From contig QQNF01000009.1 of NCBI GenBank assembly GCA_003402705.1, positions 1-64,000 on the forward strand: a stretch of DNA of 64,000 nt, given 5' to 3'. Under the pieces are notes generated by a model. The model made no database searches and was not told the DNA's origin. It worked only from the letters and a program-made list of their open reading frames with translations. The position numbers and the translations under genes were made by a program. This DNA is from Verrucomicrobiota bacterium. GTDB lineage: Bacteria; Verrucomicrobiota; Verrucomicrobiia; Verrucomicrobiales; V1-33. Below are positions 1-64,000 of the stretch, one piece after another (within the stretch, counting starts at the first letter, position 1; the number at the start of each line of letters is the position of its first letter).

Positions 1-87
1 CTGGCGGCGTTGGCTCCGCAGGTGCCGGAGAAGGAGAAGGCGGTGGAGGCGGGCTGGCAGAAGTATCTGGGGATGCTGCCGAAGTGA
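1..87 (+). CDS. 3' end of a protein-coding gene (partial)
   Basis: The window opens inside a reading frame that runs 28 codons and stops at TGA (85-87). The visible C-terminus ends in GWQKYLGMLPK. It is charged and then weakly hydrophobic, and too short to assign to a family. Codons are G-ending (GCG, GTG, GAG, CTG) like the other + strand genes, which supports real coding. The next gene converges on it from the opposite strand, 55 bases away. Confidence 0.5.
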   Translation: MAALAPQVPEKEKAVEAGWQKYLGMLPK

Positions 88-141
88 GGGATGGGTGGCG
101 GCGGGCGGAGAGCGTCCGGAGTTGTCAGGGACTGAGGGTTG

Positions 142-834
142 TCAGGATCTGCGGATGCGGCAGTCGTTGCAGTCGATGCCGTGGACTTCCGGGACGAGAG
201 TGAGGGCGTTGAGGAATTCGTTGAGGTGGCGGCGGGGGAGACGGAGTTCGATGCGGACCTGTTTCATGGAGTCGGGCGCGTCTTCGACGGTGAAGGAATC
301 GGTGACGCCGCGGAACTGGCCGAGGAGGTTCTGGAGGCGGAGTCTGGTTTTGCCGTTGGCTGGGTCGAAGACGATGGCGATGGAGACTTGTTTCATGCCG
401 CCGAGGTGGCGGACTTCCCAGCGTTCGACCCAGACGAGGACGATGCGGACGAGGGAGGCGGCTCCGATGGCGGAGAGTGGGAAGCCTGAGCCGGCGACGA
501 TGCCGACGGCGGCGGTCATCCAGACGGTGGCGGCGGTGGTCATGCCGCTGACGATGCCGCCGGATTGGAGGATGGCGCCTGCGCCGAGGAAGCCGACGCC
601 GGTGACGATCTGGGCGGCGATGCGGCCGGGGTCGCCGGAGGGGGTGGCGAAGAGATAGGAAGCCATGGTGTAGACGGCGGCGCCGAGGCAGACGAGGATG
701 AGCGTGCGGAGGCCGGCGGGTTTGTCGTGGCGTTCGCGTTCGGTGCCGATGATGGCACCGGCGAAGAGGGCGGTGAGGGCGAGGACGATTTCCAGCCAGG
801 GCGACGGGAGGGTGCCGCGCAGGCTGGTGGTCAT
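142..834 (-). CDS. MgtC/SapB-family inner-membrane protein
   Basis: The 230-residue product has the MgtC/SapB pattern: an N-terminal helix (LEIVLALTALFAGAIIGTE), then RERHDKPAGLRTLILVCLGAA, then further hydrophobic segments rich in GxGFLGAG and TTAATVW motifs. A soluble C-terminal domain of about 80 residues follows, plausibly the ACT-like tail seen in longer MgtC proteins. Known MgtC proteins sit in the inner membrane and help cells cope with low magnesium, in some species by inhibiting ATP synthase. I chose the ATG at 834 because the upstream extension of the frame to 1368 is proline- and serine-rich, lies antisense to the next gene, and has no membrane character. The 259 bases between it and the divergent sulfotransferase gene hold a TTGACA at 1065-1070 but no clear -10 and no riboswitch that I recognise. 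Confidence 0.85.
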   Translation of the reverse strand: MTTSLRGTLPSPWLEIVLALTALFAGAIIGTERERHDKPAGLRTLILVCLGAAVYTMASYLFATPSGDPGRIAAQIVTGVGFLGAGAILQSGGIVSGMTTAATVWMTAAVGIVAGSGFPLSAIGAASLVRIVLVWVERWEVRHLGGMKQVSIAIVFDPANGKTRLRLQNLLGQFRGVTDSFTVEDAPDSMKQVRIELRLPRRHLNEFLNALTLVPEVHGIDCNDCRIRRS

Positions 835-1093
835 CCATGAAAGATCTGGGAGACGCGGAGGGGTGAGCACGGGAGGATGATGGGTTGGAAAGGGGCGGGC
901 ACAAGCTGCGAGGTGGGTTCCGGTTGGCAGCCATGGCGAGATGATGTGTCGCGCGGGGCCCCGTTCGGTTGGTTCGGCGGACTCAACTGCGGATTCGGCC
1001 TGTGTGACGGCTTCGTCAGACACCTGAGGCTTTTGCGGTGGGGTGCGATGTTTCCTTGCTGGCGTTGACAGACTGGAGGTGGATGAATAGGGG

Positions 1094-2449
1094 ATGATGA
1101 TGAGTGACTCTTCATGCGATCGTGGTGAATCCGGCGGCGGGACGCTGTTCGTTGCGGGACTGCCGCGGTCCGGAACGTCCCTGGTCTGCGCGCTGCTGAA
1201 CAAGCACCCGGAGATTGCGCTCATGTTTGAGGCGGAAATCCATGCGATGCCGGCGGTGGCGTGGGCGGTCTGGGGCCGGGAGCGGATGCTGGGCCGGCTC
1301 GATTTTTGGAACGGGGTGCTGTCGCGCCACCGCATCGCCGTGGAACAGGTTCCTGCTGAGGCAGACACTGCGGACCGGCTGGCCCGGTGGTGTTACCGGA
1401 CGGTGCGTGAAAGGAAGGGTGCCCGTTGGGGCGGCGAAAAGACGCCTCATTCCGCCGAATCGATAGAGATCCTGGCGGAACGATTTCCCGATGCCCGGTT
1501 CATCATTATCAATCGGGACCTCGCAGCCACCGTTTCCAGCGCCCGCATGGCTGGGAGAGAGGGGGCACGGTTCTTTTCCTCCCGGGGGAGGATTGCGCGA
1601 AACTTCCGTATGGCTAGAGTTCTGTATGCCTCGGCGGCAAAGCTGCGGGAACAGGGGCGGAAAGTGCTGCACCTTGATTACGGGGATCTTGTGGACCATC
1701 CGGAACGGGAATGCCGGCGTGTGTGCGCATTTCTGGATCTGCCATGGCATCCGGAGATGGCCGTGCTTGAGGGAGCGGACCGTTCCGCGGTTCCGCCGGG
1801 TCTGCACCACAGCGTGGTGCGCGGCTCCGCGATACGAAGGCGCCCTACCGACGGGCAGATCCTGACGCCCGGGGAAAGGGCGCTGTGTGAGCGATGCGAG
1901 GCTGTGCTGCGTCATGACCGGTGGCGTTCCGGAGCTGCGTCCGAAGAACCCGCGCCGCCCGGCATTGCGCTGGCGGTTGGGTGGACCGGATGGAAAGGCC
2001 GCTGGCTGCTGTTTGTGGATCGCGCCCGGACCATCCTGCTTTCGCTGCTCCCGCTCCCGGTCTGGCACTGGATTCGCACCTCGCGCGGCGGGCTTCCGGC
2101 ACCAGCCCCGCAGCCGCCGATCGCGCAGCCCCGGGAGCAGGAACCGGCATCTGAGACATCCGGCTTCGATCACGTTGCGCTGATGATTATCACAGGGAGC
2201 CTTCCGGACAATCTGCTGCTGCGGCTCGCGGCGGAATTGTGCCGTCTCGGCGTCTCCCGCACACCGCGGCTGCTGAGCGGATGCAGTGAACTGATGGACA
2301 GCGAAACCGCGCTGCCGGTAGTGGACGCGAACCGCACCTCTCCGGAACGCCTGCATGAAATGGCCACCGCCATCCGGGGCACCGGCGGGAAGGTCGCGAT
2401 TGCTGCGTTTTTCATCGACGGGCGGTGTTCCGTGGGACTGATGGCCTGA
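1094..2449 (+). CDS. Sulfotransferase-family protein with long C-terminal extension
   Basis: Residues about 15-290 form a PAPS-dependent sulfotransferase domain. The 5'-phosphosulfate-binding loop GLPRSGTSL lies near residue 23, followed by NKHPEI and a conserved WGGEKTP block. The 3'-phosphate region is INRDLAATVSSARMA, and a late LVDHPERECRRVCAFLDLPW motif is typical of the Sulfotransfer_3 group. The last 160 residues are not part of that fold: a hydrophobic aromatic stretch (LLSLLPLPVWHWI) and then an alpha/beta-looking segment of unknown role. Three consecutive ATG codons open the frame at 1094. Codon choice is less G-biased than in nearby + strand genes, with many C-ending codons, which may mean recent acquisition. 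The acceptor substrate cannot be predicted. Confidence 0.8.
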   Translation: MMMSDSSCDRGESGGGTLFVAGLPRSGTSLVCALLNKHPEIALMFEAEIHAMPAVAWAVWGRERMLGRLDFWNGVLSRHRIAVEQVPAEADTADRLARWCYRTVRERKGARWGGEKTPHSAESIEILAERFPDARFIIINRDLAATVSSARMAGREGARFFSSRGRIARNFRMARVLYASAAKLREQGRKVLHLDYGDLVDHPERECRRVCAFLDLPWHPEMAVLEGADRSAVPPGLHHSVVRGSAIRRRPTDGQILTPGERALCERCEAVLRHDRWRSGAASEEPAPPGIALAVGWTGWKGRWLLFVDRARTILLSLLPLPVWHWIRTSRGGLPAPAPQPPIAQPREQEPASETSGFDHVALMIITGSLPDNLLLRLAAELCRLGVSRTPRLLSGCSELMDSETALPVVDANRTSPERLHEMATAIRGTGGKVAIAAFFIDGRCSVGLMA

Positions 2450-2630
2450 CATTCAGTGGAGAGGCCGCGACGGGAGGCGAGGGGAGGTCACCGGCGAACG
2501 CTGCGCACGGCTCTATGCGGACACGGGGATCAGCCGGATCGTCTTCCAGCGGAAACGGGGGCGGGATGGTGGTGTCGGAGGCGAGTAGAATGCGGTAAAG
2601 CAGCAAAAGTGGGGTTGGCGCAATTTTCTG

Positions 2631-2660
2631 TTGGACAGGGAGCGGGTGGGAGGATATGAT
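2631..2660 (+). promoter_or_regulatory. Putative sigma70-like promoter giving a leaderless start
   Basis: TTGGAC (2631-2636) and TATGAT (2655-2660) are separated by 18 bases. Transcription would begin about 7 bases later, at or next to the ATG at 2667, so the mRNA may be leaderless. The remaining sequence from 2450 to 2630 shows no gene. Confidence 0.4.
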
Positions 2661-2666
2661 AGCGGC

Positions 2667-3488
2667 ATGATTGACCGAGACGACGAAACGAGAGGAACTG
2701 GAGAGCAGGCAGGCTGGGTGGAGGCCTGTGAGAACGCGCCGCTGACGCCGATGCGGGCGATTCTGAAGCGGCGGGGATATGAGCCGGTGAAGCCTGAGGA
2801 GGTGGAAGGCGGGGAAGTGAGGGGGAGGGTTTGGGAGCTGGTGTATGCGCTGGCTGGGCACCGGTGTTTTCTGGATTACACGGATCACCTGACGGACGAG
2901 GCGTTCTATCTCTATCTTAATGGGTGGATAGACGAGGAGGTGGAGGATGTGCCGCTGCGGTACGGGGTGAATCTGCATCAGGATTGTTCGGCGGAGATGG
3001 ATGAGGATCTGGATGAGGAGATGGATGAGGAGAGCTGGGATCCGCTAGGGGCGGAGCTGGGGAGGTCGGGAGAGGAGGCGGCGGACCGGGATCGGTTCAT
3101 GCCGCAACCGGCGTGGCCTGCGCCGATGGCGGGCGAGGGGGATGAGGATGTTGAGGGTGAGGCGATGGGCGCTGGGGCGGTGGAGGTGGAGCGAGGGTTG
3201 CCCGCGATGGAGATTCCGGGGCCGGGGAGTGTGGGGGAGAGAGAATGCGGGGCGGTGTTGTGGGAGTTGCTGCATCATCTGGCGATTCGGGGGTGGTTTG
3301 TGACGGGGACGGATCATTTGCGGGATGAGGAATTGTACGGGGTATTGTGGAGGGAGGTGCTGGGAGGGGAAGGTAAGTTGCCGCGGTCCCGGCATGGGAA
3401 GCGGTACCGGTTGGTGCGGTTGGGTGGGGATGGGCAGGCTGGGGTGGTGGTGCGGCGGGACTGGCGACTGCCGCGGCCGCCGTATTGA
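2667..3488 (+). CDS. Uncharacterised acidic protein with an internal duplication
   Basis: I recognise no family. The 273-residue protein contains the same module twice: residues about 55-90 (GRVWELVYALAGHRCF, then TDHLTDEAFYLYLNGWIDEE) and residues about 195-235 (GAVLWELLHHLAIRGWF, then TDHLRDEELYGVLWREVL). The shared core is WEL-8-to-10-F-x-4-TDHL-x-DE-x-h-Y. An acidic linker rich in E, D, P and G joins them. There is no signal peptide or membrane segment, so it is probably cytoplasmic. The ATG at 2667 is preferred over the TTG at 2631 because that TTG overlaps the likely -35 box and the added residues look non-native. The tandem module suggests pseudo-dimeric binding of an unknown partner. 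Confidence 0.7.
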   Translation: MIDRDDETRGTGEQAGWVEACENAPLTPMRAILKRRGYEPVKPEEVEGGEVRGRVWELVYALAGHRCFLDYTDHLTDEAFYLYLNGWIDEEVEDVPLRYGVNLHQDCSAEMDEDLDEEMDEESWDPLGAELGRSGEEAADRDRFMPQPAWPAPMAGEGDEDVEGEAMGAGAVEVERGLPAMEIPGPGSVGERECGAVLWELLHHLAIRGWFVTGTDHLRDEELYGVLWREVLGGEGKLPRSRHGKRYRLVRLGGDGQAGVVVRRDWRLPRPPY

Positions 3489-3572
3489 GGGGTGGGCGGA
3501 GGGTTGGGAGGGGCCGTGGGTGCGGGGAGGGAAGGAGATTGACGCGGGGGGCGTGGGTGGGGATAGTGGGGC

Positions 3573-4817
3573 ATGATGAGGAAACTGCTATTGCTCGCGG
3601 CCATCGGGATGGTGGCGCATGGTGGTGTGACGCCGACGAGGGCGGAGGGGCAGACGAGAGGGGAGTTGATGGCAGTGATTGAGCCTGGGGAGCGAGGTGA
3701 GGCGTGGCTGGAGATCCCGTGGGAAACGGATTTGACGGTGGCGCGGCGGAAGGCGGCGGCGGCAGGGAAGCCGGTGTTTTTGTGGGAGATGGACGGGCAC
3801 CCGCTGGGGTGTACATGAAACAATGGGGTGGCGGACCGTGAGTTCGTCTTTTCCGATCCGGCGGTGCAGCGACTGATCCGGGAGAAGTTCATCCCATTGG
3901 CGATGGATGACTGGTATTTGCGTCGTCAGAAGGATGCGCAGGGGAAGTTTTTCATGGAGATGACGCGGGAGAGCCCGCGAGGGAATGCGGGGGAGGGGAC
4001 CCGGCAGGGTCGGTATGTGTTTACGGCGGGCGGGAAGTTTCTGGGGTTCAACAACAACCGGAGTCCGGAGCGATTGCTGGCGATGCTGCGGGAGTCGATG
4101 GGGCGCTGGGAGAAGCTGCCGGCGACGGATCGGGCAGTGCCGGGGGATTTAGGGGATGTGGTGCGGGAGGCGCGGTATGAGCGGCGGCCGCCGGCCGGTG
4201 GGGCGGTGGTGAAGGTTTTCACGCGGGTGCTGGAGCGCGGGGCGGACGGTGCGTTGCGGGCGGTGAGTGAGCCTGAGCGGAAGGAAGATGATTTCCGGCA
4301 TCGTGGGTTGGAGGCGGCGGTGGATCATCTGTGGCTGACGGCGGAGGATGTGAAGGCGCTGCTGCCGAAGGAGGGAGCGCCGATGGGGGTGGCGATGGCG
4401 GTGCCGCGGGCGATCGGGCAGCGGGTGGCGAGGTATCATCTGGTGGACGGGACGCGGGGGGAGCCGCCGCATTGGAGTCGGGAGGAAGTGAAGCTGGCGG
4501 AGTTTTCGGTGATTCCCGAGGGGAAGGGTCTGGCGAAGCTGAAGGGTCGGGTGAAGATGGAGACGGCGGATGGGAAGCGTGGGTTCGAGGGGGAATTGGA
4601 AGGGGAGATGGCGCATGGTGGAGGGCGTCTGGAGCGGGTGGAGGCGGTGGTGATTGGGGAGCATTGGGGGGAGAGTGCGTTGACGGCGGGGGCGCGGCCG
4701 GGGAGATCGCCATTGGGTTTTGCGTTTCGGTTGAATGAGGGGAAGCGGCCGGCGGATGTGATTCCGCCGCAGGCGGCGCGTTGGCTGGACGGGTATTACG
4801 AGCCGGACCGGAACTGA
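3573..4817 (+). CDS. Secreted thioredoxin-like protein with one in-frame UGA (candidate selenoprotein or disrupted gene)
   Basis: Two stretches lie in exactly the same frame, divided only by TGA at 3816-3818 (codon 82). Joined, they give 414 residues. A signal peptide (MMRKLLLLAAIGMVAHGG) is followed by a thioredoxin-like segment: AAGKPVFLWEMDG, then HPLGCT-UGA-NNGV, then ADREFVFSDPAVQRLI and EKFIPLAMDDWYL. This resembles the beta1-CxxC-alpha1-beta2 part of thioredoxin-like periplasmic proteins, with the UGA two residues after a Cys where a second redox residue is expected. Coding character continues to 4817 with no other stop. The later C-terminal domain of about 250 residues is not one I recognise. 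Possible explanations are selenocysteine insertion, a nonsense mutation, or a sequencing error in a TGC/TGT codon. I saw only a weak hairpin after the UGA (CGGA pairing with UCCG), not a convincing SECIS. Confidence 0.65.
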
Positions 4818-4867
4818 GGGAGAGGTGAGGGTGGTGGGGTTCGCGATTGCGCTGGGCGGGATGAGGG

Positions 4868-5070
4868 GCGAAACAGGCTGCGCTACGGTGCATGGAATGC
4901 GGTGAAAACCCGCAACAGTGTGCGCTGCTGTAACCGGCTACGAGCTTCCAGGGTGTGGCGGAACGGTCTTTCCGTCCATGCCCGCAAACCAATCGCGGCG
5001 GTCCTGCAAAGGATTGCGGTGGTGAAGGCGGGGGTGAGGATTGAAGCCGGGAGTCAGAATACTTCGCCGG
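4868..5070 (+). promoter_or_regulatory. Cobalamin (B12) riboswitch
   Basis: The 324-base gap before the surface-protein gene contains hallmark adenosylcobalamin-aptamer pieces in order: GGTGCATGGAATGCGGTGAAAA, ACCCGCAACAGTG, CTGTAACCGG, and the B12-box-like GGAGTCAGAATACTTCGCC at about 5050-5068, preceded by GAAGCCG. About 70 bases separate it from the ATG at 5142. Those bases hold two small hairpins (CCGCATGCTGCGG; CTTAT...ATAAG) but no U-run, so control is more likely at translation initiation than by a classical terminator. It predicts repression of the downstream operon when B12 is plentiful. Outer boundaries are approximate. Confidence 0.85.
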
Positions 5071-5141
5071 AGCAATTCAATCCTTCTGAGCCGCATGCTG
5101 CGGGTTGGGGGACCTTATCGAAACAATAAGTGTGAAGTATC

Positions 5142-7037
5142 ATGAAACAAAACTCTCTGGCTGCTGAGGGCGGCCGGTGGGCGGCTGCGGCCGTCCTTTT
5201 AATGACTGCTGGTGCGGGACGCGGCGCGGTGAGCCTGACGGATGTGCGCTGGTGGGCTGGGAGCCCGGCCGGGCCGGGGGTGAGTGAGGCGGCGCTGGTG
5301 ATTGACTGGCGGGATGGGACGCCGGGATTGGTGTGGGGATACCGGTGGCCGAGTGAGGAGAGCCGGACGGGACGGGACATGCTGGAGGCGGTGTTAGGGC
5401 TGGACCCGGGGCTGACAGTGGACAGCACATTTTTTCCGGGGACGATGGCGTGGGGCGGGCGGAGCCGGAGTTATGACGATGCGGGAACGGCGTCGTATCT
5501 GGATGACCGGTACTGGAATTACTGGGTGAACAATGAAGTGTTTCTGCACCCGACGGATTTCATTCAGAACGGGCATGTGGTGCCGCCGGCGACGGTGGTG
5601 GTGCCGCTGGGGAGTCCGTTTGGGAGTGGGCGGTGGGTGGAGAGCCCGACGGGGCTGGCGGATCGGCCACTCGTGAACGGGTCGTGGGACGGGTGGGCGT
5701 TCGGGGAATACGGGTCGCTGCCGGGGGTGCCGGCGGCGGTGCCGGAGCCGGGCGTGTGGGGGATGGTGGTGACGGGGTTTTGTGTGTTAGCGATGCGGCG
5801 GCGGCGGGTGGTGGCGGTGGCGGTGGCGGTGGCGGTGCTGGGGATGGGAGTGGGGCCGGTGGCGGCGAGCGGGCCGTATGCGCCGGGGCCGGGGCAGGTG
5901 GGGAGTGATGCGGTGGCGGCGGGGAGTGGGGCGATCCGGTCGTGGGCGACTGGGGTGGCGGCGTTTCTGCCGGGGTTGCAGCGGAAGGGGTCGGCGAGCA
6001 CGGCGACGGCGAACTACGGGAGTACTGCTAGTGTTTTAGGGCCGACAGGGATTACGGGGACGGACGGGGATTATCCGATGGCGGGGGGCGGGGGGACGCC
6101 GGGGGCTCCGGTGTTGAGTCTTGGGGATGGCGGGAGTGTGACGGTGACCTTTGCGCGGCCGATAACGGATGGGGCGGGGGCGGATTTTGCGGTGTTTGAG
6201 AATGGGTTTGCGTCCGGGGCGCTGGTGTTTGCGGAGCTGGCGTTTGTGGAGGTGAGTTCCAATGGGAGTGATTTCTTCCGGTTTCCGGCGGTGTCGTGTA
6301 CGGCGACGGGAGTGCAGGTGGGGGCGTACGGGGCGGTGGATCCGAGGAATCTGCGGAATCTGGCGGGCAAGCATCCGGCGGGATGGGGGACGCCATTTGA
6401 TCTTGCGGAGCTGGCGGCGGTGTCGCCGCTGCTGGATGTGAGGCGGGTGACGCATGTGAGGCTGGTGGATGTGGTGGGGTCGGTGACGGGAGCGATCGGG
6501 TCGAGGGATTCGCTAGGGAATCTGGTGAATGATCCATTTCCGACGCAGTTTCAGACGGGAGGGTTTGATGCGGATGCGGTGGGGGTGATGAACGAGGCGG
6601 TGGATGCGTGGGCGGCGTGGGTGGAGGCTGGGTTTCCGGTGGGTCAGCGAGGGGATGCGGCGGTGAGCGGGGCGCTGGCGGATCCTGACGGGGACGGGTG
6701 GCCTAACTTTGCGGAGTATGCGTGCGGCGGGCGGCCGCTGGAGCGTGAGGGGCAGCCGTTGCTGCGGGTGAGTGCGGGTGCGGGCGGGGTGGTGCTGGAG
6801 TTCACGCGGCTAGGGGAGCGGGGGGATGTGCGGTGGCGATTGGAGATGTCGGAGAGTGGAGGGGCGTGGGTGCCGGTGGTGGAGAGTGCGGGTGGTGCGA
6901 GGGCGGAGGTGATGGCGGGCCGGGAGGTGGTTGTTAGTGGAGTGACGGAGAGTGGTGGGGCGGTGGTGACGGTGCGGGTGACGGTGCCGTTGGCGGGGGC
7001 GCGGGTGTTCCGGTTGAAGCTGGAGCGGCAGCCATGA
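5142..7037 (+). CDS. Cobalamin-regulated surface protein: PEP-CTERM protein fused to a second exported protein
   Basis: The 631-residue product has three parts. Residues 1-29 are a signal peptide. Residues 30-200 are a Trp/Gly-rich domain ([11 protein letters not shown]) ending in a PEP-CTERM-like tail: VPEPGVW at about 200-206, a hydrophobic helix, then four Arg at 219-222. The frame does not stop there. It continues through [14 protein letters not shown] and [10 protein letters not shown], which look like a second signal peptide, into a domain (about 245-490) with motifs [30 protein letters not shown] and [13 protein letters not shown] associate that domain with exported proteins encoded near B12 genes. 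The end ([15 protein letters not shown] and onward) is a common verrucomicrobial C-terminal domain. The upstream riboswitch points to a role in B12 capture or a B12-sparing response; that role is inference. Confidence 0.75.
5811..5834 (+). repeat. GTGGCG hexamer microsatellite at the protein-fusion junction
   Basis: Four tandem GTGGCG units encode (Val-Ala)4 exactly where the PEP-CTERM tail of the first unit meets the signal-peptide-like start of the second. A unit length of 6 keeps the frame, so slippage changes only the length of the hydrophobic segment. Confidence 0.8.
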
Positions 7038-7927
7038 AGCGTGGAGATGTCAGGATGGCGCGTGGGTTCACGGTGCTGGAGCTGCTGCTGACGTTGACGG
7101 TGGGGGCGCTGGTGACGGTGGGGGCGACTGGATTGTACCGGTGGTCGCGGCTGCAGGCGGACATTGCGGTATCGAGCCGGAATCTGCGGCAGCTGGCGGC
7201 GGCGAATCTGAATTATGCGCAGGATCACAATGGGCGGTATTGTCCGGCGCAGGATCAGTCGAATCTGCGGCGGTGGCATGGCGGGCGGAAGAAGATGGAC
7301 GAGGCCTTTGAGGCGGCGGGCGGGTTCCTGACCCCGTATTTCGGGTTGGATGCGCAACTGGAGGCGTGTCCGCTGTTCCGGAAGCTAGTGGATGCGGCGG
7401 TGAGTTTCGAGGAAGGGGCTGGCGGGTACGGGTATAACGCGGCGTACATTGGGGGGACGCCGGCGGATTGGGGGACGCCGGCAGGGGTGATGGATGTGGA
7501 GACGCCGGGGCGGACGGTGATGTTTGCGACGACGGCGTTGTCGCGTGCGGAGGGGTTGCAGGAGTATCCGTTTGCGGAGCCGTTTTTCTGGCCGCTGGAG
7601 GATGGGGGTGACGGCGGCGAGCTTCAGCCGAGCGTGCATTTCCGGGCTGGGGGGAGGGCGATTGTGGCGTGGTGTGATGGGCAGGTGACGCTGGAGAAGC
7701 CTAGCGTTTTCCGGGCGCTGAATTTTTATGGCGGGGACAATGAGAAGCAGGGGATCGGGTGGTTTGGGCCGGAAGAGGAGAACGGGTACTGGAATCCGAG
7801 ATCGGCGGCGGTGCGGGACGGGGTGAGGGTGACTGAGGAGGAGAAGACTGGCCGGACTGGGGGTGGCGCGGGTGAGGAGGAAGACAAGGAAGTGATCACG
7901 CTGGAGCCGCCGGTGGAGGGGCGGTGA
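7034..7927 (+). CDS. Type II secretion pseudopilin/type IV pilin-like protein
   Basis: The N-terminus carries a prepilin peptidase site: a short basic leader, then [22 protein letters not shown] with Glu at +5 of the mature chain, then an amphipathic helix ([20 protein letters not shown]). The body has GYNAAYIGG and a late VAWCDGQV stretch like the H-x9-DG prepilins abundant in Verrucomicrobiota and Planctomycetota. The ATG overlaps the upstream stop (ATGA), so it is translationally coupled to the riboswitch-controlled surface protein. The start could also be the ATG at 7055, nearer the cleavage site. It would be processed in the inner membrane and packed into a pseudopilus or act alone as an envelope protein. 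The charged, E-rich C-terminus (about 265-297) is probably disordered. Confidence 0.75.
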
Positions 7928-7994
7928 GGGGGCGGGCAAGTTCGGTGGAAAAGCGTTTTTCTTCCGTGGGATGCCCGGTATAGGGTGGGGGTTC

Positions 7995-8885
7995 ATGGAG
8001 TGCGAGAACGCCAGCATTACCGATGAACTGCTTGCCTCGTATCGCGAGTTGGGCGGCATCAATCATCTCGATGGAGCGAATCTGCCGTCGAAGTGTGCGG
8101 TTTCGTATTTGTGCGGTGAGCTGCTGAAGATATTGTTTCCGGGGTTTTTCGAGGCGGAGGCGGTGCAGCGTGAGGATGTGGCGGCGCTGACGAGCCGGCG
8201 GGTGGGTGAGGTGGTGGAGCGGTTGCGGCAGGAGATGGTGCCGAGTCTGGCGTCGAGAGGGGAGATGTGTGAGGATCCTCGGGAGGAAGCGCAGCGGCTG
8301 GCGTGTGCGTTTCTGCATCGGATTCCGGCGTTGCGGGCGCTGCTGCACAAGGACGTGCAGGCGGCGTTTGACGGGGATCCGGCGGCGGGGAGCCACGATG
8401 AAGTGATCCTAGCTTATCCTGGGCTGGAGGCGATTGCGGTGCAGCGGATGGCGCATGTGCTGTATGGGCTGGGGGTGCCGCTGATTCCGCGGATGATGAC
8501 GGAGTGGGCGCATTCGCGGACGGGGATTGATATTCATCCGGGTGCGGAGATCGGGGAGTATTTTTTCATCGATCACGGGACTGGGGTGGTGATTGGGGAG
8601 ACGGCGCGGATCGGGCATCACGTGAAGCTGTATCAGGGGGTAGGGTTGGTGGCGCGGTCGCTGGCGGCCGGGCAGCGGTTGAGGGGTCGGCGGCGGCATC
8701 CTAGCCTTGAGGATCATGTGACCCTGTATGCGTCGGCGACGATTGTGGGGGACATTACGATTGGGAGGGGGAGCACGATTGGGGCGAATGTGTTTGTGAC
8801 GGAGAGTGTGCCGCCGGATTCGGTGGTGGCATTGGGGGAGCAGCGGCATGAAGTGAAACAGCGGCGACCGGCATCGGTGGCCTGA
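7995..8885 (+). CDS. cysE: Serine O-acetyltransferase (CysE/EpsC type)
   Basis: This enzyme converts L-serine and acetyl-CoA to O-acetylserine, the first committed step of cysteine synthesis, in the cytoplasm. The helical N-terminal domain (about 1-160) precedes a left-handed beta-helix built from hexapeptide repeats. Key motifs include RMAHVLYGLGVPLIP, IDIHPGAEIGEYFFIDHGTG, VVIGETARIG and VKLYQGVGLVAR, with the catalytic His-Asp region in them. The length (296 residues) suits the long EpsC-like forms. I chose ATG 7995 rather than 7971 because alignment-like residues start at MECENASITDELL. It lies 67 bases after the pseudopilin gene, and no cysteine-responsive element is visible. The GRRRHPSLEDHV segment matches the family's variable loop. 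Confidence 0.9.
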   Translation: MECENASITDELLASYRELGGINHLDGANLPSKCAVSYLCGELLKILFPGFFEAEAVQREDVAALTSRRVGEVVERLRQEMVPSLASRGEMCEDPREEAQRLACAFLHRIPALRALLHKDVQAAFDGDPAAGSHDEVILAYPGLEAIAVQRMAHVLYGLGVPLIPRMMTEWAHSRTGIDIHPGAEIGEYFFIDHGTGVVIGETARIGHHVKLYQGVGLVARSLAAGQRLRGRRRHPSLEDHVTLYASATIVGDITIGRGSTIGANVFVTESVPPDSVVALGEQRHEVKQRRPASVA

Positions 8886-8898
8886 CATTGCGAGGGAG

Positions 8899-9465
8899 AT
8901 GCTGGAAGACGCGGATGAGGGCGGGGGGAAGGTGTCGGCTGGGGACGGCGTGGATGCGGTGCTGACGGCGCGTGCGGGGGAGTGGTTGCGGCTAGTGGGG
9001 GCGGGGGAAGTGGCGGTGCGATTGGAGGTGGTGTGGAATGGGAGATTGCAGACGACGGCTGGGACGGCGTGTGCGCGGACGGGGCGGATTGAGTTGAATC
9101 CGCGGCTGGCGGCGTTTGGTGGTGAGCAGGTGGAGCGGACCTTGCGGCATGAGGCGGCGCATCTGCTGGCGCACTGGCGAGCGGGGCGGCGGCGGATTCC
9201 GGTGCATGGGGAGGAATGGCGGCGGGCGTGTGCGGAGCTGGGGATAGCGGGGGAGAAGGCGTGTCACGATCTGCCGCTGGCGCGGCGGCAGGTGGAGCGG
9301 CGGTATGCGTATCGGTGTCCGCAGTGTCATTTTGAGGCGCGGCGGGTGCGGCCGTTCGGGCGTTATACGGCGTGCTATCGGTGCTGTCGGGAGCACAGTG
9401 GTGGGCGGTACGATGTGCGGTTTCAGTTTGTGCTGGTGTCTGGGCCGGTGCGGAGGGCGGAATGA
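8899..9465 (+). CDS. SprT-like zinc metalloprotease-fold protein
   Basis: The SprT signature is clear. HEAAH at residues 84-88 supplies two zinc ligands and the catalytic Glu. H103 in HGEEWRRACAELG is the likely third ligand. A C-terminal zinc ribbon uses Cys140, Cys143, Cys159 and Cys162 (YRCPQCHFEARRV, then ACYRCC). SprT/Spartan proteins in eukaryotes clear DNA-protein crosslinks; bacterial SprT is less understood, so the substrate is unknown. The length of 188 residues suits bacterial SprT. No export signal is present. It follows cysE by 13 bases and is probably cotranscribed with it and the next small gene. Confidence 0.85.
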   Translation: MLEDADEGGGKVSAGDGVDAVLTARAGEWLRLVGAGEVAVRLEVVWNGRLQTTAGTACARTGRIELNPRLAAFGGEQVERTLRHEAAHLLAHWRAGRRRIPVHGEEWRRACAELGIAGEKACHDLPLARRQVERRYAYRCPQCHFEARRVRPFGRYTACYRCCREHSGGRYDVRFQFVLVSGPVRRAE

Positions 9466-9507
9466 TTTTCCGTTGTGCGGAGGGTTGTGGGCGGACAGGG
9501 TTGGGGG

Positions 9508-9858
9508 ATGAAGAACCGCCGATATACAGCCAACAGCGATTACACCGTGGTGGACCGTTCGCCGTTGCAGCTGGTGCCTGGGGATGTGGTGACGCTCGGG
9601 CCAGAGGATCAGTCGTGGCCGGGTTGGGTGTGGGTGACGTCGGCGGATCGGCGCGGGAGTTATGTGCCGGCGGAGGTGATCGAGGCGAGGGGGGAGGAGG
9701 GGACTGCGGTGGTGCGGCAGGCGTTCAGTGCGCGTGATTTGTCGGTGACGCGCGGGGAGAGTGTGGAGGCGCTGCGGGAGGTGCGCGGGTGGCTGTGGTG
9801 CCGGAATGCGGCGGGGGAGGAAGGGTGGCTTCCTGAGTTTGTGCTAGGTGCGGGGTGA
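9508..9858 (+). CDS. Small protein with two tandem SH3-like domains
   Basis: The 116-residue protein has two consecutive SH3-like beta-barrels: residues about 8-60 (YTVVDRSPLQLVPGDVVTLG, then WPGWVWVTS, then GSYVPAEVIE) and about 62-112 (VVRQAFSARDLSVTRGE, then GWLWCRNAAGEEGWLPEFVL). Each shows the ALYDY-like start, the acidic/Gly turn, the WW pair and the GWxP ending of SH3 folds. No signal peptide is present. ATG 9508 directly follows GGGGG and is preferred over 9475. Bacterial proteins of this type are uncharacterised; a peptide- or glycan-binding adaptor role is only a guess. Confidence 0.7.
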   Translation: MKNRRYTANSDYTVVDRSPLQLVPGDVVTLGPEDQSWPGWVWVTSADRRGSYVPAEVIEARGEEGTAVVRQAFSARDLSVTRGESVEALREVRGWLWCRNAAGEEGWLPEFVLGAG

Positions 9859-9861
9859 GGG

Positions 9862-10012
9862 CGAAATCCTGTTGGGGTTTGGGAATTGTTATGGTTAGAC
9901 CCAGGGTAGGCCTGGGTGCCGCAGGCCAACCCTGGGCTTTGGGACGCAATCCCGTTGGGATTGGGGAGGCGACAGGGGCGGAGACAAGGGCGGGACGCCC
10001 TTGCTTGCTACG
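9862..10012 (+). repeat. Composite intergenic repeat, copy A (three hairpins)
   Basis: This element fills the gap between two convergent genes. In order it holds an AATCCTGTTGGGGTTTGGG stretch, the hairpin CCCAGGGTAGGCCTG...CAGGCCAACCCTGGG, the hairpin CAATCCC-GTTG-GGATTG, and the palindrome CAAGGGCGGGACGCCCTTG (9985-10003). The same order recurs at 25671-25806 on the same strand. Antisense translation yields proline-rich nonsense, so I treat it as non-coding. Confidence 0.8.
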
Positions 10013-10019
10013 GCGGCGG

Positions 10020-10553
10020 TTAGTCGCGGAGGGAGGCGAGGAGTTCTTTTTTCTGATCGACGAAGGATTTTTCGCCGTCGATTTTGCGTTGGAGGCGCAT
10101 GAGGCCTTCGAGGAGGGCTTCTGGGCGAGGAGGGCAGCCGGAGATGTAGACGTCGACTGGGATGATGCGGTCGATGCCCTGGAGGACGGCGTAGGAGCGG
10201 TACATGCCGCCGGAGGAGGCGCAGGCACCCATGGCGATGCACCATTTTGGTTCGGGCATCTGGTCCCAGATGCGTTTGACGGCGAGGGCCATTTTGTAGG
10301 TGACGGTGCCAGCGACGATCATGACGTCGGCCTGGCGAGGGGAGAAGCGCATGACTTCGGCGCCGAAGCGGGCGATGTCGTAGCGGCTGGAGGCGGTGGC
10401 CATGAGTTCGATGGCGCAGCAGGCGAGGCCCATGGGCATGGGCCAGAGGGAGTTTTTCCGCATCCAGTTGATGGCGGAGTCGAGCCTTGTGAAGATGATG
10501 TTCCCCTCGATTTTAGAATCGTAGGCGGCGCTTGTCAGGATCGTCTCAGCCAT
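10020..10553 (-). CDS. nuoB: NADH-quinone oxidoreductase subunit B (NuoB)
   Basis: NuoB sits in the peripheral arm of respiratory complex I and carries the terminal 4Fe-4S cluster N2 that passes electrons to quinone. The 177-residue protein has the family motifs: [16 protein letters not shown] with two adjacent cluster Cys, [36 protein letters not shown] with the third Cys, and [16 protein letters not shown] with the fourth. ATG 10553 gives the standard start. No other nuo gene lies within the window, so this is a detached subunit gene; the remaining complex genes must lie elsewhere. The segment after the last Cys is slightly long and charged. Confidence 0.95.
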
Positions 10554-10656
10554 GGTGTTGGGGATACGGGAAGTTGGGGAGGAACGTCCGCTGCGGCGGG
10601 ATTGCCGCAAGGGAGATTGTGAAAGTTTTCACAAGCCGCCGCGGGGGACGGAGGGA

Positions 10657-13275
10657 TCAGGGATCGAACTGGATCCAGTCGAGATTGAGGAGACCGGATT
10701 TGCCTTGGTTGGAGAAGACGAGGAAGAGGTCGGCGGTGGTGGAGGAAGGGGGGAGAGGGATGGAGGCTTCCTGCCATGATTCCCAGTTGCCGGTGTTGGG
10801 GACTGGGAAGGAGCCGAGGAGTTGGCCGTCGGGGGCGCCGAGACGGCATTCGATGGTGCCGCCGTGGCCGCCGCTGGCGAAGCGGGCGGTGAGGCGTGCG
10901 GCTTTGGAGGGGTTGACGGATTTGAACTGGATCCACTGACCGTGGGAGGTGTCGCCGATGAAGGATTTGCCGCTGGCGGAGTTGCCGGCGAGGGACTGGG
11001 TGCCGTTGCGGGCGTCGCAGAGTTCGGCTTCGAGACGGCGGTTGCGGAGTGTGATGACGGCGCGGCTGCTGAGCGGGCCGGCGGGGGCGTTGCCGGCGTC
11101 GGTGAAGGTGGCTTCGATGCGGACGGCGCGTGCGGAGGCGGCGTCTGCTGGGATGACGACTTCGCCTTCGAGACCGCGCTGGAGGATGGGTTTATCGGTG
11201 CCTGGTTTGAGGGAGTAGACCCATTGGACCATTTCGGTGATTTGCTCGCGGGTGTGGTGGCCGTGGGGGAGCATGGGGACGGGGCCCCAGACCCCGGTGG
11301 AGCCGCGCTGGACGCGGTCGACGCTGGCATTGAGGGCGCCGTCCTGGCCGCGGTATTTGTCGGCGATTTCGAGGAAGGCAGGGCCGACGATGCGGTGTTC
11401 GGGGGCGTGGCAGTTGAAGCAGTCGGCGCTTTTCATGAGCGAGAGACCCTTGGGTTCGACGCCGCCGCGGTCGAGGGAAGTGGAGACGAGGAGACGAGGG
11501 CCGAAGCCGCCGGGTTCGGAGGAAGAGTTGCCTTCTTCGGCGTCGGAGACGGTGGCGCGCCATTTGACGGGCTGGCCTGGGGTGAAGAAGTCGCCGTCGA
11601 GAGGGGAGGCGAGGGCGACGACGGGTGGGGAATTGCCGGCGACGGCGGGGACGGCGGCTGTGGAGGAAGCGCCGGCGGCGTCGGTGACGGTGAGTTCGAT
11701 GATGTGGTTGCCGGCGTCCGGGAGCGTGATCTGGGGGTTAGGATCCGAGGAGAGGGATTTTCCGTTGAGTTTCCAGTCGTAGCGGAGGGCGGCGGAGTCG
11801 CCGTCGGGGTCGGAGGAACCGTTGCTAGAGAGGGCGACTTTCAGGGGGACTGGGCCGCTGGGAGGGGAGGCGGAGGCGGCGGCGAGAGGGGGGATGTTGC
11901 CGTGGGTGAAGGAGATGCGGAGGAGTCGGGAGTCTGGGTTGGCTCCCCATGTTTCGCCGTAGTCGAGACAGTAGAGATTGCCGTCGGGGCCGAACTGGGC
12001 GTCGAGGAGCCGTTTGAAGGGGATGGCGGAGGTGAAGGGTTCGATGGCGACGAGGTTAGAGTCCTTGTCGAGCCGGGCCCAGCGGATGATGCGGCGTTCC
12101 CAGTCCCACCAGAGGAGACAGTTGTCGAAGTGTGCGGGGAAGCCGTTGGATTGAGCGAATTCTGGTTTGAAGTGGAAGACTGGGCCTGCGCAGGCGGTGC
12201 GGCCGCCCTGGCCGACTTCGGGGAATTCCTTGGAAGCGCCGTAGGGGTAGAAGATGAAAGCGGGGACGGCGGGTGGGAGGTCTTTGGCTCCGGTGTTATT
12301 GATGCCGTCGTTGCGGGGGTGAGCGGGGTCGAAGGGCGTGCCGATTTTTTTCGAGGCGTAGTCGTAGTGGGAGTAGGCGAAGTTGTTGCCGATGAAGTAG
12401 GGCCAGCCGTGGTTGCCGGCTTTTCTGGCCTGATTGATTTCGTCGTAGCCTCGGGGGCCGCGGGGGCCGTCGCCGCCGGCGTCGGGGCCGACCTCGCCCC
12501 AGTAGACGAAACCGGAGGCCTGATCGACGCTCATGCGCCATGGGTTGCGGCAGCCCATGCAGAAGATTTCGGGTCTGGTGCCGGGGGTGCCGGGTGGGAA
12601 GAGATTGCCGTCGGGGATGGTGATGGTGCCGTTGTCCTGCGGGCGGACGCGGAGGATTTTGCCGCGGAGGTCGTTGGGATTGGCGGCGGATTTCTGGGCG
12701 TCCCACGGTTCCATGTTAGGGCGGCCGTCGAGAGGGGCGAAGCCGTCGGAGTCGCCGTGCGGGTGGGTATTGTCGCCGGTGGAGATGAAGAGACAGCCGT
12801 CGGGGCCGAATTCGACGGAGCCGGCGTGGTGGCAGCATTCGCGGCGCTGTTCGCCGAAGGAGAGGAGGATTTTTTCGCTAGCGGGGTCGAGGGAGTTGCC
12901 GTTCATGGTGAAGCGGCTGAGGCGCTGGCCGTCGATGTCTTTGGGGGAGTAGTAGAGGTAGATCCAGTGGTTGGAGGGGAATTTTGGGTCGAGGGCGAAG
13001 CCGAGGAGGCCATTTTCCTGAGCGGTGGTGGTATCGACGGAACCGGCTTCGATGATGGAGCGGGAGTCTGGTTTCCAGATGCGGAGTTTGCCGGCGATTT
13101 CGATGAAGAAGATGCGGCCGTCCGGGGCGCGTTCGAGTTCCATGGGTTGGGGCATGCCCTGGGCGAGGACCTCGACCTTCCAGCGCGAGTCTGGAGGAGG
13201 GTCGGCGGCGAGGGCGATGGATGGAAACGAGAGAGCTGGAAATGTGAGGGCGGTCAGCAGGGACGGAAGGCGCAT
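10657..13275 (-). CDS. Exported PQQ-type sugar dehydrogenase fused to PKD, cytochrome c and CBM6 domains
   Basis: A signal peptide (to about residue 23) leads into a six-bladed beta-propeller of the soluble glucose dehydrogenase type (about 30-460). Its motifs include NGLLGFALDPKF, CCHHAGSVEFGPDG, DLRGKILRV, MGCRNPWRMSVD and LYCLDYGETWG. A PKD/Ig-like domain follows (about 470-590), then a class I cytochrome c whose haem site is CFNCH at 619-623 with a likely Met ligand in PMLPHG. A CBM6-like carbohydrate-binding module (about 745-872) closes it. Such verrucomicrobial proteins are thought to oxidise sugars outside the cytoplasm and pass electrons through their own haem. It lies downstream of the GntR-LacI regulator on the same strand. 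Cofactor and substrate are inferred from fold only. Confidence 0.85.
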   Translation of the reverse strand: MRLPSLLTALTFPALSFPSIALAADPPPDSRWKVEVLAQGMPQPMELERAPDGRIFFIEIAGKLRIWKPDSRSIIEAGSVDTTTAQENGLLGFALDPKFPSNHWIYLYYSPKDIDGQRLSRFTMNGNSLDPASEKILLSFGEQRRECCHHAGSVEFGPDGCLFISTGDNTHPHGDSDGFAPLDGRPNMEPWDAQKSAANPNDLRGKILRVRPQDNGTITIPDGNLFPPGTPGTRPEIFCMGCRNPWRMSVDQASGFVYWGEVGPDAGGDGPRGPRGYDEINQARKAGNHGWPYFIGNNFAYSHYDYASKKIGTPFDPAHPRNDGINNTGAKDLPPAVPAFIFYPYGASKEFPEVGQGGRTACAGPVFHFKPEFAQSNGFPAHFDNCLLWWDWERRIIRWARLDKDSNLVAIEPFTSAIPFKRLLDAQFGPDGNLYCLDYGETWGANPDSRLLRISFTHGNIPPLAAASASPPSGPVPLKVALSSNGSSDPDGDSAALRYDWKLNGKSLSSDPNPQITLPDAGNHIIELTVTDAAGASSTAAVPAVAGNSPPVVALASPLDGDFFTPGQPVKWRATVSDAEEGNSSSEPGGFGPRLLVSTSLDRGGVEPKGLSLMKSADCFNCHAPEHRIVGPAFLEIADKYRGQDGALNASVDRVQRGSTGVWGPVPMLPHGHHTREQITEMVQWVYSLKPGTDKPILQRGLEGEVVIPADAASARAVRIEATFTDAGNAPAGPLSSRAVITLRNRRLEAELCDARNGTQSLAGNSASGKSFIGDTSHGQWIQFKSVNPSKAARLTARFASGGHGGTIECRLGAPDGQLLGSFPVPNTGNWESWQEASIPLPPSSTTADLFLVFSNQGKSGLLNLDWIQFDP

Positions 13276-13355
13276 CGAGCGGATACGGCGCGGGGCGAGC
13301 GGGTTGTCATGCGTAAAGGGGGCCGCATGTCTGGGGTGGGGATGCCCGTCCGGGA

Positions 13356-14450
13356 TCAGCGGGTGCGGGCGGGGCCGAAGGATTCGCCTTCGATGAATTC
13401 GAGGGGGAAGCGGACCTGTCTGGTGTCTTCCTGGGCGCGGGCGATGTGATTGGCCCAGCGGAGGATGTGCTGGATCATGCGGGAGTCATCGCCTGAGAAG
13501 TGGGCGATGGGGGGCTGGTGCCATGGGAGCCAGAAGTCGCGGCCGAGGCAGAGGACGGAGACGTCGAGGGCGACCTGGAGATTGCGGACGGCCATGAAGG
13601 AGAGGAGGGAGACGAGCCATGTGGTGTAGGTGACGATGACTGCGGTGGGTGGGGTGAGGCGGAAGTTGGCGGCGAGGAGGGCGTGGAGGCCTGCGGGGGT
13701 TTCGTCGAAGGCGGGGGTGTGGTATTCACCGGCGGTGATGCCGCAGGCGGCGAGTTCGCGGTGGAGGACGGCGATGTAGGGGCTGGTGGCGGCGTCGCGG
13801 AGGACGGCTGGGGCGATGAAGATGATGCGGCGGTGGCCGAGGGAGGTGAGGCGCTGGACGGCCTTGCGGAAGGGATCGACGGTTTCCATGCCTGTGGCGG
13901 CGAGGGGGAGGCCTGCGGAGAGACCGCCGAGGGCGAGGGCTGGGGTGCCATGTTCTGCGAACCATGAGAGGACATCGCGGCTGCCGCCGATGACGATCCA
14001 TGCATCGGCTTCGCAGGAGGAGACGAGGCGGCGGACGCGGTCGAGGTCGTAGTGGAGACGGCTTTGGGATTTGGGGGCGAAGGAGAGTGAGTGGCCATCG
14101 GCTTCGAGGCGGTTGCGGAGCTGGATGAGGGTTTGCTGGAAGACCCCGTCTTCGTCTTCGACGCGTTCGCCTGGGAGGACCATGATGCGGAGCGAGCGGG
14201 AGTTTGGTCTGGAGGCGTCGGTGGATGGGGCGGCAGTGGTTCTGGGTTTTCCTGGGCCGGCGGATCTGATCCAGCCTTCGGCTTCGAGTTGGCGGAGGGC
14301 GGCGCGGACGGTGACTGGGGAGGCGTCGCAGTCGCGGGAGAGGGCCATGACGCCGGGGATGGGGCCTGCGAGATTGCCGTGGAGGATGCGGTCCCGGAGG
14401 TGTGAGGCGACCTGGTCGCTGGCGGTCATGCGGCGCAGAGGCGTAATCAT
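13356..14450 (-). CDS. GntR-type DNA-binding domain joined to a LacI-like sensor
   Basis: Residues about 8-75 form a GntR winged helix (DQVASHLRDRILHGNLAG, then LSRDCDASPVTVRAALRQLEAEGWI). After a linker, residues about 88-360 form a LacI/periplasmic-binding-protein-like domain with SLRIMVLPGE, ADAWIVIGGSRD, LTSLGHRRIIFIAP and TAVIVTYTTW. This hybrid architecture is common in Verrucomicrobiota and normally senses a sugar. The gene is divergent from the giant LamG/PA14 gene. The gap between them holds a 10-bp inverted repeat pair that could be its operator, so it may control that surface protein and the PQQ dehydrogenase downstream. Confidence 0.8.
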   Translation of the reverse strand: MITPLRRMTASDQVASHLRDRILHGNLAGPIPGVMALSRDCDASPVTVRAALRQLEAEGWIRSAGPGKPRTTAAPSTDASRPNSRSLRIMVLPGERVEDEDGVFQQTLIQLRNRLEADGHSLSFAPKSQSRLHYDLDRVRRLVSSCEADAWIVIGGSRDVLSWFAEHGTPALALGGLSAGLPLAATGMETVDPFRKAVQRLTSLGHRRIIFIAPAVLRDAATSPYIAVLHRELAACGITAGEYHTPAFDETPAGLHALLAANFRLTPPTAVIVTYTTWLVSLLSFMAVRNLQVALDVSVLCLGRDFWLPWHQPPIAHFSGDDSRMIQHILRWANHIARAQEDTRQVRFPLEFIEGESFGPARTR

Positions 14451-14782
14451 CTTCTAATCTGGTCTGTTTTATGGCGCAGTCCGCAAGGGGAATAATCTTG
14501 AGTGCGGGAGGCGCCGTCGAGTAAACATTGCGTGAGTGGTGGATTATTCCCGCCGCTAGCACACATGACCGACCCCCCAAAGACTTACTGTCGACCGGCA
14601 GGCGAACATCCGAAAGACGCGCGTGGCGACGCCGTCTTGAGGGATGGCGGTGAGGCCGTCCTGTCGCGAGAGCGACGGGGGTGCAGAGGGTGCGAGGGAT
14701 GAGCGTCGAAAATTTGTGCAATTTGACTTCTTCTGTCACCGAACTTCGAAAATTCCGTCAACTGAACTACCAACCCTCTCCT
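14451..14782. promoter_or_regulatory. Divergent intergenic region with a separated inverted repeat
   Basis: GGGAATAATC at 14488-14497 is mirrored by GATTATTCCC at 14542-14551, 44 bases apart. That is a plausible two-site operator for the adjacent GntR-LacI regulator. Further on, TCGAAAATT occurs twice (about 14706 and 14744) and a TTGACT lies between. The last 20 bases before ATG 14783 are C/A-rich with no Shine-Dalgarno, as in other leaders here. No gene was seen. Confidence 0.45.
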
Positions 14783-17700
14783 ATGAACTATACAAACAAA
14801 CGCTCCCATCTCAGGGGCCTGCTGCTGACGCTGCCATGCCTGGCGGTTTCTGCGCATGCAGGACTTCTCGTTGAACTCAATTCCCTGACGCTGCCGCTTG
14901 GGCCGATTGCGTCGTGGGAAAACACTGGAACGCTGCCTGGGGGGTTCACCTCCGCGGGTGCGCCGCAGGTGACCATGGTGGACGGCATCAAAGCGGTGAC
15001 GCTGGGTGGCGGTGGTGATTATCTTGTTGGTCCGATTGCGCCGGACGAGATTGGCGGGGTGAACCCGAATCGTTCGGTGGAAGTCTGGGCGTTCAATCCG
15101 TCGATTGCGGGCGAAGAGACGCTGGTGGCGTGGGGCAACCGCGGTGGTGGTGACGGGACGAATTTCTCGTTCAACTACGGTGCGGATGTGACTTGGGGTG
15201 CGGCGGGGCAATGGGGTGGTGGTCCGGACATCGGCTGGAACATGGTGGGCGGGGCGCCGTCGGCGGGGACCTGGCATTATCTCGTGATCACCAGCGATGG
15301 CGGTGGAGCTGTCGGAGCCGGCACGACCCGGGTGTATGCTGACGGCGTGCTGCGCAATTCCGAGTTTCACGGCAACCTGAACACGCATCTTGGGAACAAC
15401 ATTCTGATTGGGGGCCAGAATCAGAGCCTTTTGGTGCCTGGAGGTTTCAATTCCGGGCTGAGCATTGCGAAGGTGCGGATTCACGACACGGTGCTGACGC
15501 CTGCGGCGATTGCGGCGAAGTTCACCGAGGAACTGCCGCAGATTTATCCGAAGGCGTATGTGACGAGTGCGAAGGTGGCGAGCACGACGTCGGTGTCGTT
15601 CACGATTCAGGATCAGGTGCCGGGGAGCATCACGGTGCCGAACAGCTTCACGGTGACCCCTGCTGGGATTCGGTCGAACTGGAACGTGCAGGGTGGTGAA
15701 GGGGTGATCAATGGGTCGATTACGTCGCCGCCGATTGTGATTCCTGCGGGCGGTCCGGTGGAGATCACGCTGAACCATCGGTATAACTTTGAAGGTGACG
15801 AGTGGGATGGCGGGGTGATTCAGGTGAGTGTGAACGGTGGTGACTTTGTGAATGTGGAGAATTCCAGTTTCACGGCGAACGGTTACCATGAGGTTCCGCT
15901 GATTGGGAATCACGTGTTGAACGGGCAACTGGCGTGGAACGGGGCATCGGCTGGTTTTGCGACGGGGACGTTCATTGACAGCGTGGCGACGGTTCCGGGG
16001 ATTGCTGCTGGGGACTCGGTGCGTTTCCGATTCCTTGGGGCGTGGGATGAGGGCTACACGCCTGATGGACTCGACTGGCAGATCTACGGGTTCAAGGTGA
16101 TGTCTGGAGCGACGACGGTGCTGAACGAGACTTTTGCATCGAGCAATGGCGGGTTCACTGCTGAGTCGACTGGCCAGGCTGGCGCGACGTGGAATTATAT
16201 TGCGGGGAACCAGCCGGTGCTGGGGCCATTGCAGATCTCGAAGGTGAACGGGGTGACGACGATTGTGTCGCAGCTACTGTGGGCTCCGGGGACGGAGTAC
16301 AACTTCACGATCAACGGGAAGGACACGGCGAACTCGGATCTGGTGTACACGAGGAGGATCACGACGCCGGCTCCTCCGCTGGCGGCGGCGCGGGCGTGGC
16401 CTGCGACGATTCCTGGTCCTCTGGGGACCGCGAATGCGTGGGGGGTTCGGACGTTCCTGAACAACGGGATCAACACCAACCAGAACTTCGACGCGATGAT
16501 GGACTTCCTCGCCAACTCGAGCGACCGCACGCCGGAGCTGACTCCTGATACGGTGGTGGACAGCCAGAATGCGTTCCTGAACTTCTATGATCCGGGTTCC
16601 AACGGCCCGAACAACGGGATTATCCCCGGCGGGCTTCCGTTCCCTGGTGACGCCCTCTCGACAGCGACCAACGGTGGCGTTGCCCGCAATGACGACTACG
16701 TTGTCACGAGTGCGCACGGTACGATCAGCATCACGGAAGCGTCGGACTACACGTTCAACATCCGCGGTGATGACGGCAGCATGTTCCGCATCAAGCGTGC
16801 GGAAGGCGGTACACCGCCGAAGTTTGTCGCGGTGGTGAATGGCCAAGTGGACGCGGCGCAGCAGAACATCGTGTACTTCTTCAATCCGACGGGTGACACG
16901 AATGTGCGTGCGGTGACTTACCTGACGCCGGGGACGTACAAGCTGGAATATGCGACGTGGGAAGGCGGCGGTGGATTCTTCTATCAGGTCAGCAGCGCCA
17001 AGGGCTTCTTCCTGAACGATTCGGATACGCCGACGTGGCGTCCGGTGGGCTATCGGGCGCAGACGACGGCGCCGGTTCCGTATCCATCGATGGCGGGGGA
17101 CTGGACGGTGCTGAGCACGCTGCCTAGCGGATTGACGCAGGTGGACATTCCGGGAGCTGATGCGGCGGTGACTGCGGCGGTGGCTGCTGATGCGGTGGCG
17201 GCGACGTCTTCGTGGGCGCAGATCAACTTCTTCGATCCGCAGAGCGGCGGGCAAGGCCGGATTCCCGGTGACGTGCCATGGCCACGGAACACGGAGCTTG
17301 ACGACAACCGTTATGCGATGCGCATGAGCGGCACGCTCCGCATTCCGGAGAGCGGCGAGTACCTGATCGGGTTCCAAGGGGATGACGGCACGAAGCTGAC
17401 GATTGGCGGCAGCCACAGCGGCTTCAGTGCGCTGACGGAGAATGCGACTGGCGCTGGTGTGATCGGCCGCAGCACGGATGTGCTCCGGAATTCCGGAAGC
17501 ATCGGAGCGGTCGGGGACTTCAACGCGAGCACTTCGGCGGTGTTCCAGCAGGCTGGTGCGCTAGCGGGCAGCACGGACAAGGCGATTCTTGTCGGTGCGG
17601 CTGATGCGATCAAGACGCGGGTGGAGTACACCCCGCTGCTGAATCCGGCTGGTGACTGGAGTTCGGAAATCTGGATCAATGCGACGACGATTCCGGGCGG

Positions 17701-18715
17701 GCTGACCTGTCCGATCTCGAGCGGGAACTTCGGTGATCCGCGTTCGGGATGGCTGCTGTACATGGACAACATCAACGGGTGGAGCTTCCGTGGGTATCAG
17801 AACGTTGGTCTTGGCACTGCGTTCAACATCACGACGGCGACTGGAGCTCCGACGGCGGGGGTGTGGTACCACATTGTGATGACATGGAAATCCGCGACGG
17901 GCACGGCGACGCTGTATGTGAACGGCACGCTGGCTGGTCAGCAGGCAGGCGTGACGAACTTTGTTCCGGCTTCTGCGGTGGGTGCGCGCACCAGTGGGCG
18001 TCTCCACATTGGATCGCGTGCGGACAATGCGTTCGGCTGGGGTGGACTTGCCGACGAAGCGGCGGTGTATGGCACGGAGCTGACGGCGACGCAGGTGCTG
18101 TCGCACTATGAGAACGGGACTGATCCATCGCGGACGAAGCCGTATAATGTGCTGGTGCAGGAACTGGCTCCGCTTGGTTACTGGCGCTTGAACGACACGT
18201 CGGGCAATCCGCGTGTGGATCTGGGAACGATCACGACGGACGTGCCGACTGGCGACAACAGCACGGTGGGTCGCATCTTCCTCAACGCGGGTGACTATCC
18301 GATCACGACGACGTTCTGGGAAGACGGCGGTGGTTCGTACATTGAAGTGTTTGCGCGGCGCGATGCAGGAAATGTGGTGCCGTTCCGGTCGCTGATCAAT
18401 GGCGGGTGGCCGACGATTCAGGACTACAACGGGTTGCCGCTGATCACGACGCCGCCGGCTCCAGGGCCAGCGAACACCGGGCTGGCGACCTTGCCGCCGA
18501 CGGTGAATCCAGACGGGACGATGCGCGTGACCTTCCCGTCGGTAGCGACGGTGGTGTACGACCTGCAGGAGTCTGCGAACCTGCAGAGCTGGACGACGGT
18601 GACGACGGTGGAAGCGACTGGGCTTTCGACGACGATCAACGGTGTGGCTGGCAGCTACCTGTATGTCGATCCTTCGAAGCCAACCAACTACTACCGAGTG
18701 GTGGCCCGGCCTTGA
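14783..18715 (+). CDS. Giant exported protein with LamG/concanavalin and PA14-like domains
   Basis: The 1310-residue product begins with a signal peptide (RSHLRGLLLTLPCLAVSAHA). Residues about 30-260 form a LamG/concanavalin-like domain (SVEVWAFNP, GTWHYLVIT, VRIHDTVLTPAAIAAKF). A beta-rich middle follows. Two PA14-like regions come next (NFYDPGSNGPNNG to GTYKLEYATWEGGGGFFYQV, and NFFDPQSGGQGRIP to EYLIGFQGDDGTKL). A second LamG domain follows (SSEIWINATTI, GVWYHIVMTWKSATGTATLYVNGTL, GLADEAAVYGTELTATQV). A verrucomicrobial Ig-like C-terminus ends it (VVYDLQESANLQSWTTV). It is likely surface-exposed or secreted and glycan-binding. ATG 14783 is chosen because it opens the signal peptide. A strong terminator follows, so it is probably monocistronic. 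Confidence 0.85.
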   Translation: MNYTNKRSHLRGLLLTLPCLAVSAHAGLLVELNSLTLPLGPIASWENTGTLPGGFTSAGAPQVTMVDGIKAVTLGGGGDYLVGPIAPDEIGGVNPNRSVEVWAFNPSIAGEETLVAWGNRGGGDGTNFSFNYGADVTWGAAGQWGGGPDIGWNMVGGAPSAGTWHYLVITSDGGGAVGAGTTRVYADGVLRNSEFHGNLNTHLGNNILIGGQNQSLLVPGGFNSGLSIAKVRIHDTVLTPAAIAAKFTEELPQIYPKAYVTSAKVASTTSVSFTIQDQVPGSITVPNSFTVTPAGIRSNWNVQGGEGVINGSITSPPIVIPAGGPVEITLNHRYNFEGDEWDGGVIQVSVNGGDFVNVENSSFTANGYHEVPLIGNHVLNGQLAWNGASAGFATGTFIDSVATVPGIAAGDSVRFRFLGAWDEGYTPDGLDWQIYGFKVMSGATTVLNETFASSNGGFTAESTGQAGATWNYIAGNQPVLGPLQISKVNGVTTIVSQLLWAPGTEYNFTINGKDTANSDLVYTRRITTPAPPLAAARAWPATIPGPLGTANAWGVRTFLNNGINTNQNFDAMMDFLANSSDRTPELTPDTVVDSQNAFLNFYDPGSNGPNNGIIPGGLPFPGDALSTATNGGVARNDDYVVTSAHGTISITEASDYTFNIRGDDGSMFRIKRAEGGTPPKFVAVVNGQVDAAQQNIVYFFNPTGDTNVRAVTYLTPGTYKLEYATWEGGGGFFYQVSSAKGFFLNDSDTPTWRPVGYRAQTTAPVPYPSMAGDWTVLSTLPSGLTQVDIPGADAAVTAAVAADAVAATSSWAQINFFDPQSGGQGRIPGDVPWPRNTELDDNRYAMRMSGTLRIPESGEYLIGFQGDDGTKLTIGGSHSGFSALTENATGAGVIGRSTDVLRNSGSIGAVGDFNASTSAVFQQAGALAGSTDKAILVGAADAIKTRVEYTPLLNPAGDWSSEIWINATTIPGGLTCPISSGNFGDPRSGWLLYMDNINGWSFRGYQNVGLGTAFNITTATGAPTAGVWYHIVMTWKSATGTATLYVNGTLAGQQAGVTNFVPASAVGARTSGRLHIGSRADNAFGWGGLADEAAVYGTELTATQVLSHYENGTDPSRTKPYNVLVQELAPLGYWRLNDTSGNPRVDLGTITTDVPTGDNSTVGRIFLNAGDYPITTTFWEDGGGSYIEVFARRDAGNVVPFRSLINGGWPTIQDYNGLPLITTPPAPGPANTGLATLPPTVNPDGTMRVTFPSVATVVYDLQESANLQSWTTVTTVEATGLSTTINGVAGSYLYVDPSKPTNYYRVVARP

Positions 18716-18758
18716 TAAAGCCTTCGGGCAGCAATAAATCAGTTGCCTGATCCTCGCG

Positions 18759-18801
18759 ACGGGCGCTCCGTATGGGCTGCGGAGCGCCCGTCCTTTTTTT
18801 T
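18759..18801 (+). terminator. Strong intrinsic terminator
   Basis: GACGGGCGCTCCG pairs with CGGAGCGCCCGTC across a 9-base loop, followed at once by CCTTTTTTTT. It ends just 10 bases before the start of the NIF3 gene, so that gene needs its own promoter inside or after it, or read-through. Confidence 0.95.
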
Positions 18802-18810
18802 GAAGGTGCC

Positions 18811-19572
18811 ATGGTGAACCTTGCTGAACTAGTCGCGATACTTGATGAGACGCTGAATGTGAGCGGGGTACCGGATTATGCCGGGGCGGTGAACGGGTTG
18901 CAGTTGGAGAATGGGAGTGGGCATGTGGTGCGATTGGTGGCGGCGGTGGATGCGAGTCTGGCGGTGATGGAGGCGGTGGCGGCGATGGAGGGGCCGGTGC
19001 TGCTGCTGGTGCATCACGGGATGTACTGGAGCGGGATGCCGCCGTTGTGCGGGGGGGCGTACCGGAAGGTGGCGGCGGCGATCCGGGCGGACATGGCAGT
19101 GTACAGTGCGCACATTCCGCTGGATGTGCATCCTGAGTTAGGGAACAACGCGCGGCTGGCGGCGGCGCTGGGGTTTTTGGATACGGTGCCTTTTTTTGAC
19201 TGGAAGGGGATCAAGCTGGGGGTGGCGGCGGAGACTGCGATGGGGCGCGGGGAGCTGGTGGAGCGGTTAGGGCTGGCGGTGGGTGGGCCGGTGCATGTGT
19301 GTCCGGGAGGGCCGGAGGAGGTTCGCCGGGTGGGGATCATCACGGGGGGAGCGGGATCGGAGATTGCGGCGGTGGCGGCGACGGGCGTGGACACTTTTAT
19401 TACGGGGGAGGGGCCGCACTGGAGCTACACGGCGGCGGAGGAGTTAGGGGTCAATCTGCTTTACGGCGGGCATTATGCGACGGAGACGTTCGGGGTGAAG
19501 GCGCTGGCGGCGTGGCTTGGGGAACGGGCGGGATTGCCGTGGACGTTTGTGGATCATCCGACGGGCCTGTGA
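18811..19572 (+). CDS. NIF3/YbgI-family dinuclear-metal protein
   Basis: The 253-residue protein matches the NIF3 family (GTP cyclohydrolase I type 2/YbgI-like), which binds two metal ions in a toroidal hexamer. Visible motifs are the N-terminal LAELVAILDETLNVSG and DYAGAVNGLQLEN, the metal-binding LLVHHGMYWSG, YSAHIPLDVHPELGNN, and the C-terminal DTFITGEGPHWSYTAAEELGVNLLYGGHYATETFG with further His and Glu ligands. The true cellular reaction of the family is unsettled. ATG 18811 (MVNLAEL) is chosen because the upstream extension runs into the terminator. It lies 61 bases before the histidine phosphatase gene. Confidence 0.9.
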   Translation: MVNLAELVAILDETLNVSGVPDYAGAVNGLQLENGSGHVVRLVAAVDASLAVMEAVAAMEGPVLLLVHHGMYWSGMPPLCGGAYRKVAAAIRADMAVYSAHIPLDVHPELGNNARLAAALGFLDTVPFFDWKGIKLGVAAETAMGRGELVERLGLAVGGPVHVCPGGPEEVRRVGIITGGAGSEIAAVAATGVDTFITGEGPHWSYTAAEELGVNLLYGGHYATETFGVKALAAWLGERAGLPWTFVDHPTGL

Positions 19573-19633
19573 GGTGGTGGTGAAGTTTGCGGTGGCGGAG
19601 AGAGCGGGGCCGAGGCTTCGGTGGGGATTAGTC

Positions 19634-20293
19634 ATGAAAGCGCATCTTCCGAATCATCCGACGCAGCTGTATCTGATCCGGCATGGAGAAGTGGAGGAGC
19701 GGTGTCATAAAGTGTTCGGCGGTTGCCGGATTGACATGGCGCTGTCGCCGCTGGGAATCCGTCAGGGTGAGGCGATTGACCGTTGGATGGAGGGGAGTCA
19801 GTTGGATGCGGTGTATGCGAGTCCGATGCTGCGGGTGCAGCAGACGATCGCGCCGCTGCTTGGGAGGACGGGGCTGGTGCCGGAGGTGATGCCGGACCTG
19901 CGAGAGGTGGATTTCGGGGACTGGACGGGATTGCGGTGGGAGGAAGTGCAGGAGCGGTTCGGGGTGAGTGCGTTTGACTGGCTGGAGGTGCTGGATGCGG
20001 CGGGGATTCCGAATGGGGAATCGGCGGAGGCGCTAGTGGCGCGGGTGGGGCCGTGTCTGTTCCGGATTCTGCATGACAATCCGCACCGGAGCGTGGCGAT
20101 TGCGTGTCACGGGGGGATCATCCGGGTGATTCTGTCGATCCTGCTGGAGCTGCCGCTAGCGAAGATGGCGCATTTCAACATTGATTACGGGTCGGTGACG
20201 GTGGTCGAGCTGCAGCCGGAGAAGAAGCATGCGGTGGAGATCGAGCTGCTGGATTTCTGTCCGCTGCGGGACGGCGGGGTGCGTGGCAGTTAG
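19634..20293 (+). CDS. Histidine phosphatase family protein (phosphoglycerate-mutase-like)
   Basis: The 219-residue protein has the catalytic LYLIRHGEVEER motif with the nucleophilic His about residue 16. Further family features are the YASPMLRVQQTI phosphate pocket, the DLREVDFGDWTGLRWEEV segment, and the second catalytic His in SVAIACHGGIIRVIL. This is the pattern of cofactor-independent acid phosphatases related to alpha-ribazole phosphatase (CobC) and GpmB. The presence of a B12 riboswitch in the window makes CobC tempting, but there is no cobalamin gene beside it, so the substrate stays open. ATG 19634 begins the family-typical sequence; the upstream extension is G-rich spacer. No signal peptide is present. 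Confidence 0.85.
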   Translation: MKAHLPNHPTQLYLIRHGEVEERCHKVFGGCRIDMALSPLGIRQGEAIDRWMEGSQLDAVYASPMLRVQQTIAPLLGRTGLVPEVMPDLREVDFGDWTGLRWEEVQERFGVSAFDWLEVLDAAGIPNGESAEALVARVGPCLFRILHDNPHRSVAIACHGGIIRVILSILLELPLAKMAHFNIDYGSVTVVELQPEKKHAVEIELLDFCPLRDGGVRGS

Positions 20294-20306
20294 GGTGCCG
20301 GGCGGA

Positions 20307-21761
20307 TCAGGCGAGGATATCGCGGACGACGTGGCCGTGGACATCGGTGAGACGGCGGTCGACGCCGGCGGTGCGGAAGGAGAGTTTTTCGTGGTCGATG
20401 CCCATGAGGTGGAGGATGGTGGCGTGGAGGTCGTAGCACCATGTGATGCCTTCGGAGGCTTTGCCGCCGAGTTCGTCGCTGCTGCCGTAGGCGGTGCCGG
20501 GTTTGATGCCTGCGCCGGCGAGCCATGTGACGAAGCTCCCGCCGTTGTGATCGCGGCCGGCGCTGCCCTGGGTGAAGGGAGTGCGGCCGAATTCGGTGGT
20601 CCAGATGACGAGGGTGTCGTCGAGGAGACCGCGCTGGGTGAGGTCTTCGAGGAGAGCGGCGATGGGGCGGTCGACGCTGACGGCGATGGCTGGGAGTTCG
20701 GTCTGGATGTTGCCGTGATTGTCCCAGTTGTCGGCGGCTCCCTGGGGGCCGCTCCAGACCTGGACGACGCGGGAGCCGCGTTCGATGAGACGGCGTGCGA
20801 GGAGACAGCGGCGGCCGAAGTCTTCGGTTTCCTTGCGGTCCATGCCGTAGCTGGAGCGGGTGGCGTCGGATTCGCGGGAGAGGTCGAAGGCTTCCGGGGC
20901 GCTGAGCTGCATGCGAGCGGCGAGTTCGTAGCCGGCGATGCGGGCGTCGAGCCTGGAGTCGCCGGGGCGGGTGGAGGCGTGGGCTGCGTTCATGGCTTTG
21001 AGGACGGCCATGGCGTCGCGGTCGGCATCGGGGCCGGTGAAGGCGAATTTTTTGTCAGGGAAGAGGTCGGGGACGGGCTGGGGTGAGGAGGCGTTGATGA
21101 CGGTGCCCTGGTGGCGGGCGGGGAGGAAGCCGGCGCTGAAGTTGGCGCGTTGGTTATAGGGGAGGCCGCGGGCGTCGGGGAGGACGACGAAGTCGGGGAG
21201 GTTATCGGAGAGACTGCCGAGGGCGTAGGTGATCCATGCGCCCATGCAGGGGAAACCTGGCAGGGTGAAGCCGGTGTTCATCATGTAGCTGGCGGGGCCG
21301 TGGACGCTGGTTTTGGAGGTCATGGCCATGAGGAAGGCCATGCGGTCGACGAGTTTGGCCTGTTCTGGGAAGACGGAGCTGACCCAGCGGCCGGACTGGC
21401 CGTGCTGCTGGAAGGCGAAGGGGCTTTTCATGACGGCACCGCAATCGCCGGTCTGGCCTTCTGGTCTGACCTTGGGGCCGAGCATCTGGCCGTGGTGTTT
21501 TTCGAGAGCGGGTTTGTAGTCGAACGTGTCCATGGGGCTGGCGCCGCCGTTCATGAAGAGCTGGATGACGCGTTTGACCCTGGCGGGGTGATGGATGCCG
21601 CCGTTGAATTCGGGTGGGGGAGGAGTGGCGAGGGAGTCGAGGGCGAGGAGACGGGAGCAGGCGAGCCCGGCGAGACCGCCGCCGGCGTTCCAGAGGAAGT
21701 CGCGGCGGTGCATGGGGTGTGGGAGCGACGAGGCGGCGGCGGACATGGGATGGGGGAGCAT
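20307..21761 (-). CDS. DUF1501 protein (Tat-exported, sulfatase-like fold)
   Basis: The 484-residue protein carries a twin-arginine signal, HRRDFLWNAGGGLAGLACSRLLA, about residues 18-40. It then shows the DUF1501 pattern: IQLFMNGGASPMDTFDYKP, GPASYMMNTGF, FVVLPDARG, SRVVQVWSGPQGAADNWDNHG, and LVIWTTEFGRTPFTQGSAGRDHNGGSFVTWLAGAGIKPG. DUF1501 proteins are abundant in Planctomycetota and Verrucomicrobiota and share an alkaline-phosphatase-like core; their substrates are unknown. The start may be 21761, or 21713 just before the RR motif. It lies downstream of the sulfatase gene on the same strand, separated by 40 bases, which suggests joint expression. Confidence 0.85.
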   Translation of the reverse strand: MLPHPMSAAASSLPHPMHRRDFLWNAGGGLAGLACSRLLALDSLATPPPPEFNGGIHHPARVKRVIQLFMNGGASPMDTFDYKPALEKHHGQMLGPKVRPEGQTGDCGAVMKSPFAFQQHGQSGRWVSSVFPEQAKLVDRMAFLMAMTSKTSVHGPASYMMNTGFTLPGFPCMGAWITYALGSLSDNLPDFVVLPDARGLPYNQRANFSAGFLPARHQGTVINASSPQPVPDLFPDKKFAFTGPDADRDAMAVLKAMNAAHASTRPGDSRLDARIAGYELAARMQLSAPEAFDLSRESDATRSSYGMDRKETEDFGRRCLLARRLIERGSRVVQVWSGPQGAADNWDNHGNIQTELPAIAVSVDRPIAALLEDLTQRGLLDDTLVIWTTEFGRTPFTQGSAGRDHNGGSFVTWLAGAGIKPGTAYGSSDELGGKASEGITWCYDLHATILHLMGIDHEKLSFRTAGVDRRLTDVHGHVVRDILA

Positions 21762-21801
21762 ACGGGAGGAGCCGCCGGGTCATTACAGGGGAAGCGGGAG
21801 G

Positions 21802-23184
21802 TCAGGGGTTGGCGGGGCGGCGGCGGCCGTTGCGCTGGGGTTTGCGCGGGCGGGTGTGGTCGGATCCCCAGAGTGGGGAGATGTTAGAGCGGTTCCAGTT
21901 GTCCCAGAGCGACTGGAGGGCGGCGAGTTTGTCAGGGTGGGTGGCGGCGAGGTCTTTGGATTCGGAGATGTCGCTGGAGAGGTTGTAGAGGCGCGGGGGG
22001 GAGATGCCGGTGGCGGCTCCGTCGGCGGTGGTGTCGTGGCGGACGAGTTTGAAGCCGTTGGCGAGGATGGCCATCTGGTCACCGAAGCGCCAGAAGAGGG
22101 CGTCGTGCGGGGGAGTGGCGGTGGTGCCGGAGAAGTGAGGGAGGAGATTGGTGCCTTCGAGTTTCCATGCGGCGTCCGGGGAGATGCCGGCGGCGGCGAG
22201 GGCGGTGGCGTGGAGGTCGGTCTGGACGACGGGATGGGGGAAGACGCCGGGTTTGAGGTGGGCGGGCCATGTGACGAGGAAGGGGACGCGGACACCGCCT
22301 TCGAGGGTGGTGCGTTTGCTGCCGCGGAGCGGGGAGTTGCTAGAGCCGTTGACGGTGACGCCGCGCATGACGGGGCCGCCGTTGTCGCTGAAGAAGGCGA
22401 TGAGCGTGTTTGTGGACTGGCCGGTGGAGTTCAGGGTGGCGCGGAGACGGCCGATGGCGGCATCCATGGAGGAGAGCATGGCGGCGTAGGTGCGGCGTTG
22501 CGGGTCGGCGATGGTGGCGAAGCTGGCGAGGTCTTCGGGGGTGGATTCGAGAGGAGTGTGGACGGCGTTGAAGGCGAGGCAGAGGAACCATGGGCTGGCG
22601 GCGTGGCGGCTGACGAAGCTGGAGGCTTCGCGGCCGAAGGCGGTGGTGGAGTAGTCGAGGGATGGGACGGGATCGGTGCCGCGCTGGATGCCGTTAGGGT
22701 CGGTGTAGCTGTGGGCGCCGCCGAGGAAGCCGAAGAATTCGTCGAAGCCGCGCTGGAGCGGGTGGTGATCGGGGGAGCCACCGAGGTGCCATTTGCCGAC
22801 GAGGCCGGTGTGGTAGCCGGCGGCTTTGAGGCGGTTGGCGAGGGTGGATTCGGTGAGGGGGAGACCGGCTCTTGGGCCTGAGGGATTGAATTCGTGGCCG
22901 AATCTGGTCTGGGCGCGGCCGGTGAGGAGGGCGGCGCGGGTTGGGGAGCAGTAGGGCCCGGTGACGTAGCCGCTGGAGCAGCGGATGCCGTCGCGGGCGA
23001 GGGAGTCGAGGTTGGGGGTGGGGATGTCGCGGCAGCCGTGGAAGCCGACGTCGGCGTAGCCCATGTCGTCGGCGATGATGATGAGGATATTAGGCTTGCC
23101 GGCGGCGGCGGCGGCGGCCTCGGGCGGGTGAACGATGAGGAGGGCTGAAGCGAGGGCGATGAGGAGTGGGGCGAATGATTTCAT
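21802..23184 (-). CDS. Exported sulfatase (formylglycine type)
   Basis: The 460-residue enzyme hydrolyses sulfate esters, probably of sulfated polysaccharides, outside the cytoplasm. A signal peptide precedes NILIIIADDMGYADVG with the calcium-binding Asp pair at about 39-40. The active-site signature is YCSPTRAALLTGR, where Cys79 would be converted to formylglycine by a separate maturase. Other sites are GKWHLGG, AFFSDNGGP (metal binding) and GSKRTTLEGGVRVPF. The C-terminus (RPRKPQRNGRRRPANP) is unusually basic. ATG 23184 opens the signal peptide; the in-frame extension to 23226 is rejected. No sulfatase-modifying enzyme lies in this window. Confidence 0.92.
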   Translation of the reverse strand: MKSFAPLLIALASALLIVHPPEAAAAAAGKPNILIIIADDMGYADVGFHGCRDIPTPNLDSLARDGIRCSSGYVTGPYCSPTRAALLTGRAQTRFGHEFNPSGPRAGLPLTESTLANRLKAAGYHTGLVGKWHLGGSPDHHPLQRGFDEFFGFLGGAHSYTDPNGIQRGTDPVPSLDYSTTAFGREASSFVSRHAASPWFLCLAFNAVHTPLESTPEDLASFATIADPQRRTYAAMLSSMDAAIGRLRATLNSTGQSTNTLIAFFSDNGGPVMRGVTVNGSSNSPLRGSKRTTLEGGVRVPFLVTWPAHLKPGVFPHPVVQTDLHATALAAAGISPDAAWKLEGTNLLPHFSGTTATPPHDALFWRFGDQMAILANGFKLVRHDTTADGAATGISPPRLYNLSSDISESKDLAATHPDKLAALQSLWDNWNRSNISPLWGSDHTRPRKPQRNGRRRPANP

Positions 23185-23294
23185 GGAGGCATGATGGGAG
23201 GATTGGGGCGGGTGGCGAGTCCGCATTGGCGCAGGGATGAGGAGGGGATGGAGACGTGGGATTGCGTTGTGGAGGAAATCCGGTAGAAGGGAGG

Positions 23295-24560
23295 ATGAAC
23301 CGACGGCAGTTTGTGAAAGGGACGATGCTGGAGGCGATCGCTGCGTCTGCCCGCGGGGAAGCGAAGCGGGTGCCGAGGATACTGCTGCGTTCGTCGTGGC
23401 AGACGGTGAACATCGGGGACATTGCGCACACGCCGGGAGTGCTGGCGGTGCTGGAGCGGGAGTTGCCTGAGGCGGAGGTGAGATTGTGGCCGGGGAGTGT
23501 GGGCAATGGAGTGCGGGAGATGCTGCTGGCGCGGTTTCCGCGGCTGGAGATTGTGGAGAGCGAGGGGGAGTTGAAGCGGGCGTTTGAGGAGAGTGATTTT
23601 CTGCTGCACGGGTCGGGGCCGTCGCTGGTGGCGGAGCGGGACGTGGTGCGGTGGCGGGAGGCGACGGGGAAGCCTTATGGCGTGTTTGGGATCACTTTTG
23701 GGGTGACGCCGCCGACGGGGGTGCAGCCTGCTGCGGAGGACGTCGTAGCGCGGACGATCGGGGTGCTGAGCGGGGCGCGGTTTGTGTATTTCCGGGATTC
23801 GGTGTCGCTGGCGGTGGCGAAGGAGCGGGGATGTGATAGTCCGGTGATGGGGTTCGGGCCGGACGGGGCGTTTGCGGCGGATGTGAGGGACGAGGCGCGC
23901 GCGGAGGCGTTTCTGAAGGCGCATGGGTTGGAGGAAGGGAAGTTTGTGTGCTGCATTGCGAGACTTCGCTATACGCCGTACTGGACGATTCCGGCGAAGC
24001 GGGTGGGGCGAGATGAAAGGAAGCATGCGCGCAACGAGGCGATGAAGGAGCATGACTGCCGGCCGTTGCGTGAGGCGATCATGGCGGTGGTGAAGCAGAC
24101 GGATTTGAAGGTGCTGCTGTGTCCGGAGGACGAGACGCAGATGGCGGTGAACAAGGAGATGATCTATGACCGACTGCCGGAGGAGGTTAGGGGACGCTGT
24201 GTGTGGCGGGAGGATTACTGGCTGACGGGGGAGGCGGTGAGCACGTACCGGCGGAGTGCGGGGTTGTTCGGGCACGAGATGCATTCGCCGATTCTGTGCA
24301 TCGGGAATGGCGTGCCGGCGGTGGTGTGTCGGTGGGCGGAGCAGACGAGCAAAGGGATGATGTGGCGGGACATCGGGCTGGGGGATTGGCTGTTTGATTT
24401 CGATCGGGAGGAGGAAGTGGAGCGGTTGTCCGGGGCGGTGCTGGAGATGGTGAGGGAACCGGGGGCGGCGCGGGAGCGGGCGGCGAAGGCGAGGGAACTG
24501 GTGCGCGAGCGGCATCGCGAGATGGCTGGTGTGCTGAGACAGCAATTGCCGCAATCATGA
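23295..24560 (+). CDS. Polysaccharide pyruvyl transferase-family protein with RR-type N-terminus
   Basis: The 421-residue protein resembles polysaccharide pyruvyl transferases (CsaB/WcaK-like), which move pyruvate from PEP onto a sugar. Supporting motifs are [19 protein letters not shown] near the N-terminus, [14 protein letters not shown], the GVFGITFGV block, [15 protein letters not shown], and the late [20 protein letters not shown]. The first residues ([21 protein letters not shown]) look like a twin-arginine leader, though the following segment is weakly hydrophobic. ATG 23295 follows GGGAGG at good spacing. Its stop overlaps a 42-codon ORF (ATGA). Nearby secreted sulfatase and DUF1501 genes suggest envelope or polysaccharide metabolism. 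Confidence 0.75.
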
Positions 24561-24685
24561 GGGTGGCGATGGTGTTTCTGTGGATGGCTAGTGCGGTGCT
24601 GCTAGAGGGACGGCTGGCGCTCGGGGTCGGTGAAGGAGCCGAGCAAGTGATCCGGGGAGTTGACTTGATGGTGGCGGAATGGTAG
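24557..24685 (+). CDS. Short ORF with signal-peptide-like start (possibly a truncated gene)
   Basis: A 42-codon frame begins at an ATG overlapping the stop of the pyruvyl transferase gene. It encodes a hydrophobic start ([18 protein letters not shown]) and ends at a TAG that is also part of a promoter-like -10 element. It could be the 5' stub of an exported-protein gene cut off by an insertion or deletion, or a real small membrane peptide. I cannot assign a function. From 24686 to 24831 there is only leader sequence for the next gene. Confidence 0.35.
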
Positions 24686-24688
24686 GAT
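24660..24688 (+). promoter_or_regulatory. Sigma70-like promoter for the downstream gene
   Basis: TTGACT (24660-24665), a 17-base spacer and TAGGAT (24683-24688) are close to consensus. A very similar string recurs at about 25580, after the gene, where TTGACTTGTGG is followed by CGGTGGAATGATAGG. The unknown gene is therefore bracketed by related sequences. Confidence 0.5.
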
Positions 24689-24831
24689 CAGAAGATCCCG
24701 AAACTCGGCATGATTGCGAAACTCGACAGCGATGGTTTGTGGCACGGCCAGAAATGGTTGTGCGCCCTGGGATCTTGTGAGGGGTCGGCAAGGTTGCGGG
24801 CCGCATTGCCATGCCGCGGAAGGAATCCGCT

Positions 24832-25488
24832 ATGATTGAGGGAGTGCGCTGCGAGTTTGTGGACGATGTCAGGTCCAGGAATCCGGTTCTGTCTTTCGGA
24901 ATAGAACCGGCGTTGCGACTTTCCGCCATGGTCTGGACGATGGATGCGACTGGCAAGATACAACGTGCCCGGCGGGAGTGTCTGGAATACGCTGTGGAGA
25001 GGGTGACGGCGGGGTTGCCGGATTACGAGGTGTGGCTGATCGCGGGGTCCTATCTGCCACTTCCAGACAACCGGATCACGCGGTATTGCGGGTTCTGGAA
25101 GCAAATTAAGTCGGTAGGGATTGTGTTCCCTGAGGGGACATTTCTTTGCGAATCTGTACGGGCTTGTGAAGAAGGGCTCCGGTTTTTTGGCGCGGTGAGG
25201 TGCGCTTCTGATAGGATGGGCGACATTTACAGGATCATGGCGTCCACCCAGGCGTCAGTGATCGCAATACCCAGGACTCAAGCCGAGGAGGTGGTGACGG
25301 CGCTGGTGCAGAATGGATGGGCGGAGAAAATCTCGTGCCGACCGAAACCACCGAAAGCGCTGCTTGACGCGGTCTGTGGTCAGTCCGGGTTGGTTCTGGA
25401 GATCTACGGAAATTTCGATGACCCGGAGGTTTCGGTGGCGGCGATTGGGACGAAGGAGGTGCTGACGGGGAGGAATTGGGGTGGGTGA
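24832..25488 (+). CDS. Hypothetical protein of unknown function
   Basis: The 218-residue soluble protein has no signal peptide or membrane helix and I recognise no family. It shows an alpha/beta pattern: EYAVERVTAGLPDYEVWLIAG, QIKSVGIVFPEG, AIPRTQAEEVVTALVQNGW, and SGLVLEIYGNFDDPEVSVAAIG. Base and codon use are more balanced than in neighbours, with ATA, ATT, AAA and TCT codons that are otherwise rare here. Together with the repeat-rich flanks, that suggests horizontal acquisition. I start at ATG 24832; 24811 is possible. A consensus-like promoter lies about 140 bases upstream, so it probably has a long leader. Confidence 0.6.
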   Translation: MIEGVRCEFVDDVRSRNPVLSFGIEPALRLSAMVWTMDATGKIQRARRECLEYAVERVTAGLPDYEVWLIAGSYLPLPDNRITRYCGFWKQIKSVGIVFPEGTFLCESVRACEEGLRFFGAVRCASDRMGDIYRIMASTQASVIAIPRTQAEEVVTALVQNGWAEKISCRPKPPKALLDAVCGQSGLVLEIYGNFDDPEVSVAAIGTKEVLTGRNWGG

Positions 25489-25670
25489 TCGGGTTGGGCG
25501 GATCGGACGGACCTGACGGATAGAAATGAGAGAACGGAGGGGACATGGTGCGGTGGTTGCGCGCTTAGGCGGGAGGTGGTTGACTTGTGGCGGTGGAATG
25601 ATAGGTGGTTGACTTGTGAGTGAGGGAGTGCGTTGCGACCAGGGAGGGAGGGTGATGTGGTGAGGGACGC

Positions 25671-25806
25671 AACCCCGGTTGGGGTTGGGGATTTGTTGTG
25701 GGGAGACCCAGGGTAGGCCTGCGTGGCGCTGGCCAACCCTGGGCTTTGGGACGCAATCCCGTTGGGATTGGGGGCTTGTGAGGAGACAAGGCCGGGACGG
25801 CCTTGC
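25671..25806 (+). repeat. Composite intergenic repeat, copy B
   Basis: It matches the element at 9862-10012 in order and strand: a GGTTGGGGTTGGGG start, AGACCCAGGGTAGGCCTG, GGCCAACCCTGGGCTTTGGG, ACGCAATCCCGTTGGGATTG, and a terminal palindrome CAAGGCCGGGACGGCCTTG (25787-25805). Base changes in the palindrome arms are compensated (GGGCG/CGCCC against GGCCG/CGGCC), so the hairpin is preserved. Confidence 0.8.
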
Positions 25807-26016
25807 TGCGGGGGGTGGCGAAGCAGGGTGGATGGTGCTGTGGTGCGGCAGCGACAAGGCCGGGACGGCCTTGCTACGGCGGTTTGTGCGGGCGGGGCGG
25901 GAAGTGGATTGTTGGGGAGCGGCAAGGCCGGGACGGCCTCAGGAGTTGCTGTTTTGTTAGCTACGCGGCTTCAACGAGTTCAAAGCCCATGACTGCGGCT
26001 GGCTTGATGAGCTTTG

Positions 26017-26055
26017 GCATTGAGGTCACAGGAAGGATGCCTGTGACCTCAATGC
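26017..26055. repeat. Perfect 16-bp inverted repeat
   Basis: GCATTGAGGTCACAGG and CCTGTGACCTCAATGC flank a 7-base loop. There is no U-run on either side, so it is a poor intrinsic terminator. It lies 47 bases past the stop of the - strand isomerase-like gene and may protect that 3' end or mark a remnant of a mobile element. Confidence 0.75.
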
Positions 26056-26101
26056 TTGATATGTGGGGGCTGTGGGTGCGGGGCGGGTCAGGCTGGGCGG
26101 G

Positions 26102-27190
26102 TCAGGCGGGGCGGATGTTGAGGGAGTCGCGGCAGAAGCGGATGGAGCGTTCGAGCTGGGCGAGTTGATAGTCCTGTTCGGCTTTTTTGCGGTCGCCGGA
26201 GGGTTGGAAGGACGGGATGGGTTTGCCGCGTTTGGCGAGGGCGAGGAATTTGGCGAATTCGGGGGCGCGGACGGATTCGTAGCCCTGCCAGAATTCTGGT
26301 TTGAGGTAGGAGAAGGGGCGGGCGAAGCCGCTGATGATTTCGAGGATGAAGGGGGCGCTGGGGGCGAGTTCGGCGAAGCGGCGGGCGTAGGCTTTGGAGT
26401 CCATGAGGCCGTCGCCCATGGCGGTCCACTGGACCTGGCAGCCGTCGTTGTCTTCCCAGATCATGCTATCGCGGATGCCGCTGCAGAGGGTGACTGGGCC
26501 GAGGATTTCGAGGTTCTGCATGGGGTCTTCGAGGGTCCATGTGGCGTTGCCGCTGTCGATGGTGCAGCCAGTGAAGTCGCGGCCGGCTTCGTCGATGAGG
26601 GTGAGGAGTTCCCATGCCTGCATGTCGCCGGCGTGGTTTTCGACGGCGATTTTGACGCCTGCGTCGGTGGCGGAGGATTTGATGGCTTTGAGGGTTTTGA
26701 CGGTGTCTTTGATGCGGGCGAAGATGCCGCCTTCGCTGCGGCGGTCTTCGGCGAAGCCCTGGTAGCATCGGGCGACGGGTGAGCCGATGAGGGAGGCGAT
26801 GCGGATGAGGAGGCGGAGGTGTTCTTCGGCGGAGCCCCATTTTTTGTCGAAGCGGTGGCCGGAGGGGCAGATGCCGCCGGTGCCGGCGTAGAGGGAGATG
26901 CCGAGGTCCTTGGCCTTTTTGGCGAGGTCTTTGAGGTAGGCGTCGGAGTGGTTTTCGTAGACGTCGAGGTCGGAGAGGAGGAGGGCGTCGACCTTCTGGG
27001 CGGCGGCGTAGTCGAGGACGGCGCCGGCTTTCCAGCCGAGGGCGCGGATGGAGAAGTTGTCGAAGCCGAGTTTGAGTTTGATGGGAGCGGTGGTGTCGGC
27101 TGCGGTGGTGGTGGTGGTAGTGGCGACGGGGATGGCAGCGGCGGCTGCGGCGGCGGTTTTCATGAAGGAGCGGCGGGAGGCTGGTTGCAT
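26102..27190 (-). CDS. Tat-exported sugar phosphate isomerase/epimerase-like TIM-barrel protein
   Basis: The 362-residue protein starts with a twin-arginine leader ([23 protein letters not shown]). It continues as a xylose-isomerase-like TIM barrel (AP endonuclease 2 superfamily): [59 protein letters not shown] with a likely metal-binding Glu, [16 protein letters not shown], and FILEIISG with another. Members act on sugars or inositols. Export by Tat, which carries folded and often metal-loaded proteins, fits a metal-dependent barrel. The substrate is unknown. It is monocistronic by appearance and precedes the repeat-rich gap. Confidence 0.85.
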
Positions 27191-27255
27191 GGGGTGGTTG
27201 GTAGAGAGGGGAGGAGGGATTGTCGAGCGGTGGTGGCGCCGTGGCTGCGTGGGGC

Positions 27256-29334
27256 TCAGGCTGGGGAGGAAGGGAGTGGTGGGGGAGGGGAGAGGAGTGG
27301 GAGGAGATGGCGGTGGGGGCCGGAGAGTGAGGGATCGGCTTCGAGGATGGAGGAGGCGAGACGTCGGGCGGTTCTGACGAGCGGGGTGTCGCGGATGAGG
27401 TCGCCGAGGCGGAGGTCGGGGAGCCCGCTTTGGGCGGTGCCCATGAGGTCGCCGGGGCCACGGATGCGGAGGTCGGCTTCGGCGACGGCGAAACCGTCGG
27501 AGGTTTTTTCGAGGAGCTGGAGTCGGGCGGTGGTGTCCGGGTTGTCGCCGTTGGTGATGAGGATGCAGAAGCTTTTGTGGGGGCCGCGACCGACGCGGCC
27601 GCGGAGCTGGTGGAGCTGGGCGAGGCCGAAGCGATCGGCGTCGAAGATGAGGATGACGGAGGCGTTAGGGATATCGACGCCGACTTCGACGACGGAGGTG
27701 GCGCAGAGGGCGTGGATGGAGTTGGCGCGGAAGCGTTCCATGAGGTCGTCTTTTTCGTCGGCGGGGGTGCGGCCGTGGAGGAGGCCGAGCTGGTGGTCGG
27801 GGAGGCGGGTGCGCCATGTTTCGACTTCGCGGGTGGCGGCGCGGACGGCGAGTGAGCTGCTTTCGTCGATGAGAGGGAAGACGAGGTAGGCCTGGCGGCC
27901 GGCGGCGAACTGGGAGCGGAGGAAGGCGGCGATCTGGACGGGATCCGGGTTGATGCGGACGGCGGTGGTGATGGGCTGGCGGCCGGCGGGCATTTCGTCG
28001 AGCGTGGAGAGGTCGAGATCGCCGTAGAGCGTCATGGTTAGGGAGCGCGGGATGGGGGTGGCGGTCATGACGAGGACGTCCGGGGCGGAGGACTGGGCGG
28101 CGAGGGCATTGCGCTGGGCGACGCCGAATTTGTGCTGTTCGTCGATGACGATGAGGCCTGGGTTGGCGAGACGGTTGCCGTGGAGGACGGCGTGGGTGCC
28201 GATGATGATGTGAGGTGGGTTGTCGGCGGAGAGAGATGATAGGGCCTGGGCATCGTCGGAGCGGGCTCCGGTGAGGAGGGCGATGCGGAGCCCGAGGGGA
28301 TGGAGCCAGCGGTGGAAGGTTAGGGCGTGCTGGGAGGCGAGGATGCGGGTAGGGGCCATGAGGACGGCCTGGGCACCGGATTCGACGGCGAGGAGGATGG
28401 CGGCGATGGCGACGAAGGTTTTGCCGCTGCCGACGTCGCCCTGGAGGAGACGGTGCATGGGCGAGGGGGAGGCGAGGTCGCTGCGGATTCCGTCGATGCA
28501 GCGGAGCTGGGCGGAGGTTAGCGGGAAGGGGAGGGAGTCGAGCCAGCGGTTGAGGAGGAGGCCGGGGCCGCAGTGCGGGGCTCCCTGGAGGGCGAGGATG
28601 GCGAGACGGCGGCGGAGGACGTGGAGTTGGAGGACGAAGAATTCTTCGAGGGCGAGGTAGCGGCGGGCGCGTTCCGAGGATTCTTCGGATGGTGGGAAGT
28701 GGAGATCGCGGAGGGCGGTGAGGCGGGAGAGGCCGGAGAAGTCGGAGTTGGGTGAGGGGGGCGGGAGGATGTCGGGCCATGCGTCCGGGTCGGCGGAGGA
28801 GAGGACGAGGAAGGCGGCGCGGCGGAGGGTTTTCTGGGGGATGCCGTTAGGGGCGCGGTAGACCGGGGTGATGCGGTCCATGTGGATGGCGGCGTCGGTG
28901 GAGTCGTCGGAGAGGATTTCGTATTCCGGGTGATCGATGACGAGACGGCCGTGGGTGGCGGCTTTGATTTTGCCGAAGGCGATGACTTCCATGTCTGCGG
29001 CGAAGGATTTGTGGAGCCATGGGAGATTGAACCAGCGGAGGATGACTGGGGGGAGGAGGCCCAGGGAGTCGATGGGTTCGAGGGTGACTTCGACGAAGGG
29101 TTTGCGGAAGCCTGAGCGGAGCTGGCGGGAGTCGGTGACGCGGCCGCGGATGGAGAGGGGTGAGTCGGATTCGGAGGTGGGCCACGGGGCGAAGTGGCGG
29201 CGGTCCTCGTGGCGGAAGGGGAAGTGGGAGGCGATGTCTGCGGCGGAGGAGAAGCCAGCGTCGGCGAGGGCCTTGAGGGCTTTTGGGTCGTTGGGGAAGC
29301 AGATGGAGAGCGGCGAGTCAGGGGCGAGGGGCAT
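27256..29334 (-). CDS. recG: ATP-dependent DNA helicase RecG
   Basis: RecG remodels stalled replication forks and Holliday junctions. The 692-residue protein has an N-terminal wedge/OB region ([24 protein letters not shown]), then the helicase core. Motif I is [17 protein letters not shown], motif Ia [11 protein letters not shown], motif [18 protein letters not shown], motif [32 protein letters not shown], motif [16 protein letters not shown], and motif [11 protein letters not shown]. These match RecG closely, including the TPIPRT-like signature. I start at ATG 29334 because the frame's extension to 29460 overlaps the divergent clpP promoter region and is non-native in composition. The C-terminal tail is Pro-rich. 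Confidence 0.95.
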
Positions 29335-29471
29335 GAGGGGAGGGAGGAGAGTCCGATGGGAGGGGAGGGGGTGCAAAAGGGGAGATGGCGGTGAAATTCG
29401 GGCAACGAATTCGCTTTCCTTCCGGCCGCGGCGCGTAACTTCGGAGCACAGCATCCGCACCGACCATTTTC

Positions 29472-30167
29472 ATGAAACACCTCCGCGAACTACAGGACGA
29501 CCGAACCATGCTTACGATGCTGCCGCCGCACGTGAGGGGCCGGGTGATGAGCACGATACAGAACGTGACGGTGCTGGAGAAGGAGCCGGGGCTTGGGGTG
29601 ATTCAGTTTGATCTGCTGAGCCGGCTGATGAAGGACCGGATTATCTTTCTGGGTGAGCAGGTGTCTGATCCGCTGGCGAACTATCTGATTGCGCAGATGC
29701 TGTACTTGCAGATGCAGGATCCGTCGAAGGACATCAGCATTTACATCAACAGTCCTGGTGGGAGTGTGACGGCTGGGCTGGCGATTTACGATACGATGCA
29801 GTTTGTGACGTGTGATGTGAACACGTACTGCATGGGGATGGCGGCGAGCATGGGAGCGGTGCTGCTGTGTGCGGGGACGAAGGGGAAGCGGTATTGCCTG
29901 CCGAATTCGCATGTGATGATTCACCAGGTGAGTGGTGGTGCGCAGGGGACGGCGAGTGATGTGGAGAGGACGGTGGAGTTCATGTACGGGTTGAAGAAGC
30001 GGCTGAACGCGATCATTGCGGAGCACACAGGGAAGACGGCGGAGCAGGTGGAGCGCGATGCGGACCGTGACAACTACATGTCGGCGGATACGGCGTGTGC
30101 GTATGGGCTGGTGGACAAAGTGCTGCAGAGCAAGAAGGACCTTGCGGTGGTGCCTCCGGCGGTGTGA
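29472..30167 (+). CDS. clpP: ATP-dependent Clp protease proteolytic subunit ClpP
   Basis: ClpP is the serine protease chamber that pairs with ClpX or ClpA. The catalytic triad is visible: Ser126 in GMAASMGAVLL, His151 in NSHVMIHQVSGG, and Asp200 in ERDADRDNYMSA. INSPGGSV and the helix RTVEFMYGLKKRLNAIIAEHTG are typical. The N-terminus is about 30 residues longer than usual before LLSRLMKDRIIFLG; ATGs at residues 13 and 26 are alternatives. clpX follows 39 bases later in the same direction, the usual clpP-clpX operon. Divergent from recG, with a 137-base shared upstream region. Confidence 0.97.
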   Translation: MKHLRELQDDRTMLTMLPPHVRGRVMSTIQNVTVLEKEPGLGVIQFDLLSRLMKDRIIFLGEQVSDPLANYLIAQMLYLQMQDPSKDISIYINSPGGSVTAGLAIYDTMQFVTCDVNTYCMGMAASMGAVLLCAGTKGKRYCLPNSHVMIHQVSGGAQGTASDVERTVEFMYGLKKRLNAIIAEHTGKTAEQVERDADRDNYMSADTACAYGLVDKVLQSKKDLAVVPPAV

Positions 30168-30206
30168 GCGGGGTGGTGATGAACGAGCCTTGAACCAGTT
30201 GCCGCG

Positions 30207-31520
30207 ATGGCCCGACCGACCAATCTGACCATGTGCTCTTTCTGCGGAAAGAGTCATTCGGAAGTGAAGAAGCTGATTGCGGGGCCGGGCGTGTACATCT
30301 GCGACAATTGCATCGGGGTGTGCAGTGAGATCATCGAGAAGGAGTTGACGGCGGAGACGGCGGAGCCCGGGGCGGCTCCGCTGCCGAGGCTGACGGTGCC
30401 GAGGCCGCAGGAGATTTTCCGGCATCTGGATGATTATGTGATTGGTCAGGAGCATGCGAAGAAAGTGCTGTCGGTGGCGGTGCACAATCATTACCGGCGG
30501 ATTCAGCAGACGATGCAGCAGGAGGAGACGGGGTCGCCGTTTCACCGGGCGGCGCAGCGGTATCCTGATGTGGAGCTGGAGAAGAGCAACGTGCTGCTGG
30601 TGGGGCCGACGGGGAGCGGGAAGACATTGCTGGCGCGGACCCTGGCGAAGATGCTGGGAGTGCCGTTCAGCATTGCGGATGCGACGACCCTGACGGAGGC
30701 CGGGTATGTGGGTGAGGACGTGGAGAACATTGTGCTGCGGCTGCTGCAGGCGGCTGATTTTGATGTGAGGCGAGCGGAGATGGGGATCATCTACATTGAT
30801 GAGATCGACAAGATCGGGAAGAAGTCGGAGAATGTGAGCATCACGCGGGATGTGTCAGGCGAGGGTGTGCAGCAGGCCTTGCTGAAGATGCTGGAGGGGA
30901 CGGTTTGCAACGTGCCGCCGCAGGGTGGGCGGAAGCATCCGCAGCAGGAGTACATTCAGGTGAACACGGCGAACATCCTGTTCATCTGCGGCGGGGCGTT
31001 TGTGGGATTGGAGCAGATCATTGCGCGGCGGACGGCGCGGAACGTGGTGGGGTTCGGGGCGCTGGAGGACAATGCGAAGCGGTCAGAGGAAGCGGCGGCG
31101 CGGCAGGTGTTGAGGAAAGTGGTGCCGGAGGATCTGCTGACTTACGGGTTGATTCCGGAGTTCATCGGGCGGCTGCCGGTGATCAGCACATTGGATACGC
31201 TGACGGAGGATGATCTGCTGAGGATTCTGACGGAGCCGAGGAATTCGCTAGTGAGGCAGTATGCGAAGCTGCTGTCGCTGGATGGGGTGGAGCTTCAGAT
31301 CACGCGTGACGGGTTGCAGGCGCTGGCGGCGGCGGCATTGAAGCGGGGGACGGGGGCGCGGGCGCTGAGGGCGATCCTTGAGGAAATCATGCTGGACATC
31401 ATGTTCGAGGTGCCCGGGCGCGAGGATATCCGCGCGGTGGTGGTGAACCGCGCGGTGGTGGAGGAAGGGAAGCCGCCGGTGATCCGGAAGGCGAAGCGGA
31501 AGGGGCAGGACGCGGCGTGA
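30207..31520 (+). CDS. clpX: ATP-dependent Clp protease ATP-binding subunit ClpX
   Basis: ClpX is the hexameric AAA+ unfoldase that recognises tagged substrates and feeds them to ClpP. The N-terminal zinc-binding domain has [14 protein letters not shown] and ICDNCIGVC (four Cys). The AAA+ core has Walker A GPTGSGKT, Walker [12 protein letters not shown], the pore-loop context and sensor regions, then [26 protein letters not shown]. The adaptor-binding region and the IGF-like loop region appear as [11 protein letters not shown]. At 437 residues it has the family's usual length. It is coupled with clpP and ends 8 bases before the convergent hisS stop. Confidence 0.97.
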
Positions 31521-31528
31521 GGTGAGCC

Positions 31529-32794
31529 CTAGTGCAGCCCGGCGAGGGCGGATGTGAGGGAGATGACGACGGTGGCGGCGTCGAGTGAGGATTCGGTGCG
31601 GGATGCGAGGAGTTTGAGTTTTACGCTGGGGAATTCGGAGCCGACGGTGATGGCGGAGCGAGCGCCGAGTTGTTCGGCGGTTTGGAATTGTTTGCCGACC
31701 TTGGCGGGTTGATAGGAATAATCGCAGCTGAAACCGGCGGCGCGGAGGGACTGGACGAGGTTGAGGGCGTCGGGGCGACGGGATTCGTCGGCGATGACGA
31801 TGAAGGAATCGAGCTGGCGCTGGGAGGCGAGCCATGATTCCATGAGTGCGTTGGCGTGGGGGGTTTCGCGGATGAGGTTAGCGATGACCATGTCGCCCAT
31901 GGCGAAGCCAGCGGCTGGGAGGTCGGTGCCGCCGATGAGGTTGCAGAGGTTGTCGTAGCGACCGCCGCCGGCGACGGCGCGCATGCCGTGGTTGAGGTCG
32001 AAGATTTCGAAGACGACGCCTGTGTAGTAGGCGAGGCCGCGGACGATGCCGAGGTCGATTTCGACGAAGGAGTCGAGCCCACGGGCGGCGAGGTCGGCTA
32101 GGATGGCCATGAGGGGCGGGTGGTCGGCTCCTTTGGCGGCGATGAAGGTGCGGACGGCGTCGAGGGACGTGCCGATGGCGGCGAGGCGTTCGGCGGTGAG
32201 TTCTTCTTTCTCGCGTTCGAGTTTATCGATGATCTGGAGGAACGTGGCGGTGTGGTCGGGACTGACGTTCTGTGAGGCGAGGAAGGCGGACCAGACATTG
32301 CGGTCGCTGAGGCGGATGCGGAAGTCGGCTTGGGTGAAGCCGAAGCGGCGCATGACGAGGATGGCGGTGGCGATGAGGTCGGCGTCGGCGGCTGGGGAGT
32401 TTTCGCCGAGGATGTCGCAGTTCCACTGGTAGAATTCGCGGCCGCGGCCCTTCTGGGGTTTTTCGAAGCGGAAGCAGGCGCCGATCTGGAACCACTTCAT
32501 GGGTTTGCGGAAGTCGCGCTGACGGGCGGCGGCGAGACGGGCGAGGGAGGGAGTGGTTTCGGGGCGGAGGGCGACCTCGCGGCCGCCGGCGTCGGTGAAG
32601 TGGAAGAGTTGTTTGACGATTTCGTCGCCGCTTTTGCGGCGGTAGAGATCGGTGGGTTCGAGGACGGGGATTTCGTATTCGGTGAAGGCGCAGGTGCGAG
32701 CGGTTTCGCGCCAGTTGTGGAAGACGTAGTTACGGACGGCGCAGAGGTCGGGGTAGAAGTCGCGGAAGCCTGGGAGGGAAGAGATTTTTTCCAT
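31529..32794 (-). CDS. hisS: Histidyl-tRNA synthetase
   Basis: This class II synthetase charges tRNA-His. Motif 1 lies around RNYVFHNWRETARTCAFTEYEIPVLEPTDLY. Motif 2 is FRFEKPQKGRGREFYQWNCDI. The histidine-specific loops are LRPETTPSLARL and GIVRGLAYYTGVVFEIFD, and motif 3 is AGFAMGDMVIANL. A C-terminal anticodon-binding domain follows (IVIADESRRPDALNLVQSLRAAGFSCDYSYQPAKVGKQFQTAEQLGARSAITVG). The 421-residue length and the presence of the C-terminal domain favour HisRS over the regulatory paralogue HisZ. ATG 32794 is chosen over 32836 because the extension is Pro-rich and lies in the divergent intergenic region. Confidence 0.9.
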   Translation of the reverse strand: MEKISSLPGFRDFYPDLCAVRNYVFHNWRETARTCAFTEYEIPVLEPTDLYRRKSGDEIVKQLFHFTDAGGREVALRPETTPSLARLAAARQRDFRKPMKWFQIGACFRFEKPQKGRGREFYQWNCDILGENSPAADADLIATAILVMRRFGFTQADFRIRLSDRNVWSAFLASQNVSPDHTATFLQIIDKLEREKEELTAERLAAIGTSLDAVRTFIAAKGADHPPLMAILADLAARGLDSFVEIDLGIVRGLAYYTGVVFEIFDLNHGMRAVAGGGRYDNLCNLIGGTDLPAAGFAMGDMVIANLIRETPHANALMESWLASQRQLDSFIVIADESRRPDALNLVQSLRAAGFSCDYSYQPAKVGKQFQTAEQLGARSAITVGSEFPSVKLKLLASRTESSLDAATVVISLTSALAGLH

Positions 32795-32890
32795 GGGGAT
32801 TGAGGGGAGTGGAGAGCAGGGAGGGGGAGGCCGCAAGCGGCTGCATTTTCAGTGGAGCGGGCGGCGGGGAGGTGCCATGGGGGAGGGAGC

Positions 32891-33313
32891 ATGACAGAGG
32901 AATTATCGTTATTGGGCCACGCGAGCCGCCTGCCTGGGGAGCCTGGGGAGGCGGTGCTGGAGAGTTTTCCGAACCGGAATGCGGGGCGGGACTACTGGAT
33001 ACATCTTGATTATCCGGAGTTCAGTTCGCTGTGTCCGGTGACGGGGCAGCCGGACACGGCGCGGCTGAGGATCTGTTATGTGCCTGGGGAGCGGTGTCTG
33101 GAGACGAAGTCGCTGAAGTACTACCTGGCGTCGTGGCGGAACACGGCGTTGTTCAACGAGGACATCGTGAACCGGATATTGGATGATGTGGTGAAGGCGT
33201 GTGCGCCGCGGCAGGTGATTGTGCGCGGGGATTTTTCGGCGCGCGGGGGGATCCGGCTGACGTGTCAGGCGAGTGAGCCGGCGGGGGTGCCGGCCAACCC
33301 GTTTGCGTTGTGA
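32891..33313 (+). CDS. queF: preQ0 reductase (NADPH-dependent 7-cyano-7-deazaguanine reductase) QueF
   Basis: QueF reduces the nitrile of preQ0 to the amine of preQ1, a late step toward queuosine in tRNA. The 140-residue protein is the short, unimodular form. It shows the catalytic Cys48 and proton donor Asp55 in EFSSLCPVTGQPDTA, followed by CLETKSLKYYLASWRN with the substrate-binding Glu, and the ending VRGDFSARGGIRL. ATG 32891 is preceded by GGGAGGGA at good spacing. Its stop overlaps the GTG start of queC (GTGA), so the two are translationally coupled. Confidence 0.95.
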   Translation: MTEELSLLGHASRLPGEPGEAVLESFPNRNAGRDYWIHLDYPEFSSLCPVTGQPDTARLRICYVPGERCLETKSLKYYLASWRNTALFNEDIVNRILDDVVKACAPRQVIVRGDFSARGGIRLTCQASEPAGVPANPFAL

Positions 33314-33984
33314 AGTCGGTGGTGCTGCTGTCTGGGGGGATGGATTCGGTGACGGCGCTGTATGCGGCGTTGCGGGAGCATGAGGTGGTGGGGGTGCTGA
33401 CGTTTGATTACGGGTCGAAGCACAATCACCGGGAGATTCCGTATGCGGTGAGGCATGCGGAGCGGTTCGGGCTGCGGCATGCGGTGATTCCGCTAGGGTT
33501 CATGGGCGAGTATTTTGCGTCGGACCTGCTGGTGAGCGGCGGGGAGATTCCTGACGGGCACTATGAGGAAGAGAGCATGAAGCGGACGGTGGTGCCGTTC
33601 CGGAACGGGATCATGCTGAGTATCGCGGCGGGGTATGCGGAGAGTTGCGGTGCTGAGGGAGTGGTGATTGCGGCGCACAGCGGGGATCACGCGATTTATC
33701 CGGATTGCCGCGAGCGGTTCATGGAGGCGATGGGTGCGGCGATTCGTGAGGGGACGTATGCGGCGGTGGAGGTGCTGCGGCCGTTCATCGGGATGACGAA
33801 GGGGGAGATTGCGGCGCGGGGGGTGGAGTTAGGGGTGGATTACGGGGAGACGTGGAGTTGTTATAAGGGCGGGGAGCTGCATTGTGGGACGTGCGGGACG
33901 TGTGTGGAGCGGCGCGAGGCGTTTGCGGTGGCGGGGTTGAGTGATCCGACGTGTTATGCGGGAGGGGGTGGAAATAGTGAATAG
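33310..33984 (+). CDS. queC: 7-cyano-7-deazaguanine synthase QueC
   Basis: QueC makes preQ0 from 7-carboxy-7-deazaguanine, ATP and ammonia; its product is the substrate of the upstream QueF. The PP-loop ATP-binding motif LLSGGMDSVTALYAAL lies at residues about 6-21. NGIMLSIAAGYAESCGAEGVVIAAHSGDHAIYPDCRERF is typical, and a zinc-binding Cys cluster ends it (SCYKGGELHCGTCGTCVERREAF). The gene starts with GTG at 33310 overlapping the queF stop. The last codons (Asn-Ser-Glu-stop) are made by a 7-bp tandem repeat that begins inside the gene, so the end has been redrawn by repeat expansion. queD and queE are not in this window. Confidence 0.95.
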   Translation: MKSVVLLSGGMDSVTALYAALREHEVVGVLTFDYGSKHNHREIPYAVRHAERFGLRHAVIPLGFMGEYFASDLLVSGGEIPDGHYEEESMKRTVVPFRNGIMLSIAAGYAESCGAEGVVIAAHSGDHAIYPDCRERFMEAMGAAIREGTYAAVEVLRPFIGMTKGEIAARGVELGVDYGETWSCYKGGELHCGTCGTCVERREAFAVAGLSDPTCYAGGGGNSE

Positions 33985-34007
33985 TAAATGGTAAATAGTA
34001 AAAGTGG
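33973..34007 (+). repeat. Heptamer tandem repeat (AATAGTA type)
   Basis: Five 7-base units run in register: AATAGTG, AATAGTA, AATGGTA, AATAGTA, AAAGTGG. It overlaps the last codons and TAG stop of queC. A similar array lies at 63453-63487. Confidence 0.85.
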
Positions 34008-34029
34008 GCTGGTGGGGAGAGGGGGGAGG

Positions 34030-34048
34030 CAAGGGCGGGACGCCCTTG
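34030..34048 (+). repeat. REP-like palindrome CAAGGGCGGGACGCCCTTG
   Basis: The 8-bp arms and GGA loop are identical to the palindrome at 9985-10003. It is followed by CTACGG as in other copies, and sits between convergent queC and the GTPase gene. Confidence 0.85.
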
Positions 34049-34064
34049 CTACGGTGGGGTTGTG

Positions 34065-35549
34065 TTAGGAGGAGGGCAGTGCGGGGGTGGTGGCGGGGGC
34101 GGGTTGGAGCCAGTCGAGGGGGATGCGCGGGTAGAGAGAGCGGAGGAGTTGGGAGGCGGCTGCGGAGAGGGAGGCGGAGGCGAGGGGGGCGAGGGAGGAG
34201 GCTGGGAGGGAGGCGTCGGCGGCTTTTTTCCAGATGGATTCGAGGTCTGAGCGGACGTTGTCGAGGGCGAGGCGTGCGGCGTCGATCCAGTGAGGTGGGT
34301 GGTTGGCGTCCTGCCATGAGCCGCGGCCGCGGCCGTAGTGGGCGACGGCGAGGTAGGTGACGAGGGTGATTTCTGCCTGGGCGATGAAGTGTTCGAGTGT
34401 CCAGCGGACGGAGTGGTCTGAGCCTTTGGTGAGGTTGAGGCCTTTGGCGAGGAGCCATGCGCCGGTGCCGCCGGCGAAGAAGCCGATGACGGTGCCGCCG
34501 CCGAACAGGAGGCCGCCGGTTTTGAGTTCTGCGACGAGACCGCCGGCGGCTCCGGTGAGGGCGGCACCGACGGCGGACCAGACGGATTCGCTGACGCGGG
34601 AGGGGATGCCGAAGTCGCTAGTGCCAGCGGTTATGGAGGATCGGGCGCTATTGCCGGAGAGCCCGTGGAGGGCGATGAGATCGTCGAGGGCCTTGATGGA
34701 GCGGGCGGCGAGGCGCTGGGAGAGTTCCTCGCGGGCGTCGGCCATTTCGTCGTTGAGGGAGGCGCGGGCGATGCCGAGTTTCTGATAGAGTTTCTCGCGG
34801 GTGACGGAGACGCGGTCGGCGGCGCTGGCGGCGAGCTGGGTGCCGAGGATATCCATGCTGCGGTGGAAGGCGGCGAGGTTAGCGTCCTGCCATGCGGCCT
34901 TGAGGGCGGCGAAGGCGTCGAGTTTGGCGGGAGGGAGGGCGGAGGCGATGGCGAGCATGAGTTCGCCTTCCTGGATCCAGCAGCGGGCGAAGGCGTCGAG
35001 GGAGAGGACGGAGCGGACGATGGGGAAGCGGCCCATTTGTTCCTGCCATGCGGAGACTTCTGCGGCTTCGGATTCTGCGGGGCGTGGCGGGCCGGTCTGG
35101 TTGAGGAGGAGGAGGACGGGTTTGCCGATCCACGTGAGGATTTCCATTTCCATGGCGACGTAGCCTGAGGCTCCTGAGGATTCGCCGGCGTTGACGAGGT
35201 AGAGGACGACATCGGCTTCAGCCTGGACATTGCTGACGGCCTGCTGACTGCACCAGAGGGCGCGGTCGCGGAAGCGGTCCCAGACCTGGGAGAGGAACCA
35301 GCCTAGGGTGCTGCCGGAGGCGTGGAGCCGTTTGAGGAGTTTGGGGGTGCTGCCGAAGCCGGGGGTATCCCAGAGGAGGAGACGGCAGCCTTGGGATTCG
35401 ATGAGCGGGTAGGCGGTGGCGGAGTCGGTGACGTGTTCCTGGTCGGCGGCGTCGCCGATGTCGCGACGGAGGAGAGTGCGGGCAAGAGTGGTCTTGCCCA
35501 CATTGGTGTGGGAGATGAGGCTTAGGGTGATCGTGTCGGGAAAGGCCAC
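34065..35549 (-). CDS. GTPase with DUF3482-like C-terminal membrane-associated domain
   Basis: The 494-residue protein carries a GTPase domain: P-loop variant SHTNVGKTTLARTLL (the first Gly is replaced), switch II LLLWDTPGFGSTPKLLKRL, and a G4-like LLLNQTGPP. Between them is a helical insert (GWFLSQVWDRFRDRALWCSQQAVSNVQAEADVVLYLVNA). The C-terminal half is helical with a Gly-rich hydrophobic hairpin (VGAALTGAAGGLVAELKTGGLLFGGGTVIGFFAGGTGAWLLAKG), as in DUF3482 GTPases. I take the GTG at 35549 as start because the frame upstream is the remains of another gene. The biological role is unknown. It lies near, but not clearly in operon with, the - strand genes at 36.3-40.5 kb. Confidence 0.75.
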   Translation of the reverse strand: MAFPDTITLSLISHTNVGKTTLARTLLRRDIGDAADQEHVTDSATAYPLIESQGCRLLLWDTPGFGSTPKLLKRLHASGSTLGWFLSQVWDRFRDRALWCSQQAVSNVQAEADVVLYLVNAGESSGASGYVAMEMEILTWIGKPVLLLLNQTGPPRPAESEAAEVSAWQEQMGRFPIVRSVLSLDAFARCWIQEGELMLAIASALPPAKLDAFAALKAAWQDANLAAFHRSMDILGTQLAASAADRVSVTREKLYQKLGIARASLNDEMADAREELSQRLAARSIKALDDLIALHGLSGNSARSSITAGTSDFGIPSRVSESVWSAVGAALTGAAGGLVAELKTGGLLFGGGTVIGFFAGGTGAWLLAKGLNLTKGSDHSVRWTLEHFIAQAEITLVTYLAVAHYGRGRGSWQDANHPPHWIDAARLALDNVRSDLESIWKKAADASLPASSLAPLASASLSAAASQLLRSLYPRIPLDWLQPAPATTPALPSS

Positions 35550-35604
35550 GTGGGTGGAGTGAATGCACAGACGGCGGGGGGGCGCAATCCCTGAGCGGCG
35601 GAGG

Positions 35605-35948
35605 TCAGGGGGCGGAGATGCCGGCGCGGGCGAGCCGTTTGAGCCAGCGCTGGTGTTCGGAGGCGAGGAGGGAGGCGGGGGCGTCGGTTCTTCGCAGCGG
35701 AAGTCTGATTTGCTGCGGGGGGCCGGGAACGGGGAGGAGCGGCCGGCTTCGAGGCATTCGCGGGCGAGTTGGGCGCGTTCGGCGGCGGCGAGGCAATGGG
35801 ATTGGGAGAGATAGGATTCCCATGCGGCGCGCTGGGGGTTGGGGAGAGCGGCGATGCGGGAGTCGGTGAGGATTTCGAGGGTGTCGGCTTGGGAGGAGGT
35901 GGGGAGGGAGAGGAGGAGGGGGATGGAGAGCAGCGGGAGGAGGCGCAT
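35605..35948 (-). pseudogene. Short exported protein, probably frameshifted and truncated
   Basis: From ATG 35948 a clear signal peptide (MRLLPLLSIPLLLSLPTSSQA) leads into TLEILTDSRIAALPNPQRAAWESYLSQS. This resembles what I recall of the N-terminal segment of some exported pectate-lyase-like proteins. Near 35695-35715 the natural reading appears to pass to another frame, which gives LLASEHQRWLKRLARAGISAP and stops at 35605. Without that shift the original frame runs on into the GTPase gene. One base change reconciles the two. It may be the stub of a larger enzyme gene whose catalytic part has been lost. Confidence 0.45.
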
Positions 35949-36031
35949 GGCTGGGGGGAGCAGGTTGGGGGTTGGAGGATTGGCGCGCGCTTGCCGAGTG
36001 GGGGGAAGTGGGGGAGGAGTTGGAGATTGCC

Positions 36032-36271
36032 GTGATACAGACCTCGCTGACGAATTTAATCATTTACAACCTGATGGCGTTGCTGGGGGTGCTGGCGTTG
36101 CTGTGGGTGAAGCAGGTGGTGGGGCAGCGGTTGAGTGAGCGGCGGCGGCATCGTTACCGGGTGGTGTGTTCGGTTTGCGGGCAGGTGTTTCATGATCCTG
36201 CGCGGGAGATGGTGGTGACGTGTCCTGCGTGCGGGCGGCATGTGGAGCGGCAGGAAGTGCTGGATATTTGA
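36032..36271 (+). CDS. Small membrane protein with a zinc ribbon
   Basis: The 79-residue protein has one transmembrane helix (LTNLIIYNLMALLGVLALLWV, about residues 6-26). A basic stretch (RLSERRRHRYR) comes next, then a zinc ribbon CSVCGQVFHDPAREMVVTCPACGRHVERQEV with two CxxC knuckles. The GTG at 36032 with an upstream GGGGGAGGAG is the likely start; ATG 35972 would add a non-native leader. Topology suggests a membrane anchor with a cytoplasmic zinc ribbon. No function is known. Confidence 0.65.
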   Translation: MIQTSLTNLIIYNLMALLGVLALLWVKQVVGQRLSERRRHRYRVVCSVCGQVFHDPAREMVVTCPACGRHVERQEVLDI

Positions 36272-36297
36272 GGGGAGAGGTCGGAGGGGGTTGGAGG

Positions 36298-37044
36298 TCA
36301 GGGAAATGCGATGAGGCGGAGGGCGGCGAGAGCGGCTAGGGAGAGAATGAGGAATTCGAAGGGTTTCTGGGGGAGACGGCGGACGAGCCAGCGGCCGGCG
36401 AAGAGGCCTGCGACGACGGCTGGGAGGAGGAGGAGGTTGAGTTGGAGGGAAGGGCCATTGATGAGGCCCATGGCGAAGCTGAAGGGGACTTTGGAGAGGT
36501 TTACGAAGAGGAAGAGCCATGCCATGGTGGCGATGAGTTCCTTTTTGGGGAGACCGACGAGGAGGAGGTAGAGCGTGGCGACTGGGCCAGCGGCGTTGGC
36601 GACCATGGTGGAGATGCCGGTTAGGGTGCCGGCGAACCAGAGGAAGCCTGTGCTGTGAGGGAGGGCGGCGGTGAAGTCCGGTTTAGTGAGGCGGAGGATC
36701 TGGAGGGCGAGCATGCCGAGGACCATGGCACCGATGACTGGTTTGAAGGCGGCGTCCGGCATGAGACGGAGGATGGCGCAGCCTGTGAGGATGCCGGTGA
36801 AGATGGGCCATGCGAGACGGCGGATGTGGTGCCAGAGGATCTGCTGGCGGAAGAGAGCGGCGGCGAGGATGTCGGCGAAGATGAGGAGGGGGAGGACTGC
36901 GCCGCTGGAGGCCTTGCCTGGGATGATCTGGGCCATGAGGACGACGGTCATCATGCCGACGCCGGCGAGGCCTGATTTTCCCATGCCGCAGGAGAACCCT
37001 GCGAGGATGAGGAGGGACCACTGGGCGAGTGAGTAGTCAGGCAT
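36298..37044 (-). CDS. TSUP-family transporter (TauE/SafE-like permease)
   Basis: The 248-residue protein is hydrophobic, with about eight helices, and has the two-fold TauE/SafE pattern: LLILAGFSCGMGKSGLAGVGMMTV in the first half, TLTGISTMVANAAGPVATLYLLLVGL in the second, and a LPAVVAGLFAGRWLVRRLP loop. Members export or import small anions such as sulfite or sulfoacetate. Nothing here fixes the substrate. It is the last gene of a closely spaced - strand series and starts 19 bases after the preceding hypothetical gene. Confidence 0.85.
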   Translation of the reverse strand: MPDYSLAQWSLLILAGFSCGMGKSGLAGVGMMTVVLMAQIIPGKASSGAVLPLLIFADILAAALFRQQILWHHIRRLAWPIFTGILTGCAILRLMPDAAFKPVIGAMVLGMLALQILRLTKPDFTAALPHSTGFLWFAGTLTGISTMVANAAGPVATLYLLLVGLPKKELIATMAWLFLFVNLSKVPFSFAMGLINGPSLQLNLLLLPAVVAGLFAGRWLVRRLPQKPFEFLILSLAALAALRLIAFP

Positions 37045-37062
37045 GGCCGGGGCGGGGGCCGG

Positions 37063-38733
37063 TCATTCTTCGAATTCGCGGGCGACCTCGTCGAGGTAGC
37101 GCGAGATGGGGTCGTTGCGCGGAGGAGGCGGGCGTTTGAGTTCGTCTTCGGCGCGGAGGTAGTCGCGGAATTCGTCGCCTTGTTCTTCCTGCTGAGTGGC
37201 CTCGAACCAGTCAAGGTAGTCTTCGATGCGGCTGAGTTCTGCGCGGAGGGAAGCGGCGGTGGCGTTGGTTTTGCCGAGACGGACGGGGAGGTCCTTGAGG
37301 TGTTTGCCGGATTCGAGGTCTTTGATGACGGCGAGGTAATCGGCGATGATGGGTCGGTAGAGCGGGTGGGCGCGGACGGAGAGTTTGGTGAGGGCGAGGG
37401 AAGTGCGGGAGAGGATAGCGGCGCGGTCCTTGCGTTTGAGGACATCGGGCCATGAGGAGAAAGGGAGGGAGCGGTCGGAGGAATCCGGGGATTCCGTGGA
37501 GGCGGTGGCTGGGGCGGGTGGGTTAGCGGGCTGGGGATCGGCGGCGGATTTTTTGCGGGAGAAGAGACGTTTGAGGCGGCCTTGGGGTTTTGGGGAGGGT
37601 TTGGAGGCGGCGTTTGGGTCTGCGGGGAGGAGGAAGACGAGGGCGGTGGAGAGGGCGGCGTCGGATTCTTTTGGGGAGAGGATTTCGTCGGCGCCTGGCT
37701 GGGCCATGGTGGCGAGCTGGAGGGCCCACCATTTGGGGAGACTGTTGCCGGAAGCGGTTAGGGCGGGGAAGGAACGGGCGATGGCGGAGGAAGGGTCATC
37801 GCCTGCGGAGGCGAGAGCGGGGAGGAGAGCGGCCATGGAGGCTGAGCCGTTGGGTTGCTCGAGGAGCATCTGGAGGAGCCCGCAGCAGGAGGCCCGGTAG
37901 ATGGAGCGGGAGACGGTGTCCATGCCGCGTGGTTCGGCGCGGAAGATGTCTTCGAGGGGGAGGACGTGGCCGAGGCGGAAGACACTGGCGAAGGCTTCGC
38001 TGGGTCTGCCGGTGGCTTGATAGGAGAGGAGTTCGAGCGTGCCGTGGAGGAGCCAGTCCGGGGGCGGGGCGTCGGAGCCGGAGAGGTCGGAGCCGGAGCG
38101 GTCGCGGAGGATGATTTCTGCGAGGAGGCAGCGGACGATTTCCTCGCGCCAGAGGTCGCCTGGGACGACCTTGTTTTCCGGGACGACATTGATTTCGAGG
38201 CGGAAGCCGCCGGGGATTTCGGAGATATCTGACCAGACTGTGCGGGTGCCTGGGCGGAGCGAGCCGGAGTCGCGGATCTGGACGACGATGGGGTGGCGGA
38301 AGGCTGGAGGGAGGCGGAGGGCGGTGAGGAAGAGCCGCTGGGTTTCTGCGGCGGCGGAGAGGAGGACGCGGCGCTGGTCGCGATCGCGGCCCCAGACGTG
38401 GAACTGGCCGTTGCGGATGGAGGATTCCTGCATGTCGAGGCCTTGGGACATGCGGATGCGTTCCGGTTCACCGGGGCGGCGTTGTGGGGCTGGTGGGGCG
38501 CTATTGAAGCGGGTGCGCGGGAGGGAAGGCGTGGCGGGTTTGGGAGGGGGCGGGATTGGTTGTGGGGCCGTCTCTGCGGTGGGGGGAGGCTGGGCTTCGA
38601 GGAGGAGGGCAGGGTCTGGCTGAGGGGGCGGGGACTGGGCGTGGGAGAGTGGGCCTGCGAGAGCGGAGGCTAGGAGGGAGGCCGAGCCTGCGATGGAGCG
38701 CAGGCGGGTAGGGAATGGTACCGCGGCCTGCAT
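37063..38733 (-). CDS. Exported protein of unknown function with Pro-rich linkers
   Basis: The 556-residue protein has a signal peptide (RLRSIAGSASLLASALAGPLSHAQ) followed by a Pro-rich linker (about 35-95). A conserved-looking domain (about 100-390) follows with QFHVWGRDRDQRRVLLSAAAETQRLFLTALRLP, RLEINVVPENKVVPGDLWREEIVRCLLAEIILRD, PPDWLLHGTLELLS and LPKWWALQLATMAQP. A second low-complexity linker (RLKRLFSRKKSAADP) and a helical acidic C-terminus come after. The middle resembles peptidase-like secreted proteins loosely, but I see no HExxH motif. I do not recognise the family. It lies between glnB and the TSUP gene in a tight run. Confidence 0.65.
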   Translation of the reverse strand: MQAAVPFPTRLRSIAGSASLLASALAGPLSHAQSPPPQPDPALLLEAQPPPTAETAPQPIPPPPKPATPSLPRTRFNSAPPAPQRRPGEPERIRMSQGLDMQESSIRNGQFHVWGRDRDQRRVLLSAAAETQRLFLTALRLPPAFRHPIVVQIRDSGSLRPGTRTVWSDISEIPGGFRLEINVVPENKVVPGDLWREEIVRCLLAEIILRDRSGSDLSGSDAPPPDWLLHGTLELLSYQATGRPSEAFASVFRLGHVLPLEDIFRAEPRGMDTVSRSIYRASCCGLLQMLLEQPNGSASMAALLPALASAGDDPSSAIARSFPALTASGNSLPKWWALQLATMAQPGADEILSPKESDAALSTALVFLLPADPNAASKPSPKPQGRLKRLFSRKKSAADPQPANPPAPATASTESPDSSDRSLPFSSWPDVLKRKDRAAILSRTSLALTKLSVRAHPLYRPIIADYLAVIKDLESGKHLKDLPVRLGKTNATAASLRAELSRIEDYLDWFEATQQEEQGDEFRDYLRAEDELKRPPPPRNDPISRYLDEVAREFEE

Positions 38734-38754
38734 GGGGGCCTTGGGGGGTGCGGG

Positions 38755-39647
<893 letters not shown>

Positions 39648-39725
39648 GGATTGCCTGTGGGTGATATCACGATGAATCCTGGAAAGCCATGAGGATTCGC
39701 GAGGAAATGATGAAATGGTGGAGGT

Positions 39726-40103
39726 TCAGAGCGAGCGAGGAGCGGCGAGGAGGCCGAGCCAGATGGCTGCGATGCCTGCGAGGGAGCTGCCGGCGGCGTT
39801 GGCGAGAGCGGTGGCGGGTCTGCCTGAGCTGAGGAGTTGATAGGAGTCCCAGCTGAAGGTGGAGAAGGTGGTGTAGCCGCCGAGGAGGCCAGTGAGGAGG
39901 GCGAGGTGCCATGAGTGGCCGCGGGACTGGGTGAAGCCGTGGAGGAAGCCGAAGAGGAAGCAGCCGCTGATATTGACGGCGAAGATGGCGGTGATGGGGC
40001 TGAGGTGGAAGTTTCTGGCTGTGGAGGAGGCGAGCCAGCGGAGGACGGCACCGGAGCCGCCGCCGAGTGCGACGATGAGGGCGTCGCGGCAGGAGGGGTT
40101 CAC
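39726..40103 (-). CDS. crcB: Fluoride channel CrcB/Fluc
   Basis: CrcB is a dimeric channel that lets toxic fluoride leave the cytoplasm. The 125-residue protein shows the family features: ALGGGSGAVLRWL at the N-terminus, FAVNISGCFLFGFLHG with the channel Asn, LALLTGLLGGYTTFSTFSWDS with the central Na-binding TTFSTF stretch, and four hydrophobic helices. It starts with GTG at 40103, overlapping the stop of the upstream gene by 4 bases. I see no crcB (fluoride) riboswitch before the pair. Confidence 0.9.
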   Translation of the reverse strand: MNPSCRDALIVALGGGSGAVLRWLASSTARNFHLSPITAIFAVNISGCFLFGFLHGFTQSRGHSWHLALLTGLLGGYTTFSTFSWDSYQLLSSGRPATALANAAGSSLAGIAAIWLGLLAAPRSL

Positions 40104-40528
40104 AGGCCGGCCTCCTTTGTGAGGGAGTCGAGGCGGGAGGCGCTGCGCTGCTGGCGTGCTTCGGAGCGGCGGAAATCGGTGAGTTTGATGAAGGAGGAGG
40201 CGTTGGAGCGGATGGAGTGGCCTGAGAGGAGGAATGTGGCGGAGGCGGTGTCGGCGCCGGGGACATCTGCGAGAGGAGCTGGATCGGTGAGGGAGAGGAT
40301 GATGCGGGGGTTCCAGAGGCCCATGGTGCGGCGGAAGACGACGGAGTCGATGACTTCGTAGGGGATTCTGATGGTGCGTGGGCCTTCGTTGCGGAAGACG
40401 TTGTGGCGGAATTCCCAGAAGAGGAGGAGGGCGTCGATGTCGGCGACGAGACGGCCGCCGATGTGTTCGCGGCCGAGGGGGTCCCTGGCTGGGTTTTCGA
40501 AGCTGAGGGCGGGCTGGTCTGAGAACAT
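40100..40528 (-). CDS. Hypothetical protein upstream of crcB
   Basis: The 142-residue soluble protein (MFSDQPALSFENPARDPLG) has a beta-rich middle (ALLLFWEFRHNVFRNEGPRTIRIPYEVIDSVVFRRTMGLWNPRIILSLTD), which recalls PH-like or GRAM-like barrels. A basic C-terminus follows (RRSEARQQRSASRLDSLTKEAGL). I do not recognise it securely. ATG 40528 is chosen because the extension to 40744 covers the divergent promoter region. Coupled by overlap to crcB and divergent from the BlaI-like gene. Confidence 0.6.
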   Translation of the reverse strand: MFSDQPALSFENPARDPLGREHIGGRLVADIDALLLFWEFRHNVFRNEGPRTIRIPYEVIDSVVFRRTMGLWNPRIILSLTDPAPLADVPGADTASATFLLSGHSIRSNASSFIKLTDFRRSEARQQRSASRLDSLTKEAGL

Positions 40529-40705
40529 CGAGGCAATCACGGGACGAGTAATAGGCGAGAGAGCGGCTGGTGCAAGGACGTGTGATGGGGAGGAGGTGGA
40601 GGCCTGACAAGAGGGAGGAGAGAGGGAGGAGAGATGAAGAAGAGAGGGGGCCGGGGGAGGTGCTGTGGAAATGTTGCGGACTGCGGATAATTGTGTTGAC
40701 CGAAA

Positions 40706-40721
40706 TACTAGAATCGTAGTA
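40706..40721. promoter_or_regulatory. Candidate operator TACTAGAATCGTAGTA
   Basis: TACTA and TAGTA are perfect inverted arms around a 6-base centre. It lies in the divergent region between the crcB-linked operon and the BlaI-like gene, 58 bases before that gene's ATG and 5 bases after a TTGACC. BlaI/MecI repressors bind short TACA/TGTA-type palindromes, so this is a plausible autoregulatory site. Confidence 0.5.
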
Positions 40722-40779
40722 GTTGCAGCGAGGAATGACTGCATAGCAGGTGCCCGGACGGTGCTGCCGGGACACTAAC

Positions 40780-41388
40780 ATGAAAACTCCGCGTCCATCT
40801 CATCTTGAACTGCAGGTACTGTCCGTGCTCTGGACGGCTGGTGAGGCGACGGTGCATGAGGTGCTGGCGGGGATGCCTGACGGCAAGCGGCGGGCGTACA
40901 CGACGGTGCTGTCGGTGCTGCAGCATCTGGAGAGCAAGGGGTTGGTGCGGAAGACTGCGAGTGGGAAGCAGAACCTTTATTTTGCGACGAAGACGAGAGG
41001 AGTGATGGTGGGGAGTGTGATCCGTGATCTTGTGGTCCGGGTGTTCAACGGGCGGGCGGTGGAGTTCGTGCAACAGATTCTCTCCGAGGTCAGTCTGACT
41101 CCGGGGGAAGCCCGAGCTGCGGCAGGGATGCTGTTGCGCCCGCGCGGGCGTGCGGTGTCTTTCGCGGCAGGGAACAAACCAACAAACCCATACTCCAAGA
41201 CCATGGCTGTTAAGAAGAAAGCTGCGAAGAAGGCTGCCCCTGCGAAGAAGGCGGCGGTGAAGAAGGCTGCCCCTGCGAAGAAGGCGGCGGTGAAGAAAGC
41301 GCCTGCGAAGAAGGCGGCTGCCAAGAAAGCGCCTGCTAAGAAGGCTGCGGTGAAGAAGGCGGCGAAGAAGGCTGCGAAGAAGGCCTGA
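40780..41388 (+). CDS. BlaI/MecI-like repressor in frame with a histone-H1-like Lys/Ala tail
   Basis: Residues about 1-118 form a BlaI/MecI winged helix: PSHLELQVLSVLWTAGEATVHEVL, RRAYTTVLSVLQHLESKGLVRKTASGKQNLYFAT, then a dimerisation helix (IRDLVVRVFNGRAVEFVQQIL). After a short link (RGRAVSFAAGNKPTNPYSKT) the frame continues into MAVKKKAAKKAAPAKK and about 45 more residues of AAVKKAPAKK-type repeats like bacterial H1 proteins. The link's DNA (41170-41202) is A/C-rich and looks like a verrucomicrobial 5' leader. The ATG at 41203 may therefore start a separate 61-residue H1-like protein, and the repressor may simply lack its own stop. Either a true fusion or two products is possible. A strong terminator follows. 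Confidence 0.75.
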   Translation: MKTPRPSHLELQVLSVLWTAGEATVHEVLAGMPDGKRRAYTTVLSVLQHLESKGLVRKTASGKQNLYFATKTRGVMVGSVIRDLVVRVFNGRAVEFVQQILSEVSLTPGEARAAAGMLLRPRGRAVSFAAGNKPTNPYSKTMAVKKKAAKKAAPAKKAAVKKAAPAKKAAVKKAPAKKAAAKKAPAKKAAVKKAAKKAAKKA

Positions 41389-41490
41389 GGCGGTCGATTG
41401 ACTTGCCTTGGATTGAGCGAGGGATCGTCTGGCGCGCGGCGGTTCTGTTGAAGCGAGCGCCGTCGGGGACAGGGTTTCCGGCGAGCAAGA

Positions 41491-41525
41491 AGCCCGGAGG
41501 GTGAGACCTTCCGGGCTTTTTGTGG
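41491..41525 (+). terminator. Intrinsic terminator after the BlaI/H1-like gene
   Basis: AGCCCGGAGGG pairs with CCTTCCGGGCT (11 bp, one G-U) around a TGAGA loop, followed by TTTTTG. No gene was seen between it and the cytochrome gene at 41659. Confidence 0.95.
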
Positions 41526-41658
41526 GTTTGGGGAGGGGAGGGTGGAGAGGAGGTAAAATCCGTGAAAAAGGGTGGCCTGTGGTGGGGGTGGTGGTGTAAT
41601 GGGGCGGTGCTGCGGGCAGGTTGATCTGCGGCCGATATTGATTCACAGACCCATTCAA

Positions 41659-42045
41659 ATGAAATCCACAATACTTTTCGTTGCCCTAGTGATGGCTGGC
41701 CGTGCGGCCGCTGCCGGACCGGACTTTGCCAAGGAGATTGCGCCGATATTGGAGGCGTCCTGTGTGAAGTGCCACAATTCTACGAAGGCGAAGGGCAAGC
41801 TGAACATGCAGACGAAGGCTGGAGCGATGAAGGGCGGGGAGGAAAGCAAGCTGCTGGTGGCTGGCAAGGCTGACGAGAGTGAGATGATCAAGGTGTTGCT
41901 GCTGCCGGAGGACGATGATGATGCGATGCCGCCGAAGGACAAGGCGCCGCGTCCGGACAAGGACAAGATCGAGTTGCTGAAGCAGTGGATCAATGCTGGT
42001 GCGGAGTGGCCGGACGGGGTGGAGTTGAAGGTGCCGGCGAAGTGA
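41659..42045 (+). CDS. Small exported c-type cytochrome (planctomycete-type)
   Basis: The 128-residue protein has a signal peptide (STILFVALVMAGRAAA) and one haem c site, CVKCH at 35-39, in the context FAKEIAPILEASCVKCHNSTKAKGKLNM. The late DDDAMPPKDK supplies a likely Met ligand, and LKQWINAGAEWP closes the domain. This is the planctomycete cytochrome C domain often found alone or at the start of DUF1549/DUF1553 proteins. It probably resides in the periplasm as an electron carrier. Flanked by two terminators, it is monocistronic. Confidence 0.85.
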   Translation: MKSTILFVALVMAGRAAAAGPDFAKEIAPILEASCVKCHNSTKAKGKLNMQTKAGAMKGGEESKLLVAGKADESEMIKVLLLPEDDDDAMPPKDKAPRPDKDKIELLKQWINAGAEWPDGVELKVPAK

Positions 42046-42070
42046 GGGGTTGAGGAGAAAGGACAAAGGA

Positions 42071-42109
42071 AAGCCTGCCGACCCTGAGAGGGGCGGCAGG
42101 CATTTTTTG
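42071..42109 (+). terminator. Intrinsic terminator, possibly bidirectional
   Basis: GCCTGCCG and CGGCAGGC enclose a 13-base loop and are followed by ATTTTTTG. The A-rich left flank (AAAGGAAA) may let it also end the convergent - strand gene. Confidence 0.9.
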
Positions 42110-42137
42110 TGGTTTGGGAGAGTGGAGCGGGCGGTGA

Positions 42138-42686
42138 TTATTCGGTGATGCGGATGCTGCGGCCGCGGCCGGACATCCATGCGCCTTTGGCGGAGCCGAA
42201 GATGGCCTGGAGGTTGGCGAGGGATTGGAGGCGGTAGTCGACGGTGTGGGCGTGGGTGGCGAGGGGGTAGTCTTTCTGGACCTTGCGCCAGACCTTGTCT
42301 GTGCCGGTGCGGTCGGCGGCGGATTCGAGGACATCGGCGACGCGGTCTTTGATGATGCCTGTGGCGGCGAGGTTGCCGCCGACGTTGAGGGGTTCCATGA
42401 AGTAGAAGCGAGCGCAGACGGAGCCTTCGGTATCGATGACGACCTCGGTGACGCGACCGCCGGTGACGGAGTATTCGTGGATGCTGACGGAGCAGATTTT
42501 GCCGAGGCCGATGGTGAAGTTGCCGCCTGGGAGGGAGCAGTCCCAGAAGCCGGTGCGGTTTTCTGCGTCGGCGACGGGTTGGTTGGTGTTGTTGCCCTGA
42601 TTCTGGCCTTGTTGGGGGTTGGGGTTTTGGGCGGAGACGAGGCAGACGAGTGCGGCGGCGAGGGAAGGGATGGCGAGGCGTTTCAT
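42138..42686 (-). CDS. Exported protein of unknown function
   Basis: The 182-residue protein has a signal peptide (MKRLAIPSLAAALVCLVSAQ) and a Gln/Asn-rich linker (NPNPQQGQNQGNNTNQP). A compact domain follows: FWDCSLPGGNFTIGLGKICSVSIHEYSVTGG, VTEVVIDTEGSVCARFYFMEPL, and a C-terminal VQKDYPLATHAHTVDYRLQSLANLQAIFG. Several Cys suggest disulfides. I do not know the family. It is probably periplasmic, monocistronic, and divergent from the DUF1592-type gene. Confidence 0.65.
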   Translation of the reverse strand: MKRLAIPSLAAALVCLVSAQNPNPQQGQNQGNNTNQPVADAENRTGFWDCSLPGGNFTIGLGKICSVSIHEYSVTGGRVTEVVIDTEGSVCARFYFMEPLNVGGNLAATGIIKDRVADVLESAADRTGTDKVWRKVQKDYPLATHAHTVDYRLQSLANLQAIFGSAKGAWMSGRGRSIRITE

Positions 42687-42826
42687 GGGATGGGTAAAGT
42701 TCTGGAGAATAGCGGAGCGGCGTGGCGGTGTCATCAGGGGAATGTGGGGAGGATCCCGCGATTGAGGAGAGGGATGGTGGTGCGGAGAGAGCTGGCGGGG
42801 TCGTTGATGGAGGAGAGATGTTGAGA

Positions 42827-45163
42827 ATGAAACGAGAGACTGTGATGTTGCTGCTGCTGGTGGTGGCTGGGGAGGTTGTGGGTGCGGAGGTGGATCCGCG
42901 GGCGGCCCTTGCGGCGGAGGCTGGCGTGCGGCATCCTGAGGGTGCGGAGATATACCGGGTGCGGTGTGCGTCGTGTCACGGGGAGCATGGGGAGGGCGTG
43001 GCGGACAAGTATGATGAGGCGTTGTATGGGGAGCGGACGGTGGAGTCGCTGACGCGGTTGATTGACCGGACGATGCCTGAGGATGCGCCTGAGGAGTGTG
43101 TGGGTGAGGATGCGGCGCGGGTGGCGGCGTGGGTTTACGAGGCTTTTTATTCGCCGGCGGCGCGGGAGCGGATTGATCCGCCGAAGCTGGCGTTTCAGCA
43201 TCTGACGAATGAGCAGGTGAGGAAGTCGCTGGCGGCGCTAACGCCTGGATTGGAGAGTGGAGGCGGGGACGAGGGGCGGATGGGATTGCGTGCGGTTTAT
43301 TTTAATGACCGGGACCGGAAGGATGACAAGAAAGTGCTGGAGCGAGTGGATGCGCGGGTGGGGTTTGACTGGGGCGAGGGGAGTCCGTTGCCTGACAAGA
43401 TTGGGGCGGAGGCGTTTGCGGTCGGGTGGAGTGGGTCGTTGCGGGTGCCGGAGAGCGGGGAGTATGGGTTTCGGGTGGTGACGACGAATGGGGTGCGGTT
43501 GTGGGTGAATGCGGGTGGTGGCGGGGGTCGGCGTGGAGGGGAGGAGGCGGCGTTGATTGACGGGTGGGTGAGTTCGGGGAATGCGGCGCGGGAGTTGACG
43601 GCGCGGATGGTGTTGCCTGGAGGGTACGCGGTGCCGGTGCGGTTAGATTTTTTCAAGTTCAAGGAGAAGACGGCGCGGGTGCGCCTGGAGTGGCAGCGGC
43701 CGCATGGGGTGTGGGAGGAAGTGCCCGGGTGGGCGTTGATGCCGGAGCGGCGGCCGCGGGTGGTGGCGGTGCAGGCGGCGATGCCGCCGGACGATGGGAG
43801 TGCTGGTTACGGGCGAGGGTTGGAGGTGTCGCGGGAGTGGCATGCGGCGGTGACGGAGGCGGCGCTGGAGGCGTCGGAGGTGGTGGCGTCGGAGCTGGAG
43901 GGACGTGCTGGGGGGAAGGTGGAGGAGATGATGAAGGGGGTGGAGGGCGTGGCTGAGAGGGCGTGGCGGCGAGGAGTGTTAGAGGAAGAGCGGCGGTGGT
44001 TGCGGGGGTTGGTGGAGGGCGGGCCTGATGTGGAGACGGGCGGGCGGCGGGCGGTGCTGGGGATACTGGAGGCACCTTCGTTTCTTTATTCTGAGGTGAT
44101 GCCTGAGGGGGCTGGGGTGGGGCGGCGTGCGGCGGGTCGGCTGGCGCTGGCGATGTGGGAGGGGTTGCCGGATGAGGGATTGAGGCGGAAGGCCGGGGAG
44201 GGGAAGCTGGAGGATGAGGGGGAGCTGGAGAGGGAGGCGCGGCGGATGCTGAGGAGTCCGCTGACGCGGGCGAAGCTGCGGACGTTTTTCGGTGAGTGGC
44301 TGAGTATGGATGAGGCTGGGGAGGTGATGAAGGACGGGAAGGAGTATCCGGCGTTTTCGCCTGAGGTGGTGGCGGCGCTGCGTCGGTCGTTAGAGCTGTT
44401 TGTGGAGCGGGTGGTGTGGGAGGGGAGTGGTGACTGGCGGGAGTTGCTGGAGGCGGACTATCTGTATGTGAACGGGCCGATGGCGGAGATGTACGGGGCG
44501 TCGCGGCGGCCTGAGGGGAGTGGGGAGTTTGAGAGGGTGACGTTTCCAGCGTCGGAGCGAGCGGGGGTCTTGACGCATCCGTATCTGCTGAGTGTGCTGG
44601 CGTATCACCGGAGCAGTTCACCGATTCACCGGGGAGTGTTTCTGACGCGGAGCATTCTGGGGAGGTTTCTGAAGCCGCCGCCGATGGCGATTGCGTTCAT
44701 GGACGGGAAGTTTCACGCGGATCTGACGATGCGGGAGAAGGTGACGGAGCTGACGAAGGACGAGAACTGCATGGGTTGTCACGCGACGATTAATCCGCTA
44801 GGGTTCAGTCTGGAGGGATATGATGCGACGGGGCGGCTGAGGTATCTGGACAATGGGAAGCGGGTGATGAGCGAGAGCGAGTATGTGGCGGCGGGCGGGG
44901 AGACCGTGGTGCTGAGGGGTCCGCGGGATCTGGCGCGGCATGCGGTGGCGAGCGGTGAGGCGCAGAAGGGATTTGTGAGGCAGTTGTTTCAGCACATGGT
45001 GAAGCAGGTGCCAGGGGCGTACGGGCCGGAGACACTGACGCGGCTGCATGAGGGGTTTGCGGCGAGCGGGTTCAGTGTGAGGGAGCTGGTGGTGGCGATT
45101 GCGATGGTGCCGGCGCGGGATGCGCTGGAACGTGCTGAGAAAACCGAAATAGTGAAGCCATGA
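42827..45163 (+). CDS. Exported DUF1592/DUF1588/DUF1585-type protein with cytochrome c and PA14 domains
   Basis: The 778-residue protein begins with a signal peptide. A cytochrome c domain (CASCH at about 47-51, in EIYRVRCASCHGEHGEG) comes next, then a PA14-like domain (about 150-290; GLRAVYFNDRDRKDD, SGEYGFRVVTTNGVRLWVNAGG). The planctomycete DUF1595/1592/1588/1585 series follows: LRSPLTRAKLRTFFGEWL, ASERAGVLTHPYLLSVLAYHRSSSPIHRGVFL, and ENCMGCHATINPLGFSLEGYDATG with a second CxxCH, then FVRQLFQHMVKQVPGAYGPETL. Such proteins are always paired with DUF1552 proteins, here overlapping by ATGA, and may be multiheme extracellular oxidoreductases. The start could be 42818 or 42827. Confidence 0.85.
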   Translation: MKRETVMLLLLVVAGEVVGAEVDPRAALAAEAGVRHPEGAEIYRVRCASCHGEHGEGVADKYDEALYGERTVESLTRLIDRTMPEDAPEECVGEDAARVAAWVYEAFYSPAARERIDPPKLAFQHLTNEQVRKSLAALTPGLESGGGDEGRMGLRAVYFNDRDRKDDKKVLERVDARVGFDWGEGSPLPDKIGAEAFAVGWSGSLRVPESGEYGFRVVTTNGVRLWVNAGGGGGRRGGEEAALIDGWVSSGNAARELTARMVLPGGYAVPVRLDFFKFKEKTARVRLEWQRPHGVWEEVPGWALMPERRPRVVAVQAAMPPDDGSAGYGRGLEVSREWHAAVTEAALEASEVVASELEGRAGGKVEEMMKGVEGVAERAWRRGVLEEERRWLRGLVEGGPDVETGGRRAVLGILEAPSFLYSEVMPEGAGVGRRAAGRLALAMWEGLPDEGLRRKAGEGKLEDEGELEREARRMLRSPLTRAKLRTFFGEWLSMDEAGEVMKDGKEYPAFSPEVVAALRRSLELFVERVVWEGSGDWRELLEADYLYVNGPMAEMYGASRRPEGSGEFERVTFPASERAGVLTHPYLLSVLAYHRSSSPIHRGVFLTRSILGRFLKPPPMAIAFMDGKFHADLTMREKVTELTKDENCMGCHATINPLGFSLEGYDATGRLRYLDNGKRVMSESEYVAAGGETVVLRGPRDLARHAVASGEAQKGFVRQLFQHMVKQVPGAYGPETLTRLHEGFAASGFSVRELVVAIAMVPARDALERAEKTEIVKP

Positions 45164-46485
45164 AGACATTGACCCGCCGATCCTTGTTCCGCCGCCTTGG
45201 GGTATCTCCGCTGGTGGTTCCGCTGCTGAGTGCGTTGCCGTCGGTGCGGGCGGTGCTGGGGGCCGGGGTGAAGAGTGTCAGGCCGCGGCGGGTGGTGTTT
45301 GTGTTCACGCCGAACGGGACGGTCCCTGAGGAATTCTGGCCGGTGGAGCGGGACGGGCGGATGGAGTTCGGGAAGATTCTGGCTCCGCTGGCGCCGTGGC
45401 GGGATCGTTGTCTGGTGCTGAAGGGGATATCGAACAAAGTGCGTGGGGATGGGGATGGTCACATGCGGGGGATGAGTTGCCTGCTGACGGGGATTGAGTT
45501 GTTTCCGGGGAACATTCAGGGCGGGTCGGACACGCCGGCGGGGTGGGCGAGCGGGATTTCGATCGATCAGGAATTGAAGGGGTATTTTCAGAAGGACGAG
45601 GCGACGCGGACGAGGTTCGGGTCGCTGGAGTTAGGGGTGGCGGTGCCGGACCGTGCGGATCCGTGGACGCGCTGGTCGTATGGGGGGCCGAATCGTCCGA
45701 TGACGCCGATGAGTGATCCTGGTCAGGTGTTGCGATATCTTTACGGGCACATGAAGGAGCGGGAGACGATGGGGAGTGTGTTGGATGGGGTGAGGGGTGA
45801 GTTGCGGACGGCGGCGGGGCGGTTGCCGGCGGAGGATCGGGCGATGCTGGAGCGGCATCTGGAGTTGGTGAGGGAGATGGAGGGCGGGTTGAAGCGGGAG
45901 GCGGATGAGAAACTGCGGGTGGGGCCGCCGGAGATTGCGGAGGGTGGCGGGAGCGGGAACGACAGCATTCCTGAGAATATGAAGCGGCAGACGGCGCTGC
46001 TGGTGAATGCTTTTGCGAATGACATGGCGCGTGTGGCGAGCCTGCAGTTCACGAATTCGGTAGGTGGGGCGCGGATGACGTGGCTGGGGATTCAGGAGGG
46101 GCATCATGCGCTGTCGCACGATCCGGATCTGAATGTGGATTCGCTAGGCAAGCTGACCCGGATCAACACGTGGTTAGGAGAGCAGGTGGGACAGCTGGTG
46201 AAGCAGCTGGCGGAGACGCCCGAGCCTGCGGGGGAGGGGAGCCTGCTGGATCACACGACGGTGATCTGGACGAATGAGCTAGGGAAGGGGAATTCGCACA
46301 CGCACGACAACATTCCGTTTGTGCTGATCGGGGGCGGGCACGGGTTCCGTGGCGGGAGGATGCTGACGCTGAAGAACGTGGCGCACAATCGGTTGTGGCT
46401 GTCACTGGCGCGGGCGTCGGGGCATGAGCTGACGCGGTTCGGGAATGCTGGGTTGTGCGAGGGTGGGGCGCTGGAGTTGAGCTGA
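45160..46485 (+). CDS. DUF1552 protein (Tat-exported)
   Basis: The 441-residue protein has a twin-arginine leader (LTRRSLFRRLGVSPLVVPLLSALPSVRA) and DUF1552 motifs: RRVVFVFTPNGTVPEEFWPV, LAPWRDRCLVLKGISN, DGHMRGMSCLLTGIEL, QTALLVNAFANDMARVASLQFTNSVGG, and LDHTTVIWTNELGKGNSHTHDNIPFVLIGGG. The fold is related to DUF1501/alkaline-phosphatase-like proteins. It is the obligate neighbour of the DUF1592-type gene, whose stop it overlaps. The joint function is unknown; export of one folded by Tat and one through Sec suggests an envelope complex. Confidence 0.9.
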   Translation: MKTLTRRSLFRRLGVSPLVVPLLSALPSVRAVLGAGVKSVRPRRVVFVFTPNGTVPEEFWPVERDGRMEFGKILAPLAPWRDRCLVLKGISNKVRGDGDGHMRGMSCLLTGIELFPGNIQGGSDTPAGWASGISIDQELKGYFQKDEATRTRFGSLELGVAVPDRADPWTRWSYGGPNRPMTPMSDPGQVLRYLYGHMKERETMGSVLDGVRGELRTAAGRLPAEDRAMLERHLELVREMEGGLKREADEKLRVGPPEIAEGGGSGNDSIPENMKRQTALLVNAFANDMARVASLQFTNSVGGARMTWLGIQEGHHALSHDPDLNVDSLGKLTRINTWLGEQVGQLVKQLAETPEPAGEGSLLDHTTVIWTNELGKGNSHTHDNIPFVLIGGGHGFRGGRMLTLKNVAHNRLWLSLARASGHELTRFGNAGLCEGGALELS

Positions 46486-46496
46486 GGGGGATTGTT

Positions 46497-48809
46497 ATGG
46501 TGAGTGAGCTTGGAGGAGCGGGAACCGGGCGGCGGCGGAGGGTGCGTGGGTTAGTAAGAGTGGTGTTGGTGATGGTGGTGGTGATGGGGATGTTCTGGTG
46601 GGTGGTGCCATGGGTGGTGCCGTGGCCGGAGGCGTTGGGGAGAGCGCCGGAGGCGGCGGCGGAGATTCTGGATCGGGAGGGAAAATCGCTGCGGCGATTG
46701 GCTGGGGAGGATGGGCGGTCGGCGGGGATGGTGCGGCTGGGGGAAGTGCCGGAGGCCTTGGTGCAGGCGACGCTGGCGGCGGAGGACCAGCGGTTTTTCG
46801 GGCATGGCGGGGTGGACGGGCGGGCGGTGGCGAGGGCGGTGAGGGACGGGGTGGTGGCGGGGCGAGCGGTTTCGGGGGCGAGTACGATCACGCAGCAGCT
46901 GGTGAAGGTGGCGGTGCCGCGGCGGCGGACGATGTGGACGAAAGTGATGGAGGTGCTGACGGCGCGGCGGATTGAGATGACGTGGAGTAAGGAGCGGATA
47001 CTGGAGGAGTACCTGAGTCGGATCAGTTATGGGTCGATGGCGACTGGGTGCGGGGAGGCGGCGTGGACATTTTTTGCGAAGCCGCTGAGGGATCTGAGTC
47101 CTGCGGAGAGTGCGTTTCTGGCTGGGTTGCCGCAGGCACCGGGGCGGTTGAATCCGTGGCGGAATCCTGAGAGGGCGAAGGCGCGGCAGCGGTGGATTCT
47201 GGGGAGGATGCAGGTGTTAGGGATGCTGGAGGGTGAGGTGGCGGAGCGGGCGATGGGTGAGGAACTGCGGCTGGAGCGGCAGAGCAGTGCGTTCCGGGCA
47301 CCGCATTTTGCGGATCATGTGCTAGGGCGGCTGACGGAGGAACCGGGAGCGGGGTTTCGGCTGCGGACGACGCTGGACATGGCGGTGCAGGAGGAATGCG
47401 AGCGGGTGGTGAGGGAGCGGCTGGGGCGGTTGCGGGAGGAGCGGGTGAAGCATGCGGCGGTGGTGGTGCTGGACAATGCGAGCGGGGATGTGCTGGCGAT
47501 GGTGGGGAGCGGCGGGTATGAGTTAGAGGGGGACGGGAAGGTGAACGGGTGCCTTGCGGCAAGGTCGCCGGGGTCGGCGCTGAAGCCGTTCACGTGGCTG
47601 CTGGCGCTGCAGGCGGATGCGAGTCCGGGGGACGTGGTGGCGGATCTGCCGGTGGAGTATGTGACGCCGACGGGGATTTACCGGCCAGAGAATTACAACC
47701 GGCGGCCGGCGGGGCCGGTGTCGCTGCGGGTGGCGCTGGCGAACAGCCTTAATCTGTCGGCGGTGCGATTGCTGAGCCGGTATGGCGGTGCGGCGGCGCT
47801 GATGGACGTGCTGCGGCGGGCGGGGGTGACGACCCTGACAAAGCCTGCGGAGGCGTATGGGTTGGGGCTGACGATCGGGGGAGGGGAGGTGAGTCTGCTG
47901 GAACTGACGGCGGCGTATGGGGCGCTGGCGCGGTTGGGGGAGGTGTGTGTGCCGAGGTTCAGCGAGAGGGATCCGGAGGCTGGGCATGTGAGGGTTTTCG
48001 ATCCTGACGCGTGCTGGCAGATTGCGGACATGCTGACGGACAATGATGCGCGGAGCGGGGCGTTCGGGATGGCGAGTGCGTTGCGGCTGAGGTTTCCTGC
48101 GGCGGTGAAGACGGGGACGAGCACGGATTACCGGGACAACTGGACGATTGGTTATACGCCGCGGTGCACGGTGGGGGTGTGGGTGGGGAATTTTGACGGG
48201 GCACCGATGCGCGGGGTGAGCGGGGTGACGGGGGCGGCTCCGATCCTGCATGATATCATGACGTGGCTTGATGGGAGGATGGGGAGTGAGTGGTATGCGC
48301 GGCCGGAGACGCAGGTGGAACTGGAGGTGGATCCGCTGACGGGGAAGCCGGTGCCGGGGCGCTTGGCGGGGCGGCGACCGGTGAGGCGGGAGGTTTTCCG
48401 GCGGGAGTTAGCGCCGGGGCCGTTGGATGGTGAGGGAAGTTATGATGGGCAGGGCCGGGTGCTGCTGAGTCGGGACTATGCGGCGTGGCTGGCGGGCCCG
48501 TACAACTGGGTGGGGACGGCGGCGGTGGCGGTGGATCTGCCGGGGGAGGCTGGGGCGTTCGGGATTGTGTCGCCGCTGCCGGGGACGCGACTGCTGCTGG
48601 ATCCTGATCTGCCGGGGGAGGGTCGGCGGCTGCTGCTGCGGACGACGCATCCTGCGGCGGAGGTGCGGTGGGAGAGTGCGACCCTTGACGTGAGGCCGTG
48701 GGAGCGCGGGGCGGCGGTGATGTTAGAACCCGGGCGGCATGAATTGAGGGCGGTGCATGAGCCGACGGGGGTGGAGGCGGTGACTTTCGTGGAGGTGCGG
48801 CGGCGGTGA
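46497..48809 (+). CDS. pbpC: Penicillin-binding protein 1C
   Basis: This bifunctional enzyme polymerises and crosslinks peptidoglycan. A short cytoplasmic start and one membrane helix (LVRVVLVMVVVMGMFWWVV) precede a GT51 glycosyltransferase domain (ATLAAEDQRFFGHGGVD, SGASTITQQLVK, SKERILEEYL). The transpeptidase domain has the active-site SALK in RSPGSALKPFTW, SxN as ANSLN, and VKTGTSTDYRDNW. The C-terminal penicillin-binding module (after AGPYNWVG) marks the PbpC class. PbpC usually pairs with an alpha-2-macroglobulin-like gene, which is absent here. ATG 46497 is chosen; it begins 12 bases after the DUF1552 stop. Confidence 0.92.
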   Translation: MVSELGGAGTGRRRRVRGLVRVVLVMVVVMGMFWWVVPWVVPWPEALGRAPEAAAEILDREGKSLRRLAGEDGRSAGMVRLGEVPEALVQATLAAEDQRFFGHGGVDGRAVARAVRDGVVAGRAVSGASTITQQLVKVAVPRRRTMWTKVMEVLTARRIEMTWSKERILEEYLSRISYGSMATGCGEAAWTFFAKPLRDLSPAESAFLAGLPQAPGRLNPWRNPERAKARQRWILGRMQVLGMLEGEVAERAMGEELRLERQSSAFRAPHFADHVLGRLTEEPGAGFRLRTTLDMAVQEECERVVRERLGRLREERVKHAAVVVLDNASGDVLAMVGSGGYELEGDGKVNGCLAARSPGSALKPFTWLLALQADASPGDVVADLPVEYVTPTGIYRPENYNRRPAGPVSLRVALANSLNLSAVRLLSRYGGAAALMDVLRRAGVTTLTKPAEAYGLGLTIGGGEVSLLELTAAYGALARLGEVCVPRFSERDPEAGHVRVFDPDACWQIADMLTDNDARSGAFGMASALRLRFPAAVKTGTSTDYRDNWTIGYTPRCTVGVWVGNFDGAPMRGVSGVTGAAPILHDIMTWLDGRMGSEWYARPETQVELEVDPLTGKPVPGRLAGRRPVRREVFRRELAPGPLDGEGSYDGQGRVLLSRDYAAWLAGPYNWVGTAAVAVDLPGEAGAFGIVSPLPGTRLLLDPDLPGEGRRLLLRTTHPAAEVRWESATLDVRPWERGAAVMLEPGRHELRAVHEPTGVEAVTFVEVRRR

Positions 48810-48839
48810 GGGGTGGATGTGTCAGGATGGGTGCGGGAG

Positions 48840-49784
48840 TCAGGCGCGGGGATGGGCGTCGTCGTAGACCTGTTTCATGCGTTCGGTGGAGACGTGGGTG
48901 TAGATCTGGGTGGTGGTGAGACTGGCGTGGCCGAGGAGTTCCTGGACGCTGCGGAGGTCAGCGCCGTTGTTGAGGAGGTGGGTGGCGAAGCTGTGGCGGA
49001 GCTTGTGAGGGGTGACGCGGAGGGGGATGGAGGAGGCGCGGAGGTATTTGTCGAGGATATCGGAGACGGCCTGGGTGGTGATGCGGCGGCGGAGTTTGGA
49101 TAGGAAGAGCGGGCCTGAGTGGACGGCGGCTTCGTGGCGGTAGCGCTGGAGGGCGGCCATGGCGTGGGAGCCGAGGAGAGTGAGGCGTTCCTTGCGGCCT
49201 TTGCCGCGGACTTTGACGACATCGTTGCCGGAGTCGATGTCGGCGACGTCGAGATTGACGAGTTCGTGGATGCGGAGGCCGGTGCTGTAGAAGGTTTCGA
49301 GGATGGCGGCGTCGCGTGCGGGGCCCCATTTGGGGGCGCGCTGGTCTTTGGGGAGGGAGAGCGGGAGGGCGAGGAGTTCCTCGATCTGGCGGAGTGTCAG
49401 GACGACGGGGAGGGAGCGTGAGGTTTTGGGGAGCTGGACGTCGTCGAGCGGGCTGAGGGGGAGGGCGTGGCGGCGGACGAGGAAGCGGTAGAAGCTGCGG
49501 AGTGCGGAGAAGTGGAGGCGGATGGTGGCGCGGCTGAGGGAGGCCTTCATGAGCGTGAAGAGCCATGAGCGGAAGTCGTCGGAGGAGACGGTATTCCAGT
49601 GCTGGAAGCGTGGGAATTCGCGGCGGAATTTCTGGAGGGCGTGGCAGTAATTGACGAGCGTTAGGGGGGAGGCGTTTCGTTCTGCGGAGAGGAAGTCCAT
49701 GAAGGCGTCCTCGAGCGGGTCGGGCGGGAGAGGCGTGGGATCCTGCGGGGTGGGGCGGCTGGGCCGCTGGGGTTTGGATTTCAC
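48840..49784 (-). CDS. Tyrosine recombinase of the XerC/XerD family
   Basis: The 314-residue protein has a SAM-like N-terminal core-binding domain (FMDFLSAERNASPLTLVNYCHALQKF) and a catalytic domain with all six expected residues: Arg171 (STGLRIHELVNL), Lys195 (VRGKGRKERL), His260 and Arg263 (TPHKLRHSFATHLL), His286 (LLGHASLTTTQIY) and Tyr295. Xer proteins resolve chromosome dimers at dif near the terminus. Whether this is XerC, XerD or a phage-type relative is not clear, and no dif-like site is obvious next to it. The N-terminus is Pro-rich. Confidence 0.88.
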   Translation of the reverse strand: MKSKPQRPSRPTPQDPTPLPPDPLEDAFMDFLSAERNASPLTLVNYCHALQKFRREFPRFQHWNTVSSDDFRSWLFTLMKASLSRATIRLHFSALRSFYRFLVRRHALPLSPLDDVQLPKTSRSLPVVLTLRQIEELLALPLSLPKDQRAPKWGPARDAAILETFYSTGLRIHELVNLDVADIDSGNDVVKVRGKGRKERLTLLGSHAMAALQRYRHEAAVHSGPLFLSKLRRRITTQAVSDILDKYLRASSIPLRVTPHKLRHSFATHLLNNGADLRSVQELLGHASLTTTQIYTHVSTERMKQVYDDAHPRA

Positions 49785-49913
49785 TGGACCTTGAATTTGT
49801 GGAAAATCGGACGCGATGGGGTATTACAGCACAATGGGCGGGCAATTCGACTGAATCTTCGTTGCTTCTACGGAAAGTGAACGGTTATGGGATGGGATTA
49901 GCCGACGAGACCC

Positions 49914-52688
49914 ATGCTGCCGCCTGTGATTCCTGGATACACCCTGCAAGAGCCGCTTGGTCGGGGAGCGTTTGGGACTGTGTGGAAGGCGACGGGGAAG
50001 ACGGGGGTGTGTGCGGTGAAGGTGCTGGAGGGAGGCGGGTGGCAGCTGAAGCACTTGAAGCGGAGTCTGGAGGAATTGAAGGGTGCGGGGCCGAGGAAGG
50101 ATCTGCTGCCAGTGCTGGGGCACGGGTTGGGTGGGAAGGTGTCGTATGTTTGTCAGGCGCTGCTGCCTGAGGGGAGTGTGAGTTTTGAGAGGTTGACGGC
50201 GCTGCTGCCGGCGCATGAGTCGTGGATGCTGCTGGAGCATCTGGCTGGGGCGATGGCGTGGCTGCATGGGCGAGGGGTGGTGCATGCGGGGTTGAGTTCG
50301 TGGAATGTGTTTGTGGCTGCGGGGGCGGATGACGAGCCGCAGGTGCTGGTGGGTGATGTGGGGCAGGGATGGATTGAGGGGCCGCCGCCGGGGCGGCTGC
50401 AGCGGCAGGCGGCGTTTATTGCGCCGGAGTACTGGGTGGGTGGAGAGGCGAGGATGGAGCGTGGCGGGGCATATGGGCGGGATGTGTATGCGTTCGGGGT
50501 GATGGCGTGGCGGTTGCTGAATGGCGGGTGGCCGCATGGTGGCGGGGTGTATGATCAATTGCTGGAGGGGGCGGATGAGGCGGTGGAGTTGAGTGGGGCG
50601 GACATGGTGGAGTGGAAGCGGCTGGCGGTGCCTGGGGAGTGGGTTGGGGTGGCGGCGAATGAGGGGATTGAGGAGCGGCGGCGGATTGTGGAGCGGTGTC
50701 TGGCTGCGGATGAGGGGGAACGGTATGGGAGCATGGAGGAAGTGGATGGGGCGTTGCGTGCGAGTCTGACAGTGGATGGGCAGGTGCGGGTGGCGGCGGG
50801 GGTTCCGGAGCGCGAGGCGGTGGTTAGGAAGAAGCGCTGGGGGCGGGGATGGAAGGCGGAGAAGGGCGTTGAGAAGATCATTGAGAAGGAGACGGTGGAG
50901 CAGCCAGTTGAGGAGAAGAAGGAAGTGGAGGAGAAAGTGGAGAAGGAGGTTAGGGCTGTGAAGCGCGAGATGGTGACTCCGGCAGCGGTTGCGGTGGAAG
51001 CTGAGGAGGTGGTGACGGCGGGAGCGGTTGAGGATTCAGGATCGGGTGAATTGGTGGTTAGGGAATCGGCGGGTGGTGAGGGGATGGGGTGGTGGAAGGC
51101 GGCGGTGGGGCGGCATGGGGCGTGGCCTGCGATGACGGTGCTGGCGCTGGCTGGGAGTGTGAGTGCGGTGGGTTACGGGTTGGTGCAGTATGCGGGGCGG
51201 CGGAGTGTGGAGAAGGAACTGGCGGCGTTTCGGCGGTCGGTGCCTGATGTGGAGGCGGTGGTGGCGCAGTCGCGGCGGGAGGTGGAGGAAGCGCGGCAGA
51301 TGGCGCGGACGGCGGATGAGCGGGGTGCGGCGGCGGGTCGGGCGGAAGTGGCGGATTTGCTGGGGAAGCTGCTGGCGAGTCGTCCGGTGGATGGGGTGAC
51401 GATGGATGCGTGGCGAGCGGCGGTGAGGCCGGTGGTGGTGGAGGCGGAGAAGTTGTTCAGCGGGGCGGCGGTGGCGCCGACGGACCGGCGGTCCGGGTTG
51501 CTGCTGGCGAGGATGCGAGCGGCGCTGGGGAATGAGGCGGAGGCGTTGCCGCTGCTGGAGAAGCTGGCGCGGGACATTGCGCAGGCGTCGTCTGGGGCTG
51601 GGGAGGCGGAGGTGAAGGATCTGACGCCGTTGAAGGCGGAGGCGGAGGCGTTGTCGGGGTCGATTCTGCTGGAGCAGGGGAGGACGGCGGAAGCGCTGCC
51701 GCACTTGCAGGAGGCGTCGGCGGCGTTTGACCGGTGGCAGGTGGATGCGCCGGAGGAGACGGCGCTGCCGCCGTTGTATGCGCGGAATCTGTTATACGAG
51801 GCGAGGGCGCTGGTGGGGCGGGACCAGAAGGACGAGGCGCGGACGCGGCTGATGAGGATTCCGCCGCTGGCGGGGAGTGATGGGAAGACGGATCCTGAGA
51901 GTTGTTTTGTGGTGGCGGATGCGAAGTATGAGCTGGCGATGCTGGAGGGGGAGGCGGCGAAGGCGATTGAGGGATTGAATGCGAGTCTGGATCTGCTGAT
52001 TGCCTATGATAGGGATGTGGACAGCAGGTCGATGGCGTGCCGGTCGAGGATGGCGCGCGGGTTTCTGGAGCTGGGGCGGTTGATTGCGCGGAGTGAGAAT
52101 CCGATGGAGGCGACGGATGCGTTTCGTCAGAGTGTGGAGCTGGATACGGAGCTGATGCGGGAGAACCCGGATGCGGCGGTGTTCAAGCTGAGGCTGGCGG
52201 AGACGTACAATGAGGTGGCGACGCTGATTCACGATGCGAAGCGCGGGGCCGAGGGGGCGCGGGAGGCGCTGGCGTACCAGGATTATTCGATTTCTTTCCT
52301 GACAAAGTTGCGGGATGCGGTACCATTGGACAATGGGATCCGGCGGGCGCTGGCGGGTTCTCTGGTATTGAATGGCGAGCTGCAGGCGGCGGCGGGGAAT
52401 GCGGGGACGGCGATGAAGCGGTTTGAGGAGACGGTGGCGCTGGTGGAGAAGCTGACTGCGGAGCCGTCGCTGACTGCGGGCGAGCGATTGGAGGTGCAGC
52501 GGCATGCGGCGCGGGCGCTGGCGATGGGTGGGGAGTTGCGGGAGAAGGAGGGGAAGCGGCGGGAGGCGATGGAGGATTATGGGAAGGCGGAGACGATGTG
52601 GGGATTGGCTGCGCCGGAGAGTGAGGAGGATCAGGCGCTGGCGGCGAGGGTGAAGGAGCGGGTGGCGAAGCGCGGGGGGAAACCGTGA
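49914..52688 (+). CDS. Ser/Thr kinase-like membrane protein with TPR-like region; catalytic loop degenerate
   Basis: Residues 8-285 form a bacterial PknB-like kinase fold. The Gly loop is PLGRGAFGTVWKA (16-21), the ATP-binding Lys is K36 (CAVKVLEG), and APEYWVGGE and DVYAFGVMAWRLLNG are typical. The catalytic loop is degraded: HRDLKxxN reads HAGLSSWN at 124-131, so the catalytic Asp is Gly126 and the Lys is Ser128. The DFG motif reads DVG (148-150). A charged linker, one membrane helix (about 404-427) and a long helical TPR-like region (about 480-924) follow. It is likely a pseudokinase or signalling scaffold with an extracytoplasmic TPR domain. ThiS is encoded 9 bases downstream. Confidence 0.8.
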   Translation: MLPPVIPGYTLQEPLGRGAFGTVWKATGKTGVCAVKVLEGGGWQLKHLKRSLEELKGAGPRKDLLPVLGHGLGGKVSYVCQALLPEGSVSFERLTALLPAHESWMLLEHLAGAMAWLHGRGVVHAGLSSWNVFVAAGADDEPQVLVGDVGQGWIEGPPPGRLQRQAAFIAPEYWVGGEARMERGGAYGRDVYAFGVMAWRLLNGGWPHGGGVYDQLLEGADEAVELSGADMVEWKRLAVPGEWVGVAANEGIEERRRIVERCLAADEGERYGSMEEVDGALRASLTVDGQVRVAAGVPEREAVVRKKRWGRGWKAEKGVEKIIEKETVEQPVEEKKEVEEKVEKEVRAVKREMVTPAAVAVEAEEVVTAGAVEDSGSGELVVRESAGGEGMGWWKAAVGRHGAWPAMTVLALAGSVSAVGYGLVQYAGRRSVEKELAAFRRSVPDVEAVVAQSRREVEEARQMARTADERGAAAGRAEVADLLGKLLASRPVDGVTMDAWRAAVRPVVVEAEKLFSGAAVAPTDRRSGLLLARMRAALGNEAEALPLLEKLARDIAQASSGAGEAEVKDLTPLKAEAEALSGSILLEQGRTAEALPHLQEASAAFDRWQVDAPEETALPPLYARNLLYEARALVGRDQKDEARTRLMRIPPLAGSDGKTDPESCFVVADAKYELAMLEGEAAKAIEGLNASLDLLIAYDRDVDSRSMACRSRMARGFLELGRLIARSENPMEATDAFRQSVELDTELMRENPDAAVFKLRLAETYNEVATLIHDAKRGAEGAREALAYQDYSISFLTKLRDAVPLDNGIRRALAGSLVLNGELQAAAGNAGTAMKRFEETVALVEKLTAEPSLTAGERLEVQRHAARALAMGGELREKEGKRREAMEDYGKAETMWGLAAPESEEDQALAARVKERVAKRGGKP

Positions 52689-52697
52689 GGAAATGTT

Positions 52698-52913
52698 ATG
52701 AGTGACGCGGGAATCAGCATTCGGGTGAATGGGGAGCGGCGCGAAGTGCCGTCCGGTCAGACGGTGAGCGGCCTGCTGGAGACGGTGGGGCTGGCGGGGC
52801 GGCCGGTGGTGGTGGAGCGGAACGGGGCGGCGTTGTTTCCGCGGGAGTTTCCGGTGACGCGGCTGGAGGAAGGGGACCGCGTGGAGATTGTGATGGTGGT
52901 GGCGGGCGGCTGA
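52698..52913 (+). CDS. thiS: Sulfur-carrier protein ThiS
   Basis: The 71-residue beta-grasp protein ends in the diglycine needed for thiocarboxylation (MVVAGG) and shows the ThiS pattern ISIRVNGERREVPSGQTVSGLLETVGL, VVVERNGAALFP, LEEGDRVEIV. It donates sulfur for the thiazole part of thiamine. No thiG, thiF or thiE is adjacent; the gene is placed after the kinase-like gene and converges on the chorismate-lyase-like gene. A MoaD-like role is less likely given the VNG and R..FP features. Confidence 0.9.
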   Translation: MSDAGISIRVNGERREVPSGQTVSGLLETVGLAGRPVVVERNGAALFPREFPVTRLEEGDRVEIVMVVAGG

Positions 52914-52920
52914 GGAATGG

Positions 52921-53478
52921 TCAGCGGGCTGGCGGGAGGATTTCGACGATGTCGGCGAAGACGATGCCGTCTGGGAAGGAGAGGGCATTGCAGCGGCCGC
53001 AGAGCCGGTCGCCGGGCTGGCAGTCGAGGAGCGAGGCGATATGCGGGTCGGCGTCGATTTCGAAGTAGGCGCGGGGGGCGCTGATGTGAGGGATGGCGGC
53101 GTCTTCGAGGATGGCACCGAGGGGTGCGGAGCCGGAGGTGATGCGGTCGCGGACGGGAGGCGGGAAGCCTTCGAGGTGGATGCCGATGGCTCCGTATTCG
53201 ACGGGGGAGCGGTCGCGGTCTCTGGTTAGGACGACCTGGCGCATGACGTAATCGGCGGAGAGGTCTGCGGAGACGACGGTGAGGCTGATGGGGGACTGGT
53301 GGAAGGCGCGGAGGCGCGGCGTCATGTCCGAGGGGTGGACGAGGAGATGGCGTGAGGGTTCGGGCATTTCGTCACCGCTGATGAAGTCGACGAGAGGGAG
53401 GACGAGGCCATCGCGGGCGTAGAAGTAGAGGAGCGGCATGAGCAGATCGAGCTGCTCGGACTCAGGTGTAGCGGGCAT
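52921..53478 (-). CDS. Chorismate-lyase-like (UbiC fold) protein of unknown function
   Basis: The 185-residue protein shows a pattern resembling the chorismate-lyase-like superfamily: RHLLVHPSDMTPRLRAFH at the start, RQVVLTRDRD, an acidic FPPPVRDRI loop, SAPLGAIL, AYFEIDAD, and GRCNALSFPDGIVFADIVEILPP at the end. Known relatives release 4-hydroxybenzoate from chorismate or act on related compounds. The key residues cannot be confirmed by eye. It overlaps by 17 bases the 3' end of the HemN-like radical SAM gene, so the pair are expressed together. Confidence 0.6.
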   Translation of the reverse strand: MPATPESEQLDLLMPLLYFYARDGLVLPLVDFISGDEMPEPSRHLLVHPSDMTPRLRAFHQSPISLTVVSADLSADYVMRQVVLTRDRDRSPVEYGAIGIHLEGFPPPVRDRITSGSAPLGAILEDAAIPHISAPRAYFEIDADPHIASLLDCQPGDRLCGRCNALSFPDGIVFADIVEILPPAR

Positions 53479-54817
53479 CGCGGTGCTGCGGGAGGAAGAA
53501 GTCGTGGAGGAGACGGTCGACCTGCATGAGGCCGTCGCGTGTTAGTGAGATGGAGTCGCCGTCGACGCTGCCGAAGCCGGAGGCGGTGAGGGCGGCGAGT
53601 TGTGGTGCGAAGCGGGAGCGTGGGTCGATGCCGTAGCGCTGGATGTAGTAGTCTGCGGAGACGCGGCCGAGTTTAAGGCGGAGGATGAATTCGCGGACGA
53701 AGCGTTCTTCGTGGGTGGTTTCGTGGGCGCGGAACCAGGGGATGCGGCCGCTGTCGACGAGCATCTGATAGGGGAGGATGTCGGCGTGGTTCTGCATGTG
53801 GACCCCGTCGAGGATGCCGAAGGAGGCGACGCCGAGAGGGAGGAGGTCGGCGCCGCTCCAGAGACTGTCGCGGTAGACGAACTTGGTGGTGTCCGGGTTT
53901 CTGACGACGGTGGTGGCGCTGGTGACGGTGTAGCCTGCGGCTTCGAAGGCGGCGAAGGCTTCGGTGACCCAGCGGCGTTTGACTGGCCAGTCGGCGACGG
54001 GGGCGGTGAGTTTGCCGGCCGCGCGCATTTCCTTGTAGATGGTGGTATTGTAGGGGATCTCCATCTGGTAGATGGTTAGGGAATCGGGCTGGAGGGCGAG
54101 GGCTTTTTCGATGCAGAGCTGCCAATTGGCGTCGGTTTCCTCGACCATGCCGGCGATGAGGTCGATGTTGATCTGGGGGAAGCCGATGCTGCGGGCGTGG
54201 GAGTAGGCGCGTTCGATTTCGCCGGAGCGGTGGGCGCGGCCGTTGATTTCGAGGATGTGGTCGTCGAAGTTTTCGACGCCGAGGCTGAGTCTGGTGATGC
54301 CGAGGGCGCGGATGGCGTCGAGTTTTTTTTCTGTGAGGGTACCTGGTTCTGCTTCGAAGGCGACCTCGACGGCCTCGTCCCAAGGGAAGAGGTCCTTCAT
54401 GCGGTTGGTGAGGTCGGTGAGCTGGGGGACGGAGAGGTAGGAAGGGGTGCCGCCGCCGAAGTAGATGAACTGTGGTTTGCGGCCGTGGATGTAGGGTTTG
54501 GCGGCGAGCATTTCCATTTCGCGGACGCCGGCGCTGAGGTAGCCTTTGATTTCGTCGGCGTTTTTGTCAGTGTAGACGCGGAAGTAGCAGAAGTGGCAGC
54601 GTTTACGGCAGAAGGGGACGTGGAAGTAGAGGCCGAGAGGTCTGTCAGGGTCCGGGGTGCGTTCGAGGACGGCGAGGGCTGGGGTGACTTCGTCTTTGGT
54701 CCAGAAGGAGAAGGGCGGGTAATTGGCGACGAAGTAGTTGCCTGCGGCGGTTTGCTCCGAGGCTGGAGAGGGGCCTTGGGCGGGGGGCGCGGCGGTGGAA
54801 GGGGTCATGGAAGTCAC
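53462..54817 (-). CDS. HemN/HemW-like radical SAM protein
   Basis: The 451-residue protein has the coproporphyrinogen III oxidase-like layout. The 4Fe-4S SAM site LYFHVPFCRKRCHFCYF uses Cys70, Cys74 and Cys77 (CX3CX2C) followed by Phe-rich residues. Next come FIYFGGGTPSYLSVPQL, VEVAFEAEPGTLTEKKLDAIRALGITRLSLGVENFDDHIL and INIDLIAGMVEET. A HemN C-terminal-like domain (LRLKLGRVSADYYIQRYG) ends it. It could be a true oxidase of haem synthesis or a HemW/HutW-type paralogue. The coupled chorismate-lyase-like partner is unusual and may point to a different pathway. ATG 54817 gives a 25-residue Pro/Ala-rich start. Confidence 0.85.
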   Translation of the reverse strand: MTSMTPSTAAPPAQGPSPASEQTAAGNYFVANYPPFSFWTKDEVTPALAVLERTPDPDRPLGLYFHVPFCRKRCHFCYFRVYTDKNADEIKGYLSAGVREMEMLAAKPYIHGRKPQFIYFGGGTPSYLSVPQLTDLTNRMKDLFPWDEAVEVAFEAEPGTLTEKKLDAIRALGITRLSLGVENFDDHILEINGRAHRSGEIERAYSHARSIGFPQINIDLIAGMVEETDANWQLCIEKALALQPDSLTIYQMEIPYNTTIYKEMRAAGKLTAPVADWPVKRRWVTEAFAAFEAAGYTVTSATTVVRNPDTTKFVYRDSLWSGADLLPLGVASFGILDGVHMQNHADILPYQMLVDSGRIPWFRAHETTHEERFVREFILRLKLGRVSADYYIQRYGIDPRSRFAPQLAALTASGFGSVDGDSISLTRDGLMQVDRLLHDFFLPQHRDARYT

Positions 54818-54910
54818 GGGGTAACGTGGGGTGAGAAGCGGGATCTTTCAAGTTGAGGTGGAGGGAGGTGGAAAGAGGAGAAAAGTGGTTGCGAGGGGTG
54901 GAGGAGGTGT

Positions 54911-54929
54911 TACTTTGTCTCGCAAAGTA
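54911..54929 (+). promoter_or_regulatory. Palindromic operator TACTTTGTCTCGCAAAGTA
   Basis: Seven-base arms TACTTTG/CAAAGTA flank TCTCG. It lies 10 bases before the ATG of the membrane-protein gene. A near match (CTTTGTCACGCAAAG) occurs at 55890-55904, just before ispH. Shared core: CTTTGTC-N-CGCAAAG. Confidence 0.7.
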
Positions 54930-54938
54930 GCAAAGCGC

Positions 54939-55577
54939 ATGGAAATACCGCAGACATCGATAGAGGCAGCCGCGCAATTGAGGGCGATCCGGTCGCTGAT
55001 GGAGCGATCGACGGTGTACCGGGCGATTTCTGCGCCTGCGGCGCTGGTGGCTGGGGTGGTGGCGCTGGGGTTGAGTGGGTGGCAATGGGGACGTGAGGGG
55101 ATGGGGGGTGAGCGGTTTATGGTGGAGTGGGTGGTGGTGCTGGTGGTGATGTCGGTGTTGAATGTGGAGTTGCTGAGGCGGAGTGCGGCTGGGCGAGGTG
55201 AGCCGTTTGTGTCTGCGGGGATGAAGCTGGCGTTGCGGGCGATTGCGCCGCCGATGATTGGTGGGTTTGTGCTGAGTGCGGTGGCGGTGTGGCGCGGGGA
55301 TGGCGGGGTGGAGGCGGCGGGGATGTGGATTCTGTTTTACGGGTTGGGGCTGCTGGCGGCGGCGAGTTTTGCGCCGCGGTCGATGAAGTGGCTAGGGCGT
55401 GCGTTTTTCGGGGCTGGGCTGGTGTGTTGTGTGGGGCTGCCGCGGGTGGGTGGGGCGGGGCATGTGGCGGCGGTGGGGAGCATGGCGGTGACGTTCGGGA
55501 TGTTTCACGTGGTGTATGCCGCGGCGGTTTTTGTTGCGTCGCGGGCGAGCCGGGCGAAAACGGCGGGAGGGGCATGA
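54939..55577 (+). CDS. Multi-helix membrane protein paired with a winged-helix regulator
   Basis: The 212-residue protein starts IEAAAQLRAIRSLMERSTVYRAISAPAALVAG and has about six hydrophobic helices (ISAPAALVAGVVALGLSG, VVVLVVMSVLNVELL, AIAPPMIGGFVLSAVAVW, MWILFYGLGLLAAASFAP, AVTFGMFHVVYAAAVFVA). A conserved family of such proteins is encoded with a small winged-helix regulator in many bacteria; I recall no assigned function. ATG 54939 is chosen since the region before it is the operator. Its stop overlaps the start of the regulator gene (ATGA). Confidence 0.7.
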   Translation: MEIPQTSIEAAAQLRAIRSLMERSTVYRAISAPAALVAGVVALGLSGWQWGREGMGGERFMVEWVVVLVVMSVLNVELLRRSAAGRGEPFVSAGMKLALRAIAPPMIGGFVLSAVAVWRGDGGVEAAGMWILFYGLGLLAAASFAPRSMKWLGRAFFGAGLVCCVGLPRVGGAGHVAAVGSMAVTFGMFHVVYAAAVFVASRASRAKTAGGA

Positions 55578-55870
55578 TTGATTTTTCCCAGCTAGACAAG
55601 ACGATCCACGAGAAGGGGCGTCTGGCGATCATGACGCTGCTAGCGGGGCGGGCGGAGTGGGCGTTTCAGGATTTGAAGGCGGAGCTGGGGATGAGTGACG
55701 GGAATCTGATCACGCATCTGAGGAGTTTATTTAAGGCGGGGTATGTGTCGGAGACTCGCGAGATGAAGCATCGGCCGCAGACGAGGTATGCGCTGACGGA
55801 GGCTGGGCGGGAGGCGTTTACGCGTTATCTGGGGATCCTTGAGGCGATTGTGAGGCAGGCGAGGGAGTGA
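55574..55870 (+). CDS. Small winged-helix transcriptional regulator
   Basis: The 98-residue protein is a complete winged helix with little else: FSQLDKTIHEKGRLAIMTLLAG, WAFQDLKAELGMSDGNLITHLRSLFKAGYVSETREM for the recognition region, KHRPQTRYALTEAGREAF for the wing, and a C-terminal dimerisation helix (RYLGILEAIVRQARE). It resembles MarR/PadR-like HTH_34 regulators. It is coupled to the membrane-protein gene, and palindromes before that gene and before ispH are its natural candidate targets, implying autoregulation. Confidence 0.85.
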   Translation: MIDFSQLDKTIHEKGRLAIMTLLAGRAEWAFQDLKAELGMSDGNLITHLRSLFKAGYVSETREMKHRPQTRYALTEAGREAFTRYLGILEAIVRQARE

Positions 55871-55888
55871 GGTTTTTTTTTGGCGAAA

Positions 55889-55905
55889 ACTTTGTCACGC
55901 AAAGC
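55889..55905 (+). promoter_or_regulatory. Second palindrome ACTTTGTCACGCAAAGC
   Basis: It shares the core CTTTGTC-N-CGCAAAG with the operator at 54911-54929. It lies 19 bases past the regulator's stop and 25 bases before the ispH start, right after a run of eight T (55873-55880). Confidence 0.6.
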
Positions 55906-55930
55906 AATAACAACCAACCATGAGAATGAA

Positions 55931-56803
55931 ATGAGCATGAAGATTACTTTAGCGAAGCATTACGGGATGTGTTTTGGGGTGAGGGATGCGTTGAAGGCGG
56001 CGGAGGAGGCGGCTGGGGCGGGGCCCTTGACGGTGTTAGGGGAGCTGGTGCACAATCCGGTGGTGGAGGAGAGGATGAGGGGATTGGGGGTGAGGCGCGG
56101 GCGGTTGGAGGCGGTGGGGGAGAGCGGGACGGAGCGGGTGATGATCACGGCGCATGGGGCATCGGATGGGGTGCGTGGAGGATGGGAGGCGGCGGGTTAC
56201 CGGGTGGTGGACACGACTTGTCCGCTGGTGAAGCGGGCGCATCGGGCGCTGGCGTTGCTGGTGGCTGCGGGGTGTCATCCGGTGGTGATCGGGACGGCTG
56301 GGCATGTGGAGGTTAGGGGGCTGACTGGGGATTTTCCGGGGGCGACGGTGGTGGAGACGGAGGCGGATTTTGTGAGGTTGCCTGAGGCGGCGCGGTATGG
56401 GGTGGTGAGTCAGACGACGCAGCCGAAGCGATATGTGGAGGGATTAGTGGCGGCGTTGCGGCGGGCGCGGCCGGGGTCGGAGGTGGAGTTTCGGGACACG
56501 GTGTGTCAGCCGACGAAGGACCGGCAGACGGCGTTGGAGGAATTGTGTCAGGGGAACGAGGTGGTGATTGTGGTAGGGGGGCGGCACAGCAACAACACGC
56601 GCCAGCTGGTGGAGACGGCGCGGCGATTGGGGAAGGTGGCGTGGCAGGTGGAGACGGCGGCGGATTTGCGAGCGGAGTGGTTTGAGGGTGTGGAGTTGGT
56701 GGGGGTGACGGCGGGGACGTCGACGTTGGAGGAGACGGTGAGTGGGGTGGTGGCGGGGATTCGGGCGATGGCGGCGAGCTTGGGGGAGCGGGTGATGGGT
56801 TGA
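55931..56803 (+). CDS. ispH: 4-hydroxy-3-methylbut-2-enyl diphosphate reductase IspH
   Basis: IspH performs the last step of the MEP isoprenoid pathway, turning HMBPP into IPP and DMAPP with a 4Fe-4S cluster. Three Cys ligands sit in HYGMCFGVRDAL, VDTTCPLVKRAHR, and FRDTVCQPTKDRQ. LGELVHNPVV, TAHGAS, IGTAGHVEVRGL, QTTQ and GGRHSNNTRQL complete the family pattern. The length (290 residues) is typical. Start at 55931 or 55937. A palindrome matching that of the upstream regulator operon lies just before it. The likely isoprenoid-linked regulation is unusual. Confidence 0.95.
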   Translation: MSMKITLAKHYGMCFGVRDALKAAEEAAGAGPLTVLGELVHNPVVEERMRGLGVRRGRLEAVGESGTERVMITAHGASDGVRGGWEAAGYRVVDTTCPLVKRAHRALALLVAAGCHPVVIGTAGHVEVRGLTGDFPGATVVETEADFVRLPEAARYGVVSQTTQPKRYVEGLVAALRRARPGSEVEFRDTVCQPTKDRQTALEELCQGNEVVIVVGGRHSNNTRQLVETARRLGKVAWQVETAADLRAEWFEGVELVGVTAGTSTLEETVSGVVAGIRAMAASLGERVMG

Positions 56804-56870
56804 AGCGCGGGTGAAATCCGGGATTGCAAGGTGGGGAGGCGGGGCATGGTGGCGGTTCTAAGAAACACAC

Positions 56871-58472
56871 ATGGTTGCCTTTGATTTTGTCGTGGTTGGA
56901 ACCGGCATTGCCGGGTTGTCGTTTGCGCTGGACGCGGCGCGGCACGGGCGGGTGGCGGTGTTGTCGAAAAAGGGGGCTGGGGAGTCGAATACGGCGTGGG
57001 CGCAGGGAGGGGTGGCGTGTGTGATGGGGGAGGACGACAGTTTTGAGCTGCATGTGGCGGACACGCTGGATGCGGGGGCTGGGTTGTGCCGGGAGGAGGT
57101 GGTGCGGACGATTGTGGAGGAGGGGCCGGCGCGGATGGCGGAGCTGATTGAGCTGGGGGTGCGGTTTGACGGGAGCGGGGAGGGTGAGAACCGGGTGGTG
57201 AATCTGGGGCGTGAGGGCGGGCACACGCGGCGGCGGATTCTGCATCACGAGGACACGACGGGGCGGGAGATTGCGGAGCGATTGCTGGAGCGGGCTCGGG
57301 AGACGGCGGGGATCGAGTTTTTCGAGGAGCATTTTGCGATCGACCTGATCACGGCTGGGAAGCTAGGGTATGCGACGGAGGACCGGGTGCTGGGGCTTTA
57401 TGTGCTCGACGAGCGGAGTGGGGAGGTGATCACGTTCCGGTCGGATAGGGTGGTACTGGCGACTGGGGGATGCGGGCGGGTGTATCAGTACACGACGAAT
57501 CCGGTGATTGCGACGGGGGACGGGGTGGCGATGGCGTGGCGTGCGGGAGCGACGATCGCGAACATGGAGTTTGTGCAGTTTCACCCGACGTGTCTGTATC
57601 ATCCGTCGGTGAAGAATTTTCTGATTACGGAGGCGATGCGAGGGGAGGGCGGGGTTTTGATAGGAGCGGACGGGAAGGAGTTCATGCAGAAGTATGATGT
57701 GCGGGGATCGCTGGCTCCGCGGGACATTGTGGCGAGGGCGATTGACCGGGAGATCAAGCGGACGGGGAATCCGTGTGTGTATCTGGACATGCGGTCGAAG
57801 GATGAGGCGTTTCTGCGGGAGCGGTTTCCGAACATCTATCAGACGTGTCTGGAGGCGGGGCTGGATATTACGAAGGAGCCGATTCCGGTGGTGCCTGCGG
57901 CGCACTATCAATGTGGCGGGGTGCGGACGGATGTGAATGGATCGACGAGTCTGCGGGGGTTGTATGCGGTGGGGGAGGTGGGATGCACGGGGCTGCACGG
58001 GGCGAACCGGCTGGCGAGCAATTCGCTGCTGGAGGGAGCGGTGGTGGGGCGGCGTGCGGTGGTGGACATGGTGCGGCGGAGTCCGCTAGGGCAGGTGCCG
58101 GGGGTGGCTCCGGTGATTCCGGCGTGGCGTGCGGGGAATGTGACGGACGTGGACGAGCTGGTGGTGATTTATCACAACTGGGACGAGATCCGGCGGCTGA
58201 TGTGGGATTATGTGTCGATTGTGAGGACGACGAAGCGGCTGCAGCGTGCGGCGACGCGGTTGAGGAATCTGCAGCGGGAGGTGCAGGAGTTTTACTGGAA
58301 TTTCAAGATCACGCCGGAGCTGCTGGAGCTGCGGAATCTGGTGCAGGTGGCGGCGCTGATTGTGGACAGTGCGCAGTCGCGGCATGAGAGCCGTGGTTTG
58401 CATTGCACGCTGGATTATCCGGAGACGGATCCTCGGTGTCTGGATGACACGGTGCTGCGGCGGGTTTTGTGA
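56871..58472 (+). CDS. nadB: L-aspartate oxidase NadB
   Basis: NadB oxidises L-aspartate to iminoaspartate for NAD synthesis, using FAD. The FAD-binding start is FDFVVVGTGIAGLSFALDAA. The family signature SNTAWAQGGVACVMGEDD and HEDTTGREIAERLL, VVLATGGCGRVYQYTTNP and AMAWRAGATIANMEFVQFHPTCLYHP follow. SLAPRDIVARAID and VVPAAHYQCGGVRTDVNGSTSLRGLYAVGEVGCTGLHGANRLASNSLLEG match. A helical C-terminal domain (NLQREVQEFYWNF) ends it. At 533 residues it has the usual length. nadA and nadC are not in this window. Confidence 0.96.
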   Translation: MVAFDFVVVGTGIAGLSFALDAARHGRVAVLSKKGAGESNTAWAQGGVACVMGEDDSFELHVADTLDAGAGLCREEVVRTIVEEGPARMAELIELGVRFDGSGEGENRVVNLGREGGHTRRRILHHEDTTGREIAERLLERARETAGIEFFEEHFAIDLITAGKLGYATEDRVLGLYVLDERSGEVITFRSDRVVLATGGCGRVYQYTTNPVIATGDGVAMAWRAGATIANMEFVQFHPTCLYHPSVKNFLITEAMRGEGGVLIGADGKEFMQKYDVRGSLAPRDIVARAIDREIKRTGNPCVYLDMRSKDEAFLRERFPNIYQTCLEAGLDITKEPIPVVPAAHYQCGGVRTDVNGSTSLRGLYAVGEVGCTGLHGANRLASNSLLEGAVVGRRAVVDMVRRSPLGQVPGVAPVIPAWRAGNVTDVDELVVIYHNWDEIRRLMWDYVSIVRTTKRLQRAATRLRNLQREVQEFYWNFKITPELLELRNLVQVAALIVDSAQSRHESRGLHCTLDYPETDPRCLDDTVLRRVL

Positions 58473-58487
58473 GGAAAGGAGACGATT

Positions 58488-58967
58488 ATGATACCCTGCG
58501 GGATACTGACAATTTCCGACCGCGCGGCGGCGGGAGCTTACGATGACCTTGGCGGCCCGGCGGTGCGGGAGACGGTGGAGGGGCTGGGCTGGGCGGTTAT
58601 GGCGGAGGGATTGGTGCCGGATGATCTGGAGGCGATCCAGGCGGCGGTGCGGTCGTTCATTGCGCAGGGTTGCGAGCTGGTGCTGACGACTGGCGGGACG
58701 GGGATCGGGCCGCGGGATGTGACGCCGGAGGCGGTGCGGGGGATGATGCGGGTGGAGTTGCCGGGGTTCGGGGAGGCGATGCGGATGGTGTCGTTTGCGT
58801 CGCTGCCGAACGCGATTCTGTCACGGAGTCTGGCGGCGGTGGTGGATGATGCGCTGGTGATTACGCTGCCGGGGAAGCCGAGCGGGGCGGTGGAGTGTCT
58901 GAAGATTGTGGCGGCGGCGGTGCCGCACACGGTGAAGGTGGCGCGGCGGGTGCCGACGTCGTGCTGA
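58488..58967 (+). CDS. Molybdopterin-binding protein of the MogA/MoaB family
   Basis: The 159-residue protein has the fold of molybdopterin adenylyltransferase: GILTISDRAAAGAYDDLGGPAV, VPDDLEAIQAAVRSFI, LVLTTGGTGIGPRDVTPEAVRGMM, and ITLPGKPSGAVECLKIVAAAVPHTV. MogA adenylates molybdopterin before Mo insertion, while MoaB is a related protein of the same length. I cannot separate them by eye. It follows nadB by 15 bases. No moaA/moaE or molybdoenzyme gene is nearby. Confidence 0.88.
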   Translation: MIPCGILTISDRAAAGAYDDLGGPAVRETVEGLGWAVMAEGLVPDDLEAIQAAVRSFIAQGCELVLTTGGTGIGPRDVTPEAVRGMMRVELPGFGEAMRMVSFASLPNAILSRSLAAVVDDALVITLPGKPSGAVECLKIVAAAVPHTVKVARRVPTSC

Positions 58968-58978
58968 GGGGGGGAAGG

Positions 58979-58999
58979 GAAGTGAGAAGTGAGAAGTGA
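58979..58999 (+). repeat. Heptamer tandem repeat GAAGTGA x3
   Basis: Three exact GAAGTGA units start 12 bases after the MogA/MoaB stop. Same 7-base periodicity as the arrays at 33973 and 63453 but a different unit. Confidence 0.85.
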
Positions 59000-59091
59000 G
59001 ATTGGCGGGTTGGGAGAGGGGCGTGTTGGGTGGGCGCGGGGTGATGAGCCGGTTGAAATGGGGGTGATTCGTTGTTTGATGTCAGGTGTGG

Positions 59092-59365
59092 GAGTACGGA
59101 GCTTCGCGGACCCGGGCTTGTTGGGTGGGGCGGGCAGGCGCACTCCGTGCGCAGAAAGAGCTGTGATTCTCCCAGCAGTCCAGAGCCTGCGGCGCTCTTG
59201 TGGGGAGAGCGGAGTACGGAGCCTTGTGGTCCCGGGCTTGTGGGGAGAGGCTGGTAGGCGCACTCCGTGCGCAGGGAGAGCTGTAATGCTGACAGCAGTC
59301 CAGAGCCTTCGGCTATCTGGTGCGAAGAGGGCGCGAGTACAGAGCCTCGCGTTCCCGGGGCGTGG
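59092..59365 (+). repeat. Tandem ~120-bp repeat, about 2.3 copies
   Basis: Units begin GAGTACGGAGC at about 59092 and 59212 and GAGTACAGAGC at 59335. Each contains CCCGGGCTTG, GGCGCACTCCGTGCGCAG, AGAGCTGT and AGCAGTCCAGAGCC, with about 120-base spacing and some divergence; the third is partial. Both strands are open for long stretches, but the translations just repeat the unit and show no natural protein character. The rest of the 497-base gap (58968-59464) shows no gene. Confidence 0.85.
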
Positions 59366-59407
59366 TGGGAGAGGGGCTGCTGGGAGGCGATGGGTGGGAA
59401 AGGCAAC

Positions 59408-59434
59408 AGGCGGAACGGGTGAACCGTTCCGCCT
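59408..59434 (-). terminator. Hairpin terminator for the fasciclin gene
   Basis: AGGCGGAACGG pairs perfectly with CCGTTCCGCCT around GTGAA, 30 bases past the fasciclin stop. On the - strand it is followed by GTTGCCTTTCCC, a weak T-tract. Confidence 0.65.
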
Positions 59435-59464
59435 GAAGCGAGGACAGACTATCGTGTGGGGGGA

Positions 59465-59950
59465 TTACTTGGCTGGTGGCAGGATGACGGAGTCGATGAC
59501 GTGGATGACGCCGTTGCTGCCGACGATGTCGGTGGTGACGACTTTGGCACCTGCGATGGTGACGCCGCCTTCGGTGGCGACCTTGGCGGAGGCGCCGTTG
59601 ACCGTCTTCACGTCACCTGCCTTGACGTCTTTGGCGAGCACTTTGCCTGCGACGACGTGGTAGGTGAGGATGGAGGCGAGCTTGGCCTTGTTTTCTGGCT
59701 TGAGGAGGTCTTCGACGGTGCCCTTAGGGAGCTTGGCGAAGGCTTCGTTGGTTGGGGCGAAGATGGTGAAAGGGCCTTTACCGGAGAGGGTTTCGGCGAG
59801 ACCGGCGGCCTTGACTGCGGCGACGAGTGTGGAGAAGTCCTTGTTACCGGCGGCGATTTCGACGACGGTTTGTTTTTCGTCGGCGGTGGCCGAGATTGTG
59901 CTGAACTGGAAGGCAGCGGCGATGGCGGAGAGGAGGAGGATGGTTTTCAT
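59465..59950 (-). CDS. Exported fasciclin (FAS1) domain protein
   Basis: The 161-residue protein has a signal peptide ([23 protein letters not shown]) and one FAS1 domain (about 28-160): [67 protein letters not shown] and [15 protein letters not shown]1 domains mediate adhesion; bacterial single-domain forms are secreted and often stress-linked. The Shine-Dalgarno is absent but the leader is A/T-rich. The terminator downstream makes it monocistronic. Confidence 0.92.
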
Positions 59951-60282
59951 TTGATTTAGGTATTGGTAGTTTTGAGTTGTTCTGCCAACTTGGCAGCGGA
60001 TGACAAACGGTGCGGGTAGGGCGGGCGGTTGCTCTGGATGCGGAGATTGGAGAAAGTATTTCCTGCATCCGGTTGGTGGGGTTGCAGCGTTGGAGGGACC
60101 GTGATTCCGGGTGAAGAAGGGGCATCCGTTCGAGAGGAAGGGATGGGTGAAGAGGATCGTTTTGGATGGTGAGGGGCCGGTGTGCGGGGGTTGTGGGAGG
60201 CAGGGAGAGGGGGCTGGTTCGGCTGGGAGGGCAGGGTGGCGATGGGAGGCGGGAGGTTCCGTGAATGGCAGAAAATCAACAG

Positions 60283-60310
60283 TTGCGCGGTTGGGGGTGG
60301 CCGATAAAAT
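60283..60310 (+). promoter_or_regulatory. Putative promoter for the pyrophosphatase gene
   Basis: TTGCGC (60283-60288), a 16-base spacer and TAAAAT (60305-60310) precede a 50-base leader containing a small hairpin (GCCTTGCAGGC). The rest of the 418-base gap from 59951 is G-rich spacer without a gene. Confidence 0.4.
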
Positions 60311-60368
60311 CGCCGCCCTTTCCCCGAATCTTTACTTTTACCGGGCTGCCTTGCAGGCCGGCACGACC

Positions 60369-62465
60369 ATGATTATTGCTACATCCGAGTTTCTTCTTCA
60401 CAATGGCATCACGCTGGCGCTGGTGCTGGCGGTTTTTGGCCTGCTGGTAGCGATCTGGCTGATTGGGCGGATCCGTACGGCGTCGCCGGGGAATGAGCGG
60501 ATGATTGAGGTGGCTGCGGCGGTGCAGGAGGGGGCGAGGGCGTATTTGAATCGGCAGGTGGTGGCGGTGGGGGTGATTGCGGCGGTGATTGCGGTGCTTT
60601 TGTTTGTGTGGAAGCGGTCGGCCCCGTTGCCGCTGGGATTTGTGACTGGGGCGGTGTGTTCGCTGGCGGCTGGGTATATTGGGATGCGGATTGCGGTGCT
60701 GGCGAACGTGCGGACGACGCAGGCGGCGTCGGAGAGCGAGGCTGGGGCGTTGCGGATTGCGTTTAATGGGGGAGCGGTGACGGGGTTGCTGGTGGTGGGG
60801 CTGGCGCTGCTGAGTGTGGGTGGGTTTTTTGCGGTGATGCGGCCGCACGGGACGGGGGAAGCGGTGAGCAGCCTTGTGGGGCTGGCGCTGGGGGCGAGTC
60901 TGATCTCGGTGTTTGCGCGATTGGGCGGGGGGATTTACACGAAGGCGGCGGATGTGGGGGCGGATCTGGTGGGGAAGGTGGAGTCGAATCTGAGCGAGGA
61001 TGATCCGCGGAATCCGGCGACGATTGCGGACAATGTGGGGGACAATGTGGGGGATTGTGCGGGGATGGCGGCGGACGTGTTTGAGACGTATGCGGTGAGT
61101 CTGATTGGGGCGCTGCTGATCAGTACGCTGCAGCTGAAGGGAGTGGAAGGCGGGCTGGTGTATCCGTTTGCGATCGGTGGGATTTCGATCATCACGGCGG
61201 TGCTGGGGGTGCTGTATGTGAATCTGCGGGCGGCGTCGGGTCGGGCGGATCGGGTGTTGATTGAGGGCGTGATTGTGTCGGGGATTCTTTCGGCATTGCT
61301 GTACTGGCCGGCGACGACGGCGCTGCTGCCGGCGACGCTGGAGATCGGGGGGAAGGTGTACACGCAGGTGGGGATTTATGGGAGTGCGCTGGTTGGGTTG
61401 CTGATGACGTTTGGGGCGGTGTTCATTACGAATTACTATACCTCGACGGCGTATGCGCCGGTGCGGAACATTGCGAAGGCGTCGGAGACTGGGCATGCGA
61501 CGAACATCATTGCGGGGATTGCGGTGGGGAACATGGCGACGGCGCTGCCGGTGCTGCTGATTGCGGTGTCGATCTGGCTGAGTTATGCGTGGGGTGATTT
61601 GTTCGGGGTGGCGACGGCGGTGATGAGCATGCTGAGCATGGCTGGGATTATCATTTCGCTGGATGCGTTCGGGCCGATCACGGACAATGCGGGAGGGATT
61701 GCGGTGATGAGCGGGTTGCCGGAGTCGGTGCGGGCGCGGACGGACGCGCTGGATGCGGTGGGGAACACGATGAAGGCGGTGACGAAGGGGTATGCGATTG
61801 CTTCGGCCGGGCTGGCGGCGCTGGTGTTGTTCGGGTCTTACTATCTGGAGCTGGAGGACAAGTTGCGGGCGGCGGGCAAGCTGCTGGCTGGGGAGAGTGT
61901 GGAGTTTTCTCTGAAGGATCCGCGGGTGATCATTGGGATGTTCCTTGGCGGGCTGCTGCCATTTTTGTTCAGTGCGATGGGGATCAGTGCGGTGGGGCGG
62001 GCGGCTGGGGCGGTGGTGGTGGAGGTGCGGCGGCAGATTGCGAAGTTCCCGGGGATTCTGACTGGGGAGCAGAAGCCTGAGTATGCGGCGTGTGTGGATA
62101 TTGTGACGAAGGCGGCGTTGCGGGAGATGGTGCTGCCGGCGCTGTTGCCGGTGGCTGGGGTGCTGGCGGTGGCGGCGATTCCGCAGCTTGGGCGTGAAGC
62201 GCTGGGTGGGTTTCTGATGGGGACGATCGTGACGGGGTTGTTTGTGGGGATTTCGATGACGTCTGCTGGTGGTGCGTGGGACAATGCGAAGAAGTACATT
62301 GAGGAAGGCAACCATGGCGGGAAGGGCAGTGACGCGCACAAGGCGGCGGTGACGGGCGACACGGTGGGTGATCCTTACAAGGACACGGCGGGGCCGGCGA
62401 TCAATCCGATGATCAAGGTGGTGAACATCGTGGCGATTCTGGTGATTGAGCTGTTCTTCCTGTGA
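60369..62465 (+). CDS. hppA: Membrane-bound proton-pumping pyrophosphatase
   Basis: This integral membrane enzyme hydrolyses pyrophosphate to pump H+ (or Na+). The 698-residue protein has about 16 helices and core motifs: [62 protein letters not shown] (metal/substrate binding), [15 protein letters not shown], and a C-terminal [46 protein letters not shown]. The [13 protein letters not shown] segment has Lys where potassium-dependent enzymes have Ala, which suggests the K+-independent class. ATG 60369 opens the first helix; the upstream frame is spacer. Confidence 0.95.
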
Positions 62466-62671
62466 GGGGGAAGTCGGAGGACTGGCCGAGAATGGCACCG
62501 GCGATTTCGCGATTGGAGAGGGCCGTGGCGAGGAGGGTGTTGTCGGGCGAAAATTTTCCGGGGGCGAGCTACTTTCTGCTGGACTGGGAGGGTGACCTCT
62601 AGTACTTCAAGGGGTGTACTGGTGCCCTTTGATGGCTGCCATTCGAATTTCCAACCCAACCCAAATCCTAA

Positions 62672-63364
62672 ATGAACCAATCCAGACTCACAATGAGCTT
62701 CGCTGGAGTTGCTGCGATGGTGGCGCTTTCTCTTGGAGCCCCTGCCAGCGCGGTGGCTGCCGACTGTGGCGGAGAAGCCAAGAAGGTGGCGAAGGCCATC
62801 GGTGCGAATCCTGAGAGCACGCTGAAAGTCGTTGCTGAGCTTGTTTCGGCGTCGCCGAAGTGCTCGTGCGAGATTGTGAAGGCTGCCATTTCTGTTTCGA
62901 AGGCGGACAAGGACATGGTGGTTCAGATTGTGACGACGGCTGCGGATGCTGCGCCTGAGGAAGTGGCGAGCATCATCAACTGTGCGGTGCAGACTTCTCC
63001 TGAGTCGGCGAGCTTGATTGCTGCGAAGTACGGCAGTGTGACGGCTGGTGCGGGCAAGGGCGTGGTGCCGACGGGCAAAGAACCGGTGGCGACTGGCAAG
63101 GGCAAGGTTCCTGTTGAGCCTGTGAAGGAAGATGATTACACGTGGGACTTCGGTCTGATGCAGCCGGGTGTGGGTGGGATTTATCTGATCACGCCTGGTG
63201 GTGGGGTTGGGTATGCGCCTGGGCAGCCTCGTCCTGGGGACAAGGATGGTGACGGCATCCCTGATGCGTACGATCCGAATCCGAACAAGCCCAACAATCC
63301 GAATGAGAACACGGGTGGCAACAGGCCAACGAGGCCGGTGCGTCCGCCAGGACCGATTTCCTGA
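62672..63364 (+). CDS. Exported protein with a calcium-binding repeat and Pro/Asn tail
   Basis: The 230-residue protein has a signal peptide (LTMSFAGVAAMVALSLGAPASAVA). Next is a helical domain (about 32-125) with two similar sections: EVAKAIGANPESTLKVVAELVSASP-like and EIVKAAISVSKADKDMVVQIV...EVASIINCAVQTSPESASLIAAKYG, each ending with Cys. A Gly-rich linker then leads to DKDGDGIPDAYDPNPNKPNNPNE, a thrombospondin type 3-like Ca-binding loop, and a Pro/Arg end. It probably sits on the surface. Codon use is less G-biased, as with the LamG/PA14 gene, which often marks high expression. It has a C/A-rich leader without a Shine-Dalgarno. Function unknown. Confidence 0.8.
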   Translation: MNQSRLTMSFAGVAAMVALSLGAPASAVAADCGGEAKKVAKAIGANPESTLKVVAELVSASPKCSCEIVKAAISVSKADKDMVVQIVTTAADAAPEEVASIINCAVQTSPESASLIAAKYGSVTAGAGKGVVPTGKEPVATGKGKVPVEPVKEDDYTWDFGLMQPGVGGIYLITPGGGVGYAPGQPRPGDKDGDGIPDAYDPNPNKPNNPNENTGGNRPTRPVRPPGPIS

Positions 63365-63397
63365 ATTTTACTGCGGGATATTCCTGTAGAGTGCGCG

Positions 63398-63430
63398 ACA
63401 GCCTCTCCTGATGAAGGGAGAGGCTGTTTC
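63398..63430 (+). terminator. Intrinsic terminator after the exported Ca-binding protein
   Basis: ACAGCCTCTCC pairs with GGAGAGGCTGT around TGATGAAG, followed by TTTC. Strong stem, short T-run. Confidence 0.8.
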
Positions 63431-63452
63431 GTATGTGGGGGGAAGGTGGGAA

Positions 63453-63487
63453 AATAGTAAATAGTAAATGGTAAATGGTAAAAGGTA
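63453..63487 (+). repeat. Heptamer tandem repeat (AATAGTA type), second array
   Basis: Units AATAGTA, AATAGTA, AATGGTA, AATGGTA, AAAGGTA run in register, 23 bases after the terminator, matching the array overlapping queC. It is followed by AGTTAGAAGTGGGAAGGGTGAAGTGGG, a looser repeat of the same kind. Confidence 0.85.
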
Positions 63488-63565
63488 TGAAGCAGGGAGG
63501 GGAGGGAAGTTAGAAGTGGGAAGGGTGAAGTGGGAAATCTGAAGGGGTAAGGGGTGAGGTTGGGG

Positions 63566-64000
63566 TTACATGAGTTCGTGGGCGAGGATGCTGATGGTGT
63601 AGATGGCGGCGGTTTCGGTGCGGAGGATGATGGGGCCGAGGCTGAGGGGGAGGAAGCCTTGGGAGCGAGCGAGGCCGTATTCTGCTGGGGTGAAGTCGCC
63701 TTCTGGGCCGATGAGGACGAGGGCGTGGCGGATGGGGATGGGGGATGAGGAGGCGGCGTCTGCGAGGATGGATTTGAGGCGGCGTGCGTCGGGGTCGATG
63801 GCGGCGATGAGTTTGAGGTCTGCGTGTGGGGAGGAGGCGATGAATTGGTCCATGGAGACGGGGGAATGGACGGTGGGGAGCCAGTTTTGGCCGCATTGTT
63901 TGCAGGCTTCGATGGTGGTGCGCTGCCATTTGTCGCGGCGGTCGGTGCGTTCGGAGGCGTCGAGGCGGACGATGGTGCGTTCGCTGATGAGTGGGATGAT
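63566..64000 (-). CDS. rsmE: 16S rRNA m3U1498 methyltransferase RsmE (5' end outside window)
   Basis: The 144 visible residues are the C-terminal part of RsmE, a SPOUT methyltransferase that methylates U1498 of 16S rRNA. Motifs are IIPLISERTIVRL, RRDKWQRTTIEACKQCGQNWLPTV, ALVLIGPEGDFTPAEYGLARSQGFLPLSLGPIILRTETAAIYTISIL with the knot's SAM-binding GPEG and LG..ILRTETA. The gene runs off the right edge on the - strand, so its start is not seen. The ATG at 63853 is internal, not the true start. Confidence 0.95.
   Translation of the reverse strand: MIPLISERTIVRLDASERTDRRDKWQRTTIEACKQCGQNWLPTVHSPVSMDQFIASSPHADLKLIAAIDPDARRLKSILADAASSSPIPIRHALVLIGPEGDFTPAEYGLARSQGFLPLSLGPIILRTETAAIYTISILAHELM

What the first reader, a model, noticed from the sequence alone, without database searches (positions are those of the whole stretch)
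3573..4817. In-frame UGA in the redox motif of a thioredoxin-like secreted protein: candidate new selenoprotein
The frame opened at 3573 meets TGA at 3816-3818 and continues in the same frame, with intact protein-like sequence, to 4817. The UGA sits at GCT-UGA-NNGV, right after the beta-strand KPVFLWEMDG and before a helix and strand (DREFVFSDPAVQRLIREKFIPLAMDD) typical of thioredoxin-like folds. That is where a redox Cys is expected, giving a C-x-U motif. Such placement is how Sec is used in known thioredoxin-like selenoproteins. Caveats: no convincing SECIS hairpin was seen after the UGA, and selA/selB/selC/selD are not in this window, so a nonsense mutation or sequencing error remains possible.
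Basis: partly seen in the sequence, partly recalled or inferred. Interest (0 to 1): 0.8.

Follow-up and report, generated by a model that had tools for sequence, protein, structure and literature searches.

The report
New thioredoxin-like selenoprotein family
An apparent stop codon in the middle of a gene from an uncultured Verrucomicrobia-group bacterium is almost certainly read as the rare amino acid selenocysteine, at the active site of an exported thioredoxin-like protein whose family is missing from the current lists I could check.

Summary
The in-frame TGA at 3816-3818 is kept in essentially every homologue that spans it: more than 90 gene copies in 75 genomes of the order, down to about 25% identity, with no Cys or other sense version found. 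The family occurs almost only in genomes with selA (70 of 75, against 48 of 312 others; 46 of 46 among high-quality genomes). The window's own genome has selA, tRNA-Sec and a selB split over two contig ends; selD is missing from this 75%-complete bin but present in its three genus-mates. A diverged subfamily has its hairpin further downstream (GGUC loop, 31 nt). The Sec replaces the first Cys of a thioredoxin CxxC. The second Cys is Gly, and 40 of 41 members instead carry one Cys 1, 2 or 4 residues upstream; here C80 is the only Cys. The protein is a thioredoxin fold plus a C-terminal beta-barrel-like domain. The family is absent from NCBIfam, Pfam and a 119-family 2026 inventory. Substrate and selenium incorporation are untested.

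The parts
3576..4817 (+). Selenoprotein gene (413 aa from ATG 3576; upstream ATG at 3573 also in frame), UGA read as Sec at codon 82 counted from 3573, TGA stop 4815-4817
3816..3818 (+). In-frame UGA (Sec82), aligned with the first Cys of the CxxC of Thioredoxin_7-type proteins
   Evidence: invariant in 41 of 41 aligned members; profile alignment to CxxC proteins
3830..3848 (+). bSECIS hairpin: stem 3830-3836 with 3842-3848, apical loop CGUGA 3837-3841, 18 nt after the UGA
   Evidence: 97.4% of cells paired, covariation 0.575 vs 0.254 shuffled; matches published bSECIS constraints (PMC13188914); MFE -11.3 kcal/mol
3576..3647 (+). Probable N-terminal export signal (MRKLLLLAAIGMVAHGG...TRA)
   Evidence: inference from sequence; low-confidence stretch of the model; similar leaders in relatives
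3693..4124 (+). Thioredoxin-fold domain (about residues 41-184) with the U-N-N-G active site
   Evidence: AlphaFold2 pLDDT mostly above 90; PDB 3f9u Z 13.7, DsbD C-terminal domain Z about 10; hhalign to CxxC proteins E 6.8e-12
3810..3812 (+). C80, the only Cys of the protein, at -2 from Sec; proposed resolving residue
   Evidence: Cys count and positions
4146..4814 (+). C-terminal beta-barrel-like domain without a recognised family
   Evidence: AlphaFold2 pLDDT 88, pTM 0.86; no Pfam match to this member; best VIA-align Z 6.9, not decisive

Best explanation
The gene encodes an exported, two-domain thioredoxin-fold selenoprotein of a family not described in the sources available here. The UGA at 3816-3818 is decoded as selenocysteine by SelB and tRNA-Sec, directed by the bSECIS hairpin at 3830-3848. 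Sec82 sits at the nucleophilic first-Cys position of the thioredoxin active site. The usual downstream resolving Cys is replaced by Gly85. A Cys just upstream (here C80, the only Cys) probably resolves the oxidised Sec as a Cys-Sec bond. The protein probably reduces a peroxide, disulfide or similar oxidised substrate outside the cytoplasm, perhaps one bound by the C-terminal beta-barrel-like domain. Shown by computation: conservation of the UGA, covarying hairpin, co-occurrence with selA, position in the thioredoxin fold, partner-Cys pattern. Inferred: actual Sec insertion, export, redox chemistry and substrate. The confidence given is for the selenoprotein reading; for the resolving-Cys redox mechanism it is about 0.6.
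For: UGA kept in 41 of 41 aligned members and in essentially all family matches that span the site. selA in 70 of 75 family genomes vs 48 of 312 others, Fisher p 1.6e-38; 46 of 46 among high-quality genomes. Own genome: selA, tRNA-Sec with UCA anticodon, selB split over two contig ends. Hairpin 97.4% paired with 18 two-sided changes, 0 of 500 shuffles as high, slid versions 15-52%. Loop codons fixed against usage: CGT 12/12 (usage 13%), AGG 23/23 (11%), TCA 5/5 (9%); the same Arg codon varies where the hairpin lies elsewhere. Trx fold Z 13.7; U aligned to the first Cys of CxxC. Upstream Cys in 40 of 41.
Against: No protein or selenium data. selD was not found in this bin, which is 75% complete. 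Hairpin stability alone is no better than shuffles, and in some members synonymous-codon shuffles fold as well (L005, L009, L014, L017; combined Z -5.0). Relatedness of the sequences inflates the covariation counts. Five family genomes lack a detected selA, but all are less complete or more contaminated. The resolving role of the upstream Cys fails in one member (L058, none within 5 residues).
Confidence: 0.95

Rival explanations
1. Nonsense mutation or sequencing/assembly error in an ordinary gene.
For: MAG sequence at 75% completeness; a single base decides the reading.
Against: The same TGA stands at the same codon in 41 of 41 members from many genera; flanks are under purifying selection.
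Confidence: 0.005
2. Two genes or a regulated stop: a short peptide ends at the UGA and a second gene starts at GTG 3828.
For: A 329-aa ORF opens at GTG 3828.
Against: Export signal, first helices and first strand of the Trx fold lie before the UGA and are conserved with it (W50, W71, G75, P77). A start at 3828 would cut the active-site helix. The downstream hairpin covaries at bSECIS spacing.
Confidence: 0.01
3. UGA read through as another amino acid (near-cognate suppression or a variant code with TGA as Trp or Gly).
For: Readthrough would also keep the frame open.
Against: The gene and many relatives use TGA as the true stop at a matching C-terminus, others TAA/TAG. The residue sits at a catalytic Cys position. 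The family follows selA and a bSECIS-like hairpin follows the UGA.
Confidence: 0.02
4. Selenoprotein as described, but acting as a peroxidase-like enzyme that needs an external thiol, with the upstream Cys incidental.
For: No downstream Cys; the cis-Pro segment (FPT) of Trx_7 is missing in the alignment and replaced by conserved T-x-Q-G-x-Y; glutathione-peroxidase structures appear among weaker fold matches (Z about 6); one member lacks any near Cys.
Against: 40 of 41 members keep a Cys within 4 residues upstream.
Confidence: 0.3

Closest known systems
VPGUxxT family thioredoxin-like (seleno)protein types 1 and 2 (NCBIfam NF041382, NF041383; hypothetical protein OS_HP5)
   Same: Trx-like N-terminal domain with Sec at the first-Cys position and the same spacing to the S-x-P motif; profile match E 3.4e-07 over 62 columns; both families occur in the same bacterial order
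   Different: 14-25 bits against cut-offs of 275-350; different C-terminal part; keeps the second Cys (UAGC); has ordinary Cys versions (L067-L069), unlike the present family; no four-residue insertion before the active site
Thioredoxin_7 / DsbD C-terminal-like domains with CxxC (Pfam PF13899)
   Same: Same fold, alignable over 131 columns, E 6.8e-12; PF13899 sub-threshold matches to 13 of 22 members
   Different: First Cys is Sec, second is Gly, FPT cis-Pro segment missing, extra C-terminal domain
CxU selenoproteins such as thioredoxin-like selenoprotein Sec.1 (PF13192, listed in PMC13188914)
   Same: C-x-U spacing in most members
   Different: PF13192 does not match; here the partner Cys moves between -1, -2 and -4. 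Compared by listed domain and motif only
Glycine reductase selenoprotein A (GrdA)
   Same: A family with no known Cys homologues (PMC1794560)
   Different: Unrelated protein and pathway

Membership tests
Bacterial selenoprotein (UGA decoded by SelB) | In-frame UGA conserved in homologues, or exchanged with Cys | tested here: met
   Conserved UGA, no Cys exchange seen
Bacterial selenoprotein (UGA decoded by SelB) | selA, selB, selC, selD in the genome | tested here: inconclusive
   selA, selC and split selB present in the own genome; selD not found in the 75%-complete bin but found in all three genus-mates
Bacterial selenoprotein (UGA decoded by SelB) | bSECIS: 3-9 nt loop with G in its first two positions, 4-16 bp stem, 16-37 nt from UGA, MFE at most -7.5 | tested here: met
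   CGUGA loop, 7 bp stem, 18 nt, -8.1 (hairpin) to -11.3 (41 nt) kcal/mol
Bacterial selenoprotein (UGA decoded by SelB) | Selenium in the protein | not testable with these tools
   Needs Se-75 labelling or mass spectrometry
VPGUxxT thioredoxin-like family (NF041383) | Whole-protein score above the curated cut-off of 275 bits | tested here: not met
   14.2 bits for the window protein, best 24.7 in a distant member
VPGUxxT thioredoxin-like family (NF041383) | VPGU(C) motif at the Sec | tested here: not met
   GHPLGCTU instead
Thioredoxin_7 (PF13899) | Score above the gathering cut-off of 27 bits | tested here: not met
   18.1 bits; fold resemblance nevertheless clear
Thioredoxin fold | beta-alpha-beta fold with the redox residue at the start of the helix after the first central strand | tested here: met
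   Strand 68-73, U82, helix 83-92; Z 13.7 to 3f9u, about 10 to the DsbD C-terminal domain

The most novel reading that the evidence does not exclude
A Sec-only enzyme family in Verrucomicrobiales: a thioredoxin-fold domain in which Sec is obligatory, the resolving Cys has moved from downstream to variable upstream positions, and an uncharacterised beta-barrel domain presents a substrate, giving a redox reaction outside the cytoplasm that Cys cannot support.
Probability: 0.4. Interest if true: 0.8.

Novelty: new variant of a known kind. Interest (0 to 1): 0.66.

Why it matters
It adds a selenoprotein family that standard annotation would be expected to cut at the UGA or start after it. Methods that look for Cys/UGA pairs would miss it, as the deep-Sep authors warn for families without Cys homologues (PMC12013277). 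Selenoproteins that appear never to revert to Cys are rare and help in asking what Sec does that Cys cannot. The family is common among Sec-decoding members of the order (70 of 118 selA genomes), so it may be one reason why the trait is kept there.

Tried and rejected
Rfam SECIS_1 in the own genome: no hit, and none in the control genomes either, so uninformative. The genome-contig scan used non-active-site patterns and found only six relatives. Conserved gene neighbourhood: none beyond the own genus, so no operon clue to substrate. Plasmid collection: no match. PDB sequence search: no credible relative. Foldseek alone gave no significant match; for the N-domain the second look by VIA-align did, for the C-domain nothing decisive appeared.

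Full report
Observation. Window 3573-4817 reads as one frame broken only by TGA at 3816-3818. The start is more likely ATG 3576, since a 94%-identical relative has ATT at the preceding codon.

Conservation of the UGA. A first search of 57 related genomes found homologues in 16; every one that spans the site and is clearly of the family has a TGA inside. Twenty-two translations align with the UGA column invariant, down to about 24% identity. A profile search of 387 genomes of the order found the family in 75, often in several copies, and essentially every match that covers the active site has an in-frame TGA; matches marked 'none' begin after it. In 41 aligned members the column is TGA in all. 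The phylum sample of 388 genomes added only one further family member, again with TGA, plus distant CxxC proteins. dN/dS against the 95%-identical relative is 0.06 before and 0.21 after the UGA.

Selenium machinery. The own genome has selA, a tRNA-Sec with UCA anticodon and selB divided between two contig ends, one holding the GTP-binding part and the other the rest. selD is missing from this 75%-complete bin but present in the three genus-mates. In the order sample selA is in 70 of 75 family genomes and 48 of 312 others (Fisher p 1.6e-38). Among genomes at least 90% complete and at most 5% contaminated all 46 family genomes have selA, and none of the 197 genomes without selA has the family. 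Genomes are related to each other, so the p-value is a guide only.

SECIS. From the UGA, nucleotides 15-21 pair with 27-33 around the loop CGUGA, 18 nt after the UGA, within published bSECIS limits (PMC13188914). Covariation is strong: 97.4% of cells paired over 23 distinct sequences, four of five pairs with two-sided changes, 0 of 500 shuffles as high, slid versions 15-52% paired (first set). Synonymous-codon shuffles give a combined Z of -5.0, although single members vary. Loop codons are fixed against usage in each class: CGT in 12 of 12, AGG in 23 of 23, TCA in 5 of 5. In the GGUC class, where the hairpin lies 31 nt after the UGA, the same Arg codon varies, an internal control that the constraint is on RNA. 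On a protein tree the hairpin types cluster and need only three changes.

What the protein is. AlphaFold2 gives mean pLDDT 88.5 and pTM 0.88. Residues about 41-184 are a thioredoxin fold: PDB 3f9u Z 13.7, rmsd 2.8, 125 residues; ERp18 and AGR proteins about 12; DsbD C-terminal domain about 10. Sec82 stands just before the helix that follows the first central strand. Profile alignment to CxxC proteins of the same order (E 6.8e-12, 131 columns) places U82 on the first Cys and G85 on the second, and the residue count from U to the S-x-P motif is identical. The family has four extra residues before the active site and lacks the FPT (cis-Pro) segment. Of 41 members 33 have a Cys at -2, three at -1, four at -4 and one none; in the window protein C80 is the only Cys. 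The C-terminal domain is predicted with confidence (pLDDT 88, pTM 0.86) as beta-barrel-like; its best match, Z 6.9, is within the range of chance.

Mechanism. Sec at the nucleophilic position with an upstream partner Cys suggests a redox cycle through a Cys-Sec bond in an exported protein. Export, chemistry and substrate are inferred. No conserved neighbours point to a substrate.

Known or new. The nearest curated families are VPGUxxT types 1 and 2, far below cut-off but homologous in the Trx domain. The 2026 inventory of 119 selenoprotein families lists no such motif or domain (PMC13188914). Pfam and NCBIfam have no model that reaches its cut-off. I could not search protein databases such as RefSeq, nor other phyla, so an unpublished or differently named description may exist.

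Noticed in passing
window 4869-5085 +: Cobalamin riboswitch (Rfam RF00174, 40.7 bits) directly downstream of the selenoprotein gene, upstream of ORF 5142-7037, which has a PEP-CTERM-like stretch in its first part and then a second hydrophobic segment.
   Followed up: partly
L066, L070 versus L067-L069: VPGUxxT type 2 proteins occur in the same order in both Sec (VPGU) and Cys (IPGC) forms, the usual exchange that the present family lacks.
   Followed up: partly
L073 1501-1857: Sec-containing methionine sulfoxide reductase A-like protein (GMGUFWG) in a related genome.
   Followed up: no
L047, L048 and other selD matches: selD itself has an in-frame TGA in eight of the related genomes but not in the genus-mates G001 and G003; in G032 and G047 it lies in open frames of about 750 codons, suggesting a fusion.
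   Followed up: no
G032, G474, G542, G633: Several paralogues of the family per genome, including the GETUNNG subfamily with its hairpin further downstream.
   Followed up: partly
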